The translations under genes were made by a program, and so were the position numbers. This document shows positions 1 through 64,000 of a stretch of 64,000 nucleotides of DNA, piece after piece. How positions within the stretch are numbered: position 1 is the stretch's first letter; the number at the start of each line of letters is the position of its first letter. This stretch comes from Clostridia bacterium (lineage in GTDB: Bacteria; Bacillota; Clostridia; Oscillospirales; Acutalibacteraceae), in contig JAFQJH010000008.1 of NCBI GenBank assembly GCA_017415025.1, forward strand, positions 62,001-126,000. The letters run 5' to 3'. Under the pieces are notes generated by a model that was not told the origin of the DNA, did no database searches, and saw only the letters and a list, made by a program, of their open reading frames with translations.

Positions 1-597
1 GGCTGTGCAGTCAACACGGTTGTGAATAAAATCACGGATTTTATCGCTCGTGATAACCTCGCGGTTATAGCGGATTTCCGTAGGCATATATCTGCCGATT
101 TCGTTGACGATTTTGTTTGCGGGATTTTTTTCGTCAATCTGAGTAAGATTGAGTTCACCCGTTGACACATCGGCAAAGCAGATGCCTGCCGACGTGCCGT
201 TAAGTCTGATTGAGCAAAGGAAGTTATTTTTCGACTCATCAAGCATATTGCTTTCGATAACCGTGCCCGGAGTAAGGATACGGATAACGTCACGCTTGAC
301 AATTCCCTTTGCGGTTGCGGGGTCTTCGGTCTGTTCGCAGATGGCAACCTTATAACCTCTGGAAACAAGGCGCGCAATATAGGAATCAACGCTGTGGAAC
401 GGCACACCGCACATCGGCGCGCGCTCCTCCTGTCCGCAATCCCTGCCCGTAAGAACAAGCTCGAGCTCGCGGGAAGCAGTTTTTGCGTCCTCAAAGAACA
501 TTTCATAGAAATCTCCCAGACGGAACATAAGAATAGTATCCTGATAATTCTTTTTAATTTCAAGATACTGTCTCATCATCGGAGTCATTTCTGCCAT
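1..597 (-). CDS. mutS: DNA mismatch repair protein MutS, N-terminal 199 codons (3' end beyond window)
   Basis: This is the first 199 codons of MutS, the dimeric ATPase that recognises mismatches and small loops behind the replication fork. The start ATG at 597 follows a GAGGTG ribosome site. The reading frame runs off the left edge, so only domain I (mismatch binding) and the start of domain II (connector) are present. The mismatch-stacking Phe and its partner Glu are seen as F-Y-E at residues 30-32 within [11 protein letters not shown]. Other family landmarks are [14 protein letters not shown] and [15 protein letters not shown]. The gene lies 100 bases downstream of the ylbF-like gene with no terminator between them (a 7-bp hairpin near 650-668 lacks a U-tract), so they are probably co-transcribed. 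In Bacillus subtilis ymcB(miaB)-ymcA likewise precede mutS. Confidence 0.95.
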
Positions 598-697
598 CTG
601 TTTTCACCTCAGTTTTAACATTCACTTTTGCTTTAATGCAAATTTTTTCATCCGACTGCAGGTCGGATTTCATTAAAAATCTACTGTGCAGATTTTC

Positions 698-1114
698 TTA
701 GTGGCAACCGCCGCAGGAGCTGCACTCGCCTGAGCACTGATGCTCTGCATGAGCTGCAGGGTCACAGGTTGCGGGATCTTCGCCCTGAACGCACATTGCA
801 AGAATCTGTGTAAGATAGTTCATCATCTCGTCAACAGCCTTTCTTGCTGCCTCGTACTTCTGCATATTCTCGTTTGCCATAACTGCTGCATAAACCTCGG
901 AAAACTCCTTATCGTAAGCCTGGAGCTTCTCCTCGCTTGCGTCGTCCTTTGCAGCCTCGTGCTGATATGACATATGGATGAGCTGGATTTTGTTGATAAG
1001 GTCGTTGAGGTCTGTGTCTGCCTCGTTTACTCTTCTTGCCTCGTGGAATGCGAGGTAACGCTCGTCCTGCTGAATAGCTGCGCCAAGCTGTCTTGTGATT
1101 TCAATTACGTCCAT
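698..1114 (-). CDS. YlbF/YmcA-family protein with cysteine-rich C-terminus
   Basis: A 138-residue, mostly helical and acidic protein of the YlbF/YmcA (RicA/RicF-like, com_ylbF) family. In Bacillus these proteins join YaaT in a complex carrying [4Fe-4S] clusters that promotes RNase Y-dependent mRNA maturation and affects competence, biofilm and sporulation. The start MDVIEITRQLGAAIQ and an alpha-helical body to about residue 115 fit the family. The tail (residues ~108-138) holds six Cys and two His in CDPAAHAEHQCSGECSSCGGCH-like order (shown only in part by position: C107-H138), richer in Cys than I expect for the family, and is a plausible metal or Fe-S site. The gene sits between miaB and mutS, as ymcA does in B. 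subtilis. The family call is firm. The role in RNA processing here is inference. Confidence 0.85.
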   Translation of the reverse strand: MDVIEITRQLGAAIQQDERYLAFHEARRVNEADTDLNDLINKIQLIHMSYQHEAAKDDASEEKLQAYDKEFSEVYAAVMANENMQKYEAARKAVDEMMNYLTQILAMCVQGEDPATCDPAAHAEHQCSGECSSCGGCH

Positions 1115-1140
1115 TTTAAAAATCTCCTTAAAACTTAAAA

Positions 1141-1182
1141 TATATTTATAACTTTTTGTTATATATTTATAACTTTTGGTTA
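1141..1182. repeat. 21-bp tandem duplication in the miaB-ylbF gap
   Basis: Two adjacent copies of a 21-bp AT-rich unit (1141-1161 and 1162-1182) differ at one base. Each contains TTATAAC and a nearby GTTATA, so small hairpins are possible in the transcript. The repeat lies in the 75-base gap between the miaB stop and the ylbF ribosome site. Confidence 0.8.
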
Positions 1183-1189
1183 TACGGAT

Positions 1190-2620
1190 TTAATCTGTGA
1201 GCTCACCGCGGACAATCCACGTCAGCGGCTCGGTTACCTTTACCTTGCAGAACTTACCGAGGACATCCTTACCCTCGACCTCGGGGAACTCAATCATAAT
1301 ATTCCCCTGCGTTCTGCCGTTTAATATACCCTCTTTTGCATAGCCTTCGCAAAGCACGGTGTAGGTTTCGCCCTTCATTTTTGCGGTGCGCTCGCCTGCG
1401 ATTTTTTCCTGCAGGTCGGTAAGCTCCCTGAACCATACTCCCTTTTCGTCGCGCGAAACGGGGTCGGGCATTGAAGCCGCCTTCGTTCCCGGTCGTGAGG
1501 AGAAAATGAAGGTATAAAGCGAAGTGAACTGCACCTCATCGATGAGGGTCAGAGTCTCCTTGAATTCCTCGTAGGTTTCACCCGGGAAACCGACAATAAC
1601 GTCGCTTGTCATTGAAAGTCCCGGCATCACCTTGCGCGCATAGTGAGCAAGCTCGAGATACTGCTCGCGCGTATAGCCTCTGTTCATCTCTTTGAGAACA
1701 CGGTTGTTTCCGCTCTGGAAGGGCAGATGCAGATGCTTTGCAACCTTATCGCAACGCGCCATTGTGTCGAGCAGCTCTTTTGTGCAATCCTTCGGATGTG
1801 AGGTCATAAAGCGGATAATAAAATCGCCCTCAAGGTCGTTTATCTGCTGTAAGAGCTTTGAAAAATTGATATCGCAATCAAGGCTTTTGCCGTAGGAATT
1901 AACGTTCTGACCAAGGAGCGTGATGTCCTTACAGCCGAGTGCGATAAGCTCCTTTGCTTCGGCTATAATGCTCTCGGGCTTTCGGCTTCTTTCACGACCG
2001 CGGACATAAGGAACAATACAATAGCTGCAGAAATTGTTGCAGCCGTACATAATCGGCAGCCAGCCCTTGATTGTGCCGTCACGTCTTACGGGCAGAGGCT
2101 CAGCAATAACACCGTCACTCTCGTCGCAGGAGAAAACGCGTTTCCCCGTACAGAGCACCTTGTAAAGAAGCTCGGGAACCTTATGGATAACGTGAGTGCC
2201 GAAAACAAGGTTGACAAAGGGATAGCTTTTCCTGATTTTTTCGGCAACCCGCTGTTGTTGCATCATACAGCCGCACAGCGCGATTATGAGATTTGGATTA
2301 GCCTTTTTAAGTCTTTTGATAGCGCCGACGTTACCGTAAATTCTGTCCTCCGCGTGCTCACGGACGGCGCAGGTATTGTAAAGAATAAGGTCGGCCTCTT
2401 CAATATCTTCGGTAAAGCCGTAGCCTGACTGCTCAAGCAGACCCTTGATACGCTCGCCGTCGGAGACATTACCCTGACAACCGTAGGTATGCACAAAAGC
2501 AAGAGGCTTTTTCTCAAAACGTGCGGATAAAACCGATGCCACAAGAGCAGAATATTCTTTTTGTCTGTCTAATTCTTCCTGCGGTACAAAGCAGTTTTTT
2601 GAAGACGTTTCAGTGCTCAA
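1190..2620 (-). CDS. miaB: tRNA-2-methylthio-N6-dimethylallyladenosine synthase MiaB
   Basis: MiaB is a radical-SAM methylthiotransferase that adds a 2-methylthio group to i6A37 of tRNAs reading UNN codons. The three domains are in order: the N-terminal UPF0004 domain with its cluster-binding cysteines (HTYGCQGNVSDGER, YNTCAVREHAEDR, CGCMMQQQ), the radical-SAM core (MYGCNNFCSYCIVPYVRGRE, CxxxCxxC) and a C-terminal TRAM domain ending near 1190. I start it at the TTG at 2618-2620, giving 476 residues. A GAGGTG site lies just upstream, and a complete sigma-A promoter at 2657-2685 lies inside the longer open frame that extends to 2782, so the extension cannot be translated from that transcript. 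The gene heads the miaB-ylbF-mutS operon. Confidence 0.95.
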   Translation of the reverse strand: MSTETSSKNCFVPQEELDRQKEYSALVASVLSARFEKKPLAFVHTYGCQGNVSDGERIKGLLEQSGYGFTEDIEEADLILYNTCAVREHAEDRIYGNVGAIKRLKKANPNLIIALCGCMMQQQRVAEKIRKSYPFVNLVFGTHVIHKVPELLYKVLCTGKRVFSCDESDGVIAEPLPVRRDGTIKGWLPIMYGCNNFCSYCIVPYVRGRERSRKPESIIAEAKELIALGCKDITLLGQNVNSYGKSLDCDINFSKLLQQINDLEGDFIIRFMTSHPKDCTKELLDTMARCDKVAKHLHLPFQSGNNRVLKEMNRGYTREQYLELAHYARKVMPGLSMTSDVIVGFPGETYEEFKETLTLIDEVQFTSLYTFIFSSRPGTKAASMPDPVSRDEKGVWFRELTDLQEKIAGERTAKMKGETYTVLCEGYAKEGILNGRTQGNIMIEFPEVEGKDVLGKFCKVKVTEPLTWIVRGELTD

Positions 2621-2656
2621 AAGCGACACCTCGCATAATATTTTTATAATCGTTTT

Positions 2657-2685
2657 ATTATACATTATTATCGCAAAATTTGCAA
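2657..2685 (-). promoter_or_regulatory. Sigma-A-type promoter of miaB
   Basis: On the minus strand TTGCAA (2680-2685), a 17-base spacer and TATAAT (2657-2662). Transcription would begin near 2650, about 30 bases before the TTG start. Confidence 0.75.
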
Positions 2686-2720
2686 GATTAAATGGTGTGT
2701 TTTTAAAGTATTTTACGCAT

Positions 2721-2759
2721 AAAATAAAAAAGGCAGTGAGCTCTTCGCCGAGCCACTGC
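2721..2759 (-). terminator. Second of two tandem intrinsic terminators
   Basis: Inverted repeat GCAGTG/CACTGC (2733-2738 with 2754-2759) extended by GCTC/GAGC, followed on the minus strand by a T-rich tract (2721-2732). It backs up the terminator at 2761-2803. Confidence 0.7.
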
Positions 2760-2760
2760 A

Positions 2761-2803
2761 AAAGAAAAACCACACAGACCATACGCCCATAGGTCTGTGT
2801 GGG
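2761..2803 (-). terminator. Intrinsic terminator after the wall-anchored protein gene
   Basis: Perfect 10-bp stem CACACAGACC/GGTCTGTGTG (2771-2780 with 2792-2801), followed on the minus strand by a T-rich run at 2761-2769. It ends the transcript of the gene at 2864-3850. Confidence 0.85.
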
Positions 2804-2863
2804 GGCGTTAAAAGTTTGGTATCATAAGGGAGTTATCCGGAATAATCCCCTTGTGAACTTAAA

Positions 2864-3850
2864 TTAGTCTTCCTTCTTACGAAGTGCAACGATAGCTGCA
2901 CCGCTAACAGCGAGAAGAGAAATGATAGCAGCAGAAGCTGTTACGCTGTCGCCTGTGTCAGGGTTAACAACGTCACCGTCAGCAACGGGAGCATCTGTCT
3001 TGTCCTCAGCAGGAGCATCTGTCTTATCTTCTGAAGGCTCAGAGGGTTCTTCTGAAGGCTCAGAGGGCTCTTCTGAAGGCTCAGAGGGCTCTTCTGAAGG
3101 CTCAGAGGGCTCTTCTGAAGGCTCAGAGGGCTCTTCTGAAGGCTCAGAGGGCTCTTCTGAAGGCTCTGAAGGCTCTTCTGAAGGCTCAGAGGGCTCTTCT
3201 GAAGGCTCAGAGGGCTCTTCTGAAGGCTCGGAGGGTTCTTCTGAAGGCTCGGAGGGCTCTTCTGAAGGCTCGGAGGGCTCTTCTGAAGGCTCAGAGGGTT
3301 CTTCTGAAGGCTCTGAAGGCTCTTCTGAAGGCTCTGAAGGCTCTTCTGAAGGCTCTGAAGGCTCTTCGATTTCAGGGATGTTGTTGTTGATAACAACCTC
3401 GAACTTATCAGCAACTGTACCGCAAACATCAAATACTACAGTGATGTCGTCGGGACCGATCTCAGCACCGTCAACCTTATCGAAAGTAAAGGTAGCAACA
3501 GCACCCTTAATTTCATAAAGCTTTTCCGGATCAGAAGCATCAAGATATGCACCTGAAACGCTGAGAGTTGAAGCCTCAGCAAAGAGCATCAGGCTGGGAG
3601 CAGTTGCTGCAGTAGCAGCTGAACTACCTGAAATTTTCTCAGAGTTTACTTCAAAAGCAAAACCGATTGCCTGGAAGCCACCGTCAACGAGATCAACTGA
3701 AACAACAATCTGATCGTCATTCTCGCTGACAACGTTAAGTGCAAAAGTTGTTGTCTGAGCAGCAAGAGCTGATGTAAGCATTACAAGAGCCATGCTGAGA
3801 GCAACTGTTACAGAAATAACTGCTGATAAAATCTTTGCAACTTTATTCAT
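2864..3850 (-). CDS. Cell-wall-anchored protein: cohesin-like domain, EPS repeat stalk, NPDTG sorting signal
   Basis: A 328-residue secreted surface protein. Residues 1-31 form a signal peptide ending in LTSALAA. Residues ~32-158 look like an all-beta, cohesin-type domain: alternating hydrophobic strands, a DGGFQAIGFAFEV strand, and an IKGAVATFTFDKV strand followed by IGPDDITVVFD, the order seen in cohesins. Residues ~162-273 are about 16 copies of a 7-residue acidic unit (EPSEPSE), a rigid wall-spanning stalk. The end has NPDTGD at 296-301, a hydrophobic segment and RKKED, a sortase-type signal with NPDTG in place of LPXTG. GGTGA lies six bases before the ATG. The gene lies beside three dockerin proteins, so it may be their wall receptor. 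The cohesin call rests on pattern, not on a search. Confidence 0.7.
   Translation of the reverse strand: MNKVAKILSAVISVTVALSMALVMLTSALAAQTTTFALNVVSENDDQIVVSVDLVDGGFQAIGFAFEVNSEKISGSSAATAATAPSLMLFAEASTLSVSGAYLDASDPEKLYEIKGAVATFTFDKVDGAEIGPDDITVVFDVCGTVADKFEVVINNNIPEIEEPSEPSEEPSEPSEEPSEPSEEPSEPSEEPSEPSEEPSEPSEEPSEPSEEPSEPSEEPSEPSEEPSEPSEEPSEPSEEPSEPSEEPSEPSEEPSEPSEEPSEPSEEPSEPSEDKTDAPAEDKTDAPVADGDVVNPDTGDSVTASAAIISLLAVSGAAIVALRKKED
3029..3366. repeat. 21-bp in-frame tandem repeat (about 16 units)
   Basis: About 16 head-to-tail 21-bp units encode EPSEPSE. Units differ by a few silent changes (for example TCA/TCG/TCT for Ser), and runs of identical units lie next to each other, a sign of recent expansion by slippage or unequal crossing over. 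Copy number is likely to vary between strains. Confidence 0.95.
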
Positions 3851-3942
3851 AGTTAATCACCATTTTCTCCTTTATAAATTTGCACCGCAGTGCATATATT
3901 TAGACATCCGCGATTTAGGCGAAACCGCCGATGAACTAAAAC

Positions 3943-4887
3943 TTAATAAATGAAATTTGAATACTGCATCTGATGGCACATTACAGCGTCCATATTGAGA
4001 GTATAGACAATTGCAAAAGTAATCTTTGCGGTAAATGCCATATCAACGCTCATATCAACGGAAACGAACTCACCTGTTCTCGGGTCGAGGACGAATGAGA
4101 TATAACCGTTTTTATAATACATATCGCCGACCTTCATACTGATTACGGGCGTGCTGCCTGACTCAAGCTCCTGCTTCATAGTCGCATAATCGGGAAGTCC
4201 GAAGAATTTTGAAACCAAACTGTCAGTCTTCGGATTTTTCTCGTCCTTGAAATCAAGTCTGACACTATATTCACCTGTCGGCAGTCTCTCATAAGAGACA
4301 CTCTTGAATACGGAGGCATCGGTAATGCCGCTGGGCAAGGGAAGGTTGCTGAGTGCTGTTGACGTTCCCTGGCGCATAATGTTGGAGTACTTGTCCTCCT
4401 GAAGCAAGTCCTTCTTGAGGTCGTTTAATTCCTCCTCGGGCAGGTCATCAACCAAAGAACCCGAAAGATCAACCTTTGTTGCAGTTGAGCTGAGGTCGAA
4501 CTTATATGCAGGAATTGCCTCGCGGGCATCCACAACTGCATTGTTGTAAAGGGCAAGAATTTCGTTGTCGTTCTTCGGTGCCTTTACCGTAACCTCAACG
4601 GAGAAGTACGGTAACTGCTTGACAGAAACCATAAGCACCTCGAGGGCATCAAGCGAATTGATTCTGCCGTCGCCGTTGACGTCAGCAACAACAAGGCGCT
4701 CATCAGGGATAAGCGATGCCTTTACGCTGTGCTGAAGGATCATAAGAGCATCGATTGAATTGATTTTTGTATCCATGTTGATGTCGCCGTAAACAACGTC
4801 GCTCGCAGATGCGGTCATTGCAAGACCCGCTACGATAACAAGTGACATCAGCAACGCAAGAATTCTTTTAGAAATATTTTTCATCAT
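3943..4887 (-). CDS. Secreted protein with N-terminal type I-like dockerin
   Basis: A 314-residue secreted protein of unknown function. I start at the ATG at 4885-4887, after an AGAAAG-like site, rather than at 4923, because a signal peptide begins there (MMKNISKRILALLMSL, cleavage near ASA). A dockerin follows directly: two calcium-binding repeats, DINMDTKINSIDALMILQHS and ADVNGDGRINSLDALEVLMV, each an EF-hand-like loop plus helix, with S-I/L-D at the usual recognition positions. The rest (~90-314) is an alpha/beta region that I cannot assign; it has many strands near the end (VGDMYYKNGYISFVLD). N-terminal dockerins are unusual, since most sit at the C-terminus. The gene is divergent from the dockerin pair at 5106-6999 and has its own promoter. 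Confidence 0.8.
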   Translation of the reverse strand: MMKNISKRILALLMSLVIVAGLAMTASASDVVYGDINMDTKINSIDALMILQHSVKASLIPDERLVVADVNGDGRINSLDALEVLMVSVKQLPYFSVEVTVKAPKNDNEILALYNNAVVDAREAIPAYKFDLSSTATKVDLSGSLVDDLPEEELNDLKKDLLQEDKYSNIMRQGTSTALSNLPLPSGITDASVFKSVSYERLPTGEYSVRLDFKDEKNPKTDSLVSKFFGLPDYATMKQELESGSTPVISMKVGDMYYKNGYISFVLDPRTGEFVSVDMSVDMAFTAKITFAIVYTLNMDAVMCHQMQYSNFIY

Positions 4888-4963
4888 TATGACTTCTTTC
4901 TTAATATTAAATGCACCTTGCAAGAGAGCATAACACTACATCTTGTGCATTATACTCGGTGTT

Positions 4964-4992
4964 ATTATAAACTATGTCGCTTATTCTGTCAA
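4964..4992 (-). promoter_or_regulatory. Sigma-A promoter of the dockerin gene at 3943-4887
   Basis: On the minus strand TTGACA (4987-4992), a 17-base spacer and TATAAT (4964-4969): both hexamers match consensus exactly. Confidence 0.85.
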
Positions 4993-5040
4993 TAGGAAAA
5001 TACAGGACAAAACAGTACAATAATAAAAATAATTGTTGCA

Positions 5041-5069
5041 TTGACACAATACTTCTTTTAATGTATAAT
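5041..5069 (+). promoter_or_regulatory. Consensus sigma-A promoter of the dockerin operon 5106-6999
   Basis: TTGACA (5041-5046), 17-base spacer, TATAAT (5064-5069), an exact consensus match. The divergent consensus promoter at 4964-4992 is only about 50 bases away, so a shared regulator could act on both. Confidence 0.88.
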
Positions 5070-5105
5070 GAAATAGAATATAAACTGTTTCAAGGAGGAA
5101 AAGAA

Positions 5106-5972
5106 ATGAAAAAATCATATATTAAGGTTGCGCTATCTGCTATGCTTGCATTTGTCGTTGCATTTTCGTGTATGAGCATTGCGATTGCCGCAGACGTTAA
5201 AGTCGTTACTCCCCCGAGCAAAACAACCCTCTACCAGGGCATTGATTGGTCCTACAACAAATCGGGAAAGGTTGCGCTCATCGGCGGTATCAACCTTTCG
5301 GGCACAGTTCTTTCCTATAATTCAAAAACCGTTGAATACAAGGTGACTAATAAATTCCCCAATATGTATTCTTCATCAGCTTCAGGCAGTTGGGCACTCG
5401 GCAAAAATACAATGAAGATAACCTGCAGCGATTTCCCGTCTTCGGTTTACGCTGAAACTACGGTCAATTTTGTCGGAGTTGATTCGATTTCCATTATCAA
5501 CCCGCCCAAGAAAACCATTCTGCGCGAGGGCACGGATTGGGAATTAAGCGGTCTTGGTGATGTTGAATTTACCGAGCTTGACCTTACGGGTCTTTCACTC
5601 AAGGTAAAATACACGGACGGCACGGTGAAGAACATATCTTACGACGATAACAAGCTCATCGGCTGGTCAGTTCCCAAGGGTGTTGACAGTGCCGAGCCCG
5701 GCTACACAACATTGTACGCCACCTTCTGCGGCAAGAGTGCACCGTTCACGGTCAACTTCCTTGCAAAAAACGCTTATCTTTACGGCGATACAAACGGCGA
5801 TTTCAAAATCAATTCGATCGATGCTCTTGCCGTTCTTCAGCATTCCGTAGGCAATATTACACTCAAGGACAAATACAACGTACAGGCTGATGTCACAAGG
5901 GACGGCAAAATCAATTCCCTTGATGCTCTGAGCATTCTTCAGTTTGTAGTCGGAATTCAGACAACCTTATAA
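5106..5972 (+). CDS. Secreted protein with two bacterial Ig-like domains and C-terminal dockerin
   Basis: A 288-residue secreted protein. The ATG at 5106 follows AGGAGG and starts a signal peptide (MKKSYIKVALSAMLAFVV, cleavage near AIAA). A longer open frame back to 4974 crosses the promoter and is rejected. Two similar ~90-residue beta domains follow, each opening with PP(S/K)KT(T/I)L.(Q/E)G.DW, resembling bacterial Ig-like or MucBP-like modules. The end is a canonical dockerin: YGDTNGDFKINSIDALAVLQ and ADVTRDGKINSLDALSILQF. No catalytic domain is seen, so it may be a binding or adaptor subunit. It is the first gene of an operon with the DUF4474 gene 13 bases downstream. Confidence 0.82.
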   Translation: MKKSYIKVALSAMLAFVVAFSCMSIAIAADVKVVTPPSKTTLYQGIDWSYNKSGKVALIGGINLSGTVLSYNSKTVEYKVTNKFPNMYSSSASGSWALGKNTMKITCSDFPSSVYAETTVNFVGVDSISIINPPKKTILREGTDWELSGLGDVEFTELDLTGLSLKVKYTDGTVKNISYDDNKLIGWSVPKGVDSAEPGYTTLYATFCGKSAPFTVNFLAKNAYLYGDTNGDFKINSIDALAVLQHSVGNITLKDKYNVQADVTRDGKINSLDALSILQFVVGIQTTL

Positions 5973-5985
5973 GGAGGAACAGATA

Positions 5986-6999
5986 ATGAAAATTGCAAAA
6001 TCAATTATTTCAGTTTTTCTCACACTCGCGATTGTATTCGGCACATCCGCCCTCTTCGCTGTCAGCGTTTCTGCCGCAGATAACTCTCTCGGCGATACAA
6101 ACAGCGACGGTGCAATCAACTCCTTTGATGCTCTTATAATTGTAAGATACTGCACAGGTCAGGAACAGCTTACCGCCGCTGAAATCAAGGCTGCTGACGT
6201 TGACGGAAACGGTAAAATCAACTCAACGGATGCGCTTTATATTCTCCACTTTTCAGTAGGCAAAATCACGAGCTTCCCCGCAGGCAGTACATCAGATTCC
6301 GGCCGTGTTCAGATTTTCGGCAACTTCTGGTACGACCCTGCAACGGGAAAGGTTACAAACACTGACGGTTCGGGTCTCCTCGGCTTCTCTTATGATGCAA
6401 GAGAGGGTGTTTTCTACGCTTCAAGTAACGCCTGGCAGAGAACCTTCGGCTATACATTCATCTATGACGTTGCGGCTCCCGTAATCATCTGTTGGTTCGA
6501 TACAACAAGAATTTTCTTTGAGTATGACAATAAAGAGTGGATGGTACAGCTCTGGAAGGGTCAGTACGGCTGGGTACTTATCGGTGCTGAAATCGGTCTT
6601 TACTACCGCGATTTTGATAACCCGATGATTGACGAAAACGGCGTAAACTACTTCAAGTGTGCCGATGACGATCTTCTTATCAAGATGAGTATGAGCCTTT
6701 ACAGAAACAACACCGCTCTCTTCTCGAGAGGTCAGCAGTATTCATGGTGGCTGACAGGCTTTGTTCCCGGTGCTCTCAACGGTTGGGGCGCTCAGCCGAC
6801 AGCAACGGATGACCTTTCACTTAACGCAACGCTCACGTTCACCGATACTGAAATGATGCTTGCTTTCATTGAAGGTCTTGAGAACGCTTCAAAGGTTGAA
6901 CACAACGCTACAATGACTTCAAGAGAAATTGATTTTGTCAAGGGCGAGGATTACTTCGTAAACTATGCAAAGAATGCAGTAACCTTCACATGGCAGTAA
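5986..6999 (+). CDS. Secreted dockerin-DUF4474 protein
   Basis: A 337-residue secreted protein. A signal peptide (residues 1-31, ending VSVSAAD) is followed by a dockerin: LGDTNSDGAINSFDALIIVR and ADVDGNGKINSTDALYILHF. Residues ~105-330 match my memory of DUF4474, a domain of unknown function in Clostridia: LGFSYDAREGVFYASSNAWQ, RTFGYTFIYDVAAPVI, then EWMVQLWKGQYGWVLIGAEI with the typical WKGQYG and GAEIG(L/I)YY strings. DUF4474 is rich in aromatic residues and may bind or process a wall or lipid substrate, but that is not known. The gene is co-transcribed with the upstream Ig-dockerin gene (13-base gap, AAGGAGG site) and ends at the terminator at 7021. Confidence 0.8.
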   Translation: MKIAKSIISVFLTLAIVFGTSALFAVSVSAADNSLGDTNSDGAINSFDALIIVRYCTGQEQLTAAEIKAADVDGNGKINSTDALYILHFSVGKITSFPAGSTSDSGRVQIFGNFWYDPATGKVTNTDGSGLLGFSYDAREGVFYASSNAWQRTFGYTFIYDVAAPVIICWFDTTRIFFEYDNKEWMVQLWKGQYGWVLIGAEIGLYYRDFDNPMIDENGVNYFKCADDDLLIKMSMSLYRNNTALFSRGQQYSWWLTGFVPGALNGWGAQPTATDDLSLNATLTFTDTEMMLAFIEGLENASKVEHNATMTSREIDFVKGEDYFVNYAKNAVTFTWQ

Positions 7000-7020
7000 T
7001 TTCATAACAGCATATAATTA

Positions 7021-7053
7021 ACGGCTTGAGTTGCAACTCAAGCCGTTTGTTTT
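7021..7053 (+). terminator. Intrinsic terminator of the dockerin operon
   Basis: Perfect inverted repeat ACGGCTTGAGTT/AACTCAAGCCGT (7021-7046) followed by TTTGTTTTT. It lies between convergent genes and separates them. Confidence 0.9.
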
Positions 7054-7055
7054 TA

Positions 7056-7928
7056 TCAGTCTTTTCTCACAAGCCCGCTTGTGACCGGTCTTGTGATATA
7101 TATGTTCTTAACAAGAGATTTAAGTGCAGAAGCCGCTGACTGTGCCTTGGATTCATCATCAAAAATACCGTAAACTGTCGGACCGCTTCCGCTCATACAG
7201 GCGGCAAGTGCACCGTGTCGGTTGAGAGTGGATTTTATCGGCACACGCTCGGGAACTTCAATAAGCTGTTCAAAAACGTTTTTAGTGTACTTGCAGATAT
7301 CGTAAAGGTTGCCCTGCGATGCGGCATAGAGCATTGAGCAGGTATCAAGATGACGGATGCTCGTCGCTGTATCAAAGGCGGCAAACGCCTCCTTGGTTGA
7401 AACTCCCCTGTCGGGCTTTGCAAGAACAATATAACAATCCTCAAGTGCGGGCAAGGGTGAGAGAATCTCGCCGACATTCTGCGCAAGGCAGGTACCGCCC
7501 GTCAGACAGAAAGGCACGTCCGCACCGACCTTGAGTCCGATTTTACACAGCTCCGCAGAAGAAAGCTTGGTTTCAAAAATATCGTTGAGTGCGGCTATTA
7601 CTGCGGCACCGTCGGCACTTCCGCCAGCCATTCCCGCCTCAAAGGGAATACGCTTTTCAAGGTGAATTGCGATGCCTGTATTCTTCACTCCCGTTGCCTT
7701 GAAGAAGGCCTCGGCAGCCTTGTATGCGATATTGCGCTTGTCACAAGGAATACCGCTCTCGTTCGAGGTGATGGAGATTTTTCCGCTGTCGTCCGTCTCA
7801 ACCGTAACGGTATCGTAAAGGTCAACAGACTGCATCAGCATAAAGAGGCTGTGGTATCCGTTATCAAGGCGCGCAAGAATATCAAGCATAAGGTTGATTT
7901 TCGCCGCCGCATCGTAAGTTACTTTCAT
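7056..7928 (-). CDS. ispE: 4-diphosphocytidyl-2-C-methyl-D-erythritol kinase IspE
   Basis: IspE phosphorylates CDP-methylerythritol at the 2-position using ATP, the fourth step of the non-mevalonate isoprenoid pathway. The 290-residue length is usual. The start at 7926-7928 follows GAGGT; the longer frame to 8018 would cross the promoter at 7960. GHMP-kinase landmarks are present: AAAKINLMLDILARLDNGYH at the N-terminus, the ATP loop PFEAGMAGGSADGAAVIAAL, and the C-terminal MSGSGPTVYGIF. This points to MEP-pathway isoprenoid synthesis in the organism. It is a single-gene transcript, divergent from the DUF1858-trmK operon and convergent with the dockerin operon. Confidence 0.95.
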   Translation of the reverse strand: MKVTYDAAAKINLMLDILARLDNGYHSLFMLMQSVDLYDTVTVETDDSGKISITSNESGIPCDKRNIAYKAAEAFFKATGVKNTGIAIHLEKRIPFEAGMAGGSADGAAVIAALNDIFETKLSSAELCKIGLKVGADVPFCLTGGTCLAQNVGEILSPLPALEDCYIVLAKPDRGVSTKEAFAAFDTATSIRHLDTCSMLYAASQGNLYDICKYTKNVFEQLIEVPERVPIKSTLNRHGALAACMSGSGPTVYGIFDDESKAQSAASALKSLVKNIYITRPVTSGLVRKD

Positions 7929-7959
7929 TTTCAGTACCTCGTTCTTATTCGTTATCGAT

Positions 7960-7988
7960 ATTATATCACCTTTATTGCATTTTGAAAA
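7960..7988 (-). promoter_or_regulatory. Probable ispE promoter
   Basis: On the minus strand a consensus TATAAT (7960-7965) with a weak TTTTCA -35 (7983-7988) 17 bases upstream. The leader would be about 25 bases. Confidence 0.6.
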
Positions 7989-8005
7989 GTAAAATTTTAT
8001 ATCAC

Positions 8006-8033
8006 TTGAAAATATCACAGAAATGTGTATAAT
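8006..8033 (+). promoter_or_regulatory. Promoter of the DUF1858-trmK-nif3-rqcH operon
   Basis: TTGAAA (8006-8011), 16-base spacer, TATAAT (8028-8033). It is about 20 bases upstream of the first ribosome site. Confidence 0.75.
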
Positions 8034-8062
8034 AGATATATAAAATTATCGGAGGTTTTATT

Positions 8063-8266
8063 ATGACAGAAGTTACAAAAGATATGATTATCGGCGACAT
8101 CCTTGACGCTGACGTAGGCACTGCAAAGTTTTTCCTTGATATGGGTATGCACTGCCTCGGCTGTCCCTCTGCAAGAGGTGAAAGCCTTGAGATGGCTTGT
8201 CAGGTTCACGGTGTTGACGTTGAAGATCTTGTTGCTGACATCAACGCTTACCTTGCAAGCAAATAA
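8063..8266 (+). CDS. DUF1858 domain protein (redox disulfide, CxxC)
   Basis: A 67-residue single-domain protein of the DUF1858 / hybrid-cluster-associated redox disulfide family, related to the N-terminal part of ScdA/YtfE. The hallmark is CLGCPSARGE (residues ~34-43), a CxxC that can form a disulfide or bind metal, preceded by the VTKDMIIGDILD helix. An excellent GGAGG site lies before the ATG. It leads an operon with trmK, whose start is only three bases after this stop, so the two are translationally coupled. The family is thought to act in nitric-oxide or iron-cluster stress; the role here is unknown. Confidence 0.9.
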   Translation: MTEVTKDMIIGDILDADVGTAKFFLDMGMHCLGCPSARGESLEMACQVHGVDVEDLVADINAYLASK

Positions 8267-8269
8267 GCT

Positions 8270-8941
8270 ATGCTCAAGCTCGGATCAAGACTGAATATGG
8301 CGGCGCAGATGGTAAGGCAGGGCTCTCGGCTTGCCGATATCGGCACGGACCACGCTTACCTGACCGCTTCGCTTATACTTGACGGCACGGTTAAGAGTGC
8401 CATAGCCGCTGATTTGAGAAAAGGTCCATTGGAAAACGCTGAAGCTACCGTAATTTCTTACGGTATTGCCGACAAGGTGGAGCTGCGTCTTTCCGATGGG
8501 CTTACCGCTATTTTGCCCGAAGAGGCAGACGATATCGTTATCGCAGGAATGGGCGGTATTCTCATTTCCGAAATTCTCGGTGCGGCACCTTGGGTAAAAA
8601 ATGAAAAATACAAGCTGATTCTCCAGCCGCAGTCTCACGACGAGGTTCTGCGCGAATGGCTGTGGAATAACGGCTTTGAGATTACACAAGAGGATGCGTG
8701 CTTTGATGACGGCAAGGCTTACATTTGTATGTCTGCCGCTTATACGGGTGTCAGCTCTTCCCACAGTGAAGCTGAAATTCTTTTAGGCGGTTTCGCGGAT
8801 AAAACCGATGAGGCATCCTCCGCTTTTGTTGAACGCAAGCTGCACCGCGTACGCGTAAGGCTTGATGCTCTAAAAAAGTCTGATGCGGAAAATGATGAAA
8901 TACAAGTTCTGCAAAATATTATTGATGAGGTGAACCGATGA
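8270..8941 (+). CDS. trmK: tRNA (adenine(22)-N1)-methyltransferase TrmK
   Basis: TrmK (YqfN) uses SAM to make m1A22 in the D-arm of tRNAs. The 223-residue Rossmann methyltransferase has the SAM loop LADIGTDHAYLTASLI (residues ~20-36), the AADLRKGPLENA acidic loop, VIAGMGGILISEIL as the catalytic motif IV region, and a C-terminal helical coiled-coil. No clear ribosome site precedes the ATG, which is three bases after the DUF1858 stop, so translation is probably by coupling. It overlaps nif3 by four bases (ATGA). The trmK-yqfO order is the same as in Bacillus. Confidence 0.92.
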   Translation: MLKLGSRLNMAAQMVRQGSRLADIGTDHAYLTASLILDGTVKSAIAADLRKGPLENAEATVISYGIADKVELRLSDGLTAILPEEADDIVIAGMGGILISEILGAAPWVKNEKYKLILQPQSHDEVLREWLWNNGFEITQEDACFDDGKAYICMSAAYTGVSSSHSEAEILLGGFADKTDEASSAFVERKLHRVRVRLDALKKSDAENDEIQVLQNIIDEVNR

Positions 8942-9675
8942 CAACCGTTAGAGATTTTTTAAATTATCTGAACACACTCGCTCCGCTTGACACTCAGGAG
9001 GACTGGGACAACAGCGGTATGCTCGTCGGCGATATGGACGCCGAGGTGAAAAAGGCTGTCGCTGTTCTTGATATCGACCCGTGGTCAGTTGAAAGAGCAA
9101 AGAAGCTCGGCGCAAACCTTATCATCAGCCACCATCCTGTTATCTTCAGCGTGATGAAAAGCTTTACGAAGGGCAGCATTGCGTTTGAGCTCGCATCAAA
9201 TTCTATTAACGCGATTTGTATGCACACTCCGCTTGATATTGCCGACGGCGGCACAAATGATGCACTCGCCGAGCTTCTCGGATTTAAGGCATATAAGGGT
9301 GAAAATCCGATTCTGCGCTTTGCCGACATTGAAGAAACCACGGCAGGAAAGCTCGCTTCTCACATCGCAAAAACGCTTGACACTAAAGTACGCTTTGCCG
9401 ATGCAGGTAAGCCGATACAGAAAATCGCAATCTGCACAGGCGGCGGTGCTTCACTGATAGGTGAAGCAGGCAAAATTGATGCATTCATCACGGGCGATAC
9501 AAAGCACAACGACTTTCTCGATGCGGTGAGTGCAGGAATAACGCTCATCGCGGCAGGACACTATGAAACCGAAATCCCCGTTGTTCCCGTTCTGGCAAAA
9601 AAGCTTCAGGAGCAGTTTAAGGATATAGAAATTATTGATATCAAGCAGGAAAATCCTGTTAAATTTACGGAGTAA
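8938..9675 (+). CDS. NIF3-like (YqfO/YbgI) dinuclear metal-binding protein
   Basis: A 245-residue NIF3-family protein, a hexameric toroid with a dinuclear metal site; often annotated as GTP cyclohydrolase 1 type 2, a function that is not well established. The metal ligands are seen as NLIISHHPVIF (His-His), CMHTPLDIADGG (His and Asp), and near the end AAGHYETE (His and Glu). The protein lacks the ~130-residue PII-like insert found in Bacillus YqfO and so is the short form. The start overlaps the trmK stop and has GAGGTG in front. It pairs with trmK in many Firmicutes, suggesting a link to tRNA or metabolite repair. Confidence 0.9.
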   Translation: MTTVRDFLNYLNTLAPLDTQEDWDNSGMLVGDMDAEVKKAVAVLDIDPWSVERAKKLGANLIISHHPVIFSVMKSFTKGSIAFELASNSINAICMHTPLDIADGGTNDALAELLGFKAYKGENPILRFADIEETTAGKLASHIAKTLDTKVRFADAGKPIQKIAICTGGGASLIGEAGKIDAFITGDTKHNDFLDAVSAGITLIAAGHYETEIPVVPVLAKKLQEQFKDIEIIDIKQENPVKFTE

Positions 9676-9677
9676 TT

Positions 9678-11426
9678 ATGGCACTTGACGGTATACTTTT
9701 AAGTCTCGCAAAAAAAGAAATACTCGACGGCGCGCAGTTCAGCCGCGTCGAAAAAATACACCAGCCCTCCCGCGAGGAGCTGGTTATTCATCTGCGCGGT
9801 AAGGGCGGAGCAAAGAAGCTTCTTTTAAGCGTTCGCGCAAACAGCCCGAGGATTCATTTTACATCCCACGCGCCTGAAAATCCCGCAACACCGCCGATGT
9901 TCTGTATGCTGATGCGCAAGAGGCTTGTTAATGCCGCACTTGTTGACGTGCGACAATCCGAGCTTGACCGTGTGCTTTACATTGATTTTGACGCGACAAA
10001 CGAAATCGGCGACCGTGTCAAGCTCACGCTTTCCATTGAAATTATGGCAAAGCACAGCAACATCATTCTTTTTGACGGTGACGGAAAAATCGTTGATGCA
10101 CTCAAGCGCGTTGACCTTAGTCAGTCAACGGTACGACAGATTCTGCCCGGCTTCAACTACACCTCTCCCCCGCCGCAGAATAAGCTGAACATAACTCTCC
10201 ATTCGACGGAAAACATAATTGCTCAGATTAAGACTTATCCCACAAAGACACTCTCTTCTGCTATCCTTTGCACGTTGCAAGGCGTATCTCCCCTTACAAG
10301 CCGTGAGCTTGCGGGCGAGGACGCAGAGCTCTTCGTTGATGAGGTAAGCGATAAGTCTTTCGATACACTCGCAAATTCAATAGATGCTTTAAGGGAGACC
10401 GTGCAATCGGGTACGGGTACGCCTTTTATGCTAAAGGATGAAACGGGCAAGCCTGTTGACTTTTCCTTCATGCCGATTCGTCAGTACGGTACAAAATATA
10501 CTGCAGAGGAAAAGGAAAGCTTTTCCGAGCTTCTTGACGAGTTTTATTTTGAATGTGACCGACTTGACAGAACTAGACAGAAGGCTCAGGACCTTGTTAA
10601 GTTTTTAAATTCAGCAATTGCACGAATTTCGAAAAAAATCAGCCTTCAGCAGGCGGAGCTCAAGCAATGTGCTGACCGTGAGCTTCTGCGAATCAGTGCA
10701 GAGCTTATCAACGCTAATCTTTACAGGCTTGAAAAGGGCGCGGTTTACTACGACCTTGAGAATTATTACGACGAAAACAAGGTGCTTCGTATAAAAGCCG
10801 ACCCGTCCAAATCCCCTGCACAGAATGCACAGAAATATTTTAAGGATTACCGCAAGGCAAAGACGGCAGAAACGATGCTGACAGAGCTTATCGAAAAAGG
10901 CAAGGAGGAGCTTCAATACCTTGAAACGGTTGCAGATGCACTCGACCGTGCAAGCACGCAGGCGGAGATTGAAGAAATCCGCAACGAGCTTGCAGTAAGC
11001 GGTTTTATGCGTTTCAAGCGCAAGAACAATTCAAAGCAGCCAAAGCTTCTTCCCCCAATGGAGTACCGTACAACAGACGGATTCAGAGTGCTTGTAGGCA
11101 GAAACAATATGCAGAATGACAAGCTGTCACTGAAGACCGCGCAGAAAAGCGATATGTGGCTTCATACGCAGAAGTTCCCCGGCTCGCACGTTATAATCGT
11201 CAGTGACGGTCAGGAAATCAGCGACGATGCTATTGTCGAAGCGGCGGAAATTGCGGCATACCACAGCAAGGCACGCGACGCAAAGCTCGTCCCCGTTGAT
11301 TACACTTACGTCAAGCACCTGAAAAAACCGCAGGGTGCACCTCCGGGCAAGGTTATTTACCACGTTTATTATTCCGTAAACGTTACCCCCGAGAGGGAAA
11401 AAATCGAAAAAATGGAAGTTAAATGA
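9678..11426 (+). CDS. rqcH: Ribosome quality-control factor RqcH (NFACT/Rqc2 family)
   Basis: RqcH binds stalled 50S subunits carrying peptidyl-tRNA and adds C-terminal alanine tails that mark the nascent chain for ClpXP. At 582 residues it shows the NFACT-N domain (1-~200), a long coiled-coil (roughly 270-430) and NFACT-R (from ~440). The Asp-Arg pair needed for tailing in B. subtilis (D97-R98) falls at exactly residues 97-98 here, in SELDRVLYIDF. Other landmarks are PPMFCMLMRKRL, EIMAKHSNIILFD and DMWLHTQKFPGSHVII. It is last in the operon, two bases after nif3, and ends at a strong terminator. Older annotation calls this family fibronectin-binding protein. Confidence 0.93.
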   Translation: MALDGILLSLAKKEILDGAQFSRVEKIHQPSREELVIHLRGKGGAKKLLLSVRANSPRIHFTSHAPENPATPPMFCMLMRKRLVNAALVDVRQSELDRVLYIDFDATNEIGDRVKLTLSIEIMAKHSNIILFDGDGKIVDALKRVDLSQSTVRQILPGFNYTSPPPQNKLNITLHSTENIIAQIKTYPTKTLSSAILCTLQGVSPLTSRELAGEDAELFVDEVSDKSFDTLANSIDALRETVQSGTGTPFMLKDETGKPVDFSFMPIRQYGTKYTAEEKESFSELLDEFYFECDRLDRTRQKAQDLVKFLNSAIARISKKISLQQAELKQCADRELLRISAELINANLYRLEKGAVYYDLENYYDENKVLRIKADPSKSPAQNAQKYFKDYRKAKTAETMLTELIEKGKEELQYLETVADALDRASTQAEIEEIRNELAVSGFMRFKRKNNSKQPKLLPPMEYRTTDGFRVLVGRNNMQNDKLSLKTAQKSDMWLHTQKFPGSHVIIVSDGQEISDDAIVEAAEIAAYHSKARDAKLVPVDYTYVKHLKKPQGAPPGKVIYHVYYSVNVTPEREKIEKMEVK

Positions 11427-11432
11427 AGACTA

Positions 11433-11468
11433 AATCCCGGACACATCGCACTGTGTCCGGGATTTTCC
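11433..11468. terminator. Bidirectional intrinsic terminator between rqcH and the phosphoesterase
   Basis: 13-bp perfect stem AATCCCGGACACA/TGTGTCCGGGATT (11433-11445 with 11452-11464) with T-runs on the plus side; convergent genes lie on both sides. Confidence 0.9.
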
Positions 11469-11479
11469 TGTAAAATATA

Positions 11480-12931
11480 TTAACCGAAAAGACCTTCAAA
11501 GAGTGGAATCTTGAATCCGAGCTGTCTGTTGTCGTAGTAGTCGCCGATATTGGTGAAGAAATTAGCTATAAAGCCGATTACGCTGACAATCGGATAGTAG
11601 AGCCTTCCGATCGTTTTGTAATTATGACCACCCTCGTTGCTTGTTTTTTCAATGGTAAGGCTGCCAATGTTCTCATCACTTTCAACAGTATAAGAGTTAA
11701 TTACAATTGAATCCTCGGAGAAATCAATCAGATTGTAGATTTTTTCATCGGTCAGATATTCGTGACCTATGTTGTCGCTGAGTCCGACATCGTCATCGTT
11801 TCTCGGATTATTGACTGAGCCGGATACCATATATACGGTACCCTCGGCATCAGTTACCTTCCCGCCGTTTTCGGTAGCCTCAACGGTCTTGTTATTATAA
11901 AGAACGTTGGAAATTGTGTAATAATGGCTGTGACCCAGAAGACAGAGGTCGAGACCGAATTCGTCTGCAATCGGCGCCCACATAAGGCGAAGCAAGGCAT
12001 TCTCGCTTTCACGGCTCGGAATACGGGCACTGTAAAGGTCGTGGTGGAAGACAGCAACTCTCCACTTGACATCCTCATTCGCTTCAACCGCTTTTTTAAC
12101 AAAACGGCGATGATCAGTCACGCTTGTGTTATTACTGTCCATTATAAGAAAAAGGACATCGCCCTTGACAAACCAATAGTCTGTGCCGACATAAGATCTC
12201 ATATTCATATCTGCAGTGTTAGGCTGATGTGTAAAATATCGGTAATCGGCACTCTTCTTGTCATGATTGCCGACAGTTGTTGCAAACGGGATTGAACGGA
12301 TATATCTGTTAGCGACAAGGCCCTTATATTCATCGCGCATACCGTCAGATGCCTGGTCACCTGCCGAAATAACAAGGTCGATTGACTTACCCTGAGAAAG
12401 AGCCTTTGCAACACCTGTTTCAAGCATGAGGTTAAAATTATAGGCTGTGTCGCGGATGCTGTTTTCGGGGAACTTGTCAGCAGAAATATGAATATCTGTC
12501 AGATACATTGCAGTAAAGCGGTTTTCGCTGATAGTAGTGAAGCTGTAGGTTTCACTCGTCCATCCGCCGGACGTGCAGTAATAGCCGTAGCTTGCACCGT
12601 CCTCAAGCGAATCAATCACGGCACAAAGACGGTAATCACCCTGGTGGGTTTTGATTGCGGTTGCGGTAAATTCATCAATTTTTGCGCCCTCGCCGTCAAG
12701 CAGAACAACGCTTCCGCTGTCGCTTTCGGAGTACCACGAAACGTAGCGCTCCGAATCGTCACTGCCGGGTGTGAGCATAACGGCGGCACTTATTTCTTCA
12801 TCAGCTGTTGTCCAATAGCTGTTCCACGCTTCCTGTGATGTCGGCTGTGTAACTGCAGACACAGACATCGATCCCGTGCACAGCATAATAACGGTCAAAA
12901 GCAGGGCAAGTATTCTTTTGGTCTTCTTCAT
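11480..12931 (-). CDS. Secreted metallophosphoesterase, purple acid phosphatase-like
   Basis: A 483-residue exported phosphoesterase. A signal peptide (1-26, ending MSVSA) is followed by a beta-sandwich domain (~40-130) of the PAP-N/fibronectin type and then a calcineurin-like core: TDIHI (D-x-H), SAGDQASDG, VGNHDKK, FHHDLYS and LLGHSHYY supply the metal ligands in the usual order. The C-terminal end carries a hydrophobic stretch (IVSVIGFIANFF) that may be a surface or membrane contact. The family includes acid phosphatases and phosphodiesterases, and the substrate cannot be told from sequence. It is a single gene with its own promoter. Confidence 0.88.
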   Translation of the reverse strand: MKKTKRILALLLTVIMLCTGSMSVSAVTQPTSQEAWNSYWTTADEEISAAVMLTPGSDDSERYVSWYSESDSGSVVLLDGEGAKIDEFTATAIKTHQGDYRLCAVIDSLEDGASYGYYCTSGGWTSETYSFTTISENRFTAMYLTDIHISADKFPENSIRDTAYNFNLMLETGVAKALSQGKSIDLVISAGDQASDGMRDEYKGLVANRYIRSIPFATTVGNHDKKSADYRYFTHQPNTADMNMRSYVGTDYWFVKGDVLFLIMDSNNTSVTDHRRFVKKAVEANEDVKWRVAVFHHDLYSARIPSRESENALLRLMWAPIADEFGLDLCLLGHSHYYTISNVLYNNKTVEATENGGKVTDAEGTVYMVSGSVNNPRNDDDVGLSDNIGHEYLTDEKIYNLIDFSEDSIVINSYTVESDENIGSLTIEKTSNEGGHNYKTIGRLYYPIVSVIGFIANFFTNIGDYYDNRQLGFKIPLFEGLFG

Positions 12932-12963
12932 AACACTCTTCCTTTCGGTTATTGATTTTAATT

Positions 12964-12992
12964 ATTATAGATTAGAAAAAAGAAAAAGTCAA
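12964..12992 (-). promoter_or_regulatory. Promoter of the secreted phosphoesterase
   Basis: On the minus strand TTGACT (12987-12992), a 17-base T-rich spacer and TATAAT (12964-12969). Confidence 0.78.
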
Positions 12993-13086
12993 ACACGCCT
13001 GCATGCAATTCAACCTTTGTTATAGCTATTCTGATAGTTTGAAAGAATTTTTATAGAAAACGGTTACAGATACGTTATACTGAAAT

Positions 13087-13368
13087 TCATACAACGTAGC
13101 GTTGGATTGCCGTTGCAATGCCGCCCAAAACATAGCATATTATTACTGACCAAAAGACAAATTTTGCCAATCCCCTTTTGAACGCGGAAAGCTTTTCGTC
13201 CTTGGATAATAAATACAACAGGATTTCTATCGGCAAAAATCTGACAAATACACCGATTGCATTACCGAGCCAGGACTGTACCTGCACATTTAATTCGTTC
13301 AGCAAAGGAGCAACAAATAAAAACTCTATTCCGATTATTATGAGAAGGATTTTGTAGGATTTTTTCAT
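13087..13368 (-). CDS. Small membrane protein of unknown function
   Basis: A 93-residue hydrophobic protein with an N-terminal transmembrane helix (about residues 7-25), a second near 40-57 and a third near 70-88, joined by short basic loops (SKDEKLSAFKRG). I do not recognise a family. The ATG is preceded by GAGGTTAC and by a good promoter at 13401-13429, which supports real expression. It stands alone between the phosphoesterase and the tRNA cluster. Confidence 0.65.
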   Translation of the reverse strand: MKKSYKILLIIIGIEFLFVAPLLNELNVQVQSWLGNAIGVFVRFLPIEILLYLLSKDEKLSAFKRGLAKFVFWSVIICYVLGGIATAIQRYVV

Positions 13369-13400
13369 AGTGTAACCTCGGTAAAAGTTATATCAGATTG

Positions 13401-13429
13401 ATTATAACATATTGTAAAATGTGTTGCAA
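13401..13429 (-). promoter_or_regulatory. Promoter of the small membrane protein gene
   Basis: On the minus strand TTGCAA (13424-13429), 17-base spacer, TATAAT (13401-13406). Confidence 0.75.
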
Positions 13430-13482
13430 ACACAGATTGCAGACAATATAAAAAAATAATTCAAAAATATCCCTTTTAGCTA

Positions 13483-13512
13483 TTGACAAAAACAGATAAC
13501 CTATGTTAAAAT
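13483..13512 (+). promoter_or_regulatory. Promoter of the tRNA cluster
   Basis: TTGACA (13483-13488), 18-base spacer, TAAAAT (13507-13512). The first tRNA starts 20 bases downstream. Confidence 0.75.
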
Positions 13513-13532
13513 ATCACACGTTGCAGACACAC

Positions 13533-13606
13533 GCGGGTGTAGTTTAGTGGTAGAATTCTAGCCTTCCAAGCTAGTCGTGTGGGTTCGATTCCCATCACCC
13601 GCTCCA
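13533..13606 (+). tRNA. tRNA-Gly (anticodon TCC)
   Basis: Acceptor GCGGGTG pairs with CACCCGC. The anticodon loop CTTCCAA gives TCC, GGTTCGATTCC forms the T-arm, and CCA is encoded (13604-13606). Confidence 0.96.
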
Positions 13607-13647
13607 ATTTCCCCTAAACTTCTGCAATAGCAAAAGGGGCTAAATAT

Positions 13648-13724
<77 letters not shown>

Positions 13725-13727
13725 TAT

Positions 13728-13805
13728 GGTGGGTATAGCTTAGTTGGTTAAAGCGCCAGTTTGTGGCACTGGAGACCGTCGGTTCGAATCCGACTATCCA
13801 CCCCA
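13728..13805 (+). tRNA. tRNA-His (anticodon GTG) with encoded G-1
   Basis: Acceptor GTGGGTA pairs with TATCCAC. The extra G at 13728 pairs with C73, the identity mark of tRNA-His. Anticodon loop TTGTGGC gives GTG; CCA is encoded. Confidence 0.96.
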
Positions 13806-13810
13806 ATTAA

Positions 13811-13841
13811 AAGTCTGCAAGAAGTCCTTTCTTGCAGACTT
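13811..13841. other. Perfect hairpin between tRNA-His and tRNA-Gln
   Basis: 13-bp inverted repeat AAGTCTGCAAGAA/TTCTTGCAGACTT around a 5-base loop. The plus strand has little U-tract after it (ACCTTTATA), so it may be a weak terminator or a processing signal between tRNA-His and tRNA-Gln. Confidence 0.7.
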
Positions 13842-13861
13842 ACCTTTATAAAACAAAATAA

Positions 13862-13936
13862 TGGGGTGTCGTCAAGCGGTAAGACACAGCACTTTGACTG
13901 CTGCATTCGCTGGTTCGAATCCAGCCATCCCAGCCA
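13862..13936 (+). tRNA. tRNA-Gln (anticodon TTG)
   Basis: Acceptor TGGGGTG pairs with CATCCCA. Anticodon loop CTTTGAC gives TTG. T-arm GGTTCGAATCC; CCA encoded. Confidence 0.96.
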
Positions 13937-13973
13937 AAAATCGACAATCTTCGACAGAGGGTTGTCGATTTTT
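13937..13973 (+). terminator. Intrinsic terminator of the tRNA cluster; start of a gene-free gap to 14145
   Basis: Stem AATCGACAA/TTGTCGATT with flanking A and T runs. The remaining gap to 14083 holds only an imperfect inverted repeat (TTCACTATT at 13986-13994 with AATAGTGAA at 14047-14055) and a GC-rich hairpin GCGGG/CCCGC near 14064-14078. Confidence 0.85.
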
Positions 13974-14083
13974 ACTTATTACTTCTTCACTATTCACTCT
14001 TCACTAATCTTCGGGTCGATTTTTGGCGAAGTAATAGGTAAGAAGGAATAGTGAATAAGTTAGGGCGGGTCACCCGCACCCGA

Positions 14084-14112
14084 TTGTAATTTCAGATTAT
14101 GTGTGATATAAT
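14084..14112 (+). promoter_or_regulatory. Promoter of the P-loop kinase-like gene
   Basis: TTGTAA (14084-14089), 17-base spacer, TATAAT (14107-14112). Confidence 0.65.
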
Positions 14113-14145
14113 CAGCCCGACAAATAAGAATTTGAAGGTGAGATA

Positions 14146-14661
14146 ATGATTATTTTAATTACAGGAGCATCGCATACAGGCAAAACTGCACTTGCCCAAA
14201 AATTGCTCGAAAAATATAAATATCCATACCTGTCAATAGACCATCTGAAAATGGGTTTAATTCGTAGCGGCAATACAGAACTTACTCCTATGGATGATAC
14301 GGAATTAGTTGAATATCTGTGGCCGATTGTTCGTGAAATGATAAAAACTGCTATTGAGAATAATCAGAACTTAATTGTCGAAGGTTGCTATATTCCATTC
14401 GATTGGCAGAAAGACTTTGACTCCGAATATCTTGAAAGCATCAAATATTACTGTCTTATAATGAGTGAGGAATATATCAGAAATCACTTTGCTGACATAA
14501 AGAAATATGCAAACGTCATTGAAAATCGTTTGGATGTTGAATGGTGTACCATTGAGAGCGTTTTGACAGATAATGCGGAAGTCCTCGCCCTTGCGAAAAA
14601 GCATAATGTAAACTTTATTCTCATTGATGACCAATACGAGATTAATATTGATTTAGATTGA
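14146..14661 (+). CDS. P-loop kinase-like ATPase (AAA_33/zeta-toxin-like fold)
   Basis: A 171-residue nucleotide-binding protein. Walker A is GASHTGKT at residues 7-14, and IDHLKMGLIRSG supplies the substrate-side Asp typical of small-molecule or 2-phosphoglycerate kinase-like folds. NLIVEGCYIP is the second acidic strand. There is no transmembrane or DNA-binding part. A good ribosome site (GAAGGTGAG) precedes it. The base composition is more AT-rich than the housekeeping genes on both sides, as in the following two genes, so this may be a variable segment next to the tRNA cluster. The substrate is unknown. Confidence 0.75.
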   Translation: MIILITGASHTGKTALAQKLLEKYKYPYLSIDHLKMGLIRSGNTELTPMDDTELVEYLWPIVREMIKTAIENNQNLIVEGCYIPFDWQKDFDSEYLESIKYYCLIMSEEYIRNHFADIKKYANVIENRLDVEWCTIESVLTDNAEVLALAKKHNVNFILIDDQYEINIDLD

Positions 14662-14688
14662 TAATTCCAATTTGAGGGAGTATGTGCT

Positions 14689-15450
14689 ATGGAATGGTTT
14701 CATATCGAAAAGATTGATAATGAAACATTTGCAATAAGTGAATATGGGCACTGGGAAGAAACACATTGCTATTTATTGCTCGGCACAGAACGCGCCATTT
14801 TAATAGATACCGGTTTAGGCGTGGCAAATATAAAAAGCGTTGTTAACAATATTACTTCTTTGCCCGTCCTCGTGATAACAACTCATGTTCATTGGGATCA
14901 TATCGGCGGTCACAAGTATTTCCGTGATTTTGCCGTGTATGAAAAAGAGATAGCTTGGATATCCAAAAATTTTCCGATCCCTCTTAAAATGGTCAAAGAA
15001 AATCTCACTCGAAAGCCGTGTGATTTTCCAAGCGGTTTCAATATTGAGAGCTATCAAGTTTTTCAAGGTATGCCTTCATTCACTATGCGTGATGGTGACA
15101 TTATAGAATTAGGCAATAGAAGGCTTCAAGTGCTTCATACTCCCGGACACTCTCCCGGACATTGTTGCTTTTATGAAAAAGAGCGTGGATACTTGTATTC
15201 GGGAGATCTGATATATAGCGGATGCCTTGATGCATTCTATCCATCGACGAATCCGATTGACTTTATGCATTCGGTTGATAAAATCAGAAAGCTTGACATA
15301 CAAAAAATATGTCCTTCGCATCACGAAATCAATATTCCCATCGGAATAGTCGATAGAATTTACGATGCATTTTGCGAAATACACAGCACAAACAAGCTCC
15401 AACATGGTAACGGTATGTTTGATTTTGGTGATTTTCAAATACACATATAA
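14689..15450 (+). CDS. Metallo-beta-lactamase-fold hydrolase
   Basis: A 253-residue MBL-fold protein. The metal motif TTHVHWDHIGGH (HxHxDH, residues ~64-75), the later LHTPGHSPGHCC His and SGDLIYSG Asp, and a final CPSHHEI His form a complete binuclear zinc site. The fold includes glyoxalase II, lactonases and phosphodiesterases, and the substrate cannot be assigned. It lies 27 bases after the P-loop gene in the same direction and ends at a terminator, so the two form an operon. AT-rich like its neighbour. Confidence 0.85.
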   Translation: MEWFHIEKIDNETFAISEYGHWEETHCYLLLGTERAILIDTGLGVANIKSVVNNITSLPVLVITTHVHWDHIGGHKYFRDFAVYEKEIAWISKNFPIPLKMVKENLTRKPCDFPSGFNIESYQVFQGMPSFTMRDGDIIELGNRRLQVLHTPGHSPGHCCFYEKERGYLYSGDLIYSGCLDAFYPSTNPIDFMHSVDKIRKLDIQKICPSHHEINIPIGIVDRIYDAFCEIHSTNKLQHGNGMFDFGDFQIHI

Positions 15451-15492
15451 ATTCCAATTTATCGGTTTGTTGCTAAATTAAGCTGTAAACAC

Positions 15493-15531
15493 AGCAAATC
15501 CGTTCACGATAGTGGGCGGATTTTGCTTTTT
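15493..15531 (+). terminator. Intrinsic terminator after the MBL-fold gene
   Basis: Stem AGCAAATCCG/CGGATTTTGCT (one bulge) with an inner CAC/GTG helix, followed by TTTTTGATT. Confidence 0.75.
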
Positions 15532-15625
15532 GATTATTGCTTCTTCACCCCTGCCCTGAACATAAGCCTTTTAATAAATTTTAATTTATCGGGATGTTGT
15601 CAAAATTTACTATTAATATACATAT

Positions 15626-15654
15626 TTGAAATTTTCAACCTTTTGTGTTATATT
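15626..15654 (+). promoter_or_regulatory. Promoter of the PPP-like phosphoesterase
   Basis: TTGAAA (15626-15631), 17-base spacer, TATATT (15649-15654). Confidence 0.65.
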
Positions 15655-15692
15655 TATAAATAATATCGCTTTCATAAAAAGGATAAAACAGA

Positions 15693-16817
15693 ATGATAAG
15701 AATTGATACAAAAATTGAACATATAACCGTAGATGCAGGGAAAAGAATTCTTGTTACAAGTGATATCCACGGATATTTGTCTTATTTCAAAAAAGTTATT
15801 GATAACGCTTGCTTTTGCGATAATGATATTCTATTCATCGTTGGCGATATTATCGAAAAAGGTCCTGAAAGTCTTAAAACCTTGCGCTATATTATGGAGC
15901 TTTGCAAAAAAGGAAACGTTATACCGCTCATCGGTAACGTTGACGCTTACAGACTAAAGCTGATATATAATCTTTCCGAAGAAAGCGTTGAAAGCTATTA
16001 TAACTATATTTTAACAATGCGGAAATGGATTGGTACATCCTTTTACGAAGAGCTTGCAGCCGAGTGCGGCTTTACAATAAACAGTCCTGACGATATTCTT
16101 TTATCGAAGCAAGCTGTAATTACTCATTTTGAAAATGAATTTAATTTTCTTGCAAATCTGCCTGCTGTAATAGAAACGCAGAGTTATATTTTTGTTCACG
16201 GCGGACTCAGAGAAAAGCAAGTTTCCGACAATTCAGTCAAAGGTGTCCTCGAGCTGACAAAATACGATGCCTTCGCAGAAAACACTCCGCATATTTTCGA
16301 CAAATATGTAATCACAGGTCATTGGCCTGTTGTTCTTTACGGAAACGCTGTGCCGCAGATGAATCCCGTTATTAATCGTGAAAAGAAAATCATTTCCATC
16401 GACGGCGGATGCGGAGTAAAAAAGGACGGGCAATTAAATCTTCTCATCATCCCTGACATAAACTGCTCCGTTGATGAAATATCTTATATCAGCTATGACG
16501 GAATGCCTTACGTATATGCCCTTGATAATCAGGAGCCGAGCACTGATTCCATATACATATCGTGGATTAACAAGGAAATCCGGATTTTAGAAAAAGGAGA
16601 AGAGTTTTCGTATATAGAGCACATAAAAAGCGGGCGCAAGATGCATATTCCGAATAATTATCTTCGAAACGATAACGAATGCTTTGACTATACCGATTAC
16701 GTCCTTCCCGTAAGCAAGGGTGACCGATTATCAATAATTTCAAAAAATTCTAAGGGCTGCATTGCAAAAAAAGACGGCGTTATAGGGTGGTATTTCGGAA
16801 AATATTCAACTGAATAA
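15693..16817 (+). CDS. Cytoplasmic calcineurin-like phosphoesterase (PPP-related) with SH3-like tail
   Basis: A 374-residue protein without a signal peptide. The phosphatase core spans ~10-260 with VTSDIHG, IVGDIIEKGPES, IGNVDAYR, FVHGGLRE and VITGHWPV, the order of PPP Ser/Thr phosphatases. The usual GNHE/D reads GNVD here, as in some YfcE-type phosphodiesterases, so the catalytic His of PPP enzymes is missing at this spot. Residues ~285-374 form a beta-rich tail with a KGDRLSIISKNSKGCIAKKD string that resembles an SH3-like domain. The substrate is unknown. It has its own promoter and terminator and is AT-rich like the two upstream genes. Confidence 0.8.
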   Translation: MIRIDTKIEHITVDAGKRILVTSDIHGYLSYFKKVIDNACFCDNDILFIVGDIIEKGPESLKTLRYIMELCKKGNVIPLIGNVDAYRLKLIYNLSEESVESYYNYILTMRKWIGTSFYEELAAECGFTINSPDDILLSKQAVITHFENEFNFLANLPAVIETQSYIFVHGGLREKQVSDNSVKGVLELTKYDAFAENTPHIFDKYVITGHWPVVLYGNAVPQMNPVINREKKIISIDGGCGVKKDGQLNLLIIPDINCSVDEISYISYDGMPYVYALDNQEPSTDSIYISWINKEIRILEKGEEFSYIEHIKSGRKMHIPNNYLRNDNECFDYTDYVLPVSKGDRLSIISKNSKGCIAKKDGVIGWYFGKYSTE

Positions 16818-16835
16818 CAAATCATCAAAAAAATT

Positions 16836-16870
16836 AAACGACAAGCAACAGAAGCTTGTCGTTTTTGTTT
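16836..16870. terminator. Bidirectional terminator
   Basis: 11-bp stem AAACGACAAGC/GCTTGTCGTTT (16836-16846 with 16854-16864) with T-runs on both strands. It ends both the phosphoesterase and the GH20 gene. Confidence 0.9.
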
Positions 16871-18420
16871 TATCTGTGTTGAGCTTTCGCTTTTTCGTTG
16901 CGTTTGAACTCTTTGCCGTCCTTGCCGTGGCTGTAAAGAGCTATAAGCTTTCGTCTTGTTTTATTATCAAGCAGGTAATAATTTATTCCCTTACTCTTAA
17001 GATAAAGCTTGTAGAATTTCTGACGCTGTGAAAAATCCTTGAAATTACGTTTTTCAAGCGGTGTCCACGCAACCTCGGCAACAGCGGAAAGTCTGGGATA
17101 AAGGCTGTATTCAACCGCCTCGGGACAGTCGATCCACTCCGTCCACAATTCAGCCTCTACTCCCCTCACACGCACACCTTTTCTTCGGAAACCTTTCGAC
17201 TTTTCGTTGAACTTGTAGGTTTTCTTGAGAGGAATGTCGCCGTAGCCGTAATTAAAATAAAATGAAAGCATCGGTGAGAGAATTACCTCGCGCTTTTTAG
17301 CTTGCTTTCTGACGGTAAAAACATTCTGAAAGGTCCAATAATGGCAGACAATATCGCTGTCAAGCTCGTCTCCGAGACAATCGTTCCACGCAATACACTT
17401 TTTGCCGCGGGTCTTCATCATCTCGTTGACTCTGCCCATAAAATACATCTGCAGATGCTTTTCGTTTTTAAGTCCGTTTTCCTTTATTGTCTTCTGGCAG
17501 TCGGGACACTTTTTCCACTTGCCGTAGCGTGTCTCGTCACCGCCGATATGAAAATACGGGCACGGGAACAGCGGGCAGATTTCGTCAAAAAGCTTTTCGA
17601 GAAAATCAAAGGTACTCTGCTTGCCTGCACAAAAAATTGACGGAAAAATACCGCCCTTGCACGCAACCTCGGGAGGCACACCGTCGCACGAAAGCTCGGG
17701 GTAAGCCGCGAGCATTGCCGTTGCGTGGCCCGGAATATCAATCTCGGGAATAACAGCTATCTGTCGGTCAGCGGCATATTGCACAATCTCACGTATTTCG
17801 TCGTGTGTGTAGAAAAACGGGCCGTATTCGGGCTGATCGTCCGTTTGATTGCGCTTTGCAAAATTATCGTAACGGCGCTTTGATGCAACCTCGTTAAGAC
17901 GCGGGAAAGCCTTTGATTCTATACGGTAGCCCTGGTCGTCGGCAAGATGCCAATGAAACACGTTAAGCTTAAGCAGTGCCATATTATCAAGCAGATTTTT
18001 GACTGTCTGCATTCCGAAGAAGTGACGGCATTCGTCAAGCATCATACCACGATGTCGGTAGCACGGCTTATCTTCAATAAGAAAGCCCGTAAGAGTCTTT
18101 TTACCGTCAACTCGCTTGACCTGCATCAGAATCCATTTAAGCGTGACAAAGGCATAATACGCGCCTCTGACCGTCGATGCCTTAATGTGGATATTGCCGT
18201 TTTCCGTATAAAGAGCATAACCCTCCGCGGCGATGCTTTTCGCCTTGGATATGATTATTTCGTTTTCATTTGCGTCCGTGCGGGTGTGAAGATAGCGGGA
18301 CAGCTCGTCTCCAACACTGACAAATTCGCGCACACAGGTAACTGCCGTATTTTCTGAAATGATGACGGAATCTTCCTTTTCATCATAGCGCACGGGACGC
18401 GGAATAACTGAATATTTCAT
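16870..18420 (-). CDS. Glycoside hydrolase family 20 beta-N-acetylhexosaminidase
   Basis: A 516-residue GH20 enzyme that removes terminal GlcNAc or GalNAc by substrate-assisted catalysis. A short GH20b-like N-terminal domain (1-~110) is followed by the TIM barrel with RGMMLDECRHFF, VFHWHLADDQGYRIES, IPEIDIPGHATAML and the catalytic Asp-Glu in FHIGGDETRYGKW. WTPLEKRNFKDF and AELWTEWID are late barrel strands. There is no signal peptide, so it acts on imported oligosaccharides in the cytoplasm. The ATG is one base after the ABC-F stop, so the two are co-transcribed, an odd pairing. A stretch CPDCQKTIKENG after the catalytic pair adds a CxxC. Confidence 0.93.
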   Translation of the reverse strand: MKYSVIPRPVRYDEKEDSVIISENTAVTCVREFVSVGDELSRYLHTRTDANENEIIISKAKSIAAEGYALYTENGNIHIKASTVRGAYYAFVTLKWILMQVKRVDGKKTLTGFLIEDKPCYRHRGMMLDECRHFFGMQTVKNLLDNMALLKLNVFHWHLADDQGYRIESKAFPRLNEVASKRRYDNFAKRNQTDDQPEYGPFFYTHDEIREIVQYAADRQIAVIPEIDIPGHATAMLAAYPELSCDGVPPEVACKGGIFPSIFCAGKQSTFDFLEKLFDEICPLFPCPYFHIGGDETRYGKWKKCPDCQKTIKENGLKNEKHLQMYFMGRVNEMMKTRGKKCIAWNDCLGDELDSDIVCHYWTFQNVFTVRKQAKKREVILSPMLSFYFNYGYGDIPLKKTYKFNEKSKGFRRKGVRVRGVEAELWTEWIDCPEAVEYSLYPRLSAVAEVAWTPLEKRNFKDFSQRQKFYKLYLKSKGINYYLLDNKTRRKLIALYSHGKDGKEFKRNEKAKAQHR

Positions 18421-18421
18421 A

Positions 18422-20014
18422 TTATTCGCCCTTTAACTCATTAAGATACTCGTCGTAGGTAATTTCTTTGTCGTAGAAATTGCCGGGAGTGACGTCAATA
18501 ATTCTGTTTGCGATTGTTTCGACAAACTGATGGTCGTGTGAAGTAAAGAGAACAGTTTCTGGGAACTTGATGATGCCTTCATTAAGTGATGCGATTGACT
18601 CGAGGTCAAGGTGGTTTGTCGGCTCATCAAAAATAAGAACATTCGCGCCCGAAAGCATCATTTTACAGAGCATACAACGAACGCGCTCGCCACCTGAAAG
18701 CACCTTCGCTTTCTTGGTTGCCTCTTCACCGGAGAACATCATTCTGCCGAGCCAGCCGCGGACATCCGTTTCAAAAATCAGATCTGAATAACGGCGGAGC
18801 CAATCAATAAGGCTATCCTCACAGCCGTCAAAGAATTCGGAGTTATCGGACGGGAAATATGCCTGTGAGGTTGTAACGCCCCACTTGAACGTTCCCTCGT
18901 CGGGCTCGATTTCTCCCATTAAAATCTGGAAAAGAGTTGTTTTTGCAAGTGAATCCGTACCTACGAATGCGACCTTATCATCGGGCTTGATTGTAAAGCT
19001 GACGTTATCGAGCACCTTGCGGTCGCCGATTGTTTTGCTGATTCCGCTGACGGTCAGCAGCTCATTGCCGACCTCACGGTCAGGCTTGAAGGATACGAAC
19101 GGGAAACGGCGAGACGAGACAGGCATATCTTCAATAACGAGGTTATCGAGGAGCTTTTTACGGCTCGTTGCCTGCTTGGACTTTGAAGCATTTGCACTGA
19201 ATCGAGCAATGAATTCCTGCAATTCCTTCATCTTCTGCTCAGCCTTCTTATTCTGCTCGCGGAGCTGACGCTGTGCAATCTGTGTATAATCATACCAGAA
19301 ATCGTAGTTACCGACATACATAGCAATCTTGCCGAAGTCGATATCGACGATATGTGTGCAGACCTTGTTAAGGAAATGACGGTCATGGGAAACAACGATA
19401 ACCGTACTGTCAAGCTCTATAAGGAACTCCTCGAGCCAGGCAATTGCATCAATATCAAGGTGGTTTGTAGGCTCGTCCATAAGAAGGATATCGGGATTGC
19501 CGAAAAGAGCCTGCGCAAGAAGCACCTTGACCTTAATTTCGTTATCAAGCTCGCTCATCTGTGCATAGTGGAATTCGTTTGTAACGCCGAGACCGTTCAG
19601 AAGAATTTCAGCATCGCTTTCTGCGCTCCAGCCGCCCATTTCCGCAAACTCTTCCTCAAGCTCACTTACGCGGATGCCGTCCTCCTCGGAGAAATCCTCC
19701 TTCATATAGAGGGCTTCCTTTTCGTCCATAATCTCGCAGAGCTTCGGGTTACCCATAAGCACGGTGCGGATAACATCGTACTCATCGAAGGCAAAGTGAT
19801 CCTGACGAAGAACTGACATTCTTTCGCCCGGAGTAATAATAACCTCACCCTTATTCGGTTCAATTTCGCCCGAAAGGATTTTCAAAAACGTTGACTTACC
19901 TGCTCCGTTTGCGCCGATAAGGCCGTAGCAGTTGCCGTTTGTAAATTTTAAATCTGCGCCCTTGAAGAGCTCTCTGCCGCCGTACTGCAGGCTGACATTA
20001 ACTGTACTGATCAA
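18422..20014 (-). CDS. ABC-F family ATPase, YkpA/YbiT type
   Basis: A 530-residue soluble protein with two ABC ATPase domains joined by a linker; ABC-F proteins act on the ribosome E site. The first site has GANGAGKST, a degenerate signature (QMSELDNEIKVKV in place of LSGGE) and LLMDEPTNHLDIDA. The second has a degenerate Walker A (GTDSLAKTT), a normal LSGGERVRC and FDEPTNHLDLES. The string KWGVTTSQAYFP is typical of the YkpA/YbiT group. It starts at TTG (20012-20014) seven bases after AAGGAG. Its promoter at 20083-20111 and a terminator-like hairpin in the leader suggest attenuation. It is followed by GH20 with a one-base gap. Confidence 0.92.
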   Translation of the reverse strand: MISTVNVSLQYGGRELFKGADLKFTNGNCYGLIGANGAGKSTFLKILSGEIEPNKGEVIITPGERMSVLRQDHFAFDEYDVIRTVLMGNPKLCEIMDEKEALYMKEDFSEEDGIRVSELEEEFAEMGGWSAESDAEILLNGLGVTNEFHYAQMSELDNEIKVKVLLAQALFGNPDILLMDEPTNHLDIDAIAWLEEFLIELDSTVIVVSHDRHFLNKVCTHIVDIDFGKIAMYVGNYDFWYDYTQIAQRQLREQNKKAEQKMKELQEFIARFSANASKSKQATSRKKLLDNLVIEDMPVSSRRFPFVSFKPDREVGNELLTVSGISKTIGDRKVLDNVSFTIKPDDKVAFVGTDSLAKTTLFQILMGEIEPDEGTFKWGVTTSQAYFPSDNSEFFDGCEDSLIDWLRRYSDLIFETDVRGWLGRMMFSGEEATKKAKVLSGGERVRCMLCKMMLSGANVLIFDEPTNHLDLESIASLNEGIIKFPETVLFTSHDHQFVETIANRIIDVTPGNFYDKEITYDEYLNELKGE

Positions 20015-20037
20015 AGCAAAATCTCCTTATAACCTAA

Positions 20038-20069
20038 AAAAATAGCAGACAATCAATCGGAATGTCTGC
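20038..20069 (-). promoter_or_regulatory. Terminator-like hairpin in the ABC-F leader (attenuator candidate)
   Basis: On the minus strand GCAGACA, 11-base loop, TGTCTGC, then TATTTTTTTAGG: a short intrinsic terminator that lies between the promoter at 20083-20111 and the AAGGAG site of the ABC-F gene. Confidence 0.65.
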
Positions 20070-20082
20070 AACAACTTTAGTA

Positions 20083-20111
20083 ATATTAGCATAACAAAAT
20101 AATTTTGTCAA
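20083..20111 (-). promoter_or_regulatory. Promoter of the ABC-F-GH20 operon
   Basis: On the minus strand TTGACA (20106-20111), 17-base spacer, TAATAT (20083-20088). Confidence 0.78.
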
Positions 20112-20121
20112 CCTGTCGTAC

Positions 20122-20153
20122 AAAAATCAAAGCCCCGTGAATTCACACGGGGC
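20122..20153 (-). terminator. Terminator after the secreted cohesin-like gene
   Basis: 8-bp GC-rich stem GCCCCGTG/CACGGGGC (20132-20139 with 20146-20153), followed on the minus strand by TTTGATTTTTG. Confidence 0.85.
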
Positions 20154-20195
20154 CAAGAAAAAATATTATGCAATTCTAATGCTTAGTAATTGATA

Positions 20196-21926
20196 TTAGT
20201 AAACAACAGTTGCATCAAGAGTAGAGCCGGTTGATGTGAAGAATGTTGACTCTGAACGTGTTCTGATTACAAGTGAGTTGTAACCGAACGGACCGAAAGC
20301 ATGGCTGATTGTCCATACGCGCTCGCCGTCGATATCTTCATAAGGCATCTTACCTGCGCCTGACCATGAAGTGTAAGTATATGTTGTACCATCTTCTGCA
20401 TAGAACTGAATCTTAACTACGTCTGTGCTTGTCTTGATGATAACGTCATGCTTACCTGCAAGGATCATACCGCCATTCTGAGCATCCGGATACATATCAG
20501 GAATTTCGATTGAATGGATTGAAAGATCCTGCTTAACTTTACCTGTAAGAACGAAATCTGTAGCGTCTGTTGTACCAAGCTCGCCGTAGTCAGCAACTAC
20601 TGAGCATGCTACCTGAGCATCGTTAACAAGGATCTCGATTGTCCATGTCTCGCCTACATCTGTTGCTGCGATATCAGCATCCTCACGAGCAAATCTCTGT
20701 GCGCCGTCACCAACTAAAACGTTGAGAGCTTCAGGTGCGCCTGTAACGTCGATAGAAACAACTGCTGTGTCGCCGATGTATGTATCGCTTGTAACAACAT
20801 CAACGATCTCACCCTTCTCTGCAGGAGCGGGTTCTTCGCCTGTGATAACTGTAGCTACGTTAGATGTAACTGTCTGGTCACTGAAAGAACCGGGGTCAAG
20901 CATAAAGCCACGCTCGCTTGCATCTGTACCAACATACTGAACATGAAGAAGCTGCCAAAGGTAAACAACTGTATATGACTCAAACTCAGATACGCCAAGG
21001 TCCTGGATGGAAGATACAGAATCTGCGGGAACGAAGAACTCAAGAGTCTCTCCGTCAGGAACATCTGCCTTAACCTCGTATGTAGCTGTGAAAAGAAGCT
21101 CGCCATTGAACTTTCTGCCGTGAACAACTGCAGGATCACTCTCGTTCGGCTCAAAATAAACACCTGTTACGCCGTACTTTTCGAAGTTTTCTTCAGTCTG
21201 CATAGCTGCCGGCCACTGCTTGTGTCTCCAGTCAGAAACGACGTTGCCGCTAGCGTCATAAGTAACGCCTTTTTCAAGGAGCATACCCTCTGCAACTTCC
21301 TGCCAAGTAGGATCGCCTGCAGTATTGTATTCAATTGTCAAGGGCTTAAGATACTGCTTGTTGTAGAAGATACCGCCAACAATCTGGCAGGTACGGAAGT
21401 TTGATGTTGCATAAACTTCAACTGTGATAACATCGCCAGCCTTTGCATACTCTGTATCAGCAACGATATCAAGGTCTAATACAGCCTTTGACTCGTCACG
21501 ATACTTGTAAGCATAGTCATAAAGAATGTCACACTCTGTCTCTGAACTACCCTCGGGAGAGTAGTAAAGAATTTCCGGAGTAGCCATCTTGTTGTAGAGG
21601 TTCCAGTAATCCTCGTTTGAAGTTGCAGCATTGTAATCTGCGATGATTTCGTCAGCCCAGAAATAAAGGTTTTCTTCGAGAACCTCCGGTGCAGCTGCAA
21701 CTGTTGCAGAACCGTCATAATAAAGTGTGGGAGTCAGAAATCTCTTGTCGATTTCGTCTTTCCAGTCAACGTCTGCTTCATAGTCTACGTACCAAAGCTT
21801 TTCTGCAACTTCAGCTTCAGCTTCTTCAGGTGTGTAAGAATAATACATACCTGCTGATGCAGCTACAGCGAATACGCCGAGAAGCATAGCAACGGAAAGA
21901 ACAATACATAAAAGTTTCTTTGCCAT
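20196..21926 (-). CDS. Large secreted protein with a cohesin-like beta domain
   Basis: A 576-residue exported protein (signal peptide 1-25, ending VAASAG). Residues ~30-145 are mostly helical and acidic. Residues ~150-345 form a beta-sandwich opening with LDIVADTEYAKAGDVITVEV, then VGGIFYNKQYLKPLTIEYN, LLFTATYEVKADVPDGETLE, and VPADSVSS. This resembles the cohesin or cohesin-like pattern of Ruminococcus surface proteins. Two further beta modules (~385-480 and ~480-576) look Ig-like. No sorting signal, transmembrane segment or dockerin is seen. It lies 56 bases after the FIVAR gene with a GGAGG site and no terminator between, so it is the end of that operon. Function unknown; probably adhesion or protein docking. 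Confidence 0.65.
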   Translation of the reverse strand: MAKKLLCIVLSVAMLLGVFAVAASAGMYYSYTPEEAEAEVAEKLWYVDYEADVDWKDEIDKRFLTPTLYYDGSATVAAAPEVLEENLYFWADEIIADYNAATSNEDYWNLYNKMATPEILYYSPEGSSETECDILYDYAYKYRDESKAVLDLDIVADTEYAKAGDVITVEVYATSNFRTCQIVGGIFYNKQYLKPLTIEYNTAGDPTWQEVAEGMLLEKGVTYDASGNVVSDWRHKQWPAAMQTEENFEKYGVTGVYFEPNESDPAVVHGRKFNGELLFTATYEVKADVPDGETLEFFVPADSVSSIQDLGVSEFESYTVVYLWQLLHVQYVGTDASERGFMLDPGSFSDQTVTSNVATVITGEEPAPAEKGEIVDVVTSDTYIGDTAVVSIDVTGAPEALNVLVGDGAQRFAREDADIAATDVGETWTIEILVNDAQVACSVVADYGELGTTDATDFVLTGKVKQDLSIHSIEIPDMYPDAQNGGMILAGKHDVIIKTSTDVVKIQFYAEDGTTYTYTSWSGAGKMPYEDIDGERVWTISHAFGPFGYNSLVIRTRSESTFFTSTGSTLDATVVY

Positions 21927-21982
21927 AATATTTCCTCCTAAAATTTATATCTTTATCCATTGGCATGGATTAAAGCCGTTAT

Positions 21983-24900
21983 TTAAACGTCGACGCCCTT
22001 ACCTGTTGTCTGGTCAATTACCATTGTACCTGCAACAATAGCCTGTATTACCGCCTTATCCTTAGCATTAATCTGCACTCTCACACCTTCTACGTTAGCC
22101 GCAAGCTTTTCTGCCTGTGAAAGTGATGCTGTACCTGCGATTGATGCTGCGATTTTTGAACCGTCGCGTACACCGATTGTCGCGCTTCCGTCAACGTCGC
22201 CGTAGATAAGGATTACATATTCGGCGATGAGTTCGCCTGACAGTGATTTGACAAACACCTTTGAGCCTGTGCCGAGATAGCGGGACGTTGTCATCTCATA
22301 TTCGAGTGTCACATCCTCGTAATCAACATACGTGCTCTGGAACTTTGCCTTGGTAAGGTTTGTCTGAAGACCGTAGATGTAGTTGACACCCGACTGCGTT
22401 TTAACCGCTGCCGTTCCCTTGAGCTCAAAACGCTCGTTAAGCGGTACAAGCGAATCAATATAGCCCTGAAGGGTGGATACCATTTCATCTACCTGTGCCT
22501 GTGAATCAATTGGGAGCTCCATATTCTTTGACACAGTTTCTTCCCTATAAGAAGTGATAAGAGACATTACCTCATTAAAATTCTTATATGTATTAGTATA
22601 AATCTCCGAGGACGAATTGTCAAGTAAATCCAGGATTTTTTGAAGTTCTGTGTAATCTGCCAATTTTACTTTTAATTCATTGGTAAGATTAACTATATTA
22701 TCTGCGTACTGCTGAACCTTATCCTGCTCATTTACGGACAAATCGTAGTTAACCTCGTCAATCGCCTGTCGGAGAAGAGCAACGCTTTCATCAGTATAGA
22801 TGCCTTCGTCGATTTTTGCCTGTGCATTATCTATCGCCTCTCTGACCGCTGTGTAATCGGCAGATTTATAGCGAAGGAACTCAACCGCCTGCTCAATCGA
22901 AAGAGCGTAAACATCAATCTCACTCTGATGAGTAATATCGAGCCCGTATACAACCGAACCAATCTGCTGTTGAAGATAATCCCAGCTATCCTGCGTATAG
23001 ACGGAGGAATCAGTCGGCACCTTGGCAATCGCCGCCGTTACGGCACTGTAATCGCCTGCCTTATACTTAAGGGATTTGATAGCATTACCGATAGAGGTTA
23101 TATAACGGTCAACAGTTGCCTGCTTATCGGCAGTATATGTTCGATTGATTGAGTTTACGGTCGCATTAAGAGTCGCAACGCTGAGGTTTGTATACAGCGA
23201 AAGGTCATCGGGTATTTCAAGTAGCTTAAGGTCAACCTGCGTATAATCTGCAGGTGCGCAAACAAGCAATTCGATTGCATCCTTAATTGAATCCGCGTAA
23301 GAGTCAACCTCTGACTGATATCTGATATCAAGTCCGTCAACAACAGACGCAATAGCAACGTTCAGACCGGAAATTGAATCGGGTGTATAATATGTATATC
23401 CGGGATGTGCCGCAGAATATGCCTCATCGCGGTCAAGCTCAGCCTGAGCGAGTGCAAGCTGATTATTAACTTCCGAATAATTTGCCGGAAGGTATTCAAG
23501 CTCGTCGATAGCTGTCTGAATCGCAACAGCATAAGAGTCAACCGTTGCCTGCTCGCTTATCGGCTTGTTGTTGATTACCGCGGCATAAACCTGAGTAAGG
23601 CGGCTGAGGCTTTCCTCTGTATAAAGCTCCGAGCCGTTCTGAACAATGTTATAAGCCTCTGTCTGGAGCTGTTTAACAAGAGTATAGTCTGCAGGATTTT
23701 CCGTCAGGGAGTTCAGAGCGTCAAGAATTGCGGTTGCATAGGCATTGACTGTTTCCTGATATGTAAAATCAAGGTTACGGACAACATTTGCAATTGCGGT
23801 CTGAACCTTCGACCAGTCGGAATAGAAGGTTTCAACGGTGAAGCCGTATGAATCGGCATATCTCTGTGCAATTTCGTTCTCGTGCGCCTGAACAGCAGCG
23901 ATTGCATCGTCAACCAAAGTGTAATCAGCGGCATTCATAAGAAGGCTGTTGATTGCTGATTCGAGTGCAGAAACAGCACGGTTAATATCGCTCTGATATC
24001 TGATATCAAGACCGAGCTTCGCTTCAAGGTTGCTGACAGCGGTATCCACTGCAGACATATCATCGTAGATTGAACGGTCGAGACCGTAAGCTACGGCAAG
24101 AATATCATAAGCGGCATTTGTATCCGCCGGCTTGTAAACAAGCTTTGTGAGCAAATCGTTAAGCTTTGCGGTCGCCTCATCAATCTGCGACTGGTAGGAA
24201 AGATCCTTACCCTTGAGTGCAATCAGCTCGTTGTAAGCCGCCGTAAGCTGTGTTGCAATATCGTCAACAAGGTGAGAGAGATTAACCCTTTTATATGCAG
24301 CTTCCGCCTGCGCCGCCTGTGTAAAGTTTGCAGTTTTAAGGGTAAGAGCATCAATTGACCTTTCAAGAAGCAGGACGTAGCCGTTGACCGTTGCCTGGTC
24401 GCTTATGAGTAACGGCTCGGCAACAACGTAGCCGTCAAGCTCATCATAAACACAGCCTGATTTTATAAGTGCAGATACGAGCTTATCCCAATTGTTATAC
24501 GACTCTTCAGCGGTAAGACCGTAAAGTGTCGGGCAACGCTTGATAAGATTGTTGACTGTGTTAAGGTGTCTGTTGAATTCTGTGTAATCAGCCTGTGCCT
24601 CTTCGAGGGCATCCAGAGCAGCCTTAAGGTCTGTGCCTAGCTTATCTGCTGCAGGCTGATAAATCGAGCTGATGTTATCAACATAATTATCAAGAATGTT
24701 CTGCACCTTTGCCCAGGATGAAAGCGTATAATAATTCGGATTTTTGGACATCGCCTGTGAATAATACGCTGAAGTTACGGAATAATCTGCAGTTCTCATC
24801 GTAAGCGCATTATATGCATCACGAAGAGCGTTATATTTTTCATCAATTTCTGTCTGTGTTGTGTTGGGCTTGTTAAGGCAGGAGGTAGCCGACTTATAAG

Positions 24901-26281
24901 CATTGAAGAAATTCTCCCAACCTGATGAATAGTACCATGACTGCGGGTTATAGCCCTTGAACTCATCAATACCCAGATCCGTTGTCATAATTGTCGGATC
25001 AGTTCCGCGGATACCTTCAACAAGCGTTCTCAACGCACCCTTATCATAAACCACGATTTCGAGGCTGTGTGAATGGCCGAGGAAAACCTCACTCCAATTT
25101 GCCGCTGTCTGATATTTAACGGTAACCGTAAAATCGTATGTGCCGACAGCATCGTTCGGACCTGTACCCGTAAAGTAAATCGGAAATGCTTCGCCCGGAT
25201 TATATATTGAGCCGGAATAGCCCGACATTCCGAGCTGTGAAACAGCGGTTCCGTGATTAAAGGGAGTTCCGTCATCATCTGAATCAGAATATGTTTTGGT
25301 AATTCCGAGATCTGCAAAGGTATTGCGAAGCGAAACCGTTACTCTTTCGCCGGATTCGCTAGAATACTGAACGATTGAAGTAATAAGACGCAGGTTAAGA
25401 TCGGAAAGGGTTGAATGAATGCTTTTATCAAAATAGACATAAGAAAGCGGTCTGTTTGAATCCGCCTGGAATGAAACGTTATAATCACGGCTGGCGCTGT
25501 GACCGTCAAAATTTTTCATCATACCGTATGCGGTTGTCCAGCCCGGCTGTGAGCCGGTGCTTTCAAAATCGACACTTCCCGTTCCTGAAGAGCCGCCGTA
25601 AAAAGAGCCGTAGGTGTTTGCACCCATAATATATGATGCAACATAAGAACGGTTTTTGTTGCTCTGTCCGAAGCCGAATTCTTCGTAGGTTCTTTTATAC
25701 GTATAAATACCTGCCGGTTGAGATATTGCTTCGACATAGGAGGTTCCGTGGGTTTCATACTGACGCGGATATTCCTTACCCGTAATTGCATTATAATCTG
25801 TGTAAGAGTAAGAAACAGTAAAGAGAAGTGTTGTACCCACGGTTGCAGTACCGCCGAGAACCGACCATACGTAAGTACCGTTAGAATAAGCATAATCGCT
25901 CACTGTAACAGTAGTATTGTTACAGGAAACTGTGGGCGGCGAATCAAGCTCAACACCGGGTGTGAAAGTAATCTGCGTTGCAACGGGAGTTTCGCCCGCG
26001 TAAGCAGTTGAAGACGCAAAGCTGCCGCCGAGCTCGGGGATACCCGAGGGAGTAGCCTTGACAATAACAGAGTTTGTACCTGAAGGAGCATGCATAGAAT
26101 TGACGGCATAAGCAACTCGTGTCACCTCTGTTACGTCAACAATAGCCATAGGTCGTCTGATAGCAAGTGATGAGTTTGCAGAAACATCTGGAGCTGCCGA
26201 TGCCGTTATTGCAAACGGCAAGGAAGTCAGAACCAACGCTGCAACAATAATCAGACTTGCAAGCCTTTTTACGATTTTCAT
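21983..26281 (-). CDS. Giant secreted FIVAR-repeat protein with degenerate dockerin-like end
   Basis: A 1432-residue exported protein from the ATG at 26279-26281, which follows GGTGGTG; an extension to 26296 uses TTG and is not favoured. The signal peptide (MKIVKRLASLIIVAALVLTS) is followed by ~450 residues of beta structure. Then about 11 helical repeats of ~65 residues each contain ADYT or a variant (for example PADYTLV, SADYTAV, AGDYSAV); these match FIVAR repeats (PF07554), known from Gram-positive adhesins. The C-terminus YGDVDGSATIGVRDGSKIA and ANVEGVRVQINAKDKAV resembles a dockerin whose second calcium loop has lost the acidic residues. It is co-transcribed with the cohesin-like gene at 20196. 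Confidence 0.8.
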   Translation of the reverse strand: MKIVKRLASLIIVAALVLTSLPFAITASAAPDVSANSSLAIRRPMAIVDVTEVTRVAYAVNSMHAPSGTNSVIVKATPSGIPELGGSFASSTAYAGETPVATQITFTPGVELDSPPTVSCNNTTVTVSDYAYSNGTYVWSVLGGTATVGTTLLFTVSYSYTDYNAITGKEYPRQYETHGTSYVEAISQPAGIYTYKRTYEEFGFGQSNKNRSYVASYIMGANTYGSFYGGSSGTGSVDFESTGSQPGWTTAYGMMKNFDGHSASRDYNVSFQADSNRPLSYVYFDKSIHSTLSDLNLRLITSIVQYSSESGERVTVSLRNTFADLGITKTYSDSDDDGTPFNHGTAVSQLGMSGYSGSIYNPGEAFPIYFTGTGPNDAVGTYDFTVTVKYQTAANWSEVFLGHSHSLEIVVYDKGALRTLVEGIRGTDPTIMTTDLGIDEFKGYNPQSWYYSSGWENFFNAYKSATSCLNKPNTTQTEIDEKYNALRDAYNALTMRTADYSVTSAYYSQAMSKNPNYYTLSSWAKVQNILDNYVDNISSIYQPAADKLGTDLKAALDALEEAQADYTEFNRHLNTVNNLIKRCPTLYGLTAEESYNNWDKLVSALIKSGCVYDELDGYVVAEPLLISDQATVNGYVLLLERSIDALTLKTANFTQAAQAEAAYKRVNLSHLVDDIATQLTAAYNELIALKGKDLSYQSQIDEATAKLNDLLTKLVYKPADTNAAYDILAVAYGLDRSIYDDMSAVDTAVSNLEAKLGLDIRYQSDINRAVSALESAINSLLMNAADYTLVDDAIAAVQAHENEIAQRYADSYGFTVETFYSDWSKVQTAIANVVRNLDFTYQETVNAYATAILDALNSLTENPADYTLVKQLQTEAYNIVQNGSELYTEESLSRLTQVYAAVINNKPISEQATVDSYAVAIQTAIDELEYLPANYSEVNNQLALAQAELDRDEAYSAAHPGYTYYTPDSISGLNVAIASVVDGLDIRYQSEVDSYADSIKDAIELLVCAPADYTQVDLKLLEIPDDLSLYTNLSVATLNATVNSINRTYTADKQATVDRYITSIGNAIKSLKYKAGDYSAVTAAIAKVPTDSSVYTQDSWDYLQQQIGSVVYGLDITHQSEIDVYALSIEQAVEFLRYKSADYTAVREAIDNAQAKIDEGIYTDESVALLRQAIDEVNYDLSVNEQDKVQQYADNIVNLTNELKVKLADYTELQKILDLLDNSSSEIYTNTYKNFNEVMSLITSYREETVSKNMELPIDSQAQVDEMVSTLQGYIDSLVPLNERFELKGTAAVKTQSGVNYIYGLQTNLTKAKFQSTYVDYEDVTLEYEMTTSRYLGTGSKVFVKSLSGELIAEYVILIYGDVDGSATIGVRDGSKIAASIAGTASLSQAEKLAANVEGVRVQINAKDKAVIQAIVAGTMVIDQTTGKGVDV

Positions 26282-26332
26282 ACCTGACACCACCAAATAA
26301 AATAATTGTCCAGTATAAACTTATACGTATGT

Positions 26333-26361
26333 ATTTTACCACAGAATCAAAAACAAGTCAA
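26333..26361 (-). promoter_or_regulatory. Promoter of the FIVAR/cohesin-like operon
   Basis: On the minus strand TTGACT (26356-26361), 17-base spacer, TAAAAT (26333-26338). Confidence 0.78.
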
Positions 26362-26408
26362 TTTAATCGGCATAGAATATTACTGCAAACGAATATATAA
26401 TATGCACA

Positions 26409-26447
26409 AAAAGAAAAATCCACCGATATGCCGGAGCATATCGGTGG
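26409..26447 (-). terminator. Terminator after the 1215-residue protein gene
   Basis: 12-bp perfect stem CCACCGATATGC/GCATATCGGTGG, followed on the minus strand by ATTTTTCTTTTT. Confidence 0.92.
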
Positions 26448-26466
26448 TGTTAATTTTAATTAAGAC

Positions 26467-29400
26467 TTATAAAGACATTGCTCTTGTTGTTGTAACCAGA
26501 TCAATGAATGTGAATTTCTTGACGGTGTAGTCCATCGGAGCCTGGTTAATAGTTATCTTCTTGAGACCTGCCTGTTCAGTCATATCAGCATCACCCTTAC
26601 CGATTGAGCCATTGAAGTCAATGTCACCTGCGTAGAGGATGTGATGTGTTGATGTACCTGTACGAAGCATTGAAGCAGCATAAGCTCTCATAAGAACTGT
26701 ATCCTGACCGTCAACATAAGAGTCACCGTTAACGTCACCGAAGATGATCATTGTGTACTGAGTGTCAACGTCGTACTCGCCGTCACCGTCGGGGTCGGAT
26801 GCGATACTGATCTTTGAGCCTGTACCGTTACCTGCGTCTGTCGGCTCGAAGAGCATTGTATCACCGGCTGTCGGATAGCCGTAGTACATTGAATAGAAGA
26901 AGTAGAAGTCGCCGCCCCACATTTCTTCTTCCTCGGGAGGATAGAAGCCTTCATCATAACCGAAGGTATACATAAACTCGTTATCAGAGAAGTTATAGGT
27001 CGGGTCATAATACTCGAGAATGGGAATAGCCTGAAGATTATCAATAGCATCACGAAGTCTGTCTGCAACACCGTCAACGATAATCTGGCTGTCGATATCG
27101 TACGGAATTTCGTTATTGAAATCGAAAGCCTCGATGTAACGTTCGATAACCTCGTTTACTGATTCCTCAGTAAAGAGTGTCGGGTCAGAAAGGTCATAGA
27201 TACGTGAAAGCTGATTCTGAAGCTCTGTATAGTCAGCGTCACCCTTATTCGGCTTAAGACCGTTAACAGCGTCACGAAGCTGTGCACGAGCCATATTAAC
27301 CTTTGACTGCGGATAGTCACCGAGTGTACCTGTTGCAGCGTAGCCTGCATACTCATCCATAACCTTTTCAGCGAATGCCATTGCCTTTTCATAAGCATCC
27401 CAGGTACGTCTTGAGTAAACCTCACCCTCGTTAGAGTAGTTAGCGTTTACAGCCTTCTGATAAATCTTGTTGAGCTGATAGTTGTTAGCTGTTGTCGGAT
27501 TGTAGGTTAATACGTCATCATACGTATGCTTGAGCTGGAAGTAAGCATAAGTAATATCCGAACGTGCGGGAGCAGCGTTAACATCGGGGTCAGCCTCTGA
27601 TGCATCATAAGCGTCAATAATGCTCTTTGCATAGTCAAGTGCATCCTCAAAATCACTGAATGCCCAGATCTTATAGTCAACGTCTGTCATATACTCATAA
27701 GCATCGTCGTAATACTTGATGCCGTCATTGTCGGGAAGCTTGTGCTCCTCATAGAGTGCCTTGAGTTCCTTGATTGTGAAGGACATACCCGGATTCTTTG
27801 CAAGCTCATCCTCGTAGTGAACCTTCATATAATCGAACTGATCAAGGTCGATAACGCCGATAAGTGTTGCAACAAGGTCTGCTGACTTGCCGAAGAGTGC
27901 ATCAGAGTCTGTAAGTCTGATAAGGTACTCAAGAAGCTTCTTAGCTGTCTGCTGGAGGCCGGTACCGTTAAGAGCGGCATTGCTGTTGTATCTTGCAGGA
28001 TATGAAGCACCTGTATCTGTTGTATTTCTTTCGATGAGGAGTTCATCGAGAGTTGTATAAGCATAAGGAACAACGAGGCTGAGCTGGTAAGCGTTATCGT
28101 TAAGCTTTGAAGCAGAAGCCTTTTCTGTCGGAAGACGAAGGAGACCGTTGAGAACACGTGCAACAAGGTTAACAAGTGCCTGTGAAAGCGGCTTGTCAAG
28201 CTCTGATTCGCCTGCAGGTCTTCTACCGATGATGCTGAGAAGACCGTTGATATTAAAGTCAAGAATGTTACCGAGGATGCTGTCAACGAAGAGGTTTTCC
28301 ATACCGTACTGGCTGTCCTCAACACCGTAGAATACGTTTGTGAGAGGAATAACCTGGCCGACTGTCATATAGAGCTTATACCACGGGCTGTTCATATTTT
28401 CAGCTGTCTTATAGGTATCATCCGGATAGAGGTTGAAAAGAACAGCATACTGACCGAGAAGCTGATCGAAAACACCGTTGAGAAGCTGGTCAAGAGTCGG
28501 TGTGGGATTATCAAGAAGAGCCTGATATGCAGGTTCTACGTTGCCGGGCTTGTAGCCCAACTGCTCGATGATGTAGTATCTGAGAACTGCTGCACCAACA
28601 TCAAGACACTGCATTGAATTAGGGTTGATTTCGCCGCTCTCAATCTTTGCCTCAAAGTCAACAGAAGGAATAACCTCTGCTGCCATATTAACGAATGTGT
28701 AAGTTGCAAGCTCCTTGATAGTGTCACAGTTATCCGGGAAATAGAAGCCGTCAACAAATGCCTCAAGAAGGAACTTAACCAAGAATGCAAATACCTGCTC
28801 TTCTGTTGCTGTTTCAAGGTATGCGCTCTGTTCCTCAGTAAGAACGGGGAAGTCAGAAAGAAGAGTCGGGAGGATGGGAAGAACACCCTTGAGGAGGTCA
28901 GCGAGCTGAGCCATAAGGTCAGGAGCAACCGTAAGATATCTGCCGCCGTTACCGTCGTCCTCGAGGTAAACGTAGCTTGTGATACCCTCTTTAAGAACGT
29001 ACTCAAGACCGTAGTTGATCTTGTCGAGGTTGTTCGGATTTGCAGGATTCGGGCAGCCTACCATTGTAAGGAAAGCTTCCATAACCTCTGCAGCCGATGC
29101 AGTCTCGGGAAGACCTACTGTCTCATAAGTAACGAAGAGATTGATAACCATATCAACGTAAGACATCTCTTCTGCTGTCGGGTCGTCAACAGGAATCTCG
29201 AGGAGGTCGATGAGAAGTGTACCTGCGAAAGGAATAACAACGTCATCGATAAGAGCTACAAAGATATCCTTTGCAAAATCGTAGATCGAAGCCTTCGTGA
29301 TATCTACCTGGTCAGCAGAAAGTGACGGGCAGAGTCCGAGAAGACCCATCTCCTGTGCAAGCGTACCGTCGGGATTAGTCTCGAGACCGAGGAAATCCGC

Positions 29401-30114
29401 AACAACGTTCTCACCTGTCTCAGCATCTGCTGTAAGATCACAGATGAAGGACATAAGACGGTTCTGAAGGAAATCGTTGATGATAGCGTCAAGATTTGAG
29501 CCTGCCTTATCATAGTTTTCCTCAAGCATATCAGGATCTATAAGAAGATTATAGATAGTATATGTAAGGAAGCCGTGAAGGTCGTCGAGCATCGGGATCA
29601 TTTCGCTAAGGTTAACAAAGTTACCGATAACACCGAGGTCAAGGTCATTACCGATGAGCTTGTAAAGCGGGTCAGAGTTGACCGATACGAACTCAAGGAA
29701 CTTTGTAAAGAACTCAAGGTCGCTCATTGTTGCCGAACGGCGACGGAAATTCTCATTCTCGGGAATAGACCAGTCACAATCCTCGATATCACCGAGGTTA
29801 AGAATCGTAGCGACACCGTAAAGTGCGCTCGATGTAATGTTGTTAACTGAATCGAAAAGTGAGTCGAGAGAATAGATTTTAATCTCGATACCAAGGAGCT
29901 CCTCGTCAACGTTAAGACCTGAAAGAAGGTCATCGTCAAGGAAGTCGAGCAAAGCTGAAGCTGCCTGAGCATTCGTGAAGTACGGGGTATTGATTGTATC
30001 ATACCCTGCTGGTCTCTCGTAGTTTGTTTTGTACGCACTCGCGCCAACCGTGAATACCGAAAGAAGCATCAGTATGGCAAGAAGCACGGACAACAGTCTT
30101 TTAGATTGTTTCAT
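26467..30114 (-). CDS. Giant secreted protein with FIVAR-like repeats and dockerin-like end
   Basis: A 1215-residue exported protein (signal peptide 1-26, ending VGASA; GGAGGTG site before the ATG). The first ~780 residues are acidic and helical with many LL-x-x-L strings and no family that I recognise. Residues ~790-1080 hold FIVAR-like helical units (for example DADYTELQNQLSRIYDLSD). The end has a dockerin-like pair, FGDVNGDSYVDGQDTVLMRA and AGDIDFNGSIGKGDADMTEQ, with intact acidic calcium loops, followed by a short tail. It has its own promoter and terminator, upstream of the related FIVAR gene. It may be a surface-located docking or adhesion protein; the function is unproven. Confidence 0.75.
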   Translation of the reverse strand: MKQSKRLLSVLLAILMLLSVFTVGASAYKTNYERPAGYDTINTPYFTNAQAASALLDFLDDDLLSGLNVDEELLGIEIKIYSLDSLFDSVNNITSSALYGVATILNLGDIEDCDWSIPENENFRRRSATMSDLEFFTKFLEFVSVNSDPLYKLIGNDLDLGVIGNFVNLSEMIPMLDDLHGFLTYTIYNLLIDPDMLEENYDKAGSNLDAIINDFLQNRLMSFICDLTADAETGENVVADFLGLETNPDGTLAQEMGLLGLCPSLSADQVDITKASIYDFAKDIFVALIDDVVIPFAGTLLIDLLEIPVDDPTAEEMSYVDMVINLFVTYETVGLPETASAAEVMEAFLTMVGCPNPANPNNLDKINYGLEYVLKEGITSYVYLEDDGNGGRYLTVAPDLMAQLADLLKGVLPILPTLLSDFPVLTEEQSAYLETATEEQVFAFLVKFLLEAFVDGFYFPDNCDTIKELATYTFVNMAAEVIPSVDFEAKIESGEINPNSMQCLDVGAAVLRYYIIEQLGYKPGNVEPAYQALLDNPTPTLDQLLNGVFDQLLGQYAVLFNLYPDDTYKTAENMNSPWYKLYMTVGQVIPLTNVFYGVEDSQYGMENLFVDSILGNILDFNINGLLSIIGRRPAGESELDKPLSQALVNLVARVLNGLLRLPTEKASASKLNDNAYQLSLVVPYAYTTLDELLIERNTTDTGASYPARYNSNAALNGTGLQQTAKKLLEYLIRLTDSDALFGKSADLVATLIGVIDLDQFDYMKVHYEDELAKNPGMSFTIKELKALYEEHKLPDNDGIKYYDDAYEYMTDVDYKIWAFSDFEDALDYAKSIIDAYDASEADPDVNAAPARSDITYAYFQLKHTYDDVLTYNPTTANNYQLNKIYQKAVNANYSNEGEVYSRRTWDAYEKAMAFAEKVMDEYAGYAATGTLGDYPQSKVNMARAQLRDAVNGLKPNKGDADYTELQNQLSRIYDLSDPTLFTEESVNEVIERYIEAFDFNNEIPYDIDSQIIVDGVADRLRDAIDNLQAIPILEYYDPTYNFSDNEFMYTFGYDEGFYPPEEEEMWGGDFYFFYSMYYGYPTAGDTMLFEPTDAGNGTGSKISIASDPDGDGEYDVDTQYTMIIFGDVNGDSYVDGQDTVLMRAYAASMLRTGTSTHHILYAGDIDFNGSIGKGDADMTEQAGLKKITINQAPMDYTVKKFTFIDLVTTTRAMSL

Positions 30115-30207
30115 CTAAAAACACCTCCATTTAAGTTGCCAAATAAAACTGTAAGCATATCAGCGAAATGATTATACAAGCCCACTAATACACTTTGGCT
30201 TATACTA

Positions 30208-30236
30208 ATATTATCAAATAAAAACCAATTTGTAAA
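30208..30236 (-). promoter_or_regulatory. Promoter of the 1215-residue protein gene
   Basis: On the minus strand TTTACA (30231-30236), 17-base spacer, TAATAT (30208-30213). The 320-base gap around it (30115-30435) holds otherwise only the divergent promoter at 30330. Confidence 0.72.
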
Positions 30237-30329
30237 TAGATTTTTAATAAAAAAGATATGAAATTTTCCTCTTGTTTTGTATGGTTTTCAGCAAATTAAA
30301 CGAAATTTTATAATTGTGTTTGTGTGGTA

Positions 30330-30358
30330 TTGCAGACAGCACAAAAAGGTGTTAAAAT
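30330..30358 (+). promoter_or_regulatory. Promoter of the ECF-S/radical SAM operon
   Basis: TTGCAG (30330-30335), 17-base spacer, TAAAAT (30353-30358). No riboswitch fold was recognised in the ~70-base leader. Confidence 0.6.
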
Positions 30359-30435
30359 TTTTGTTGCAAATGCGCAAAACAGGCTTTGCGTAAATATTTC
30401 GATAAGCGAAAAACATCAAAAAAGGATGAAAAACG

Positions 30436-30996
30436 ATGACAAGAGACAAAAAAAAGAAAATCTTACAGCAGATTGTATTGGCTTCCGTCCTTGCGGCAGG
30501 TGTTACCGTACTTACCTTTTTTGTCAAGATACCCTCTCACAACGGATATATTCACCTTGGTGATGCCCTTATTTATCTTGCCGCAACGCTGCTGCCTACT
30601 CCCCTCGCAATGCTTTGCGCCGGAATCGGCGGAATGCTCGCGGACACTCTCGGCGGCTATACATTATATATAGTACCGACCCTTATAATAAAAATGCTGC
30701 TTGTTCTTCCCTTCAGCAGTAAGAATGAAAAGGTTGCCTCTAAGAGAAATCTTATTGCCCTGCCGATCGCTTCGGTTATCACGGCTGTCGGATATTATAT
30801 TGCGGAAGCTGTTATTCTTTCTGTAACATCGGCAGGCAGTATAGGGCACTTCGTAAATTATCTTTTCTCCCCTGCTCCGTGGACAGCCGCAGTTTACACA
30901 TTTGCCGGTAACATTATGCAGGCGGTCGGCAGTGCAGCGGTTTTTGTTCCGCTGGCAATTGCACTTGACAAAATCAATATTAAGGGTAAAATATGA
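30436..30996 (+). CDS. ECF transporter S component (substrate-binding membrane subunit)
   Basis: A 186-residue integral membrane protein with about six hydrophobic helices and a basic N-terminus (MTRDKKKKILQQIV). The IHLGDALIYLAATLLPTPLA string and the following GGMLADTLGGYTLYIVPTL loop are typical of S components of energy-coupling-factor vitamin transporters, of the kind annotated HmpT/ThiW-like or TIGR04002. The shared T and A subunits are not in this window, as in group II systems. The next gene (radical SAM) starts 15 bases after this stop. The ligand cannot be told; a vitamin or cofactor precursor is the family norm. Confidence 0.85.
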   Translation: MTRDKKKKILQQIVLASVLAAGVTVLTFFVKIPSHNGYIHLGDALIYLAATLLPTPLAMLCAGIGGMLADTLGGYTLYIVPTLIIKMLLVLPFSSKNEKVASKRNLIALPIASVITAVGYYIAEAVILSVTSAGSIGHFVNYLFSPAPWTAAVYTFAGNIMQAVGSAAVFVPLAIALDKINIKGKI

Positions 30997-31011
30997 CACG
31001 GAGGAATTATT

Positions 31012-31614
31012 ATGGCTGATATAATTTATACTTACGCAGGCAGTGCGTATATGAATATAACCAACAAGTGTCCCTGCTCGTGCATTTTCTGCATCAGAAG
31101 CAACGGTGACGGTCTCGGCTCTGCCGAAACACTCTGGCACAAGAAGGACCCGTCTTTTGAAGAAATCAAAGCGGAGATTGATGCTTTCGATTTTTCGCCG
31201 TACAACGAGGTTGTTTTCTGCGGCTACGGTGAGCCGACACAGGCACTTGACAACCTGATTGAAACTGCAAAGTATCTTAAGGAAAAGCACGGACTTAAAA
31301 TAAGACTTAACTCGAACGGACTTTCCGACCTTATCAACAGCAAGCCGACCGCACAGCTTCTTGAGGGCATAGTTGATTGCATTTCAATAAGCCTCAACGC
31401 ACCCGATTCCGAAAGCTATCAGCGCGTTACACGCTCTAAATTCGGTGAGAAGGCATACCCTGCCCTTCTGAAATTCGCAGAAGAGTGCAAAAAGTATATC
31501 CCGAGCGTCAAGTTCACGGTCGTTGACGTCATCACTCCCGAAGAGATTGAAAAGTGCAAAGAGATTTCGGAGAAAATGGGAATTCCCTTGAGAATCAGAA
31601 AGTGGATTAAATAA
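31012..31614 (+). CDS. Radical SAM protein (TatD-associated type)
   Basis: A 200-residue radical SAM enzyme with the cluster motif NKCPCSCIFCIR (CxxxCxxC, residues ~20-28). EVVFCGYGEPTQALDNLIE is the GGE-like SAM-contact strand, and RLNSNGLSD follows. It is short, covering the core with no C-terminal cluster domain. It resembles the family called TatD-associated radical SAM (TIGR04038), which I recall being found next to the membrane family represented by the upstream gene. The reaction is unknown. It is co-transcribed with the ECF S component and ends at a terminator. Confidence 0.82.
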   Translation: MADIIYTYAGSAYMNITNKCPCSCIFCIRSNGDGLGSAETLWHKKDPSFEEIKAEIDAFDFSPYNEVVFCGYGEPTQALDNLIETAKYLKEKHGLKIRLNSNGLSDLINSKPTAQLLEGIVDCISISLNAPDSESYQRVTRSKFGEKAYPALLKFAEECKKYIPSVKFTVVDVITPEEIEKCKEISEKMGIPLRIRKWIK

Positions 31615-31627
31615 GTTTAAAAGAAAA

Positions 31628-31672
31628 AACGGAGATGATTTCAGTTGATGAAGTCATCTCCGTTAAATTTTT
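31628..31672. terminator. Bidirectional terminator between radical SAM and malic enzyme genes
   Basis: 11-bp stem AACGGAGATGA/TCATCTCCGTT with T-runs on both strands; the genes converge here. Confidence 0.9.
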
Positions 31673-31677
31673 TATTA

Positions 31678-32847
31678 TCAGATTCTTGCTACACCGGAGT
31701 CTTTTGCTGCCTGTGCAACTGCGGCTGCAACTGCACCGCCGACTCTCGGGTCGAATGCCTTGGGAATAACGTATTCGGGGTTGAGCTCCTCGTCAGAAAC
31801 AAGGTCTGCAAGTGCCTTAGCCGCCGCAATCTTCATTTCCTCGTTGATATCGCTTGCACGTACATCAAGAGCACCGCGGAAGATGCCGGGGAACGCGAGA
31901 ACGTTGTTAACCTGATTCGGGAAGTCACTTCTGCCCGTACCGACAACTGCCGCACCTGCTTCCTTTGCAAGGTCAGGCATAATCTCGGGAACGGGGTTAG
32001 CCATTGCAAGAACAATGGGATCCTTTGCCATTGAGCGGATCATATCCTGTGTAACAACACCCGGTGCTGATACACCGATGAAGATGTCTGCGCCCTTCAT
32101 TGCATCAGCAAGTGAGCCGCGGACGTGATTCTTGTTTGTGAAATCTGCGATATCCTGCTTTGCGGGTGCAAGGTCATCGCCGTCACAGATAACACCCTTA
32201 CGGTCGCACATAATGATATCGCCGATGCCCATAACCTTGAAGAGCTTTGCAATTGCAACACCTGCCGCACCTGCACCGTTGAATACTGCGGTACAATCCT
32301 CAATCTTCTTGCCGACAATCTTAAGAGAGTTGATAAGAGCTGCACAGCAGATAACTGCCGTTCCGTGCTGGTCGTCGTGGAAGATAGGAATATCTGCCTT
32401 TTCCTTGAGCTTTCTTTCGATTTCGAAGCAACGGGGTGCTGCGATATCCTCAAGGTTGATGCCGCCGAAGCTACCGCAAAGGAGAGCAACTGTGTTTACG
32501 AACTCGTCAACATCCTGTGTGCGGACACAGAGAGGGAAAGCATCAACTCCGCCGAATTCCTTGAAAAGAACGCATTTGCCTTCCATAACGGGCATACCTG
32601 CTTCGGGGCCGATATCGCCGAGACCGAGAACAGCAGAGCCGTCCGTGATAACTGCAACAAGGTTTGAACGGCGTGTAAGCTCGTAGCTCTTGTTGATATC
32701 CTTCTGAATTTCAAGACAGGGCTGTGCAACGCCCGGTGTATAAGCAAGAGAAAGTGCCTCTTTATTGTCAACCTTTGCTCTTGCAACTACTTCAATCTTA
32801 CCGTTCCACTCATAGTGGAGCTTAAGAGATTCTTTTGCGTAATCCAT
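31678..32847 (-). CDS. Malic enzyme (oxaloacetate-decarboxylating malate dehydrogenase)
   Basis: A 389-residue bacterial short-form malic enzyme that converts malate to pyruvate and CO2 with NAD(P) reduction. Landmarks are SLAYTPGVAQPCLEI (catalytic Tyr), VITDGSAVLGLGDIGPEAGM, DIPIFHDDQHGTAV (metal-binding Asp pair), the NAD(P) loop FNGAGAAGVAIAKL, and PNQVNNVLAFPGIFRGALDV. It ends a glpK-ldh2-malic enzyme operon (35 bases after the Ldh2 gene). Malate dehydrogenase plus malic enzyme could pass electrons between NADH and NADPH or supply pyruvate. The cofactor is not decided by the sequence. Confidence 0.95.
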   Translation of the reverse strand: MDYAKESLKLHYEWNGKIEVVARAKVDNKEALSLAYTPGVAQPCLEIQKDINKSYELTRRSNLVAVITDGSAVLGLGDIGPEAGMPVMEGKCVLFKEFGGVDAFPLCVRTQDVDEFVNTVALLCGSFGGINLEDIAAPRCFEIERKLKEKADIPIFHDDQHGTAVICCAALINSLKIVGKKIEDCTAVFNGAGAAGVAIAKLFKVMGIGDIIMCDRKGVICDGDDLAPAKQDIADFTNKNHVRGSLADAMKGADIFIGVSAPGVVTQDMIRSMAKDPIVLAMANPVPEIMPDLAKEAGAAVVGTGRSDFPNQVNNVLAFPGIFRGALDVRASDINEEMKIAAAKALADLVSDEELNPEYVIPKAFDPRVGGAVAAAVAQAAKDSGVARI

Positions 32848-32882
32848 TATATATTATCCTCCAAGTCAATCAAATAACAAAC

Positions 32883-33992
32883 TTACTTTTCCCACGGGAA
32901 CACATAGCTGAGTCCGAGGTCATCGCGAACCTTATTCATTTCTGCCTGAACAGACTCATTAATGGGAACACCGCTATCCTTACGGCTGAGCCAGATTTCC
33001 CACTCTTTTTCGCCTGCTGTGTAGATTCTCTCCTCACCCGGCATCTTCTTTGATGCACGGACAGAACGGATGATGTCGCCTGCCTTCTTACGAGCGATTT
33101 CTTCGCCGAGGAAGTGGTCAGTATCAATAGCGATAAAGTAATGGCCGAGGTGATACGGACGGATGTTGCCGTTCTCATCCTTACCGTCAAGATCCTTACC
33201 GTAAGCACCGTCCTGAAGGATTGATGAGAAGAACTCAACTGCCATTGCGAAGCCGTAACCCTTGTATCCGCCGAGTGCTTCGCCGATACCGCCGAGAGTT
33301 GTGAGAGCCGCTGTGCCATTACGGATTTTCTTGAGTGCTACACCTGCATCACCTTCAACGGGATTACCATCAAGGTCAATAACAGTACCGGGGTGGATAT
33401 CCTCACCGATTCTCTCATAATATTCAACCTTACCGTTCTGTGTAATTGATGTTGCACAGTCGAAGTTGAAGTCAAAATCCTCATCTGTCGGAACGCCGAT
33501 TGTGAACGGATTTGTACCGAACATACCCTCAACGCCGAGTGTCGGAGCAACTGAAGGACGGGCATTTGTACCTGTCATACCGATACAGCCTGCCTTTGTT
33601 GCCATTGTTGTATAGTAACCTGCAATACCGTAGTGACAGGAGTTGCGGACAACAACCATACCCATACCGTATTCCTTAGCCTTTGCAATAGCCATACTCA
33701 TAGCCTTATGGCCGATAACCTGACCCATACCGTTGTGACCGTCAACAACTGCTGTTGTGGGAGTCTCCTTGATGATTTCAAAGTTTGTAACAGGCTGCTG
33801 AATACCTGCGTTGATTCTGTCGATGTAAATCGGCTTGAAGCGGTTGCAGCCGTGTGACTCAATACCGCGTCTGTCAGACTCGAGAATGATATCAACAACG
33901 ATTTCGCAATCCTCTGCAGGAACACCTACACCCTTGAATGCATCAACCATAAAGTCGTGCAGGGTTTTCCAATCGCATACTACTTTTGGCAT
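32883..33992 (-). CDS. Malate/L-lactate dehydrogenase, Ldh2 family (NAD(P)-dependent)
   Basis: A 369-residue member of the Ldh2/YlbC/AllD family (malate, lactate, ureidoglycolate or 2,3-diketogulonate dehydrogenases), a non-Rossmann NAD(P) fold. Landmarks are ILESDRRGIESHGCNRF (catalytic His after SHG), VVVRNSCHYGIAGYY, GMTGTNARPSVAPTLG, FGTNPFTIGVPT and LGGYKGYGFAMAVE. Its neighbour malic enzyme makes malate the likely substrate: together they connect oxaloacetate or pyruvate and malate. An AGGAGG site precedes the ATG. It is 68 bases after glpK, with only a weak 5-bp hairpin between. Confidence 0.88.
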   Translation of the reverse strand: MPKVVCDWKTLHDFMVDAFKGVGVPAEDCEIVVDIILESDRRGIESHGCNRFKPIYIDRINAGIQQPVTNFEIIKETPTTAVVDGHNGMGQVIGHKAMSMAIAKAKEYGMGMVVVRNSCHYGIAGYYTTMATKAGCIGMTGTNARPSVAPTLGVEGMFGTNPFTIGVPTDEDFDFNFDCATSITQNGKVEYYERIGEDIHPGTVIDLDGNPVEGDAGVALKKIRNGTAALTTLGGIGEALGGYKGYGFAMAVEFFSSILQDGAYGKDLDGKDENGNIRPYHLGHYFIAIDTDHFLGEEIARKKAGDIIRSVRASKKMPGEERIYTAGEKEWEIWLSRKDSGVPINESVQAEMNKVRDDLGLSYVFPWEK

Positions 33993-34060
33993 AATAAATT
34001 ACCTCCTATAACAATTAAAAATATACTGTATTATTTTACCCGATGTTTCGGGGGATAAAC

Positions 34061-35560
34061 TTATTCTTCTTCCCAAGCCAGTGAACGCTCAACAGCACGC
34101 TTCCAGCCTTTATAAAGCTTATCTCTGTCTGCCTGCTCCATTTTTGGAATGAATACTTTTTCAACCTCGCGGTTGCGCTCGATTTCGTCAAGACTCTTCC
34201 ACATTCCGACAGCAAGACCTGCAAGGTATGCCGCACCGAGTGCTGTTGTTTCAACCGTCTTCGGGCGGTTGACCATTGTGCGGATGAGGTTAGCCTGAAT
34301 CTGCATCATAATATTACTTACACTTGCGCCGCCGTCAACACGAAGCTCTGACAGTGTAATCTGCGAATCCTTCGTCATAGCCTCAAGCAAATCCGTCATC
34401 TGGAAAGCAATACTTTCAAGGACGGCTCTTGCAAAGTGAGCACGGTTGACACCGCGCGTAAGACCGACAATTGTACCTCTTGCGTACATATCCCAATAAG
34501 GTGCACCGAGACCCGTGAACGCGGGGACAAGATACATTCCGTTTGCATCGGGAACGCTCTCGGCAAGCTCATCGCAACGGCTCGCATGGTCGATAAGATG
34601 AAGCTCATCTCGAAGCCACTTGATAACCGAACCCGCATTGAAGGCACTGCCCTCGATTGAATACGTAGTCTTTCCGTTAAGGCTCCAGGCAACACCCGTG
34701 AGGAGATTGTGCTTTGAATCAACACGCTTTTCGCCCGTGTTCATAAGCAGGAAACAGCCTGTGCCGTAGGTGTTCTTCGCCTGTCCCGGATTGAAGCAAG
34801 CCTGACCGAAGAGTGCAGCAGGCTGGTCGCCGATTGCACCGCAGATAGGAATACCTGCAAGCTCCTCGAGACCGAGGATGTTAGGTGCAATTTCGCCGTA
34901 TATTCTGCTCGACTCAACAGGAGTCGGAAGCATACACATCGGAACACCGAGCTTTTCGCAAAGGTATTCGTCCCATTCGAGCTTATCAACATCAAAAAGC
35001 ATTGTTCTTGATGCGTTTGAGTAGTCCGTAACGTGAACCTTACCGCCCGTGAGATTCCAGATAAGCCAGGTTTCAACCGTACCGAAAAGAAGCTTGCCTT
35101 TTTCGGCATTTTCGCGCGCTCCCTCAACATTATCAAGAATCCACTTGATTTTTGTGCCCGAGAAATATGCATCGATAAGAAGACCCGTATGCTCACGGAC
35201 ATAGTCGCCGAGCCCTTCGGCTTTAAGCTTTTCGCAAAGGTCAGCCGTGCGGCGGCACTGCCATACAATAGCGTTATAAACAGGCTTGCCCGTGTCCTTA
35301 TCCCAGATAATTGTTGTTTCACGCTGATTGGTGATACCGATACCTGCGATTTTCTTAACGTCGAACTCGCCCGAGTTGATGACAGCCGTTATCGCCTTAA
35401 GCTGGCTGTAAAGAATATCCATAGGATTGTGTTCAACCCAACCCGTTTTAGGATAAATCTGGTCAAATTCGTTCTGCGCCTTGGATACAATTCTGCCCTG
35501 CTTGTCAAATACTATTGCACGGGAGCTGGTTGTACCCTGGTCAAGAGCCATTACATACAT
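34061..35560 (-). CDS. glpK: Glycerol kinase GlpK
   Basis: GlpK phosphorylates glycerol to sn-glycerol 3-phosphate. The 499-residue length is standard for this FGGY kinase. Landmarks are MALDQGTTSSRAIVFD (phosphate loop), GVEQHNP-like GWVEHNPMDIL, ITNQRETTIIWD, DYSNASRTMLFD, AIGDQPAALFGQAC and FTGLGAPYWDMYARGTIVGL, followed by RDGGAS-like RVDGGASVSNIM. It is the first gene of a three-gene operon with Ldh2 and malic enzyme, which is unusual because glpF and glpD are absent nearby. A glycerophosphodiesterase at 48785 could supply glycerol 3-phosphate elsewhere in the window. Confidence 0.97.
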   Translation of the reverse strand: MYVMALDQGTTSSRAIVFDKQGRIVSKAQNEFDQIYPKTGWVEHNPMDILYSQLKAITAVINSGEFDVKKIAGIGITNQRETTIIWDKDTGKPVYNAIVWQCRRTADLCEKLKAEGLGDYVREHTGLLIDAYFSGTKIKWILDNVEGARENAEKGKLLFGTVETWLIWNLTGGKVHVTDYSNASRTMLFDVDKLEWDEYLCEKLGVPMCMLPTPVESSRIYGEIAPNILGLEELAGIPICGAIGDQPAALFGQACFNPGQAKNTYGTGCFLLMNTGEKRVDSKHNLLTGVAWSLNGKTTYSIEGSAFNAGSVIKWLRDELHLIDHASRCDELAESVPDANGMYLVPAFTGLGAPYWDMYARGTIVGLTRGVNRAHFARAVLESIAFQMTDLLEAMTKDSQITLSELRVDGGASVSNIMMQIQANLIRTMVNRPKTVETTALGAAYLAGLAVGMWKSLDEIERNREVEKVFIPKMEQADRDKLYKGWKRAVERSLAWEEE

Positions 35561-35599
35561 AAGTTAAGCCTCCTTATTCATTCGCACTGATACACATAC

Positions 35600-35628
35600 A
35601 TTTTATACCTTTTATATATAAAAGTCAA
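35600..35628 (-). promoter_or_regulatory. Promoter of the glpK operon
   Basis: On the minus strand TTGACT (35623-35628), 17-base spacer, TAAAAT (35600-35605). Confidence 0.78.
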
Positions 35629-35730
35629 CACAGATTGAGGCGTATTTTGTTAGTATCGTATGTATATTTTGTACCGTCGGACAGGTATTTTGACTAAATG
35701 GCACAAATTTCAGACAAGAACAAATTTGTA

Positions 35731-35759
35731 TTGAAAACGACAGCAAAAAGTGGTATAAT
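35731..35759 (+). promoter_or_regulatory. Promoter of the iron alcohol dehydrogenase gene
   Basis: TTGAAA (35731-35736), 17-base spacer, TATAAT (35754-35759), about 100 bases from the divergent glpK promoter. Nothing further was recognised in the 257-base gap. Confidence 0.82.
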
Positions 35760-35817
35760 AAGATTGTTAAAAAAATAACATCGTCATTTCGATGATATTA
35801 AACAGGAGGATAAACCA

Positions 35818-36999
35818 ATGAACAGATTTACTTTACCCAGAGACCTTTACTACGGCAAGGACGCTCTTGAGGCACTCAAGACGATCAAGGGCAAGAAGGC
35901 TATCATCGTTCTCGGCGGCGGCTCGATGAAAAAATTCGGCTTTGTTGACAAGGTTGTTGCTTACCTTAACGAAGTCGGCATTGAGACACAGCTTTTCGAG
36001 GGTGTTGAGCCCGACCCGTCAGTCGAAACCGTTATGAAGGGCGCAGAGGCTATGCGCGCATTTGAGCCCGACCTTATCGTTGCTATGGGCGGCGGCTCAC
36101 CGATTGATGCCGCAAAGGCAATGTGGGCTTTCTACGAGTATCCCGAGGTTACATTCGAGCAGCTTATCACACCGTTCAGCTTCCCCGAGCTTCGTCAGAA
36201 GGCACGCTTTATCGCTATCCCCTCAACATCAGGTACTGCAACCGAGGTTACGGCATTTTCCGTTATCACTGATTATCAGAAGGGCATCAAGTATCCTCTT
36301 GCTGACTTCAATATAACACCCGACGTTGCTATCGTTGACCCCGCACTTGCTGAGACAATGCCTGCAAAGCTCGTTGCACACACAGGTATGGATGCACTTA
36401 CACACGCTATCGAGGCTTATGTTTCAACACTTCACACAGTATTCACAGACCCGCTTGCACTCAAGGCTATCGACATTGTTGACCGCAAGCTCACAAAGTC
36501 CTTTGACGGTGATATGGATGCAAGAGAAGAGATGCACTACGGTCAGTGCCTTGCAGGTATGGCTTTCTCAAACGCACTTCTCGGCATTGTTCACTCAATG
36601 GCTCACAAGACAGGTGCGGCTTTCTCAACCGGTCACATCACACACGGTCTTGCAAACGCTATGTACCTCCCCTACGTTATCAAGTATAACTCAAAGGTGG
36701 ACGAGGCAGCCGAAAGATACGCAGAGATTGCAAAGTCAATCGGCATTACAGCAGACAGCACTGCAGAATATGTTGATAAGCTCCGCGCAAGAATTGTTGA
36801 GCTTAACGACTATATGGGCATCCCGAACACACTCAAGGAGTTCGGCATCATCGAGGATGAGTTCAACGAGAAGATTGACGCTATCGCAGAGAATGCAGTC
36901 GGCGACGCTTGCACAGGCTCTAACCCCCGTTCTATCGACCCCGCAACAATGAAGAAGCTCTTCACCTGCATCTACTACGGTGAGGAAGTTGATTTTTAA
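35818..36999 (+). CDS. Iron-containing alcohol dehydrogenase
   Basis: A 393-residue Fe-ADH that interconverts aldehydes or ketones and alcohols with NAD(P)H. The nucleotide site is IVLGGGSMKKFGFVDKV (near 30) and VAMGGGSPIDAAKAMW. The iron ligands are Asp and His in HTGMDALTHAIEAY, then His in IVHSMAHKTGAAF and HGLANAMYLPYVI. AIPSTSGTATEVTAFSVI contacts the cofactor. It is close to the NAD-dependent butanol/1,3-propanediol dehydrogenase group, but the substrate cannot be set. It is divergent from the glpK operon and ends at a terminator. A strong AGGAGG site suggests high expression, as expected for a fermentative enzyme. Confidence 0.93.
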   Translation: MNRFTLPRDLYYGKDALEALKTIKGKKAIIVLGGGSMKKFGFVDKVVAYLNEVGIETQLFEGVEPDPSVETVMKGAEAMRAFEPDLIVAMGGGSPIDAAKAMWAFYEYPEVTFEQLITPFSFPELRQKARFIAIPSTSGTATEVTAFSVITDYQKGIKYPLADFNITPDVAIVDPALAETMPAKLVAHTGMDALTHAIEAYVSTLHTVFTDPLALKAIDIVDRKLTKSFDGDMDAREEMHYGQCLAGMAFSNALLGIVHSMAHKTGAAFSTGHITHGLANAMYLPYVIKYNSKVDEAAERYAEIAKSIGITADSTAEYVDKLRARIVELNDYMGIPNTLKEFGIIEDEFNEKIDAIAENAVGDACTGSNPRSIDPATMKKLFTCIYYGEEVDF

Positions 37000-37020
37000 T
37001 TAAAGGTTAATAATGAATTA

Positions 37021-37049
37021 AGGACGACAGAAAATCTGTCGTCCTTTTT
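37021..37049 (+). terminator. Terminator after the alcohol dehydrogenase gene
   Basis: 11-bp perfect stem AGGACGACAGA/TCTGTCGTCCT (37021-37031 with 37035-37045), then TTTTTGTT. Confidence 0.9.
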
Positions 37050-37050
37050 G

Positions 37051-40000
37051 TTATTCAGCTGTATATTCAATTGTTCCTACTGAATTCCAGACATTATTTT
37101 CGCGGATATAAACGGAGATTGTGTTAAGTCCGTCCTCATTCATCCATGCCTTGCCTGTGAATTCGAGGTCGCCGTTTTCGAGAGTAACAGCTTTAGTCGC
37201 ATTGTACGTACAGGTTGAGCCGTCGGGCATTACGAAACGAACACCCTGTGCATCGGGACCTGTAACTACCTTGACCTCAACTGCACCCTTCTTGCCTGAT
37301 TCAGCGGCGGGAGTGATGCTTCTGAGACCAGCATCAAGCACGGGCTCGAGAATTTCGTAGGTGAAGGAGTAAGGATTCTTATCCCACTTGTAAGCGCCGT
37401 CTGTGATGAACTTTGCGCGAGCCTTGACCTCGGGTCCTGTGAGGTTGGTGTTGATTGTCCATACCTCGTAAGCAACTGTACGGTCGAGAGAGTTAACCTC
37501 AACGCCGTCAGCGTTATAGGACTTGATAGTAACATTCTTGTTGTTACGGTCGTAGGTTCTTGTGCCGCCGTCCTCTTCGATGAACTGAATCATAGTCGGT
37601 CTGCCGTTGACGGTTACGTTGAACGTGTTGTGAGAATCAGTTGACGGAGTGTACTCAACGTTTGTGATTGCACCCGTCGTGATTTCCTCACCGTCGAGCG
37701 GAGTCTCGATCATCTCAATAGCTGATGAAAGGTCGGAGGTAGTCTCAAATGTTGCATCACCTGTGAGCTTGAGGTAGCCGATAGCAAGGAGCGAGTTTGC
37801 TGTAGCATTCTCAATTGTGACAGTACCGTTCTGTACGCAATCGGTGATATCGTAATACATATCCGTCTTACTTGAAACGGTTAAATCATTACCGCCAATC
37901 TTGACTGTAATATCTCCGCCTGTTGCGGAACGAAGGCTGAGCATTACTCTGCTGTAATCACCTACGTTAGCAACGGTGAATGTAAGAGCCTGGCTGTTGC
38001 CGTTTGCAAGGTAAATCTCGTGCTTTGAGCCCTTCTTATTATAATCTGCAGCGCCAATCTCAAATCGATCGTCTGCTTCCTGACCCTCAACATAAACAAA
38101 GCCGGAACCGCCTGTGATAAAGTTAGAAGCGGACATAAGGTTATCGTTGATGTTGTAATATCTAGCGTTCTGCTCTGAGTCGATATAATGAGTATTTTCG
38201 TCTGCTTCTTCAAGAGGTTCGAAAACTCGAACAGCATCGACATAGTTTACAAGAGGTTTATCAACAGCATAAGTTCCAAAAGCCTCGGGATCGTTAGCAC
38301 CTGTACCGCCGTTGAGGATTGACTCGTCGTCGAACCATTCAACATCGACATCGTCTGCCTCAAGAATGTAATCAAGACCAACTTCAGCGAGAGCATCTGC
38401 GAGCTCGTTGTCGTTTGTTGAAAGAGTACCGAACACTTCAGCGGACTGTGCCTTAAGAGCACCTGCCATAGACAGATATGCGGCAGTTACTTCAACAGTA
38501 TAAGTACCGTATCCAAGACCGCTGACGTTATAAATCGGAGTCTGGTAAAGTGTTCCGTAAGAGTCGTTGTAGTAAGTATCAACAACAGCAGATTTGACAA
38601 GCGGAGCGGGTTTTGTTTTATCCGTCCAATTATCAAGATCTCGGACAGCGATAACCTGAACACCCGTGTTATTTCCGCAAGCACCGTAGAGCTCGAAGCC
38701 CGTACCCGTGAAGGTGAAGTTAAGAGTCTCGGAACGGTTGTTTGAAGAGCTGACAGTTGTCATTTTAGCTGAGCCGTTTGAGTAGTCATTTGCATTATCA
38801 TACAATGCATCATAACCGTAAACAGAGTTATCTGTCTGAGCTGTGTTTCCTGCTGTGCCATAGATACCCCACTGTGCTTTACCTGTGTCACCGGCAGTAA
38901 GTACATCCTCTTCATAAAATACATTTGAAGCAGGGATGACAGAAATTGTGTTACTTACCTTATTAGCTGAATAATCACCCTGTGCCAACTGAGCAAAATA
39001 AGGAATCTTAGTGATTTCATTGAAAATACTGCTCGGCTTATAAGAAACTATATTTGACGATGCGGATGCACCTGCAGTTTCTACAGAGACAGTATAAGAG
39101 CTGTTATTTGAGTTTATAGCCTCATTCAAGAAAATCTGGTCGTTTTTGATCGGATCAACTTTAATTGTAGCATCGAAGTCAGCAACATAAGAGTCAGGTG
39201 TAAGCGAATTACCGTTCAACTGCCACTGTGAGAAGAGCTTGAAGGTCTCAGCCGATTTGAACTCGCCAAGATTAGCTAAGCGGTTGGTAATATTTTCATT
39301 TTTATCATACTGATAATACTGCTTGGCTCCATTGTACCAACCCTTGAAGTCATAGCCTACTCTGGTAGGTGTCATTGCTGTTTCCGGATAAGCCTCATCG
39401 TAAGTTGCCTCTTGATATCGATATATATTATCGGAATAGTTAATCTCGTTCAGCTTGTACTCATATACGCGGATGTTGTCAAACGTTACGGCATTGTTAG
39501 AGCCGTTGGCATCAACACGAATTTGGGCTTTTACAACCGTATCGTCGGTAGGTGCAGTGAAAATTCGTGATGAAACACCGCTACCATTAGAAGAATATCT
39601 GTTTGTTGAGTCTGCAAAATTTACCCAAGCACCATTTGCGTTACAGAAGAAAATATATACATCCCAATTTGTACCGGTTATATCAATATCAATTTTATAC
39701 TGCTTACCCGGTTCAACTGCAAAGAAAGGTGATGTTGATGTTGCTTCGCCTACACCATCATTTGAGGTAAGCGTGAAGCCTGTTTCTGTTATGTCACTTA
39801 CAACACCCTTGCTTGATGTCTTATTCCACGCATCAAAGTCGATAAGGTTATCGAAGGTCATATTATAGACATTATTCCACCATACGGCGTAGAGAGTAAT
39901 TGTTCCGTCCTTGTCACCGTTAAGTCGGTTAACACCCTCCTGACCTGCCTGATACAAAGCAGATGTTGCATTTTTAACAGTTGACCAGCCCTTAAGAGTA

Positions 40001-43000
40001 TAACCCTTTTTTGTGACACCTGACGAAGGCATAGTTATGTCTTGTGTATATTTTATTGTCTGATCAGGAATTGTGCTGGTACCGCCATTAGCATTAAATG
40101 TTACGGTGTAACTGTTTTCAGTCCATTTTGAGAAAATGTGCCAGTTTTGCTCAACTAAAAAGGAATCGTCAAAACCTTTCAAATTGAAGGTTCCTTTATC
40201 AATAGGCGTATCCAGGTCTGCTTCCCAAGTATCAAATGTATAACCAGGTCTTGTTGGAATATATTCGAAAACATCGCCGATACCCATTTTCTGCGGATAG
40301 TATCGCATAAATTCACGGTTTGTGATGTGCTTAGCATGATCCTGGAATGTATCTGCTTTGTAAACAGCGATATTTGAGTATGTAACAGTTGAACCAATCT
40401 GAACATTATCGAAACGCAAAATAAGTTTAGTTGAAGCGTATGTGTTTATTTTGAAATATTGAGTTCCAAGTCCATACCTCGTAGTTAATCCCGACTCCTG
40501 AGCAGCCATGCTGTTTCCGTTTGCATCATTTCCTGCAGAAGGCATATAAGCACAAACATTGGGTTTTGCACCATCGGTACTTGAGGCTGTATATTCAATT
40601 ATATAGTCTGTATTTGGTTCGACATCCATATTATACAAATTAGATGCATCTTTATGAAGATTTGTTCTTGCACAGTATTGGATATACTTTCCATTTTCAG
40701 TATCAGCATAGTTTTTGTTATCTGCATCCCATGTTATTTTAATTGTTCCGTTTTCAGCATCAGCAACAATACCTTCATGGGAAACCAATCTTGGACCTGT
40801 AAAACTGCCTCTTGAACCATCAGCATTTAAAGCATATGTATCACCATACCAAAGCTGGTTACAGGAGGATTTTGCCCAACTTGAGAATGAGAATATACTG
40901 TCATAAACAACGTTGTAGCCTGCCGGAATCCACTTGCCGTAAACGATTACTGTGGGGTTATTAAGCTGGTTTACATTTTCAATCCTGATGCCGCTCTTTG
41001 TGTACCAACCGTCAAAGCTATAGCCGTCACCGGGGTTAGGATGAACAAGGTCTTTGCTGTCACCGGGATAGTAACCGAGACGGGCCTCAGCTGTTGTTTT
41101 TGCAAATGTATCAAATGATTCTTTTGTATAAACACCGATCTGAGAGAATGTGGCTGTACCCTTAGCATTACAGTCAAAACGGAGCTCAATATATGCTGTA
41201 GTCGCATCTACTGTAAATTCCTTTGAGAATGTACCGTTTGTACCTGCAACAGGTGTATCACCGTATGAACCGGTAAGGTTACCGTTTATGTCATATTTGA
41301 ATATATGAATTTCACCCTGAACACCGGATACCGTAAATTCAACAACATAGGTTTTGTTGCCCTTAACAGGAATACAGTAACAATTCCAAGTTCCGTCACG
41401 GTTAGAGCTTCCAGATGTGCTTGTTACAGCTTCACCTGTATTAGAGTTATTAATTGTAATTTGACCGTCAGCAGAATTTGCAGAAAGTGTAGCACCGCCT
41501 GAAACACCGCTTCCGTTATTATAGCTCAATGAATCCATCCAGCCATTAAGTGAGAAAAGGTTTTCGTATCTTACGCCGCTTGCCTGGTATTCAATCTTTA
41601 CACCGCAGACTGAACATTTTCTGTACTGAATACCGTTTTCTGTGTAGATATCGCCGAAGGAGTGGGGGAGAGGAGCAATAACTTCCTGCTCTTTTACGAT
41701 TTCACCGCAGATTGCACAGTAAGAGCCTTCTGTAAGGCCGTTTACTGCACAGGTAGCCTCACGTGCAGCAAAGTCTGAACACTGATGTCCGTAAAAGCCT
41801 GCAGCTTTTTCTCTTTCGATTTCCTTCATAACACCGTTATAAGTGTTAACAGCTTCACGGATAGCCTTGCCGAGAGCATTTGTTGCTGTTACAGGTGCCG
41901 TATCAAAGCCGAAGTTATTGGGGTCAAGTGTACGGATGGAGTATACAGCAGCAGCATACTTTTCTCTGAGTGCAGGACAAAGCCTTGAATCATTCATTAC
42001 TGCATTGTAAGCATCTTCTGTAATCTCCTCACGAAGCTCGAGAACAGGTCGGAAGTCAATAAGATATATGTCATGGTCAGAAAAAGCAACATCACTAAAT
42101 GGAGTTCCATCGTTATTACCAACAATTCTCCAAAAGAGGTTTATTTTTTTATAGTAAGAATTTCCGAAATCAATGTTATTTTCATCAATATACATCGTTC
42201 CGGCATAGAAGCAAACTTTTCGAGTACTTTGATATTCCACACCTGCCCAGTCTTTTGAGTGGTCAAGTTTGGGGCTCTGTATTGATGTAGCAGCGTTATG
42301 CCCAAAATAACCATCAGGATTTGTCATGGCTATTGTGTCGGCGTACTGATCTTTTTGGTTCCAACCTATCCATTTATCAACTAACTTAACCTCAGGATTG
42401 TCAGCCGTTGTTGTATAATTTGAAGGATAGGCTTGATAAAAATAGTCATCGCTATCTTTGGAATTACTACGGCCTGCAATTTCAACGGGAATTAATGCCT
42501 GATTTTTACCGTCAAGTAACACAACTGTCAATGGGGAATAATAAACACCCATTTTCATTTCATTTTTTTCCATATAGGTCGCAGCAGAGCCGATGACATC
42601 TCCGTGGGTCGGGTTTGCGCTTTCATATGTTCCAGACGGAGTTCCGGTTACCGGAGCAGTATAGAGTATGTTGCTAAAGTTTATTCCTCTGCGAGATTCC
42701 ATTTGGGAAGCATTAGAATTAGCAAAAGTAGGAACTGCCGAAGTTATTCCTGTGTAATTTCCTTCATCTACCCAGCCGAGGTCTTCTTTATAGCTGTCAT
42801 ACATTGACTGTGCATCATAGTATGACATTGAGCAGTCATAGATGCAAAGGTTCTGGATTCTGCCCTTGAATAAGGGGTCGTCGGCTTCCCAACCCGATTT
42901 ACCGATTCGCATCGTTGCATTTGAGCCGAGAGCTTTATACCACGAGTCATCAAGCTTAACACCGGTAAAACGGTTTCTTGAAATTACAAGCTCACCGTCA

Positions 43001-44682
43001 ACATAAACCAATACGTTGCCTGTAGCATAGCTGATGATGTATTCGTGGAATTTTTCATCGTCACGGTTAGCTCCGTCTTTATCATTAAGCCAGTCATTGC
43101 CGCTGTCTACAGGGCCGTTGTAGTTACCGAGGTAAGAACCGTTACCGCCGCCGCCGGGTGAGAAGTGGGTGTAGTGCTCCGTTCCTGTTCTTGAGCCGAA
43201 TACGTCTGCAATTTCATAAATACGGTCATTGTTTTCATTATTTGTGCTTGCATTGGGCTGAAGCATAGCATTGAAGGTGATTGTAAAACCATCCTCGTAA
43301 TTAAGACCGTTTGTTTTTCTGAACAGTGAGTCAAAATCAACCTCTGCCCAACCGCCGTTTGTTGAGTCAAATGATGCATAGTAACCGATAGAGGGGTCGT
43401 TAACCATTGTAATACCGGTTGATGAAGCAAGGTTCGGCTGACCGATAACATTGTTCCAGAGAACATCATCTGTTGTGAAATACTGTGCCACAAGATGGTC
43501 TTCAAGAACCTCTGTTGCAGGGTAAGAAGAGGAAGAGATAAGGTATGAGTTTTTGCGAAGTCTGTTGTATTCTTCTGTGGTAATCTTTACAACAGAGCCG
43601 TGACGGGGTGAAAGGGAGTTGATGTTATGCTGTGAAACATCGGGGTAAGTCCAACTTGTGAAATCATAACCGTTTGATTTTGCAATGTGGAAATATGCTT
43701 CTTCCTTACCTGTATAGTAATTTGTATGCTCGAATTCGTCAACATACATAATGAGATTACCTTCATTATCAAAGAAAGAGTTACAGCCCTCAAGAGAAAC
43801 ATTGTAGTCGGGGAAAACAGAAAAGCCGCAATTACTCCACTTAGTATCACCCGGATTTTTAAACGGACCAGTAGGGGTATCACCGACATAGTAGTGGATA
43901 GTTTTCAGAGATGTTCCCTTGTTTGTAGTACCAAGCTCATTAGCGTTACACTCTGTTTTGTAAAAGAGGTAATATTTTCCGTCACCGGGGTTATGGATAA
44001 TATCGGCATCGATAACACCGTAGCCGTTATCTGTTCCGTTACCCGTACCGTTACCGAGGATATAGTCAAACTCATAATATGCGTTCGGGTCAAGGAGGTC
44101 AGTTGTTTTAAGGTATACGATATCGAACCAGCTTGTAGCGTTACAAGCAAGTGTGAAATAAACGACATAAGCTGAGCCGTCCCAGAGAACCTGAGGCGCC
44201 CATACAGCTGACATATTTCTTGTGTCACCGATAAGATGAGCCATTTTTGAAACATCGATAAAGGTTTCATCATACCAGTGGACAAGGTCCTTTGAACGCC
44301 AGATGATAAAGGACTGTGAGTTATTACTATATGTTCCGCCGCCGTCTGTAAAGTCAAGGTCGGTAGCGAGAATGTAGTAATAATTGTCCTGCTCGTTATA
44401 CCAGATGTAAGGGTCACGGACGTTACCTACACCCTTTGAGGGGATGATAACAGGCTCGTTAGCTCTGAGAGCGGTGTAATTATAGCCGTCCTCCGATACT
44501 GCCAGGTGGATTGTCTGTCCTTCCTTGCTCGTACCCGTAAAGTACGCGAAAAGGTAGTGATCCTTCGCGTCTGTCGTGGCAGCTGCCGCCTTGTTCTGTT
44601 CAGGTGCCATCCACACCCAACAGGACATCAGCGTTGCCACCGCAAGGATTGTTGATAATATCCTTTTTCCGATTTTTTTCAT
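37051..44682 (-). CDS. Giant secreted modular glycosidase: GH43-like propeller, LamG-like domain, repeated binding modules
   Basis: A 2543-residue exported protein. The start at 44680-44682 follows GGAGG; the frame to 44718 is not favoured. After a signal peptide (to ~36) comes a GH43-like five-bladed propeller (~42-395) with the likely base Asp in NVRDPYIW (D90), the pKa Asp in GVIDADIIHNPG and the acid Glu in VSLEGCNSFF. Next is a LamG-like sandwich (~395-690), an alpha-helical stretch, and a Cys-rich CxxC pair (about 41580-41780). Three composite modules follow, each a carbohydrate-binding-like sandwich plus a Listeria/Bacteroides (InlB_B) repeat (near 41570, 40910 and 39880), then further beta modules to the end. 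No dockerin or sorting signal is seen. GH43 suggests arabinan, xylan or similar targets. Confidence 0.82.
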   Translation of the reverse strand: MKKIGKRILSTILAVATLMSCWVWMAPEQNKAAAATTDAKDHYLFAYFTGTSKEGQTIHLAVSEDGYNYTALRANEPVIIPSKGVGNVRDPYIWYNEQDNYYYILATDLDFTDGGGTYSNNSQSFIIWRSKDLVHWYDETFIDVSKMAHLIGDTRNMSAVWAPQVLWDGSAYVVYFTLACNATSWFDIVYLKTTDLLDPNAYYEFDYILGNGTGNGTDNGYGVIDADIIHNPGDGKYYLFYKTECNANELGTTNKGTSLKTIHYYVGDTPTGPFKNPGDTKWSNCGFSVFPDYNVSLEGCNSFFDNEGNLIMYVDEFEHTNYYTGKEEAYFHIAKSNGYDFTSWTYPDVSQHNINSLSPRHGSVVKITTEEYNRLRKNSYLISSSSYPATEVLEDHLVAQYFTTDDVLWNNVIGQPNLASSTGITMVNDPSIGYYASFDSTNGGWAEVDFDSLFRKTNGLNYEDGFTITFNAMLQPNASTNNENNDRIYEIADVFGSRTGTEHYTHFSPGGGGNGSYLGNYNGPVDSGNDWLNDKDGANRDDEKFHEYIISYATGNVLVYVDGELVISRNRFTGVKLDDSWYKALGSNATMRIGKSGWEADDPLFKGRIQNLCIYDCSMSYYDAQSMYDSYKEDLGWVDEGNYTGITSAVPTFANSNASQMESRRGINFSNILYTAPVTGTPSGTYESANPTHGDVIGSAATYMEKNEMKMGVYYSPLTVVLLDGKNQALIPVEIAGRSNSKDSDDYFYQAYPSNYTTTADNPEVKLVDKWIGWNQKDQYADTIAMTNPDGYFGHNAATSIQSPKLDHSKDWAGVEYQSTRKVCFYAGTMYIDENNIDFGNSYYKKINLFWRIVGNNDGTPFSDVAFSDHDIYLIDFRPVLELREEITEDAYNAVMNDSRLCPALREKYAAAVYSIRTLDPNNFGFDTAPVTATNALGKAIREAVNTYNGVMKEIEREKAAGFYGHQCSDFAAREATCAVNGLTEGSYCAICGEIVKEQEVIAPLPHSFGDIYTENGIQYRKCSVCGVKIEYQASGVRYENLFSLNGWMDSLSYNNGSGVSGGATLSANSADGQITINNSNTGEAVTSTSGSSNRDGTWNCYCIPVKGNKTYVVEFTVSGVQGEIHIFKYDINGNLTGSYGDTPVAGTNGTFSKEFTVDATTAYIELRFDCNAKGTATFSQIGVYTKESFDTFAKTTAEARLGYYPGDSKDLVHPNPGDGYSFDGWYTKSGIRIENVNQLNNPTVIVYGKWIPAGYNVVYDSIFSFSSWAKSSCNQLWYGDTYALNADGSRGSFTGPRLVSHEGIVADAENGTIKITWDADNKNYADTENGKYIQYCARTNLHKDASNLYNMDVEPNTDYIIEYTASSTDGAKPNVCAYMPSAGNDANGNSMAAQESGLTTRYGLGTQYFKINTYASTKLILRFDNVQIGSTVTYSNIAVYKADTFQDHAKHITNREFMRYYPQKMGIGDVFEYIPTRPGYTFDTWEADLDTPIDKGTFNLKGFDDSFLVEQNWHIFSKWTENSYTVTFNANGGTSTIPDQTIKYTQDITMPSSGVTKKGYTLKGWSTVKNATSALYQAGQEGVNRLNGDKDGTITLYAVWWNNVYNMTFDNLIDFDAWNKTSSKGVVSDITETGFTLTSNDGVGEATSTSPFFAVEPGKQYKIDIDITGTNWDVYIFFCNANGAWVNFADSTNRYSSNGSGVSSRIFTAPTDDTVVKAQIRVDANGSNNAVTFDNIRVYEYKLNEINYSDNIYRYQEATYDEAYPETAMTPTRVGYDFKGWYNGAKQYYQYDKNENITNRLANLGEFKSAETFKLFSQWQLNGNSLTPDSYVADFDATIKVDPIKNDQIFLNEAINSNNSSYTVSVETAGASASSNIVSYKPSSIFNEITKIPYFAQLAQGDYSANKVSNTISVIPASNVFYEEDVLTAGDTGKAQWGIYGTAGNTAQTDNSVYGYDALYDNANDYSNGSAKMTTVSSSNNRSETLNFTFTGTGFELYGACGNNTGVQVIAVRDLDNWTDKTKPAPLVKSAVVDTYYNDSYGTLYQTPIYNVSGLGYGTYTVEVTAAYLSMAGALKAQSAEVFGTLSTNDNELADALAEVGLDYILEADDVDVEWFDDESILNGGTGANDPEAFGTYAVDKPLVNYVDAVRVFEPLEEADENTHYIDSEQNARYYNINDNLMSASNFITGGSGFVYVEGQEADDRFEIGAADYNKKGSKHEIYLANGNSQALTFTVANVGDYSRVMLSLRSATGGDITVKIGGNDLTVSSKTDMYYDITDCVQNGTVTIENATANSLLAIGYLKLTGDATFETTSDLSSAIEMIETPLDGEEITTGAITNVEYTPSTDSHNTFNVTVNGRPTMIQFIEEDGGTRTYDRNNKNVTIKSYNADGVEVNSLDRTVAYEVWTINTNLTGPEVKARAKFITDGAYKWDKNPYSFTYEILEPVLDAGLRSITPAAESGKKGAVEVKVVTGPDAQGVRFVMPDGSTCTYNATKAVTLENGDLEFTGKAWMNEDGLNTISVYIRENNVWNSVGTIEYTAE

Positions 44683-44810
44683 AGTCTTACCTCCGATTTT
44701 GCCAGGGTTATATATCAATCCCGTTTTAAAGGGAATTTTACCCGTTTTTTGCCGTTTTTTCTCACTTTTCAGGGTCGTTTGGCAACACTACCCCCAATTT
44801 TGCGGATTAT

Positions 44811-44839
44811 ATTGTATTACAATAAGCAATAAATGTCAA
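44811..44839 (-). promoter_or_regulatory. Promoter of the GH43-like gene
   Basis: On the minus strand TTGACA (44834-44839), 17-base spacer, TACAAT (44811-44816). The 5' leader is about 120 bases. Confidence 0.72.
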
Positions 44840-44954
44840 TGTTTTTTCTTCTAAAAATTGTTGCTAAATTGTAACTTTTTTGTGCAGTCATCCTGCAAAA
44901 ATAAAATTGGGGGTTGGCGATGTCTCTTCAATTTTGAAACAAGCTAAAGATAAG

Positions 44955-45170
44955 TAGCCTTCCCTGAAAGGGAAGGTGCCCGACAGGGCGGATGGGTGGA
45001 GCGTCAGCGACCAAAAAGTTCTTTGATTTATCTTGTTTTTCTCGTTGCTTCGCAACGAAACCCCTCAATCACGGCTACGCCGTGCCAGCTTTTTCTCCGA
45101 AAACGGGCACCCCTTTGTCGCTACGCGACATTTCCCCTAACAGGGGAATCTCCTTTCAGGGGCGCCATTG
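44955..45170. repeat. Hairpin-rich dispersed-repeat-like element (MITE-like)
   Basis: About 215 bases built of successive perfect hairpins: CCTTCCCT/AGGGAAGG (44958-44976), CGTTGC/GCAACG (45043-45057), CACGGC/GCCGTG (45070-45084), GTCGC/GCGAC (45117-45129), TTCCCCT/AGGGGAA (45132-45148). Its start (CCTTCCCT..AGGGAAGGTGCCCG) and end (CCCCT..AGGGG) resemble a family of non-coding elements common between genes of gut Clostridia. No convincing reading frame exists. The remaining 575-base gap (44719-45294) holds only the GH43 promoter and the terminator at 45225. Confidence 0.7.
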
Positions 45171-45224
45171 TTCTACTGATTTTTTATTTCTCCCCTACAA
45201 ATTAAAATTTACAAATGCTGTATA

Positions 45225-45257
45225 CAAAAAATAAAGACGGCAGAATTAACTGCCGTC
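45225..45257 (-). terminator. Terminator after the GPH transporter gene
   Basis: 8-bp stem GACGGCAG/CTGCCGTC (45236-45243 with 45250-45257), followed on the minus strand by TTTATTTTTTG. Confidence 0.88.
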
Positions 45258-45294
45258 CCTGTGTTTTGTTTATTCGGTTAAGTAAAGTGTTTTC

Positions 45295-46785
45295 TTATAC
45301 CTCAATAGAATCGCTGATTGCCTGCATTTCCTTTGCAACTGCGCTGCGGCGCTCTGCAAGATCGGCGTACATTACATCTTTCATCTTGTTGTCAATCGGA
45401 TAGAAGAACTTCGGGATAATTCCGAGGCTGCTTGTGATAATCGGAATACCTGTACCGAGTGCGAAGAGCCACCACTTTGCCTTATCCGACTGCGTACCGA
45501 TTGTCGCACCCTGAACGTAGCCTACTCTTGCAAGAACAAAGTTCTTGACGGAATTCATCAGAACGTTCTGCATCTTCTTTACAAGTCCTCTTGCAACACC
45601 TGTCATAGCTTCAACACGGTATCCGTTGCGCCATTCGCAATAGTCCATTGACTCATTGTAAAGCTCATCCGGGATGGTGTGTCTGACACCGTAAACCATC
45701 ATCTCGAAGACTTCTTCGATCGCCATTGTCGGTATCATAAAGCTCCGCTTCATAAAGTTCTTGTTTATCGAGCCAAGACCGAAAACAATCAACCAACACA
45801 TATCCGTCCATACATCCTCAAAAATCCACAGCGTTTTCGACGTAAAACGCTTTCTCAGCGGTGCAACCCACGTATAACTGAGGTTGAGTATCGGATATGC
45901 AGGAATACCAACAATCGTCTGAAGCGATGCCGAGCCGAGAACGTCTATGTAATAGTCCGAACGACTCTGACCGATACTGAAGCCGCCGAGGAAGTCGGAA
46001 AGTGTGAGTATCAGAAGCGGTTTGTTGTTGAAAATAGCCTTAAAGCCATCCTTGATGCTCGGCTTTTCAACCGACTGCAAAACTCTTTCCTTTGAAACCA
46101 TATAGAACCATATTGTCATCAAAGCGGAAAGTATGCTCGTTGCCGCGCCCATTCCGATGAAGAGATTCTGCAGCTTCCATTTGACCGTTTTAGTATTGAT
46201 AAGGTCAATAAAAATACCCATAACCCATTCGGGTATCTGCTCACCCAGGAATCTCGAGAACAGCTTTGCACTCGCAATAAGCCGCACACGTTCTTCCGGG
46301 TTTGGCGTTATGGTCGATAGCAAGCCCGTCTGTGAAATGGAAATAAACGTACCTGCTGTTTCATTGATAATGCTGAATGCGAAATAGAAAATCAGCTTTG
46401 GAAGGAATGTCGTTGACGTGTTCGGGAAGAATATCGGCATAAACCAATAAAGCATACCGAACAATGTAAGCGGCATTTTGAGCCACAAAAGATAAGGTCT
46501 GAACTTACCCCATCTTGTTCTTGTGCGGTCAACCATTGCACTGATAAAAGTATCGTTGAAGATATCCCACGCACCGGTAAAAAGTGTTACGACACCTGTG
46601 ATATTAAAGTCGATTCCGACAACGTCCCAGATGAATCGGTTCTGATATTTACCGATGGAAAAGCTGTCCGCAAAGTCCTGGGCGATATATGCCGCCGTTT
46701 CCATTGCGCCGACGTAGCGTCTGCCCTTAGGCAACTGTCGGTGAGCCTTTTCTTCAACCTGAGGTTCCTTTAACTCAGTAGCCAT
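45295..46785 (-). CDS. GPH-family (glycoside-pentoside-hexuronide) sugar:cation symporter
   Basis: A 496-residue major-facilitator-type permease with about 11-12 hydrophobic helices. The family signature AWDIFNDTFISAMVDRTRTR, continuing WGKFRPYLLW, is clear; GPH carriers such as MelB, GusB and XylP import glycosides or oligosaccharides with Na+ or H+. The C-terminal cytoplasmic tail (KDVMYADLAERRSAVAKEMQ) is also typical. It follows the GH99-like gene in the same direction but has its own promoter at 46818-46846. The neighbours imply that it imports the products of the secreted glycosidases; the sugar is unknown. Confidence 0.88.
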   Translation of the reverse strand: MATELKEPQVEEKAHRQLPKGRRYVGAMETAAYIAQDFADSFSIGKYQNRFIWDVVGIDFNITGVVTLFTGAWDIFNDTFISAMVDRTRTRWGKFRPYLLWLKMPLTLFGMLYWFMPIFFPNTSTTFLPKLIFYFAFSIINETAGTFISISQTGLLSTITPNPEERVRLIASAKLFSRFLGEQIPEWVMGIFIDLINTKTVKWKLQNLFIGMGAATSILSALMTIWFYMVSKERVLQSVEKPSIKDGFKAIFNNKPLLILTLSDFLGGFSIGQSRSDYYIDVLGSASLQTIVGIPAYPILNLSYTWVAPLRKRFTSKTLWIFEDVWTDMCWLIVFGLGSINKNFMKRSFMIPTMAIEEVFEMMVYGVRHTIPDELYNESMDYCEWRNGYRVEAMTGVARGLVKKMQNVLMNSVKNFVLARVGYVQGATIGTQSDKAKWWLFALGTGIPIITSSLGIIPKFFYPIDNKMKDVMYADLAERRSAVAKEMQAISDSIEV

Positions 46786-46817
46786 ACTCCGCCTCCTTTT
46801 TATAGAAATACATATAT

Positions 46818-46846
46818 ATTGTACTTGATAACACGTTTTTAGTCAA
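46818..46846 (-). promoter_or_regulatory. Promoter of the GPH transporter gene
   Basis: On the minus strand TTGACT (46841-46846), 17-base spacer, TACAAT (46818-46823), in the gap after the GH99-like gene. Confidence 0.7.
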
Positions 46847-46898
46847 GCAATTGCGATATAAAAATTTCGTTAGCCGAATAATGCAATTTGCACTAATT

Positions 46899-48773
46899 TC
46901 AAAAAGCGAACATAAATCTGCCTCCGGGGGCAACATCGCCGTTTTGGTAGAAGTCCATAATATCGCCGTCGGTCTGCATATTGTCGGAAAGCTTGAAATT
47001 GAAGTGAATCTCATTTTTTGCTCCGAAGCCGAGAGCTGTTTTAGGTACGGAAACATACATCACATTACCGTCAATTCTGTACTGTGCCGTGCCCGTTGTC
47101 TCAAAGCTCCAGCCGCCTGTTGATTTTTCAATTTTCAATGTATCGGCATCGGCTGAATCGCGATTAATAATGTATTCAAAGCCCTCCCAGTTTGCCGCTT
47201 CACCCGAAGAATCGGTATCAAGCAGGATGCGCATCCAGGCTTTGTCGGTGTACGGCGTTATGTCATCCACTGTTTCAATACGGAAATATACATTTTTATT
47301 ATCATAAGTAACCTTGACGTTACTGAAATCGTTACGCATTGTATGATTTTCGTAATGAAGTCCTACCCAGCCTGCGGCATCGCGGTCGCGTGTACTGCCC
47401 GTATAGTGGAAGTATTCGTTGTTCACCCAATTCCACTGGCTGTCTGCGCCGAAAATGTTGATTGTCTGTCCGCCCTCGGTTTTCATCGGCTCTGTTACGC
47501 CCTTGAAACGGCGGATATTCGCGCAAAGCTGATAGTAGTAGTGATCCTTGAGTACACCTGCGGCAGGCTCAATATCACGGCTGTACTCATCGCTGAACTG
47601 ATCGGGGAAAGCGTTCTCTGTTCCCTGCCATTCCTTCCATCTGCCTGCAATCCACTCGTTCCAGCCTGTAACGAAGATGAAGTCGGGATCGCAAGCAATC
47701 GCATAATCCCACTGCTGCTGGAAATTAAGGCCGTAAAGCATAGCGTTTTCCGTTTCAGAGTTGACGGTAACTTTTTCGTTACCCTTTTTAAACGAATACG
47801 AGTAGTCTCCATGAGTAAAGCTTCTGCCCTGAACGTTACCTCCCGAATTCATCGCCACGAGCTGACCGTCAGCGGCATTCTGCGCCACGGAAACACACAT
47901 CTGCTCCGCCCCGCCGAAAAGTGAGGTGCCGAATTTAGTCTGCGGATATGTGCTGCACCAGCCCCATGTATTCTTTGTGATTGAATTGTTTTTATCAAAA
48001 TAAGTTGCGCTGTTTTTGCGGAAGGTAAAGAAATCTATAATTTCTTTTTCGTACGGGTCGTATTTATCAAGTGCACTCTCGCGCGCCATAATCAGCGGCT
48101 TACCGTCCCACATAAACCAAAGATGCTTGTATCTGCCCTTTGAATAAATATCCTCGTAGAGCTGTCGGAGTGAAACAGCGGCATGCTCTTCATCGGAAAA
48201 CGGAAGAAGGAACGAAATCTGCGGAACGTTGACACCCTCTTTGATTGCCTCGTCAAATACTCTGAAAAGAGTTTCGTAAGCGGGAACCCAGGTTTCCGAG
48301 CCGTTTGTGCAGTCAAAGATGATAACATCAACACCTGCGTCGGCAATCATTTCAGCGTGCTTGCGGACAACGTATTCGTCGAGATTCTGATAATATCCGA
48401 AAAGCGGCTCGTTCCAATAATACGGCTTGCCGTCATACGTGTTTTCCCACGCAGGATGGTTAAAGTCGTGTAACGCTTCGGGATACTCCTTCAGAACCTC
48501 TGTCGCATTATCTGCCTCAAGAGTGCTTGCAAAATTATAGTGCCACGTCCAATAGAACAGTCCTACAAATTTTTCGTCATCACGCTCGCCGACCTCCTCA
48601 TACGTCGGAAGTGTTCTGTCGAGACCGTCAACGGCAACCCACGTATCGGGACGCACCTCGCCGTATGTGTTGGTGTTTATATTATCCGTTCCGAAAAGTG
48701 CAACACCAAGCATTGACGGAAGCATAAAAACTGTTGTAAAAAATGAAATTATTACTTGAAAAACCTTTGACAT
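46899..48773 (-). CDS. Secreted GH99/GH71-like glycosidase with C-terminal CBM9-like domain
   Basis: A 624-residue exported protein. The start at 48771-48773 follows AAGGAGAG, and an N-terminal hydrophobic helix (MSKVFQVIISFFTTVFMLPS) exports or anchors it. Residues ~45-420 form a TIM-barrel-like region with VGLFYWTWHY, AEMIADAGVDVIIFDCTNGS, HLWFMWDGKPLI and FIFVTGWNEWIAGRW; the last string is a hallmark of GH99/GH71-like endo-acting families. Residues ~450-624 are a beta domain (YFHYTGSTRDRD, KNVYFRIETVDDITPYTDKA, MYVSVPKTALGF) of the CBM9/DOMON type. It sits 11 bases after the glycerophosphodiesterase stop, so the two form an operon. The substrate is unproven. Confidence 0.78.
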   Translation of the reverse strand: MSKVFQVIISFFTTVFMLPSMLGVALFGTDNINTNTYGEVRPDTWVAVDGLDRTLPTYEEVGERDDEKFVGLFYWTWHYNFASTLEADNATEVLKEYPEALHDFNHPAWENTYDGKPYYWNEPLFGYYQNLDEYVVRKHAEMIADAGVDVIIFDCTNGSETWVPAYETLFRVFDEAIKEGVNVPQISFLLPFSDEEHAAVSLRQLYEDIYSKGRYKHLWFMWDGKPLIMARESALDKYDPYEKEIIDFFTFRKNSATYFDKNNSITKNTWGWCSTYPQTKFGTSLFGGAEQMCVSVAQNAADGQLVAMNSGGNVQGRSFTHGDYSYSFKKGNEKVTVNSETENAMLYGLNFQQQWDYAIACDPDFIFVTGWNEWIAGRWKEWQGTENAFPDQFSDEYSRDIEPAAGVLKDHYYYQLCANIRRFKGVTEPMKTEGGQTINIFGADSQWNWVNNEYFHYTGSTRDRDAAGWVGLHYENHTMRNDFSNVKVTYDNKNVYFRIETVDDITPYTDKAWMRILLDTDSSGEAANWEGFEYIINRDSADADTLKIEKSTGGWSFETTGTAQYRIDGNVMYVSVPKTALGFGAKNEIHFNFKLSDNMQTDGDIMDFYQNGDVAPGGRFMFAF

Positions 48774-48784
48774 AATTTCTCTCC

Positions 48785-49804
48785 TTATCTGCACTCCGAT
48801 ACGGTTTCATAAGCCATCTGCGGATAATCGGTCATAATACAATCCGCGCCTGCAAGGGTAAGGTGGCGAATCTCGTCAGGATTGTTAATCGTCCAATACT
48901 GCAGGGCAATGTTATTCTTGTGAGCATAATTGACCATTTCGCGGTTTCCGAGATTAATAAGATTGTCAAATGCGGATTCACCGTAAGGAATCTGCAATGC
49001 GACATAGGACGGGTTGACATCCTGCAAATCCCAGCCCATTCTGTAATAGAAATAGAACTGTACGGCTTCGATTGCGTCTGCGGTACGTGAAATTTCGGGA
49101 TAATGGTTTTTCATATAAGCTGAAACGTCGGGAGCAAAGGTTGACCATATTGTCCTGTCCTCAAGATCGCGTTCGGTGATAACTGAATAAAGCTTATCAA
49201 CAGCTCTTCTGCCGTTAATACCTATACTTTTAACCTCAATAACATATTTGTACTGCTTGTCGCCGCAGTTGGCTTCGATGTAATCAATAATTTCGTCACA
49301 AGTCACAACTCGGAGGTTATACGGGATATCGTCACCGCGAAGTCCTCTGTAAGGGTAGTCACCGTTACCCTTGAAATTTTCGCCGAGATTAAGCACCTGA
49401 GCCTCCTCGAGAGTGATTGAGGAAACAAAAACATTCTTCCTGCCGAAAGCCTCGACAGCGTTGGTTGCACTGTCGTATGTCAGGTCGTGAGAGAGCACAA
49501 GCTCGCCGTCCTTTGTTATCTGTACATCAAACTCAAGAGTATCGACGCCGATTGCATCCGCCCCTGCAACTATATTTTCAAATGCCATAAGCGTATTCTG
49601 CGGTGCAATTCCCGCGCCCGAGCGGTGAGCTGAAATATCGGGATCAAGGTATTCCGTTATATACGGATTGTCCGAATCGGGATAGACCTCGACCGGCGTA
49701 TTCGGATCACCTGCCTCACCCATTGTAAGAAGAATCGGGATGAGCATAAACACGGCGACAATGCCGTGGAAAATATTTTTGATGGTAAGAACAATCGCTG
49801 ACAT
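48785..49804 (-). CDS. Membrane-anchored glycerophosphodiester phosphodiesterase
   Basis: A 339-residue GDPD. The start at 49802-49804 follows GGAGGG; the longer frame to 49879 includes the promoter and is rejected. One N-terminal transmembrane helix (about 10-30) anchors an outward-facing TIM barrel. Catalytic landmarks are ISAHRSGAGIAPQNTLMAFE (His-Arg and Glu), LEFDVQITKDGELVLSHD (Glu, Asp, His) and TINNPDEIRHLTLAGADCIM near the end. It can release glycerol 3-phosphate from phosphodiesters such as deacylated lipids or teichoic acids. Its operon with a GH99-like enzyme suggests a glycerophosphate-decorated glycan as the substrate, which is inference. Confidence 0.9.
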   Translation of the reverse strand: MSAIVLTIKNIFHGIVAVFMLIPILLTMGEAGDPNTPVEVYPDSDNPYITEYLDPDISAHRSGAGIAPQNTLMAFENIVAGADAIGVDTLEFDVQITKDGELVLSHDLTYDSATNAVEAFGRKNVFVSSITLEEAQVLNLGENFKGNGDYPYRGLRGDDIPYNLRVVTCDEIIDYIEANCGDKQYKYVIEVKSIGINGRRAVDKLYSVITERDLEDRTIWSTFAPDVSAYMKNHYPEISRTADAIEAVQFYFYYRMGWDLQDVNPSYVALQIPYGESAFDNLINLGNREMVNYAHKNNIALQYWTINNPDEIRHLTLAGADCIMTDYPQMAYETVSECR

Positions 49805-49831
49805 AAAATCCCTCCGTAGATTGATGAGACT

Positions 49832-49860
49832 ATTATACAATACTTTTTTCAGGTGTTCAA
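49832..49860 (-). promoter_or_regulatory. Promoter of the glycerophosphodiesterase-GH99 operon
   Basis: On the minus strand TTGAAC (49855-49860), 17-base spacer, TATAAT (49832-49837). Confidence 0.78.
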
Positions 49861-49874
49861 TATAAATTATAGTA

Positions 49875-49909
49875 TACAAAAAGACCGGCAGATTGCTCTG
49901 TCGGTCTTT
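49875..49909 (-). terminator. Terminator of pnp
   Basis: 13-bp stem AAAGACCGGCAGA/TCTGTCGGTCTTT (one G-U) around a 4-base loop, then T-rich sequence on the minus strand at 49875-49882. Confidence 0.88.
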
Positions 49910-49920
49910 GGTTTATTCAA

Positions 49921-52110
49921 TTAGTTTCTTCTGCCTCTGTTACCGTTACCTCTGCGGCGGTCGCCTGAAGGACGGCGGGGTGCATCGGAAATCTCGTTTT
50001 CGGGAACAAGACCCTCAACCTCGATAAGTGCCTCACGGCGTGAAAGGTTGATTCTGCCCTGGTCGTCGATTTCACGAACCTTAACGATTACCTCGTCACC
50101 TACGTTTACAACGTCTGTAACATTCTCTGTTCTCTTAACGTCAAGGTGGCTTACGTGAACAAGACCTTCCTTACCCGGTGCGATTTCAACGAATGCGCCG
50201 AATTCCATAATTCTTGTTACAACGCCCTTATAGATTGCGCCTACCTCGGGATCGTTAGCAATTGTTTCAATCATAAAGATTGCACGTCTTGCATTCTCGA
50301 TATCCTGAGCGCATACAAATACGCTACCGTCTTCCTCAACGTCAACCTTACAGTCGCACTCTGCGCAGATCTTCTGGATAACCTTACCCTGCTTACCGAT
50401 AACCTCTGCAATCTTGTCAACAGGAACCTTTGTTGAAAGCATCTTCGGAGCATACTTTGAAAGCTCTGCTCTCGGCTCTGAAATTACGGGAAGCATAACC
50501 TCGTCAAGGATGTAGAGACGAGCCTTGTAAGTCTTATCAAGTGCCTCACGGATGATTTCGGGAGTAAGACCGTGAACCTTGAGGTCCATCTGGATAGCTG
50601 TGATACCCTTATGTGTACCTGCTACCTTGAAGTCCATATCGCCGAAGAAGTCCTCGAGACCCTGGATATCAACCATTGTCATAAAGCGGTCGCCCTCTGT
50701 AACAAGACCGCAGGAGATACCTGCAACGGGAGCCTTGATGGGAACGCCTGCTGCCATAAGTGAAAGTGTTGAGCCGCAGATTGAGCCCTGTGATGTTGAA
50801 CCGTTTGAAGAAAGAACCTCTGATACTGTACGGATACAGTACGGGAACTCCTCAACTGACGGAATAACGGGAAGAAGTGCTCTTTCTGCAAGTGCACCGT
50901 GACCGATCTCACGGCGTCCCGGACCTCTGCTCGGACGGGTCTCGCCGACAGAATATGACGGGAAGTTGTAGTGATGCATATATCTCTTGGTCTCTTCATT
51001 GTCAATGCCGTCAAGAATCTGTGCATTGCTCATTGAGCCGAGAGTTGTGATTGTAAGACACTGTGTCTGACCGCGGGTGAACATACCTGAACCGTGAACA
51101 CGGCTGAGAAGGTCAACCTCTGCGTTAAGCGGACGGATTTCGTCGATGCCACGGCCGTCAACACGCTTGCCCTCGTCAAGAAGCCAGCGGCGAACGATGA
51201 ACTTCTGGAGCTTGTAGAGACAGTCGTCGATCTTTGCGATTTCTTCGGGATAAATCTCGTCGAACTTTGCGTGAACTGCATCGTAAATCGGACGAAGAGC
51301 CTCGTCACGTACACGCTTGTCATCTGTATCAAGAGCAACCTTAACGTCCTCGATAGCAAATTCCTTGATAGCCTCGAACATCTCGGGTGCGGGATCGTTT
51401 GATTCAAATGCGATCTTTTCCTTACCGACCTCGGCTGTGATATCCTCAATAAACTTGACGATTTCCTGGTTTACCTTATGAGCGTACATAATTCCGTCGA
51501 ACATATCGTCGTTGGAAACCTCGTTTGCACCTGCTTCGATCATTGCAACAAGATCCTTTGTAGATGCAACTGTAACAGCCATTTCGGAAACCTCGCGCTG
51601 TGCCTCTGTCGGATTGATAACGTACTCGCCGTTAACAAGACCTACCGATACACCTGAAATCGGACCGTCCCATGGAATAGCTGAAATTGAGATTGCTACG
51701 GAAACACCGATCATAGCTGTGATTTCGGGTGAGCAATCGGGGTCAACTGACATAACTGTTGCGACAACGCCTACGTCGTTACGCATATCCTTCGGGAAAA
51801 GCGGACGGATAGGACGGTCGATAACACGTGATGCAAGAGTAGCCTTCTCGCTTGCCTTGCCCTCACGGCGCTGGAAAGAGCCGGGAATACGACCAACGGA
51901 ATAAAGCTTCTCCTCAAAGTCAACTGAAAGCGGGAAGAAGTCTACACCCTCTCTGGGCTTGTCTGCCATTGTTGCAGTACAAAGAACTTCTGTTTCACCG
52001 TAGCGGATAAGGCAGGAACCGCCTGCGAGCTGAGCCATCTTACCGACTTCAACTACAAGAGGACGGCCTGCAAGTGTTGTTTCGAATGTTCTGAAATCCT
52101 TAAAAAACAT
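49921..52110 (-). CDS. pnp: Polyribonucleotide nucleotidyltransferase (PNPase)
   Basis: PNPase degrades RNA 3'-5' using phosphate. The 729-residue protein has two RNase PH domains joined by a helical domain, then KH (~560-620) and S1 (~625-695) RNA-binding domains and a basic tail (RRPSGDRRRGNGNRGRRN). Landmarks are VVEVGKMAQLAGGSCLIRYG, YSVGRIPGSFQRREGK, RPIRPLFPKDMRND, VHGSGMFTRGQTQ, SEVLSSNGSTSQGSICGST, and AGISCGLVTEGDR with the catalytic region following. GAGAGG precedes the ATG. It lies downstream of rpsO, the standard order in many bacteria, and its leader holds a long nested stem at 52141-52224. Confidence 0.97.
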   Translation of the reverse strand: MFFKDFRTFETTLAGRPLVVEVGKMAQLAGGSCLIRYGETEVLCTATMADKPREGVDFFPLSVDFEEKLYSVGRIPGSFQRREGKASEKATLASRVIDRPIRPLFPKDMRNDVGVVATVMSVDPDCSPEITAMIGVSVAISISAIPWDGPISGVSVGLVNGEYVINPTEAQREVSEMAVTVASTKDLVAMIEAGANEVSNDDMFDGIMYAHKVNQEIVKFIEDITAEVGKEKIAFESNDPAPEMFEAIKEFAIEDVKVALDTDDKRVRDEALRPIYDAVHAKFDEIYPEEIAKIDDCLYKLQKFIVRRWLLDEGKRVDGRGIDEIRPLNAEVDLLSRVHGSGMFTRGQTQCLTITTLGSMSNAQILDGIDNEETKRYMHHYNFPSYSVGETRPSRGPGRREIGHGALAERALLPVIPSVEEFPYCIRTVSEVLSSNGSTSQGSICGSTLSLMAAGVPIKAPVAGISCGLVTEGDRFMTMVDIQGLEDFFGDMDFKVAGTHKGITAIQMDLKVHGLTPEIIREALDKTYKARLYILDEVMLPVISEPRAELSKYAPKMLSTKVPVDKIAEVIGKQGKVIQKICAECDCKVDVEEDGSVFVCAQDIENARRAIFMIETIANDPEVGAIYKGVVTRIMEFGAFVEIAPGKEGLVHVSHLDVKRTENVTDVVNVGDEVIVKVREIDDQGRINLSRREALIEVEGLVPENEISDAPRRPSGDRRRGNGNRGRRN

Positions 52111-52140
52111 CTTTTTTACCTCTCTGAAAATTTATTTCCA

Positions 52141-52224
52141 TATCAGGCAAGGATTTAGCAATAAACTCATAGCTTGATTTTCAAGCTATCAATTCACTGC
52201 TAAAACCCCGAATTCTGCCTGATA
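52141..52224 (-). promoter_or_regulatory. Nested stem-loop in the pnp leader
   Basis: Three nested helices in the rpsO-pnp gap: TATCAGGCA/TGCCTGATA (52141-52149 with 52216-52224), TTTAGCA/TGCTAAA (52154-52160 with 52198-52204) and ATAGCTTGA/TCAAGCTAT (52169-52177 with 52181-52189). It lacks a U-tract, so it is not a terminator. Enterobacterial pnp is autoregulated through a similar leader stem cut by RNase III. Confidence 0.7.
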
Positions 52225-52254
52225 ATAGGATACGTTTTACCTTTATAATTACAC

Positions 52255-52290
52255 AATAAGGCAGACAGTAAAAGAAATTTGCTGTCTGCC
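52255..52290 (-). terminator. Partial terminator after rpsO
   Basis: 9-bp stem GGCAGACAG/CTGTCTGCC (52260-52268 with 52282-52290), followed on the minus strand by a short TTATT. The weak T-run suits partial read-through to pnp. Confidence 0.65.
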
Positions 52291-52303
52291 CCAAATGCCG
52301 TAA

Positions 52304-52567
52304 TTATTTACGAATACCAAGTCTTGCGATGATTGCACGGTATCTCTCGATGTCAACCTTCTGCAAGTAAGCAAGAAGGTTACGTCTGTGACCAACCATC
52401 TTAAGAAGACCACGTCTTGAGTGATGGTCCTTCTTGTGCTCCTTGAGATGCTCTGTAAGGTCGTTGATTCTCTTTGTAAGAACAGCGATCTGTACCTCGG
52501 GTGAACCTGTATCACCCTCGTGAAGAGCGTATTCAGCCATAATAGCCTGCTTCTCTGCCTGTGTCAT
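52304..52567 (-). CDS. rpsO: Ribosomal protein S15
   Basis: S15 is an early-binding protein of the 30S subunit that holds the central 16S rRNA junction. The 87-residue protein is of normal size, and [39 protein letters not shown] and [20 protein letters not shown] are unmistakable. I start at the ATG at 52565-52567 ([10 protein letters not shown]), because the GTG at 52576 is itself part of the GAGGTG ribosome site. pnp follows in the same direction. The 106-base leader is structured and may bind S15 for autoregulation. Confidence 0.97.
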
Positions 52568-52673
52568 TATTTTCACCTCATTAAAAATATTTTATATGCT
52601 CCTGAATCCCAGGTTAAGGCAGGTGAACACCGCTTGGCGGTTAAACCCAAAATCCGAGAAACGGAAACATAGC
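52568..52673 (-). promoter_or_regulatory. Structured rpsO leader (possible S15 autoregulatory RNA)
   Basis: In the minus-strand leader I see hairpins TCCG/CGGA, ACCGC/GCGGT and CCTG/CAGG, plus GGTG/CACC that could compete with the second. S15 is known to repress rpsO through varied leader structures in many bacteria. The match to a known class was not tested. Confidence 0.5.
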
Positions 52674-52679
52674 GGAAGT

Positions 52680-52708
52680 AGTTTACCACAAATATTCAGA
52701 TTTGTAAA
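52680..52708 (-). promoter_or_regulatory. Promoter of rpsO-pnp
   Basis: On the minus strand TTTACA (52703-52708), 17-base spacer, TAAACT (52680-52685). Confidence 0.68.
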
Positions 52709-52728
52709 GGGGTTTTGAAAAATTTTTG

Positions 52729-52757
52729 TTTCCGCCCAAAATCCGCAGGCATATAAT
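52729..52757 (+). promoter_or_regulatory. Putative promoter of the structured RNA
   Basis: TATAAT (52752-52757) is a full consensus -10. TTTCCG (52729-52734) is a weak -35 at 17 bases. Transcription would begin near 52764. Confidence 0.55.
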
Positions 52758-52762
52758 GTATC

Positions 52763-52905
52763 AGGATGTTTAAAATAGAAACAAGCGGATATGAGTGGAC
52801 GGTGGCAGTCGACTGCCTACGGGGAGCCGTAACTCGCCTTTTGGCAAAGTATCTGCTCCAGATATTCACCGACGGTGCAAAAGTGCCGTCGGTGATTCAG
52901 CTTTT
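52763..52905 (+). ncRNA. Unclassified three-way-junction RNA with intrinsic terminator
   Basis: P1 AGCGGATA/TATCTGCT (52784-52791 with 52850-52857, one G-U) encloses P2 (GAGT/ACTC 52793-52796 with 52832-52835; ACGG/CCGT 52799-52802 with 52827-52830; GGCAG-TCGA-CTGCC at 52804-52817) and a small P3 (GCC-TTTT-GGC, 52836-52845). A 13-bp terminator stem with AAAA loop (52866-52895) and a short U-rich tail follow. An aptamer-like junction plus terminator is the architecture of a riboswitch or a free small RNA. I could not match it to a known class from memory. The next genes are the acetyltransferase and GH3 at 53051. Confidence 0.6.
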
Positions 52906-52980
52906 ATCTATATTATAATCGATAATAATGCAAAATCAATTATATTTTTACCGACAAATTTTGTATAACCGTGATTATCT

Positions 52981-53021
52981 TCCTCTTTTTGATTGACCTA
53001 AAGAGGATTTTTTATTATTAT
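52981..53021 (+). promoter_or_regulatory. Promoter with inverted repeat across the -35 (operator-like)
   Basis: TTGACC (52993-52998), 17-base spacer, TATTAT (53016-53021). The -35 lies between the arms of a perfect inverted repeat TCCTCTTT/AAAGAGGA (52981-52988 with 53000-53007), a good place for a repressor. Confidence 0.65.
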
Positions 53022-53050
53022 ATAACAGAGGAAAGAAAAGGGTTGATTGC

Positions 53051-53662
53051 ATGACAGAAAAAGAAAAGCTGCATTCGGGACAGATTTATTATCCGAGCAG
53101 TGACGAAATTATGGGCGAACAGCTTTTGTGCCTTGAAAAGCTTTATGATTTCAATGCTACGCGTCCGCTCGAGCAGGAAAAGCGCGAGAAAATGCTTAAA
53201 GATATGTTTGCTGAAATCGGTGAGGGCTGTTACATAGAGCCTCCGCTTCGTGCTAACTGGGGCGGAAAGCACGTGCATTTCGGCAAGATGGTTTATGCTA
53301 ATTTTAATCTGACTCTTGTTGACGATACTCACATTTATGTCGGTGACTACACTCTCATCGGTCCGAACGTTACGATTGCAACTGCGGGACATCCGATAAA
53401 TCCCGAGCTTCGCGAAAAGGCATATCAGTTCAACAGAAGTGTCAGAATAGGCAGAAACTGCTGGATCGGTGCAGGTGCGGTTATCGTCCCCGGCGTTACA
53501 ATCGGCGATAACACTGTCATAGGAGCAGGCAGTATTGTTACAAAGGATATTCCCGCAAACGTTGTTGCGGTAGGAAATCCTTGCAGAGTTCTTCGTGAAA
53601 TCAGCAATCACGATAAAGAGTATTATTTCAAGGATTGCAAAATTGATTATAATAGTATATAA
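53051..53662 (+). CDS. Sugar O-acetyltransferase (maltose/galactoside acetyltransferase family)
   Basis: A 203-residue left-handed beta-helix acetyltransferase of the Maa/LacA/NodL family that moves acetyl from acetyl-CoA to a sugar hydroxyl. Hexapeptide repeats run through VGDYTLIGPNVTIATAGHPI (His in TAGHP is catalytic), RIGRNCWIGAGAVIVPGVTI and GAGSIVTKDIPANVVAVGNP. The ~55-residue N-terminal helical part (EIMGEQLLCLEKLYDFNATR) is standard. It is co-transcribed with the GH3 gene 36 bases downstream, and may tag non-metabolised sugars for export. Its ATG at 53051 follows the 10-base region after GAAAGAAAAGGG. Confidence 0.92.
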   Translation: MTEKEKLHSGQIYYPSSDEIMGEQLLCLEKLYDFNATRPLEQEKREKMLKDMFAEIGEGCYIEPPLRANWGGKHVHFGKMVYANFNLTLVDDTHIYVGDYTLIGPNVTIATAGHPINPELREKAYQFNRSVRIGRNCWIGAGAVIVPGVTIGDNTVIGAGSIVTKDIPANVVAVGNPCRVLREISNHDKEYYFKDCKIDYNSI

Positions 53663-53698
53663 TATTATACTGTAGAAATTTGAGAGGAGTATCAGTTT

Positions 53699-56158
53699 AT
53701 GAAACACCCCGAAATTGTTAAAAAAATGAGCCTTGAGCAGAAGGCGGCTTTTGTTTCAGGCTACGACTACTGGCATCTTGAGGAAGCTCCCGAGCTCGGA
53801 CTTCCGAAGATTATGATTACGGACGGCCCTCACGGTCTTCGTAAGCAGAACAAGGACAAAAAGGCTTCTGACGGTATCGGTCTCGGCAACTCTGTTCCGT
53901 CAACCTGCTTCCCCCCTGCTTCAACATCTTCCTGCTCATGGGATGAGGATTTGTTAAGGGAAGAGGGCATCGCTCTTGCAGAAGAGTGCCTTAAGGAAGA
54001 GGTTTCCGTTGTTCTCGGCCCCGGCACAAACATCAAGCGTTCTCCGACCTGCGGACGTAACTTTGAATATTTCAGTGAAGACCCGTACCTTGCAGGTAAG
54101 TGCTCTGCAAGCTTTGTAAACGGTGTTCAGTCAATGGGTATCGGCACATCCCTCAAGCACTTCGCTTGTAACTCACAGGAAGCATTCCGTATGGTTATCA
54201 ACGAGGTTGTTGATGAGAGAGCAATGCGTGAGCTTTACCTTACAGCTTTCGAAATTTGCGTTAAGGAAGCACAGCCCTGGACAATTATGAACTCCTACAA
54301 CCGCATCAACGGTGTTTACTCCTCACAGAACGAGTGGCTCCAGGAGAAGGTTCTCCGCGGTGAATGGGGCTTTGAGGGTCTCCTTGTTACAGACTGGGGC
54401 TCATCAGTTGACAGAATTCCCGGACTTTACAACGGCACTGACCTTGAAATGCCGTCATCAGCAAGAATCAATACAAATAAAATCATCGCCGCAGTAAACA
54501 GCGGTGAGCTTGACATAGCAGTGCTCGACAAGAGAGTTGACACAGTTGTTGACCTTATCGTTAAGTCAAAGCCTGCACTTGCAAAGAAACATACATACGA
54601 TGTTGAAGCACATCACGCTGTTGCACGCAAGGTTGCAGAGGGCTCAATGGTGCTTCTCAAGAACAATGACAAAATCCTTCCCCTCAAGGCAGGTCAGAAG
54701 GTTGCAGTTATCGGTGAGCTTGCTGCTTCTCCGCGTTTCCAGGGTGCCGGCTCTTCCGTTATCAATCCCAACAAGCTTGACAATGCTCTCGATGAGCTCA
54801 AGAAGCTCGGCGTTGACGTTGTATACGCTCCCGGCTACGTCAAGAACAAGGACGTAATCAAGGACGAGCTTGTAAACGAGGCAGTAAACGCTGCAAAGAA
54901 TGCTGACATTGCACTTGTCTTCGTCGGTCTTACAGACGAGTTCGAGGGTGAAGGCTACGACAGAGAAAATATTGAAATGCCGAAGTGCCACAGCCACCTT
55001 GTTTCCGCAGTTGCAAAGGCTAACCCGAATACAGCGGCTGTTCTTGCAGGCGGTTCAGTAATCAACCTTCCGTGGATTAATGAGGTTAAGGCACTCCTGA
55101 GCACAGGTCTCGGCGGTCAGGCTGTCGGCAGTGCAACAGCTAACCTCCTTACAGGTAAGGTTAATCCGTCAGGTAAGACAAGTGAGACTTATCCCCTTTC
55201 ATACAGCGACAACCCGACATACGGCAACTATCCTGCAGGTCCTGTTACAAGTGAGCACAGAGAGTCCGTTTACATCGGCTACCGCTACTATGACAAGGCA
55301 GAAAAGAACGTTCTTTTCCCGTTCGGCTACGGTCTTTCATACACAACATTTGAGTACAGCGACATTTCGGTTTCTGCTGACAGCATCAAGGATACGGATA
55401 CACTCACAGTTTCCTTCAAGGTTAAGAACACAGGCGATGTGTTCGGTGGCGAGGTTGCACAGCTCTACGTTGCTGATAAGGAATCAACAATTTTCCGTCC
55501 CGTCAAGGAGCTCAAGGGCTTCAAGAAGGTATTTCTTAACCCCGGTGAGGAAGCAACTGTTACACTCGAGCTTTCCAAGAGAGCATTTGCTTTCTACAAC
55601 GTTAAGCTCGGTGACTGGATGGTTGAAAGCGGTGAGTTTGACATCCTCGTAGGTGCATCAAGCCGTGACATCAGACTTTCAAAGACAATCACTGTTGAGT
55701 CAACAGTCAACGCTGAAATTCCCGATTACAGAGCAACAGCTCCCGCATATTATACAGCAAACGTAAAGGGAATGAACGGCGCACAGTTCGAGGCTGTTCT
55801 CGGCTTCAAGCTTCCCGAAAACAAGCGTGACACATCACTTCCCATCGACATTTACTGCTGTCTTAACGATGCAAGACATACCAAGTGGGGCGGCAGAATG
55901 TGCAATGCTATTGAGGGCATTATGGCTAAGTTCGGCTCTGCTGAAAACGGTGACGGAAAGATGATTGCCGCTATGGCAACTCAGATTCCTATCCGTAACT
56001 TTATGGCAATGAGTATGGGTGTTGCTTCACCCGAAATCATCGACGGTCTTCTGATGATTCTCAATGACGGTCAGTCAAGCTTCAAGGGACTTTGCAAGAT
56101 TCTTGTCAGAATCCCCGGAGCACTTACAAGACTTCCTGCTCTTCTTAAGTCAATCTAA
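53699..56158 (+). CDS. Glycoside hydrolase family 3 beta-glucosidase-like enzyme
   Basis: An 819-residue cytoplasmic GH3 enzyme (no signal peptide) that removes terminal beta-linked glucose or related sugars from oligosaccharides. The TIM barrel (1-~290) holds GIGTSLKHFACNSQE, TIMNSYNRINGVYSS and the nucleophile Asp232 in LLVTDWGS. The alpha/beta sandwich (~310-520) includes ARKVAEGSMVLLKNND and the likely acid region FEGEGYDRENI. A fibronectin III-like domain (~560-665) is recognised by KNTGDVFGGEVAQLYV. The last ~150 residues (from about 670) are an extra tail without a family I know. It has a strong GAGAGGAG site and sits after the acetyltransferase gene. Confidence 0.93.
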   Translation: MKHPEIVKKMSLEQKAAFVSGYDYWHLEEAPELGLPKIMITDGPHGLRKQNKDKKASDGIGLGNSVPSTCFPPASTSSCSWDEDLLREEGIALAEECLKEEVSVVLGPGTNIKRSPTCGRNFEYFSEDPYLAGKCSASFVNGVQSMGIGTSLKHFACNSQEAFRMVINEVVDERAMRELYLTAFEICVKEAQPWTIMNSYNRINGVYSSQNEWLQEKVLRGEWGFEGLLVTDWGSSVDRIPGLYNGTDLEMPSSARINTNKIIAAVNSGELDIAVLDKRVDTVVDLIVKSKPALAKKHTYDVEAHHAVARKVAEGSMVLLKNNDKILPLKAGQKVAVIGELAASPRFQGAGSSVINPNKLDNALDELKKLGVDVVYAPGYVKNKDVIKDELVNEAVNAAKNADIALVFVGLTDEFEGEGYDRENIEMPKCHSHLVSAVAKANPNTAAVLAGGSVINLPWINEVKALLSTGLGGQAVGSATANLLTGKVNPSGKTSETYPLSYSDNPTYGNYPAGPVTSEHRESVYIGYRYYDKAEKNVLFPFGYGLSYTTFEYSDISVSADSIKDTDTLTVSFKVKNTGDVFGGEVAQLYVADKESTIFRPVKELKGFKKVFLNPGEEATVTLELSKRAFAFYNVKLGDWMVESGEFDILVGASSRDIRLSKTITVESTVNAEIPDYRATAPAYYTANVKGMNGAQFEAVLGFKLPENKRDTSLPIDIYCCLNDARHTKWGGRMCNAIEGIMAKFGSAENGDGKMIAAMATQIPIRNFMAMSMGVASPEIIDGLLMILNDGQSSFKGLCKILVRIPGALTRLPALLKSI

Positions 56159-56170
56159 ATATAAAAAGTT

Positions 56171-56206
56171 AAAGCGTTGTGTCCGTGGACACAACGCTTT
56201 TTTAAT
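56171..56206. terminator. Bidirectional terminator between GH3 and gdhA
   Basis: 14-bp perfect stem AAAGCGTTGTGTCC/GGACACAACGCTTT with a 2-base centre, T-runs on both sides; the genes converge. Confidence 0.93.
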
Positions 56207-56221
56207 ATTGCTGTTAAACTC

Positions 56222-57565
56222 TTAGATAACACCCTGAGCCATCATTGCGTCTGCAACCTTCTGGAAGCCTGCGATGTTTGCGCCTGCAACAAGATTGTAG
56301 CCGAGGCCGTATGCTTCTGCTGCTGCTGCTGAAGAGTCGTGGATAGACTTCATAATTGACTTGAGCTTTGCATCAACCTCTTCTGCTGTCCAGCTGTAAC
56401 GGATTGAGTTCTGTGTCATTTCAAGAGCTGAAACTGCTACGCCGCCTGCGTTAACTGCCTTTGAGGGAGCAACTGCCTTGCAATTTTCCATAAGGTACTC
56501 AAGAGCCTCGTTTGTTGAAGGCATATTTGAAACCTCGATGTAGTACTTGACACCGTTTTCAACAAGCTTCTTTGCTTCTTCAATGCCAACCTCGTTCTGT
56601 GTTGCACAAGGCATAGCCACGTCAACGGGAACACCCCACGGCTTCTGACCCGGGAAGAACTCAACGCCGAACTTATCAGCATAGTCCTGAACCTTGTCTC
56701 TGCCTGAAGAACGCATATCAAGCATAAAGTTGATTTTTTCTTCTGTATTGATTCCGTCGGGATCGTAAATATAACCGTCGGGACCGGAAATTGTAACTAC
56801 CTTACCGCCGAGCTCCGCAACCTTCTTTACAGTACCCCATGCAACGTTACCGAAGCCGGAAACTGCGAATGTCTTGCCCTTGATTGTCTCGCCGAAGTGT
56901 GCGAGAACCTCCTGAGCATAGTATGTTGCGCCGAAGCCTGTTGCCTCGGGTCTGATGAGTGAGCCGCCGTATGAAAGACCCTTACCTGTGAGAACACCGT
57001 TTTCAAACGTACTCTTGAGACGTCTGTACTGACCGAAGAGGTAGCCGATTTCTCTGCCGCCTACACCGATATCACCTGCAGGAACGTCAATGTCGGGTCC
57101 GATATATTTGTAAAGCTCTGTCATAAATGCCTGACAGAAACGAAGAATCTCTGCATCTGACTTGCCTCTCGGGTCAAAGTCTGAACCGCCCTTTGCACCG
57201 CCGATGGGAAGGCCTGTAAGGCTGTTTTTGAAGGTCTGCTCAAAGCCGAGGAACTTGATGATACCGCTGTAAACAGAGGGGTGGAAGCGAAGACCGCCCT
57301 TGTAAGGACCGATAGCACCGTTGAACTGGATACGGTAACCTGTGTTGACCTGTACCTTGCCGTTGTCGTCTACCCAAGAAACGCGGAAGATAATCTGTCT
57401 TTCGGGCTCAACCATTCTTTCAAGAAGTCCTGCAGCTTCATATTCCGGATGCTTTTCAATAACGGGAACAAGGCTTGTGAGAACCTCTGTGACTGTCTGC
57501 ACGAACTCAGGCTCGTTTGCGTGGTCTTTAGCAACGCGCGCAATAACTTTTTCTACATAATTCAT
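56222..57565 (-). CDS. gdhA: NADP-specific glutamate dehydrogenase
   Basis: GdhA makes glutamate from 2-oxoglutarate and ammonia with NADPH. The 447-residue, hexameric 50-kDa class is clear: NTGYRIQFNGAIGPYKGGLR, FHPSVYSGIIKFLGFEQTFK, LPIGGAKGGSDFDPRGKSD (catalytic Lys), VPAGDIGVGGREIGYLFGQ and the nucleotide loop FAVSGFGNVAWGTVKK. The C-terminal VAGANIAGFQKVADAM is typical. It stands alone with a strong promoter and a ~150-base leader in which I see no known regulatory element. Confidence 0.96.
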   Translation of the reverse strand: MNYVEKVIARVAKDHANEPEFVQTVTEVLTSLVPVIEKHPEYEAAGLLERMVEPERQIIFRVSWVDDNGKVQVNTGYRIQFNGAIGPYKGGLRFHPSVYSGIIKFLGFEQTFKNSLTGLPIGGAKGGSDFDPRGKSDAEILRFCQAFMTELYKYIGPDIDVPAGDIGVGGREIGYLFGQYRRLKSTFENGVLTGKGLSYGGSLIRPEATGFGATYYAQEVLAHFGETIKGKTFAVSGFGNVAWGTVKKVAELGGKVVTISGPDGYIYDPDGINTEEKINFMLDMRSSGRDKVQDYADKFGVEFFPGQKPWGVPVDVAMPCATQNEVGIEEAKKLVENGVKYYIEVSNMPSTNEALEYLMENCKAVAPSKAVNAGGVAVSALEMTQNSIRYSWTAEEVDAKLKSIMKSIHDSSAAAAEAYGLGYNLVAGANIAGFQKVADAMMAQGVI

Positions 57566-57719
57566 TATAAGGTCATCTCCTTAAAATTGGCGAAATAAAC
57601 GATGAATCGGGACACATTAAATCTTTGCCTTTATTAATATATGCTCTGCGCATACACAAGTGAGTTTTAACATATTTCCGTATTTTATCCTTTTATAACG
57701 CAATAAAAAAATATGTCCT

Positions 57720-57748
57720 ATTATACTACCTTGTTTTGCAAAATTCAA
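57720..57748 (-). promoter_or_regulatory. Promoter of gdhA
   Basis: On the minus strand TTGAAT (57743-57748), 17-base spacer, TATAAT (57720-57725). Transcription would start near 57713, about 150 bases before the ATG. The leader (57566-57712) is AT-rich with no strong structure. Confidence 0.78.
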
Positions 57749-57770
57749 CGGTAAATCTGCAAAAAATCAC

Positions 57771-57800
57771 AAAAAAACAGGGCAGCTTTTAGCCACCCTG
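57771..57800 (-). terminator. Terminator of secG
   Basis: 9-bp stem CAGGGTGGC/GCTGCCCTG (two G-U pairs) followed on the minus strand by TTTTTTTG. Confidence 0.85.
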
Positions 57801-57813
57801 CACAAATTTTCAA

Positions 57814-58065
57814 TTAATACATAAACATAAATGCGATTGAAACGCCGAGAGCAATTACAAAGAAAGCGAGTGCAACATACTTTGTAATCTTAGCGAGCTT
57901 CTGCTCGATTGTCTTGCCCTTTGCCTTGCCGAAGAATGTATCAGCACCGCCTGAAATTGCACCTGAAAGACCTGCTGAACGGCTCTCCTGAAGAAGAACT
58001 GCAACGATGAGGACGAGTGCAAGCAAAATAAGGATTATACCTAAAACGTACTGAATAGCAGTCAT
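57814..58065 (-). CDS. secG: Protein translocase subunit SecG
   Basis: SecG is the small third subunit of the SecYEG channel. The 83-residue protein starts at the ATG at 58063-58065 after GGAGG; the extension to 58107 is not needed. Two transmembrane helices flank the conserved loop VAVLLQESRSAGLSGAISGG followed by ADTFFGKAKGKTIEQKLAKI, the family hallmark. It has its own promoter and terminator. A flanking gap (58127-58204) holds only AT-rich sequence up to the candidate small RNA. Confidence 0.95.
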   Translation of the reverse strand: MTAIQYVLGIILILLALVLIVAVLLQESRSAGLSGAISGGADTFFGKAKGKTIEQKLAKITKYVALAFFVIALGVSIAFMFMY

Positions 58066-58097
58066 AATTAAACCTCCATTAATATTTTTACCAAGAC

Positions 58098-58126
58098 ATT
58101 CTATCACACATTATTTGAAAATGCAA
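58098..58126 (-). promoter_or_regulatory. Promoter of secG
   Basis: On the minus strand TTGCAT (58121-58126), 17-base spacer, TAGAAT (58098-58103). Confidence 0.7.
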
Positions 58127-58173
58127 TAGAAAAATTAAATCTAAACAAAAAATAAGGCATATTTTTCCGATAA

Positions 58174-58287
58174 TTATCAATTAATTTCGGGTTAATATAA
58201 TTTTAGCGGAAGAAAACGATTGGTTTTTGCGTTTGTTCGTTTTTCCGCTGCCACCGAGTGAGGAAGCTCGACTCGGTGGCATTTTTA
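58174..58287 (+). ncRNA. Candidate small RNA with two hairpins and an orphan terminator
   Basis: TTATCA (58174-58179), 16-base spacer and TATAAT (58196-58201) form a promoter. Hairpin 1 pairs AGCGGA..AAACGA (58205-58219) with TCGTTT..CCGCT (58237-58249), and hairpin 2 is a strong terminator (GCCACCGAGT/ACTCGGTGGC, 58250-58280) with a TTTTTATTTT tail. No plus-strand gene is upstream, so the terminator needs another transcript to end. The RNA would be ~80 nt and its U-tract touches the stop of the topoisomerase gene. Confidence 0.5.
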
Positions 58288-58289
58288 TT

Positions 58290-60530
58290 TTATATTAACG
58301 ACATCTGCTCGCCCGTATCTTCTGCGCTCAGAAGTGCGCCTGCCGCAGGAAGATTTTTCGTCTTATAGCGATACGGCTTTGCAAATTCGCCCTTCTTGTA
58401 GTCCCTTACCTTTTTAAGGATATGACCCTTTTTCATCGTCATAACAGAGACGCCCTGTGTATCCTTTGTCGTTTTAGGTGAAATTGCGCCCGTGTTGATA
58501 AGAAGCAATCTGCCGGACGTAGATTCAAGCACAAGGTCGCAATCCTCAACAACGTGTCTTATTGCACCGATCGGGAACTTGTCACAGTATGCCTTGATGA
58601 GCTTTTTACGGTTTGTCTTTGTTTCATAAGCCGAAAGGTCAACCTTTGCAACCTTACCGTTTTCGAAGAAAAACATTACATAACCCTTATAATCAAGAGT
58701 TGCAATCATATAAATTGCGGTTTCGCCCTCGTCCATTCCAAGCTTTGAAGCAACAAAATCACCGAGCACGCTCGCCTTGCCCATATCAAATTCAGATGCT
58801 TTAGACTTATAAACCTGACACTTATCTGTAAAGAAGAGAAGCTCCGTATTATTCGTAGCTTCAATTTCAAGAAGCATTGAGTCGCCTTCCTTGAGCTTCT
58901 GCTCGCCGCTTGTGCGCAGAGCCTGCGGAGTAATCTTTTTGAAATATCCTTCCTTTGTAAAGAAGAGGTTTACGGGGAAATCGGGCTCCTCCTCTTCCTT
59001 TTCGTCGTAGGCAACATCCATAGCAAAGATAATCTCCGTTTTTCTCGGCTGACCGTATTTCTTTGCAATATCGTTAAGCTCATTTACGATAATCTTCTTC
59101 ACTTTCGACTTGTGAGCAAGGATATCCTCCATTTCTTCAATATCCTTGCGGAGCTTTTCGATATCCTGCGTTCTTTTCAGGATATACTCACGGTTGAGGT
59201 GGCGGAGCTTGATTTCCGCAACGTAATTCGCCTGAACCTCGTCAATACCGAAGCCGATCATAAGGTTGGGAACAACCTCGCTCTCCTCTTCGGTCTTGCG
59301 GATAATCATAATTGCCTTGTCGATATCAAGGAGAATCTTCTGCAAGCCTTCAAGAAGATGAAGCTTTTCCTTCGCTTTTGAGAGGTCAAAGAAAACGCGT
59401 CTGCGTACACCTTCGGTACGGAACGCAATCCATTCAAGCAGAATGTCACGAACGCCGAGCACCTTCGGCACACCTGCGATAAGAAGGTTGAAGTTGCAGG
59501 AGAAGGTATCCTCAAGTGAAGTCATTTTGTAAAGCTTCTGCATCAGCTTATCGGGGTCTGTACCCTTTTTGAGGTCGATTGTGATTTTAAGACCCGATTT
59601 ATCCGTTTCGTCACGGATATCGCTGATTTCACGCACAGAGCCTGCCTTGAATTTTTCGATAATCTTATCAATAATCGCTTCTGCCGTTGTTGTCGGCGGA
59701 ATTTCCGTGATTTCTATACATTTATTATCCTTGTCGTAGCGATACTTTGCTCTTACCTTAAATCCGCCGCGGCCGGTACGGTAAATAGCATCCATAGCAT
59801 CGCGGTCATAGACGAGCTGACCGCCGCCGATAAAATCGGGGGCTTTAAGTGTCTCTGTGATATCAGCCTCCTCATCCTTGATGAGTGCTACCGTTGTATC
59901 ACAGATTTCCTGCAGATTGAATGAACAGATTGAGCTTGCCATACCGACGGCAATACCCGTTGTGGGATTGGTCAGCACGGTCGGAAATTTAACGGGAAGA
60001 AGTGACGGCTCCTTCATCGTGTTATCGTAGTTATCGACAAAGTCAACGGTGTCCTTGTCAATCTCCGCAAAAAGCTCTGCGCAGATAGGCGCAAGCTTCG
60101 CCTCGGTATATCTCGGAGCCGCCCACTGCATATCGCGCGAATAAGCCTTACCGAAGTTACCCTTTGAGTCAACGAACGGATGAAGCAAAGCCTCATATCC
60201 GCGTGACAGACGTACCATTGTATCATAAATAGCAGCATCACCGTGAGGATTGAGCTTCATTGTCTGGCCGACGATGTTTGCCGACTTTGTTCTGGCACCC
60301 GTGAGAAGTCCCATTTTATACATTGTATAAAGGAGCTTTCTGTGTGAGGGCTTGAAGCCGTCAATTTCGGGAATTGCTCGTGACAGGATAACGCTCATCG
60401 CATAGGGCATATAGTTGGTTTCAAGTGTTTCCGTGATGTTCTGTCTTAAAACCGTACCCGCACCGAGTATGTGGGTATTCGGATTCATTTCTTCTTCAGT
60501 CTTAACGACCTCTTTTTTCTTTCTCGCCAT
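58290..60530 (-). CDS. DNA gyrase/topoisomerase IV subunit A-like (second Clostridia type)
   Basis: A 746-residue type IIA topoisomerase A subunit that breaks and rejoins DNA. The catalytic Tyr is in AAPRYTEAKLAP (about residue 135), with YAMSVILSRAIPEIDGFKPS, NPHGDAAIYDTMVRLSRGYE and GIAVGMASSICSFNL nearby. A coiled-coil tower follows (~360-480), then a beta-propeller-like C-terminal domain. There is no canonical GyrA box (QRRGGKG), so it is closer to ParC. It is 13 bases after its partner B subunit. Many Clostridia carry this divergent pair in addition to normal gyrA/gyrB, which are not in the window. Confidence 0.9.
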   Translation of the reverse strand: MARKKKEVVKTEEEMNPNTHILGAGTVLRQNITETLETNYMPYAMSVILSRAIPEIDGFKPSHRKLLYTMYKMGLLTGARTKSANIVGQTMKLNPHGDAAIYDTMVRLSRGYEALLHPFVDSKGNFGKAYSRDMQWAAPRYTEAKLAPICAELFAEIDKDTVDFVDNYDNTMKEPSLLPVKFPTVLTNPTTGIAVGMASSICSFNLQEICDTTVALIKDEEADITETLKAPDFIGGGQLVYDRDAMDAIYRTGRGGFKVRAKYRYDKDNKCIEITEIPPTTTAEAIIDKIIEKFKAGSVREISDIRDETDKSGLKITIDLKKGTDPDKLMQKLYKMTSLEDTFSCNFNLLIAGVPKVLGVRDILLEWIAFRTEGVRRRVFFDLSKAKEKLHLLEGLQKILLDIDKAIMIIRKTEEESEVVPNLMIGFGIDEVQANYVAEIKLRHLNREYILKRTQDIEKLRKDIEEMEDILAHKSKVKKIIVNELNDIAKKYGQPRKTEIIFAMDVAYDEKEEEEPDFPVNLFFTKEGYFKKITPQALRTSGEQKLKEGDSMLLEIEATNNTELLFFTDKCQVYKSKASEFDMGKASVLGDFVASKLGMDEGETAIYMIATLDYKGYVMFFFENGKVAKVDLSAYETKTNRKKLIKAYCDKFPIGAIRHVVEDCDLVLESTSGRLLLINTGAISPKTTKDTQGVSVMTMKKGHILKKVRDYKKGEFAKPYRYKTKNLPAAGALLSAEDTGEQMSLI

Positions 60531-60543
60531 ACTGTCACCTCCC

Positions 60544-62526
60544 TTAGCTTAAATCGAGCATATCGATATACATATATCCGTTGTCGGCAATATGCTCTTT
60601 TCTGCCGGCAAGATTATCGCCGAGGAGCATTTCAAAAATCTGTGCCGTTCTTTCGGCATCCTCGGGCAGAATCTCAACAAGACGTCTTGTTTTCGGATTC
60701 ATTGTTGTAAGCCACATCATCTCGGCTTCGTTTTCACCAAGACCCTTTGAACGCTGAACGGTGTATTTTGCGCTGCCGATCTGTTCAATTGCTTCTGCCT
60801 TTTCCTTTTCGGTATAAGCAAACCACACCTGGTCCTTTGTATTGATTTCATAAAGCGGAGTTTCCGCAATAAACACCTTACCCTCTTCAATAAGTGTCGG
60901 CATAAGGCGGTAAATCATAGTAAGAATAAGTGTACGGATCTGGAAGCCGTCAACGTCGGCATCGGTACAGATAATAACCTTGTTATACCGAAGCAGATCA
61001 AGATTGAACTCTGCAAGACCCTTCATATACTTTGACTTGACCTCAACACCGCAGCCGAGCACCTTGACAAGATCGGTGATGATTTCGCTTTTGAAAATCT
61101 TATCGTATTCGCATTTAAGACAGTTGAGAATCTTACCGCGGACAGGCATAAGCGCCTGAAATTCGGAGTCACGCGCCTGCTTACAGGCGCCGAGAGCAGA
61201 ATCACCCTCCACGATAAAGAGCTCTCTGTCCTCTGCATTCTTTGCACGGCAATCGACAAACTTCTGAACTCTGTTCGCAAGGTCGTTTGCGGTCGTGAGA
61301 GTCTTTTTGATGCTCTGTCGCGTTGTCTCCGCCTTGACACGGCTGCGCATATTGATGAGCACCTGATTTGCGATTTTTTCCGCTTCCGTTCGGTTTTCGA
61401 TGAAGTAAATCTCAAGCTGATGCTTGAAGAAATCTGTCATCGCTTCCTGAATGAATTTATTTGTGATTGCTTTTTTAGTCTGATTTTCGTAGGAGGTTTC
61501 GGTCGAGAAGGACGAAACAACGAGCACAAGGCAGTCCTCGATATCCTCAAACTTAATTCTCGGGTCAGATTTTGTGTACTTTCCGTTAGTTTTGAGATAG
61601 GAATCTATCTGATAAGTAAATGCATTACGGACAGCCTTTTCGGGCGCACCGCCGTGCTCAAGCCAGCTTGAGTTATGGTAATACTCCTTTTTCTGCGACT
61701 TGTTCGAGAAGCAGAGTGCTGATGTTATAAGCACCTTGTAGTCCTTGTGATCCTCACGGTCACGGCCGACACGCTCCGTCTGCCACGATTGAACACCCGT
61801 GAGTGCGGCATCCTCTGCAATTTCGGTTACGTAATCGGAGATACCGTTTTCATAATAATATTCAAAGGTTTCGAACTGCGTTTTGTTGAGCTGATTTTTA
61901 AGAATAAACTTAATTCCCGAGTTTACAATCGCCTGACGCTTGATTGTATCCTGATAATATTCGAGCGGAACGGCAATATCCGTAAACACCTTGAGGTCGG
62001 GACGCCACTTGATGCGCGAGCCTGTATCGCGCTTTGTGTACGGCTCTTTTTCCATCTGACCGACAATCTTACCCTTTTTGAAGTTGAGCTTATAGCATGT
62101 GCCGTCACGATGGATTTCCGCCTCCATATATTCGGAAGCGAACTGCGTTGCACAAAGTCCGAGACCGTTAAGACCGAGCGAATAGCCGTAGCTGCTGTCG
62201 CCGCCCTTGGAATACTTACCGCCTGCATAAAGAGTACAGAAAACAAGCTCCCAGTTAAATTTCTTTTCCTTTGTATTATAGTCAACGGGAATGCCTCGGC
62301 CAAAGTCCTGAATTTCAACGGAATGGTCAAGGTAACGTGTTACAACTATTTTATCGCCGAAGCCTTCACGCGCTTCGTCTATTGAGTTTGACAAAATCTC
62401 AAAAACGGAATGCTGACAGCCCTCAATATCATCCGAGCCGAAAATAACCGCAGGACGCTTACGCACCTGGTCAGGGCCTTTGAGAGAAACTATGTCGTCA
62501 TTACCGTAGCTTGCCTTTTTTGCCAT
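60544..62526 (-). CDS. DNA gyrase/topoisomerase IV subunit B-like (second Clostridia type)
   Basis: A 660-residue type IIA topoisomerase B subunit with a GHKL ATPase domain, transducer and TOPRIM. Landmarks are PDQVRKRPAVIFGSDDIEG (in place of the usual EHVRKRPGMYIG), VFEILSNSIDEAREGFG (catalytic Glu/Asn), VEIQDFGRGIPVD, YGYSLGLNGLGLCATQFAS, EGDSALGACKQARDSEFQAL and IICTDADVDGFQIRTLIL. The altered ATP-lid motifs mark it as a divergent paralogue of GyrB/ParE. Probably co-transcribed with the A subunit from the promoter at 62584-62613. Its role, perhaps decatenation, is inferred. Confidence 0.9.
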   Translation of the reverse strand: MAKKASYGNDDIVSLKGPDQVRKRPAVIFGSDDIEGCQHSVFEILSNSIDEAREGFGDKIVVTRYLDHSVEIQDFGRGIPVDYNTKEKKFNWELVFCTLYAGGKYSKGGDSSYGYSLGLNGLGLCATQFASEYMEAEIHRDGTCYKLNFKKGKIVGQMEKEPYTKRDTGSRIKWRPDLKVFTDIAVPLEYYQDTIKRQAIVNSGIKFILKNQLNKTQFETFEYYYENGISDYVTEIAEDAALTGVQSWQTERVGRDREDHKDYKVLITSALCFSNKSQKKEYYHNSSWLEHGGAPEKAVRNAFTYQIDSYLKTNGKYTKSDPRIKFEDIEDCLVLVVSSFSTETSYENQTKKAITNKFIQEAMTDFFKHQLEIYFIENRTEAEKIANQVLINMRSRVKAETTRQSIKKTLTTANDLANRVQKFVDCRAKNAEDRELFIVEGDSALGACKQARDSEFQALMPVRGKILNCLKCEYDKIFKSEIITDLVKVLGCGVEVKSKYMKGLAEFNLDLLRYNKVIICTDADVDGFQIRTLILTMIYRLMPTLIEEGKVFIAETPLYEINTKDQVWFAYTEKEKAEAIEQIGSAKYTVQRSKGLGENEAEMMWLTTMNPKTRRLVEILPEDAERTAQIFEMLLGDNLAGRKEHIADNGYMYIDMLDLS

Positions 62527-62583
62527 AACTACACTCCTTATTTTTAATAAAATACTATTATTTTCAATAAAATGCTATTTTAT

Positions 62584-62613
62584 ATTTTACACTATATGTT
62601 GTGGTTTAGTCAA
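62584..62613 (-). promoter_or_regulatory. Promoter of the topoisomerase pair
   Basis: On the minus strand TTGACT (62608-62613), 18-base spacer, TAAAAT (62584-62589). A nearby degenerate direct repeat (AATAAAATRCTATT, near 62545-62580) lies in the leader. Confidence 0.65.
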
Positions 62614-62718
62614 GTTTTTTATGGAATTTCAAGTGGTTCGAGTACGGAATAAAGGGCTGTGAGCTTTTCCTGCGTACCCGATTTGTAAAGGCTTTAAAAA
62701 ATTTTTATAAAGGACAAA

Positions 62719-62756
62719 CACCATTTTTTGCCTTACACATAAAATATTAGTGTAAG
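62719..62756 (+). promoter_or_regulatory. Sporulation-type promoter (sigma-K/E-like) with hairpin
   Basis: CATAAAATA (62738-62746) matches the sigma-K -10 pattern CATANNNTA, and AC (62719-62720) lies 17 bases upstream as in sigma-K -35. A perfect inverted repeat CTTACAC/GTGTAAG (62732-62738 with 62750-62756) overlaps the -10. Confidence 0.5.
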
Positions 62757-62774
62757 ACGAAAGGAGGTCACGAC

Positions 62775-62924
62775 ATGGGTTGCTGTAATAACTGGGTTAT
62801 GATTCTCATTATCATCCTTTTATTCTCTGAGTGTGGTTGCGGTTGCAACAACAATAATTGCGGTTGCAATAACAACTGCGGTTGTAACAACGGTTTCCTC
62901 AACAACAACGGTTGCGGCTGCTAA
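62775..62924 (+). CDS. Tiny Cys/Asn/Gly-rich membrane protein (YjcZ/spore-coat-like)
   Basis: A 49-residue protein starting at the ATG at 62775 behind a perfect AAGGAGGTCACGAC site. It opens with MGCCNNWVM, has one hydrophobic helix (IIIILLF type, residues ~8-18), then alternating Cys-Gly and Asn blocks (12 Cys in 49 residues). The shape (short, one helix, then Gly/Cys/Asn-rich tail) recalls the YjcZ-type sporulation proteins and Cys-rich spore coat peptides. The promoter at 62719 and the terminator at 62941 support a real single-gene transcript. Family and role are inference. Confidence 0.75.
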   Translation: MGCCNNWVMILIIILLFSECGCGCNNNNCGCNNNCGCNNGFLNNNGCGC

Positions 62925-62940
62925 CCGTTGACCCCCACGC

Positions 62941-62968
62941 ACTGCGGACGAAAGTCCGCAGTTTTTTG
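62941..62968 (+). terminator. Terminator of the Cys-rich protein gene
   Basis: 9-bp perfect stem ACTGCGGAC/GTCCGCAGT with GAAA tetraloop, then TTTTTTG. Confidence 0.95.
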
Positions 62969-62995
62969 TTTTACAGCCACTCTACGATTCATAGG

Positions 62996-63024
62996 TTGAT
63001 ATTACACCCTCTCACCGTTATAAT
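62996..63024 (+). promoter_or_regulatory. Promoter of the XRE-type regulator gene
   Basis: TTGATA (62996-63001), 17-base spacer, TATAAT (63019-63024). Confidence 0.72.
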
Positions 63025-63042
63025 TAAGGCGAGGTGATAAGT

Positions 63043-63717
63043 ATGGATATTATTAAAATCGGCACGTTTATAAAAGAACAAAGAATAAAACTGAATATGA
63101 CCCAAAAAGAACTTGCGGATAAAATCGGCTGTACGGATAAGGCGATTTCACGTTGGGAGACAGGTAAAGGTTTGCCCGATATGTCGTTTCTTATTCCGCT
63201 TTCAAAAGAATTGAAGGTTTCTGTAAACGAGCTTCTTGCGGGAGAAAGAATTATCCCAGAGGAGCAGGAGCATATTGAAATCGAAAAGGTTAATGAAATA
63301 ATACACAAAAACGAAGAAAACATAATAAGCGTAATCGAAGAAAATCAGAAGAAAGTAAAGCGGCATACCAATTCTTTTTTCAAGCTGTTTATTCTTTTTT
63401 GTATGCAAAGCGTGGTGCTGTTTGTTGCACCTAATTTTATTCCTGCTACCTTTGAGCCGTTGGTGCTGATGATTGTTCTTTCTGCTGTTATTTATGTCTT
63501 CGTCGGCTTGAGCAAAACACAGCTTAAATGGCTGTTTCCCGTTGCCGTGGCTTTACTTTTCACAAGCGCCAACCCGTTCGATATGGGCGGTGACGGATTC
63601 ATTATTTTTCTCATCGGTCTGTATTTTGCAACAGGCGCGTATGCAATTATTGCAGCTTGTACGCTGACAGTATTTTTGGTTAAAAAATTACGTGATATCA
63701 TCAGTCAGAAAAAGTAA
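63043..63717 (+). CDS. XRE-family transcriptional regulator with membrane domain
   Basis: A 224-residue protein. The N-terminal helix-turn-helix (3-60) has the XRE pattern LNMTQKELADKIGCTDKAIS followed by RWETGKGLPD. A charged linker (~65-110, EEQEHIEIEKVNEIIHKNEE) looks coiled-coil, and the rest (~115-224) contains four hydrophobic helices. The start at 63043 is favoured over 63034, because the GTG there is inside the GAGGTG ribosome site. XRE regulators with membrane tails often sense envelope stress or antimicrobial peptides, but the target is unknown. A 130-base AT-rich gap with a promoter follows. Confidence 0.85.
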   Translation: MDIIKIGTFIKEQRIKLNMTQKELADKIGCTDKAISRWETGKGLPDMSFLIPLSKELKVSVNELLAGERIIPEEQEHIEIEKVNEIIHKNEENIISVIEENQKKVKRHTNSFFKLFILFCMQSVVLFVAPNFIPATFEPLVLMIVLSAVIYVFVGLSKTQLKWLFPVAVALLFTSANPFDMGGDGFIIFLIGLYFATGAYAIIAACTLTVFLVKKLRDIISQKK

Positions 63718-63784
63718 ATATTAAGTGTCTGACTGATTAAATCTTACCGCTTCGCTTTATAAATCACAAAAACAGCGGAAACAG

Positions 63785-63814
63785 TTGACGGAATTAGTGT
63801 AAAACTGATATAAT
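63785..63814 (+). promoter_or_regulatory. Promoter of the final phosphoesterase gene
   Basis: TTGACG (63785-63790), 18-base spacer, TATAAT (63809-63814). Confidence 0.68.
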
Positions 63815-63849
63815 TCATTTATACAAATATACACGGACGAAGGTGAGCT

Positions 63850-64000
63850 ATGGGTAAGCTTCAGTTTTACATAATTGCGGACAACCACTATTTTTCCAAA
63901 AAGCTGTGGGTGGACGGAGAAGCCATTGAACGGCGTTGCCACGGCGACCAGGTGGTTATCAAGGAGTCACCCGAGGTCAACGAAGCCTTCTTTAAAGTAA
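63850..64000 (+). CDS. Calcineurin-like metallophosphoesterase, N-terminal 50 codons (cut by window end)
   Basis: The first 50 codons of a protein starting MGKLQFYIIADNHYFSKKLW, with GAAGGTGAG before the ATG at 63850. IIADNHYF contains the first metal motif D-x-H of calcineurin-like phosphoesterases. The following GEAIERRCHGDQVVIKESP resembles the second element of the cytoplasmic/secreted phosphoesterase group. The rest lies beyond the window, so the family call rests on one motif. Confidence 0.65.
   Translation, partial: MGKLQFYIIADNHYFSKKLWVDGEAIERRCHGDQVVIKESPEVNEAFFKV

What the first reader, a model, noticed from the sequence alone, without database searches (positions are those of the whole stretch)
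2864..6999. A wall-anchored cohesin-like protein next to three dockerin proteins: a possible miniature cellulosome-like system
Seen directly: a secreted protein with an all-beta N-terminal domain, a 16-unit EPSEPSE stalk and an NPDTGD/hydrophobic/charged sorting signal, beside three secreted proteins with dockerin pairs that have full calcium loops (DxNxDxxIN...DA). Known: dockerins bind cohesins, and anchoring scaffoldins carry cohesins plus sorting signals. Inferred: the 328-residue protein is a one-cohesin wall anchor for the three neighbours. Two points are unusual: none of the three carries a recognisable enzyme domain, and two have the dockerin at the N-terminus.
Basis: partly seen in the sequence, partly recalled or inferred. 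Interest (0 to 1): 0.72.

Follow-up and report, generated by a model that had tools for sequence, protein, structure and literature searches.

The report
Wall-anchored cohesin with dockerin partners
A bacterium whose close relatives live in the guts of plant-eating animals carries a four-gene set that looks like a socket fixed to the cell wall plus three secreted proteins with matching plugs; it resembles part of a cellulosome but seems to carry no fibre-degrading enzymes, so it probably displays other proteins on the cell surface.

Summary
Residues 32-158 of the 2864-3850 product escape Pfam's cohesin model, but AlphaFold2 gives a nine-strand sandwich (pLDDT 97.5) whose 16 PDB matches at E<=0.001 are all cohesins; profile comparison links the family to canonical cohesins (92.9-95.1%; control 0.1-0.2%). 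Anchor plus three dockerin genes keep order and orientation in 12 of 18 genus genomes; four more keep a cohesin-like gene beside two of them. Divergent near-perfect sigma-70 promoters lie between the halves in 12 of 12. Two class-B-like sortases fit the NPDTGD signal. The cohesin-like family was found in 1 of 135 genera. It is not a cellulosome: Pfam found no cellulase, hemicellulase or CBM in 20 of 21 dockerin proteins. Binding was not tested; a mirror-tree test gave no clear support. Best reading: a ScaE-like, sortase-anchored single-cohesin receptor for non-carbohydrase dockerin proteins.

The parts
2864..3850 (-). anchor gene: signal peptide, cohesin-like domain, repeat stalk, NPxTG sorting signal (328 aa)
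3377..3757 (-). divergent cohesin domain (residues 32-158)
   Evidence: AlphaFold2 pLDDT 97.5; Foldseek: first 22 PDB hits are cohesins; hhalign to cohesins 92.9%
3027..3367 (-). stalk: 21-bp unit x 16.2, acidic Pro/Ser/Glu repeat
2867..2965 (-). sorting signal NPDTGD + hydrophobic stretch + RKKED
3943..4887 (-). D1: signal peptide, N-terminal dockerin, about 200-residue domain of unknown fold
4636..4791 (-). D1 dockerin module
4964..4992 (-). TTGACA-17-TATAAT, 12 of 12, reading towards D1 and the anchor
   Evidence: a 12/12 or 11/12 site in 12 of 12 cassettes
5041..5069 (+). TTGACA-17-TATAAT, 12 of 12, reading towards D2 and D3
   Evidence: a 12/12 site in 12 of 12 cassettes
5106..5972 (+). 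D2: signal peptide, Ig-like region (Big_3, sub-threshold), C-terminal dockerin
5781..5936 (+). D2 dockerin module
5986..6999 (+). D3: signal peptide, N-terminal dockerin, DUF4474 (PF14751)
6088..6240 (+). D3 dockerin module
6379..6939 (+). DUF4474 domain of D3 (1.4e-46)
7020..7047 (+). terminator-like hairpin after D3
   Evidence: consensus match only

Best explanation
The 2864-3850 protein is a single-cohesin anchoring receptor. It is exported, joined to the cell wall by a class B-type sortase at NPDT^GD, and holds a divergent cohesin domain out on a repeat stalk. Dockerin proteins made from the same divergent promoter pair (D1 with the anchor; D2 with D3) plug into it through their calcium-loop dockerins and are displayed on the cell surface; other dockerin proteins of the genome with similar NSxDAL loops may use it too. 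The cargo is not carbohydrase but surface domains (DUF4474, Ig-like and unknown), so the system works as a non-covalent surface-display platform rather than a cellulosome. Shown here by computation: fold, profile kinship, sorting signal, sortases, conserved cassette, conserved promoter pair. Inferred: export, anchoring, high expression, binding, function of the cargo.
For: Nine-strand model, pLDDT 97.5; all 16 PDB matches with E<=0.001, and all of the first 22, are cohesins, best TMq 0.67 to a Ruminococcus flavefaciens ScaB cohesin. hhalign to 14 canonical cohesins of the genus 92.9% and 95.1%, against 0.1-0.2% for the D2 control. The 14-row family profile finds a ScaB cohesin (4ums, E 0.0062) first among 177,635 PDB sequences; PF00963 matches 3 of 14 family members, best E 3e-4. 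Four-gene cassette in 12 of 18 genus genomes; a cohesin-like gene with D2 and D3 in 4 more. Of the 77 loci kept from the D3 scan, the 15 whose DUF4474 has a dockerin all have a cohesin-like gene beside it and the other 62 have none in the flank held, up to 10 kb. 22 of 24 promoter sites in 12 cassettes are 12/12, two are 11/12; the only two 12/12 sites in the 64-kb window are these. Sortases in 18 of 18 genomes; the own pair is closest to SrtB, one of two over the cut-off. One class B sortase is reported to need Asp at P2', as in NPxTGD (PMC11987632, passages).
Against: Pfam does not call the window domain a cohesin at E<=5; the single sequence and the 18-row profile A3 find no cohesin among PDB sequences. 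7 of the 50 fold matches listed are not cohesins, among them two streptococcal Antigen I/II adhesin domains at E 0.02-0.03 (ranks 47, 49). No binding test was possible. Mirror-tree in 12 genomes: the cohesin against the D1, D2 and D3 dockerins gives partial r 0.13, 0.31 and -0.41 (permutation p 0.17, 0.04, 0.99); the strongest link is with the non-dockerin part of D1 (0.47, p 0.001). The anchor cohesin varies much more (mean p-distance 0.64) than the D3 dockerin (0.25). The strands that correspond to the dockerin face of known cohesins (8-3-6-5, recalled) are more variable than most strands of the other sheet. The same SrtB paper also reports a helpful Asp at P5; here P5 is Val. In 2 of 18 genomes no cohesin-like gene was found beside D2/D3: G313 has D2 and D3 without it in the 9 kb read, G308 has no full-length D3. 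Four of 15 complete anchors lack the sorting motif and end in a membrane segment.
Confidence: 0.66

Rival explanations
1. The anchor's cohesin-like domain no longer binds dockerins; it binds another ligand (host or food glycan, or another surface protein), and the dockerins of D1-D3 use the canonical cohesin, which in the own genome sits in a cohesin-LRR-dockerin protein.
For: A PF00963 cohesin over the cut-off exists in 18 of 18 genus genomes. In the same 12 genomes it is less variable (mean p-distance 0.48) than the anchor domain (0.64), while the D3 dockerin is well conserved (0.25). The mirror-tree test does not support the anchor-dockerin pair. The anchor's putative binding face is not conserved. 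Weak fold matches to Antigen I/II adhesin domains.
Against: It is the anchor that is kept beside the dockerin genes and next to the conserved promoter pair. The own canonical cohesin protein ends in its own dockerin and shows no wall anchor by eye.
Confidence: 0.2
2. The four genes are co-expressed surface proteins kept together for regulation only; their cohesin and dockerin modules bind partners encoded elsewhere and not each other.
For: 18 of the 21 dockerins of the genome, and 3 of the 4 places of the cohesin-like family, lie outside this cassette; the shared divergent promoters give a reason for clustering by themselves.
Against: Adjacency of the two complementary modules is improbable by chance (9e-6 expected) and goes with the DUF4474 proteins that have a dockerin (15 of 15 against 0 of 62).
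Confidence: 0.09
3. A true miniature cellulosome that degrades plant or mucin carbohydrate, with the enzymes not recognised inside D1-D3 or missing from the incomplete assembly.
For: 13 of the 15 record titles of cassette-bearing relatives name a herbivore gut or faeces; the assembly is 83.6% complete; D1's domain and DUF4474 matched no solved structure by sequence.
Against: Of 21 dockerin proteins, 20 were scanned with Pfam at E<=0.01 or looser: the named catalytic-type domains are phage-tail lysozyme, GH25, C39-like peptidase (two, one below its cut-off) and CotH; no cellulase, hemicellulase or CBM. No protein with two PF00963 cohesins was found in the own genome.
Confidence: 0.05

Closest known systems
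ScaE of Ruminococcus flavefaciens (single-cohesin, sortase-anchored scaffoldin; PMC2930009 and PMC4081043, passages)
   Same: One cohesin, C-terminal sorting signal, encoded beside a partner gene (cttA) in a conserved cluster. Ruminococcal cohesins are often missed by standard profiles and found by AlphaFold2 (PMC11557425, passages).
   Different: NPDTGD instead of LPXTG; no ScaA/ScaB-type scaffoldin found in the own genome; partners are DUF4474, Ig-like and unknown proteins, not a cellulose binder; divergent promoter pair. ScaE itself was not compared by sequence.
cSca5 of the Limousia mucinolysome (PMC12997984, passages)
   Same: N-terminal cohesin with C-terminal LPxTG wall anchor; reported as the most highly expressed gene on mucin, which would fit the consensus promoters here.
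   Different: Serves mucin-degrading enzymes and multi-cohesin scaffoldins; neither was found in the own genome. Sequences were not compared.
Class B sortase substrates with NPxTG-type motifs (PMC11987632, passages)
   Same: NPxTGD with Asp at P2'; own sortases closest to TIGR03064.
   Different: The SrtB substrates named in those passages are a heme transporter and pilins; P5 here is Val, not Asp.
Dockerin proteins with LRR, peptidase or unknown modules in R. flavefaciens FD-1 (PMC2930009, passages)
   Same: Many dockerins on non-carbohydrase modules.
   Different: There they sit beside a large set of carbohydrase dockerin proteins; here none was found in the 20 of 21 scanned.

Membership tests
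Cohesin domain | Match to PF00963 over its gathering score | tested here: not met
   No match for the window protein at E<=5; 3 of 14 family members match at E<=1, best 3e-4
Cohesin domain | Nine-strand cohesin fold | tested here: met
   the first 22 PDB hits are cohesins
Cohesin domain | Homology to accepted cohesins by profile | tested here: met
   hhalign 92.9% and 95.1%, control 0.1-0.2%; 4ums E 0.0062. Against: profile A3 finds none among PDB sequences
Cohesin domain | Calcium-dependent dockerin binding | not testable with these tools
   No co-fold or assay; mirror-tree inconclusive
Anchoring scaffoldin (non-SLH, ScaE type) | Cohesin plus sorting signal in one secreted protein | tested here: met
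Anchoring scaffoldin (non-SLH, ScaE type) | Sortase in the same genome | tested here: met
   Two sortases
Anchoring scaffoldin (non-SLH, ScaE type) | A multi-cohesin scaffoldin with a dockerin for it to bind | tested here: inconclusive
   None in the own genome by PF00963, but the assembly is 83.6% complete; in two other genus genomes one frame holds two places of the cohesin-like family (G313:C31, G311:C56)
Type I dockerin | Two calcium-loop repeats, Dockerin_1 over cut-off | tested here: met
   45.0-54.5 bits for D1-D3; both loops listed
Cellulosome | Dockerin-bearing plant-cell-wall hydrolases and CBMs | tested here: not met
   20 of 21 dockerin proteins scanned: none; the last (L211) only read by eye
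Class B sortase substrate | NPxTG-type motif and a class B sortase in the genome | tested here: met
   NPDTGD; TIGR03064 156.8 and 137.3 bits, cut-off 153.75

The most novel reading that the evidence does not exclude
A genus-specific cohesin-dockerin system that has nothing to do with polysaccharide breakdown: a divergent cohesin lineage, fixed to wall or membrane in several ways and driven by consensus promoters, decorates the cell with some twenty exchangeable dockerin proteins (DUF4474, Ig-like, LRR, lysozyme, peptidase and unknown ones), that is, a plug-in surface coat.
Probability: 0.4. Interest if true: 0.75.

Novelty: new variant of a known kind. Interest (0 to 1): 0.56.

Why it matters
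Cohesin-dockerin pairs are known chiefly from carbohydrate-degrading complexes. A conserved cassette with a wall anchor, non-carbohydrase cargo and a pair of consensus promoters would show the module pair used as a general surface-display tool. It also supplies a very divergent cohesin lineage that Pfam misses, and gives the uncharacterised DUF4474 family a cell-surface setting.

Tried and rejected
First structure request: my frame was wrong. The pdb_via library was absent. PDB sequence searches for DUF4474, D1 and D2 matched the dockerin parts or weak, probably chance, stretches, so the cargo domains stay unexplained. No paper in the library holds the word DUF4474.

The dockerin protein beside the sortases (L196:3345-4226) looked like a dockerin-cohesin adaptor (PF00963 E 0.0046, below its cut-off), but hhalign gives only 12.9% to canonical cohesins and 0.2% to the anchor family, so I do not call it a cohesin. 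The mirror-tree test gave no clear support. The TIGR01167 scan of the own genome rings in 14 of 14 control genomes at E<=10. Of its 8 own hits two are over the cut-off: the window anchor, and a C9 protein that by eye is a multi-pass membrane protein; one below the cut-off (C22) is by eye a true LPDTGD signal; 5 of 8 were read. Considered and rejected: an Ig-like or adhesin fold for the anchor domain (no such chain among the first 22 fold hits; the D2 Ig-like control gives 0.1-0.2%).
Full report
Observation. The four genes are as described. The anchor has a 21-bp repeat of 16.2 copies and an NPDTGD sorting signal (TIGR01167 20.2 bits, cut-off 15.9; NF033846 21.1, below 23.5). D1, D2 and D3 have Dockerin_1 at 53.3, 45.0 and 54.5 bits. 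The starts of D1 and D2 should be moved to about 4887 and 5106. D3 carries DUF4474. The window lies in a 2.09-Mb assembly, 83.6% complete.

Is it a cohesin? Pfam says nothing for the window protein at E<=5, and the single sequence finds no cohesin among PDB sequences. BLAST of residues 1-158 over 300 genomes of the family hit 16: the own genome, three others of the genus with 3-4 places each, and 12 of other genera at E 2.5e-4 to 0.008; some of the latter are by eye cohesin-dockerin proteins (L015, L017, L025), others are clearly unrelated. A 14-row profile (A1) finds the family in 18 of 18 genus genomes, 3-7 places each, a few of them canonical cohesins, and in 6 of 398 family genomes at E<=1e-5, all six in this genus, 1 of 135 genera. 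Against PDB sequences A1's best hit is a ScaB cohesin (4ums, E 0.0062); the 18-row profile A3 finds none. PF00963 matches 3 of 14 members and, below its cut-off, two members in the genus-wide scan (G310:C7, G063:C82). hhalign to 14 canonical cohesins of the genus: 92.9% for A3 and 95.1% for A1; control against D2: 0.1% and 0.2%. AlphaFold2 with 18 sequences, one of them truncated: pLDDT 97.5, pTM 0.90, nine strands. Foldseek: 16 PDB matches with E<=0.001, all cohesins by title and length; the first 22 are cohesins, TMq 0.42-0.67 at 12-18% identity; 7 of the 50 listed are not cohesins (ranks 23, 40, 46-50). I conclude that it is a divergent cohesin domain.

Cassette. In the window and L096-L106 (12 of 18 genus genomes) the order D3, D2 / D1, anchor and the divergent orientation are the same; three of these anchors (L101, L102, L103) and one D3 (L105) are cut by contig ends. 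G306, G310 and G177 have a divergent version with one or two cohesin-like genes, D2, D3 and further dockerin genes. G312 has a cohesin-like gene, D2 and D3; G313 has D2 and D3 without one in the 9 kb read; G308 has no full-length D3. Anchors in the window and L116-L130: 18, of which 3 are cut; of the 15 complete ones 11 end in NPxTG[DE] and 4 in a membrane segment with a basic tail. The genome scan with the D3 alignment found 142 relatives and kept the best 80 (77 loci). The 15 loci whose DUF4474 has a dockerin all have a cohesin-like gene nearby; the other 62, some in the same genomes and some with short flanks, have none at E<=1e-3. 13 of the 15 titles name cattle, deer, sheep, goat or horse gut or faeces, two name no host. 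ispE lies next to D3 in 8 of the 12 cassettes (window, L097-L101, L103, L104); in the other four little or no flank was read there or ispE is absent from it. The locus therefore looks vertically inherited.

Expression. Between D1 and D2 lie two TTGACA-17-TATAAT promoters in opposite directions. In the 12 cassettes, 22 of 24 sites are 12/12 and two are 11/12 (minus-type sites of L102 and L105); base-shuffled regions give on average 0.01-0.06 sites of 11/12 or better. They stand out as conserved blocks of the intergenic alignment, and are the only two 12/12 sites in the 64-kb window, where nine 11/12 sites lie elsewhere. Seven other 12/12 sites occur in 134,827 bases of own-genome loci picked for dockerin or cohesin genes, three of them just upstream of dockerin genes (L195, L204, L208). 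The four divergent-version genomes were not scanned for promoters. High expression is an inference.

Anchoring. The own genome has two sortases in tandem, closest to SrtB (156.8 and 137.3 bits, cut-off 153.75). Sortases occur in 18 of 18 genus genomes. In 11 of the 18 sortase regions read a dockerin protein lies next to the sortase(s); in one more its homologue has no detected dockerin; in six it was not found. Of five NPxTG[DE] DNA matches in the own genome only the window anchor is a C-terminal sorting signal; one LPDTGD protein was also seen. Class B sortases take NPxTG-type motifs, and one needs Asp at P2' and is helped by Asp at P5 (PMC11987632, passages); NPDTGD has the first, the window protein (Val at P5) not the second.

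Cargo. Of 21 own dockerin proteins, 20 were scanned with Pfam and one (L211) was read by eye; L210 was cut at the locus end. Named domains: DUF4474, Big_3, phage-tail lysozyme, SH3 with a sub-threshold C39 peptidase, C39 peptidase with Big_2, CotH, GH25, BspA-type LRR (three, one of them with a canonical cohesin), GLUG; the rest have only the dockerin. No cellulase, hemicellulase or CBM. 16 of 19 dockerin ORFs listed have at least one NSxDAL loop; a second class has DGQD.

Mechanism. Exported anchor, sortase attachment, stalk, cohesin as socket; dockerin proteins made from the same divergent control region plug in. Binding is not shown. Against a tight private pair: the mirror-tree test, the variable putative binding face (face assignment recalled), and the contrast between a conserved D3 dockerin and a fast anchor domain. 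A canonical cohesin, present over the Pfam cut-off in 18 of 18 genomes and less variable in the same 12 genomes, is the obvious alternative partner.

Comparison. The plan is that of ScaE of R. flavefaciens (PMC2930009, PMC4081043, passages) and cSca5 of Limousia (PMC12997984, passages). Ruminococcal cohesins missed by InterPro profiles and found by AlphaFold2 are reported (PMC11557425, passages). So the kind is known; the lineage, the cassette, the non-carbohydrase cargo and the promoter pair make it a new variant.

Noticed in passing
L212:1443-2276, L213:1896-3395; L027, L033, L034, L035: Other cohesin-like proteins of the genus end in a Big_2-like region plus a hydrophobic aromatic tail (of the kind SYxxxQWIIIIVLFGWIWY) with no sorting motif or basic tail; possibly an unusual membrane anchor.
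   Followed up: no
L196:312-5661 (G000:C24): Locus of two sortases, a 356-aa protein and a dockerin protein, then a PHP-like gene (name by eye); the dockerin protein lies beside the sortase(s) in 11 of 18 genus genomes, with the dockerin at either end.
   Followed up: partly
window 26467-30114 and 21983-26296, minus strand: Two large secreted proteins (1215 and 1437 aa); the first has a marginal dockerin of the DGQD class, the second a weak FIVAR match and, by eye, a degenerate dockerin-like end.
   Followed up: partly
L131-L192: DUF4474-like domains occur widely in gut Clostridia on other secreted proteins, by eye with lipobox-like starts or Big_2-like regions, and in L178 with an IPETGD end; function unknown.
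   Followed up: partly
L291 (G309:C41): Run of canonical cohesin proteins (705, 1436 and at least 154 aa), two with dockerins, in one species of the genus.
   Followed up: no
G313:C31:2748-3554, G311:C56:1020-1886: Frames of 949 and 1472 aa with two places of the cohesin-like family each, possible multi-cohesin proteins.
   Followed up: no
L195 2647, L204 4751, L208 6006: Perfect consensus promoters just upstream of further dockerin genes.
   Followed up: no
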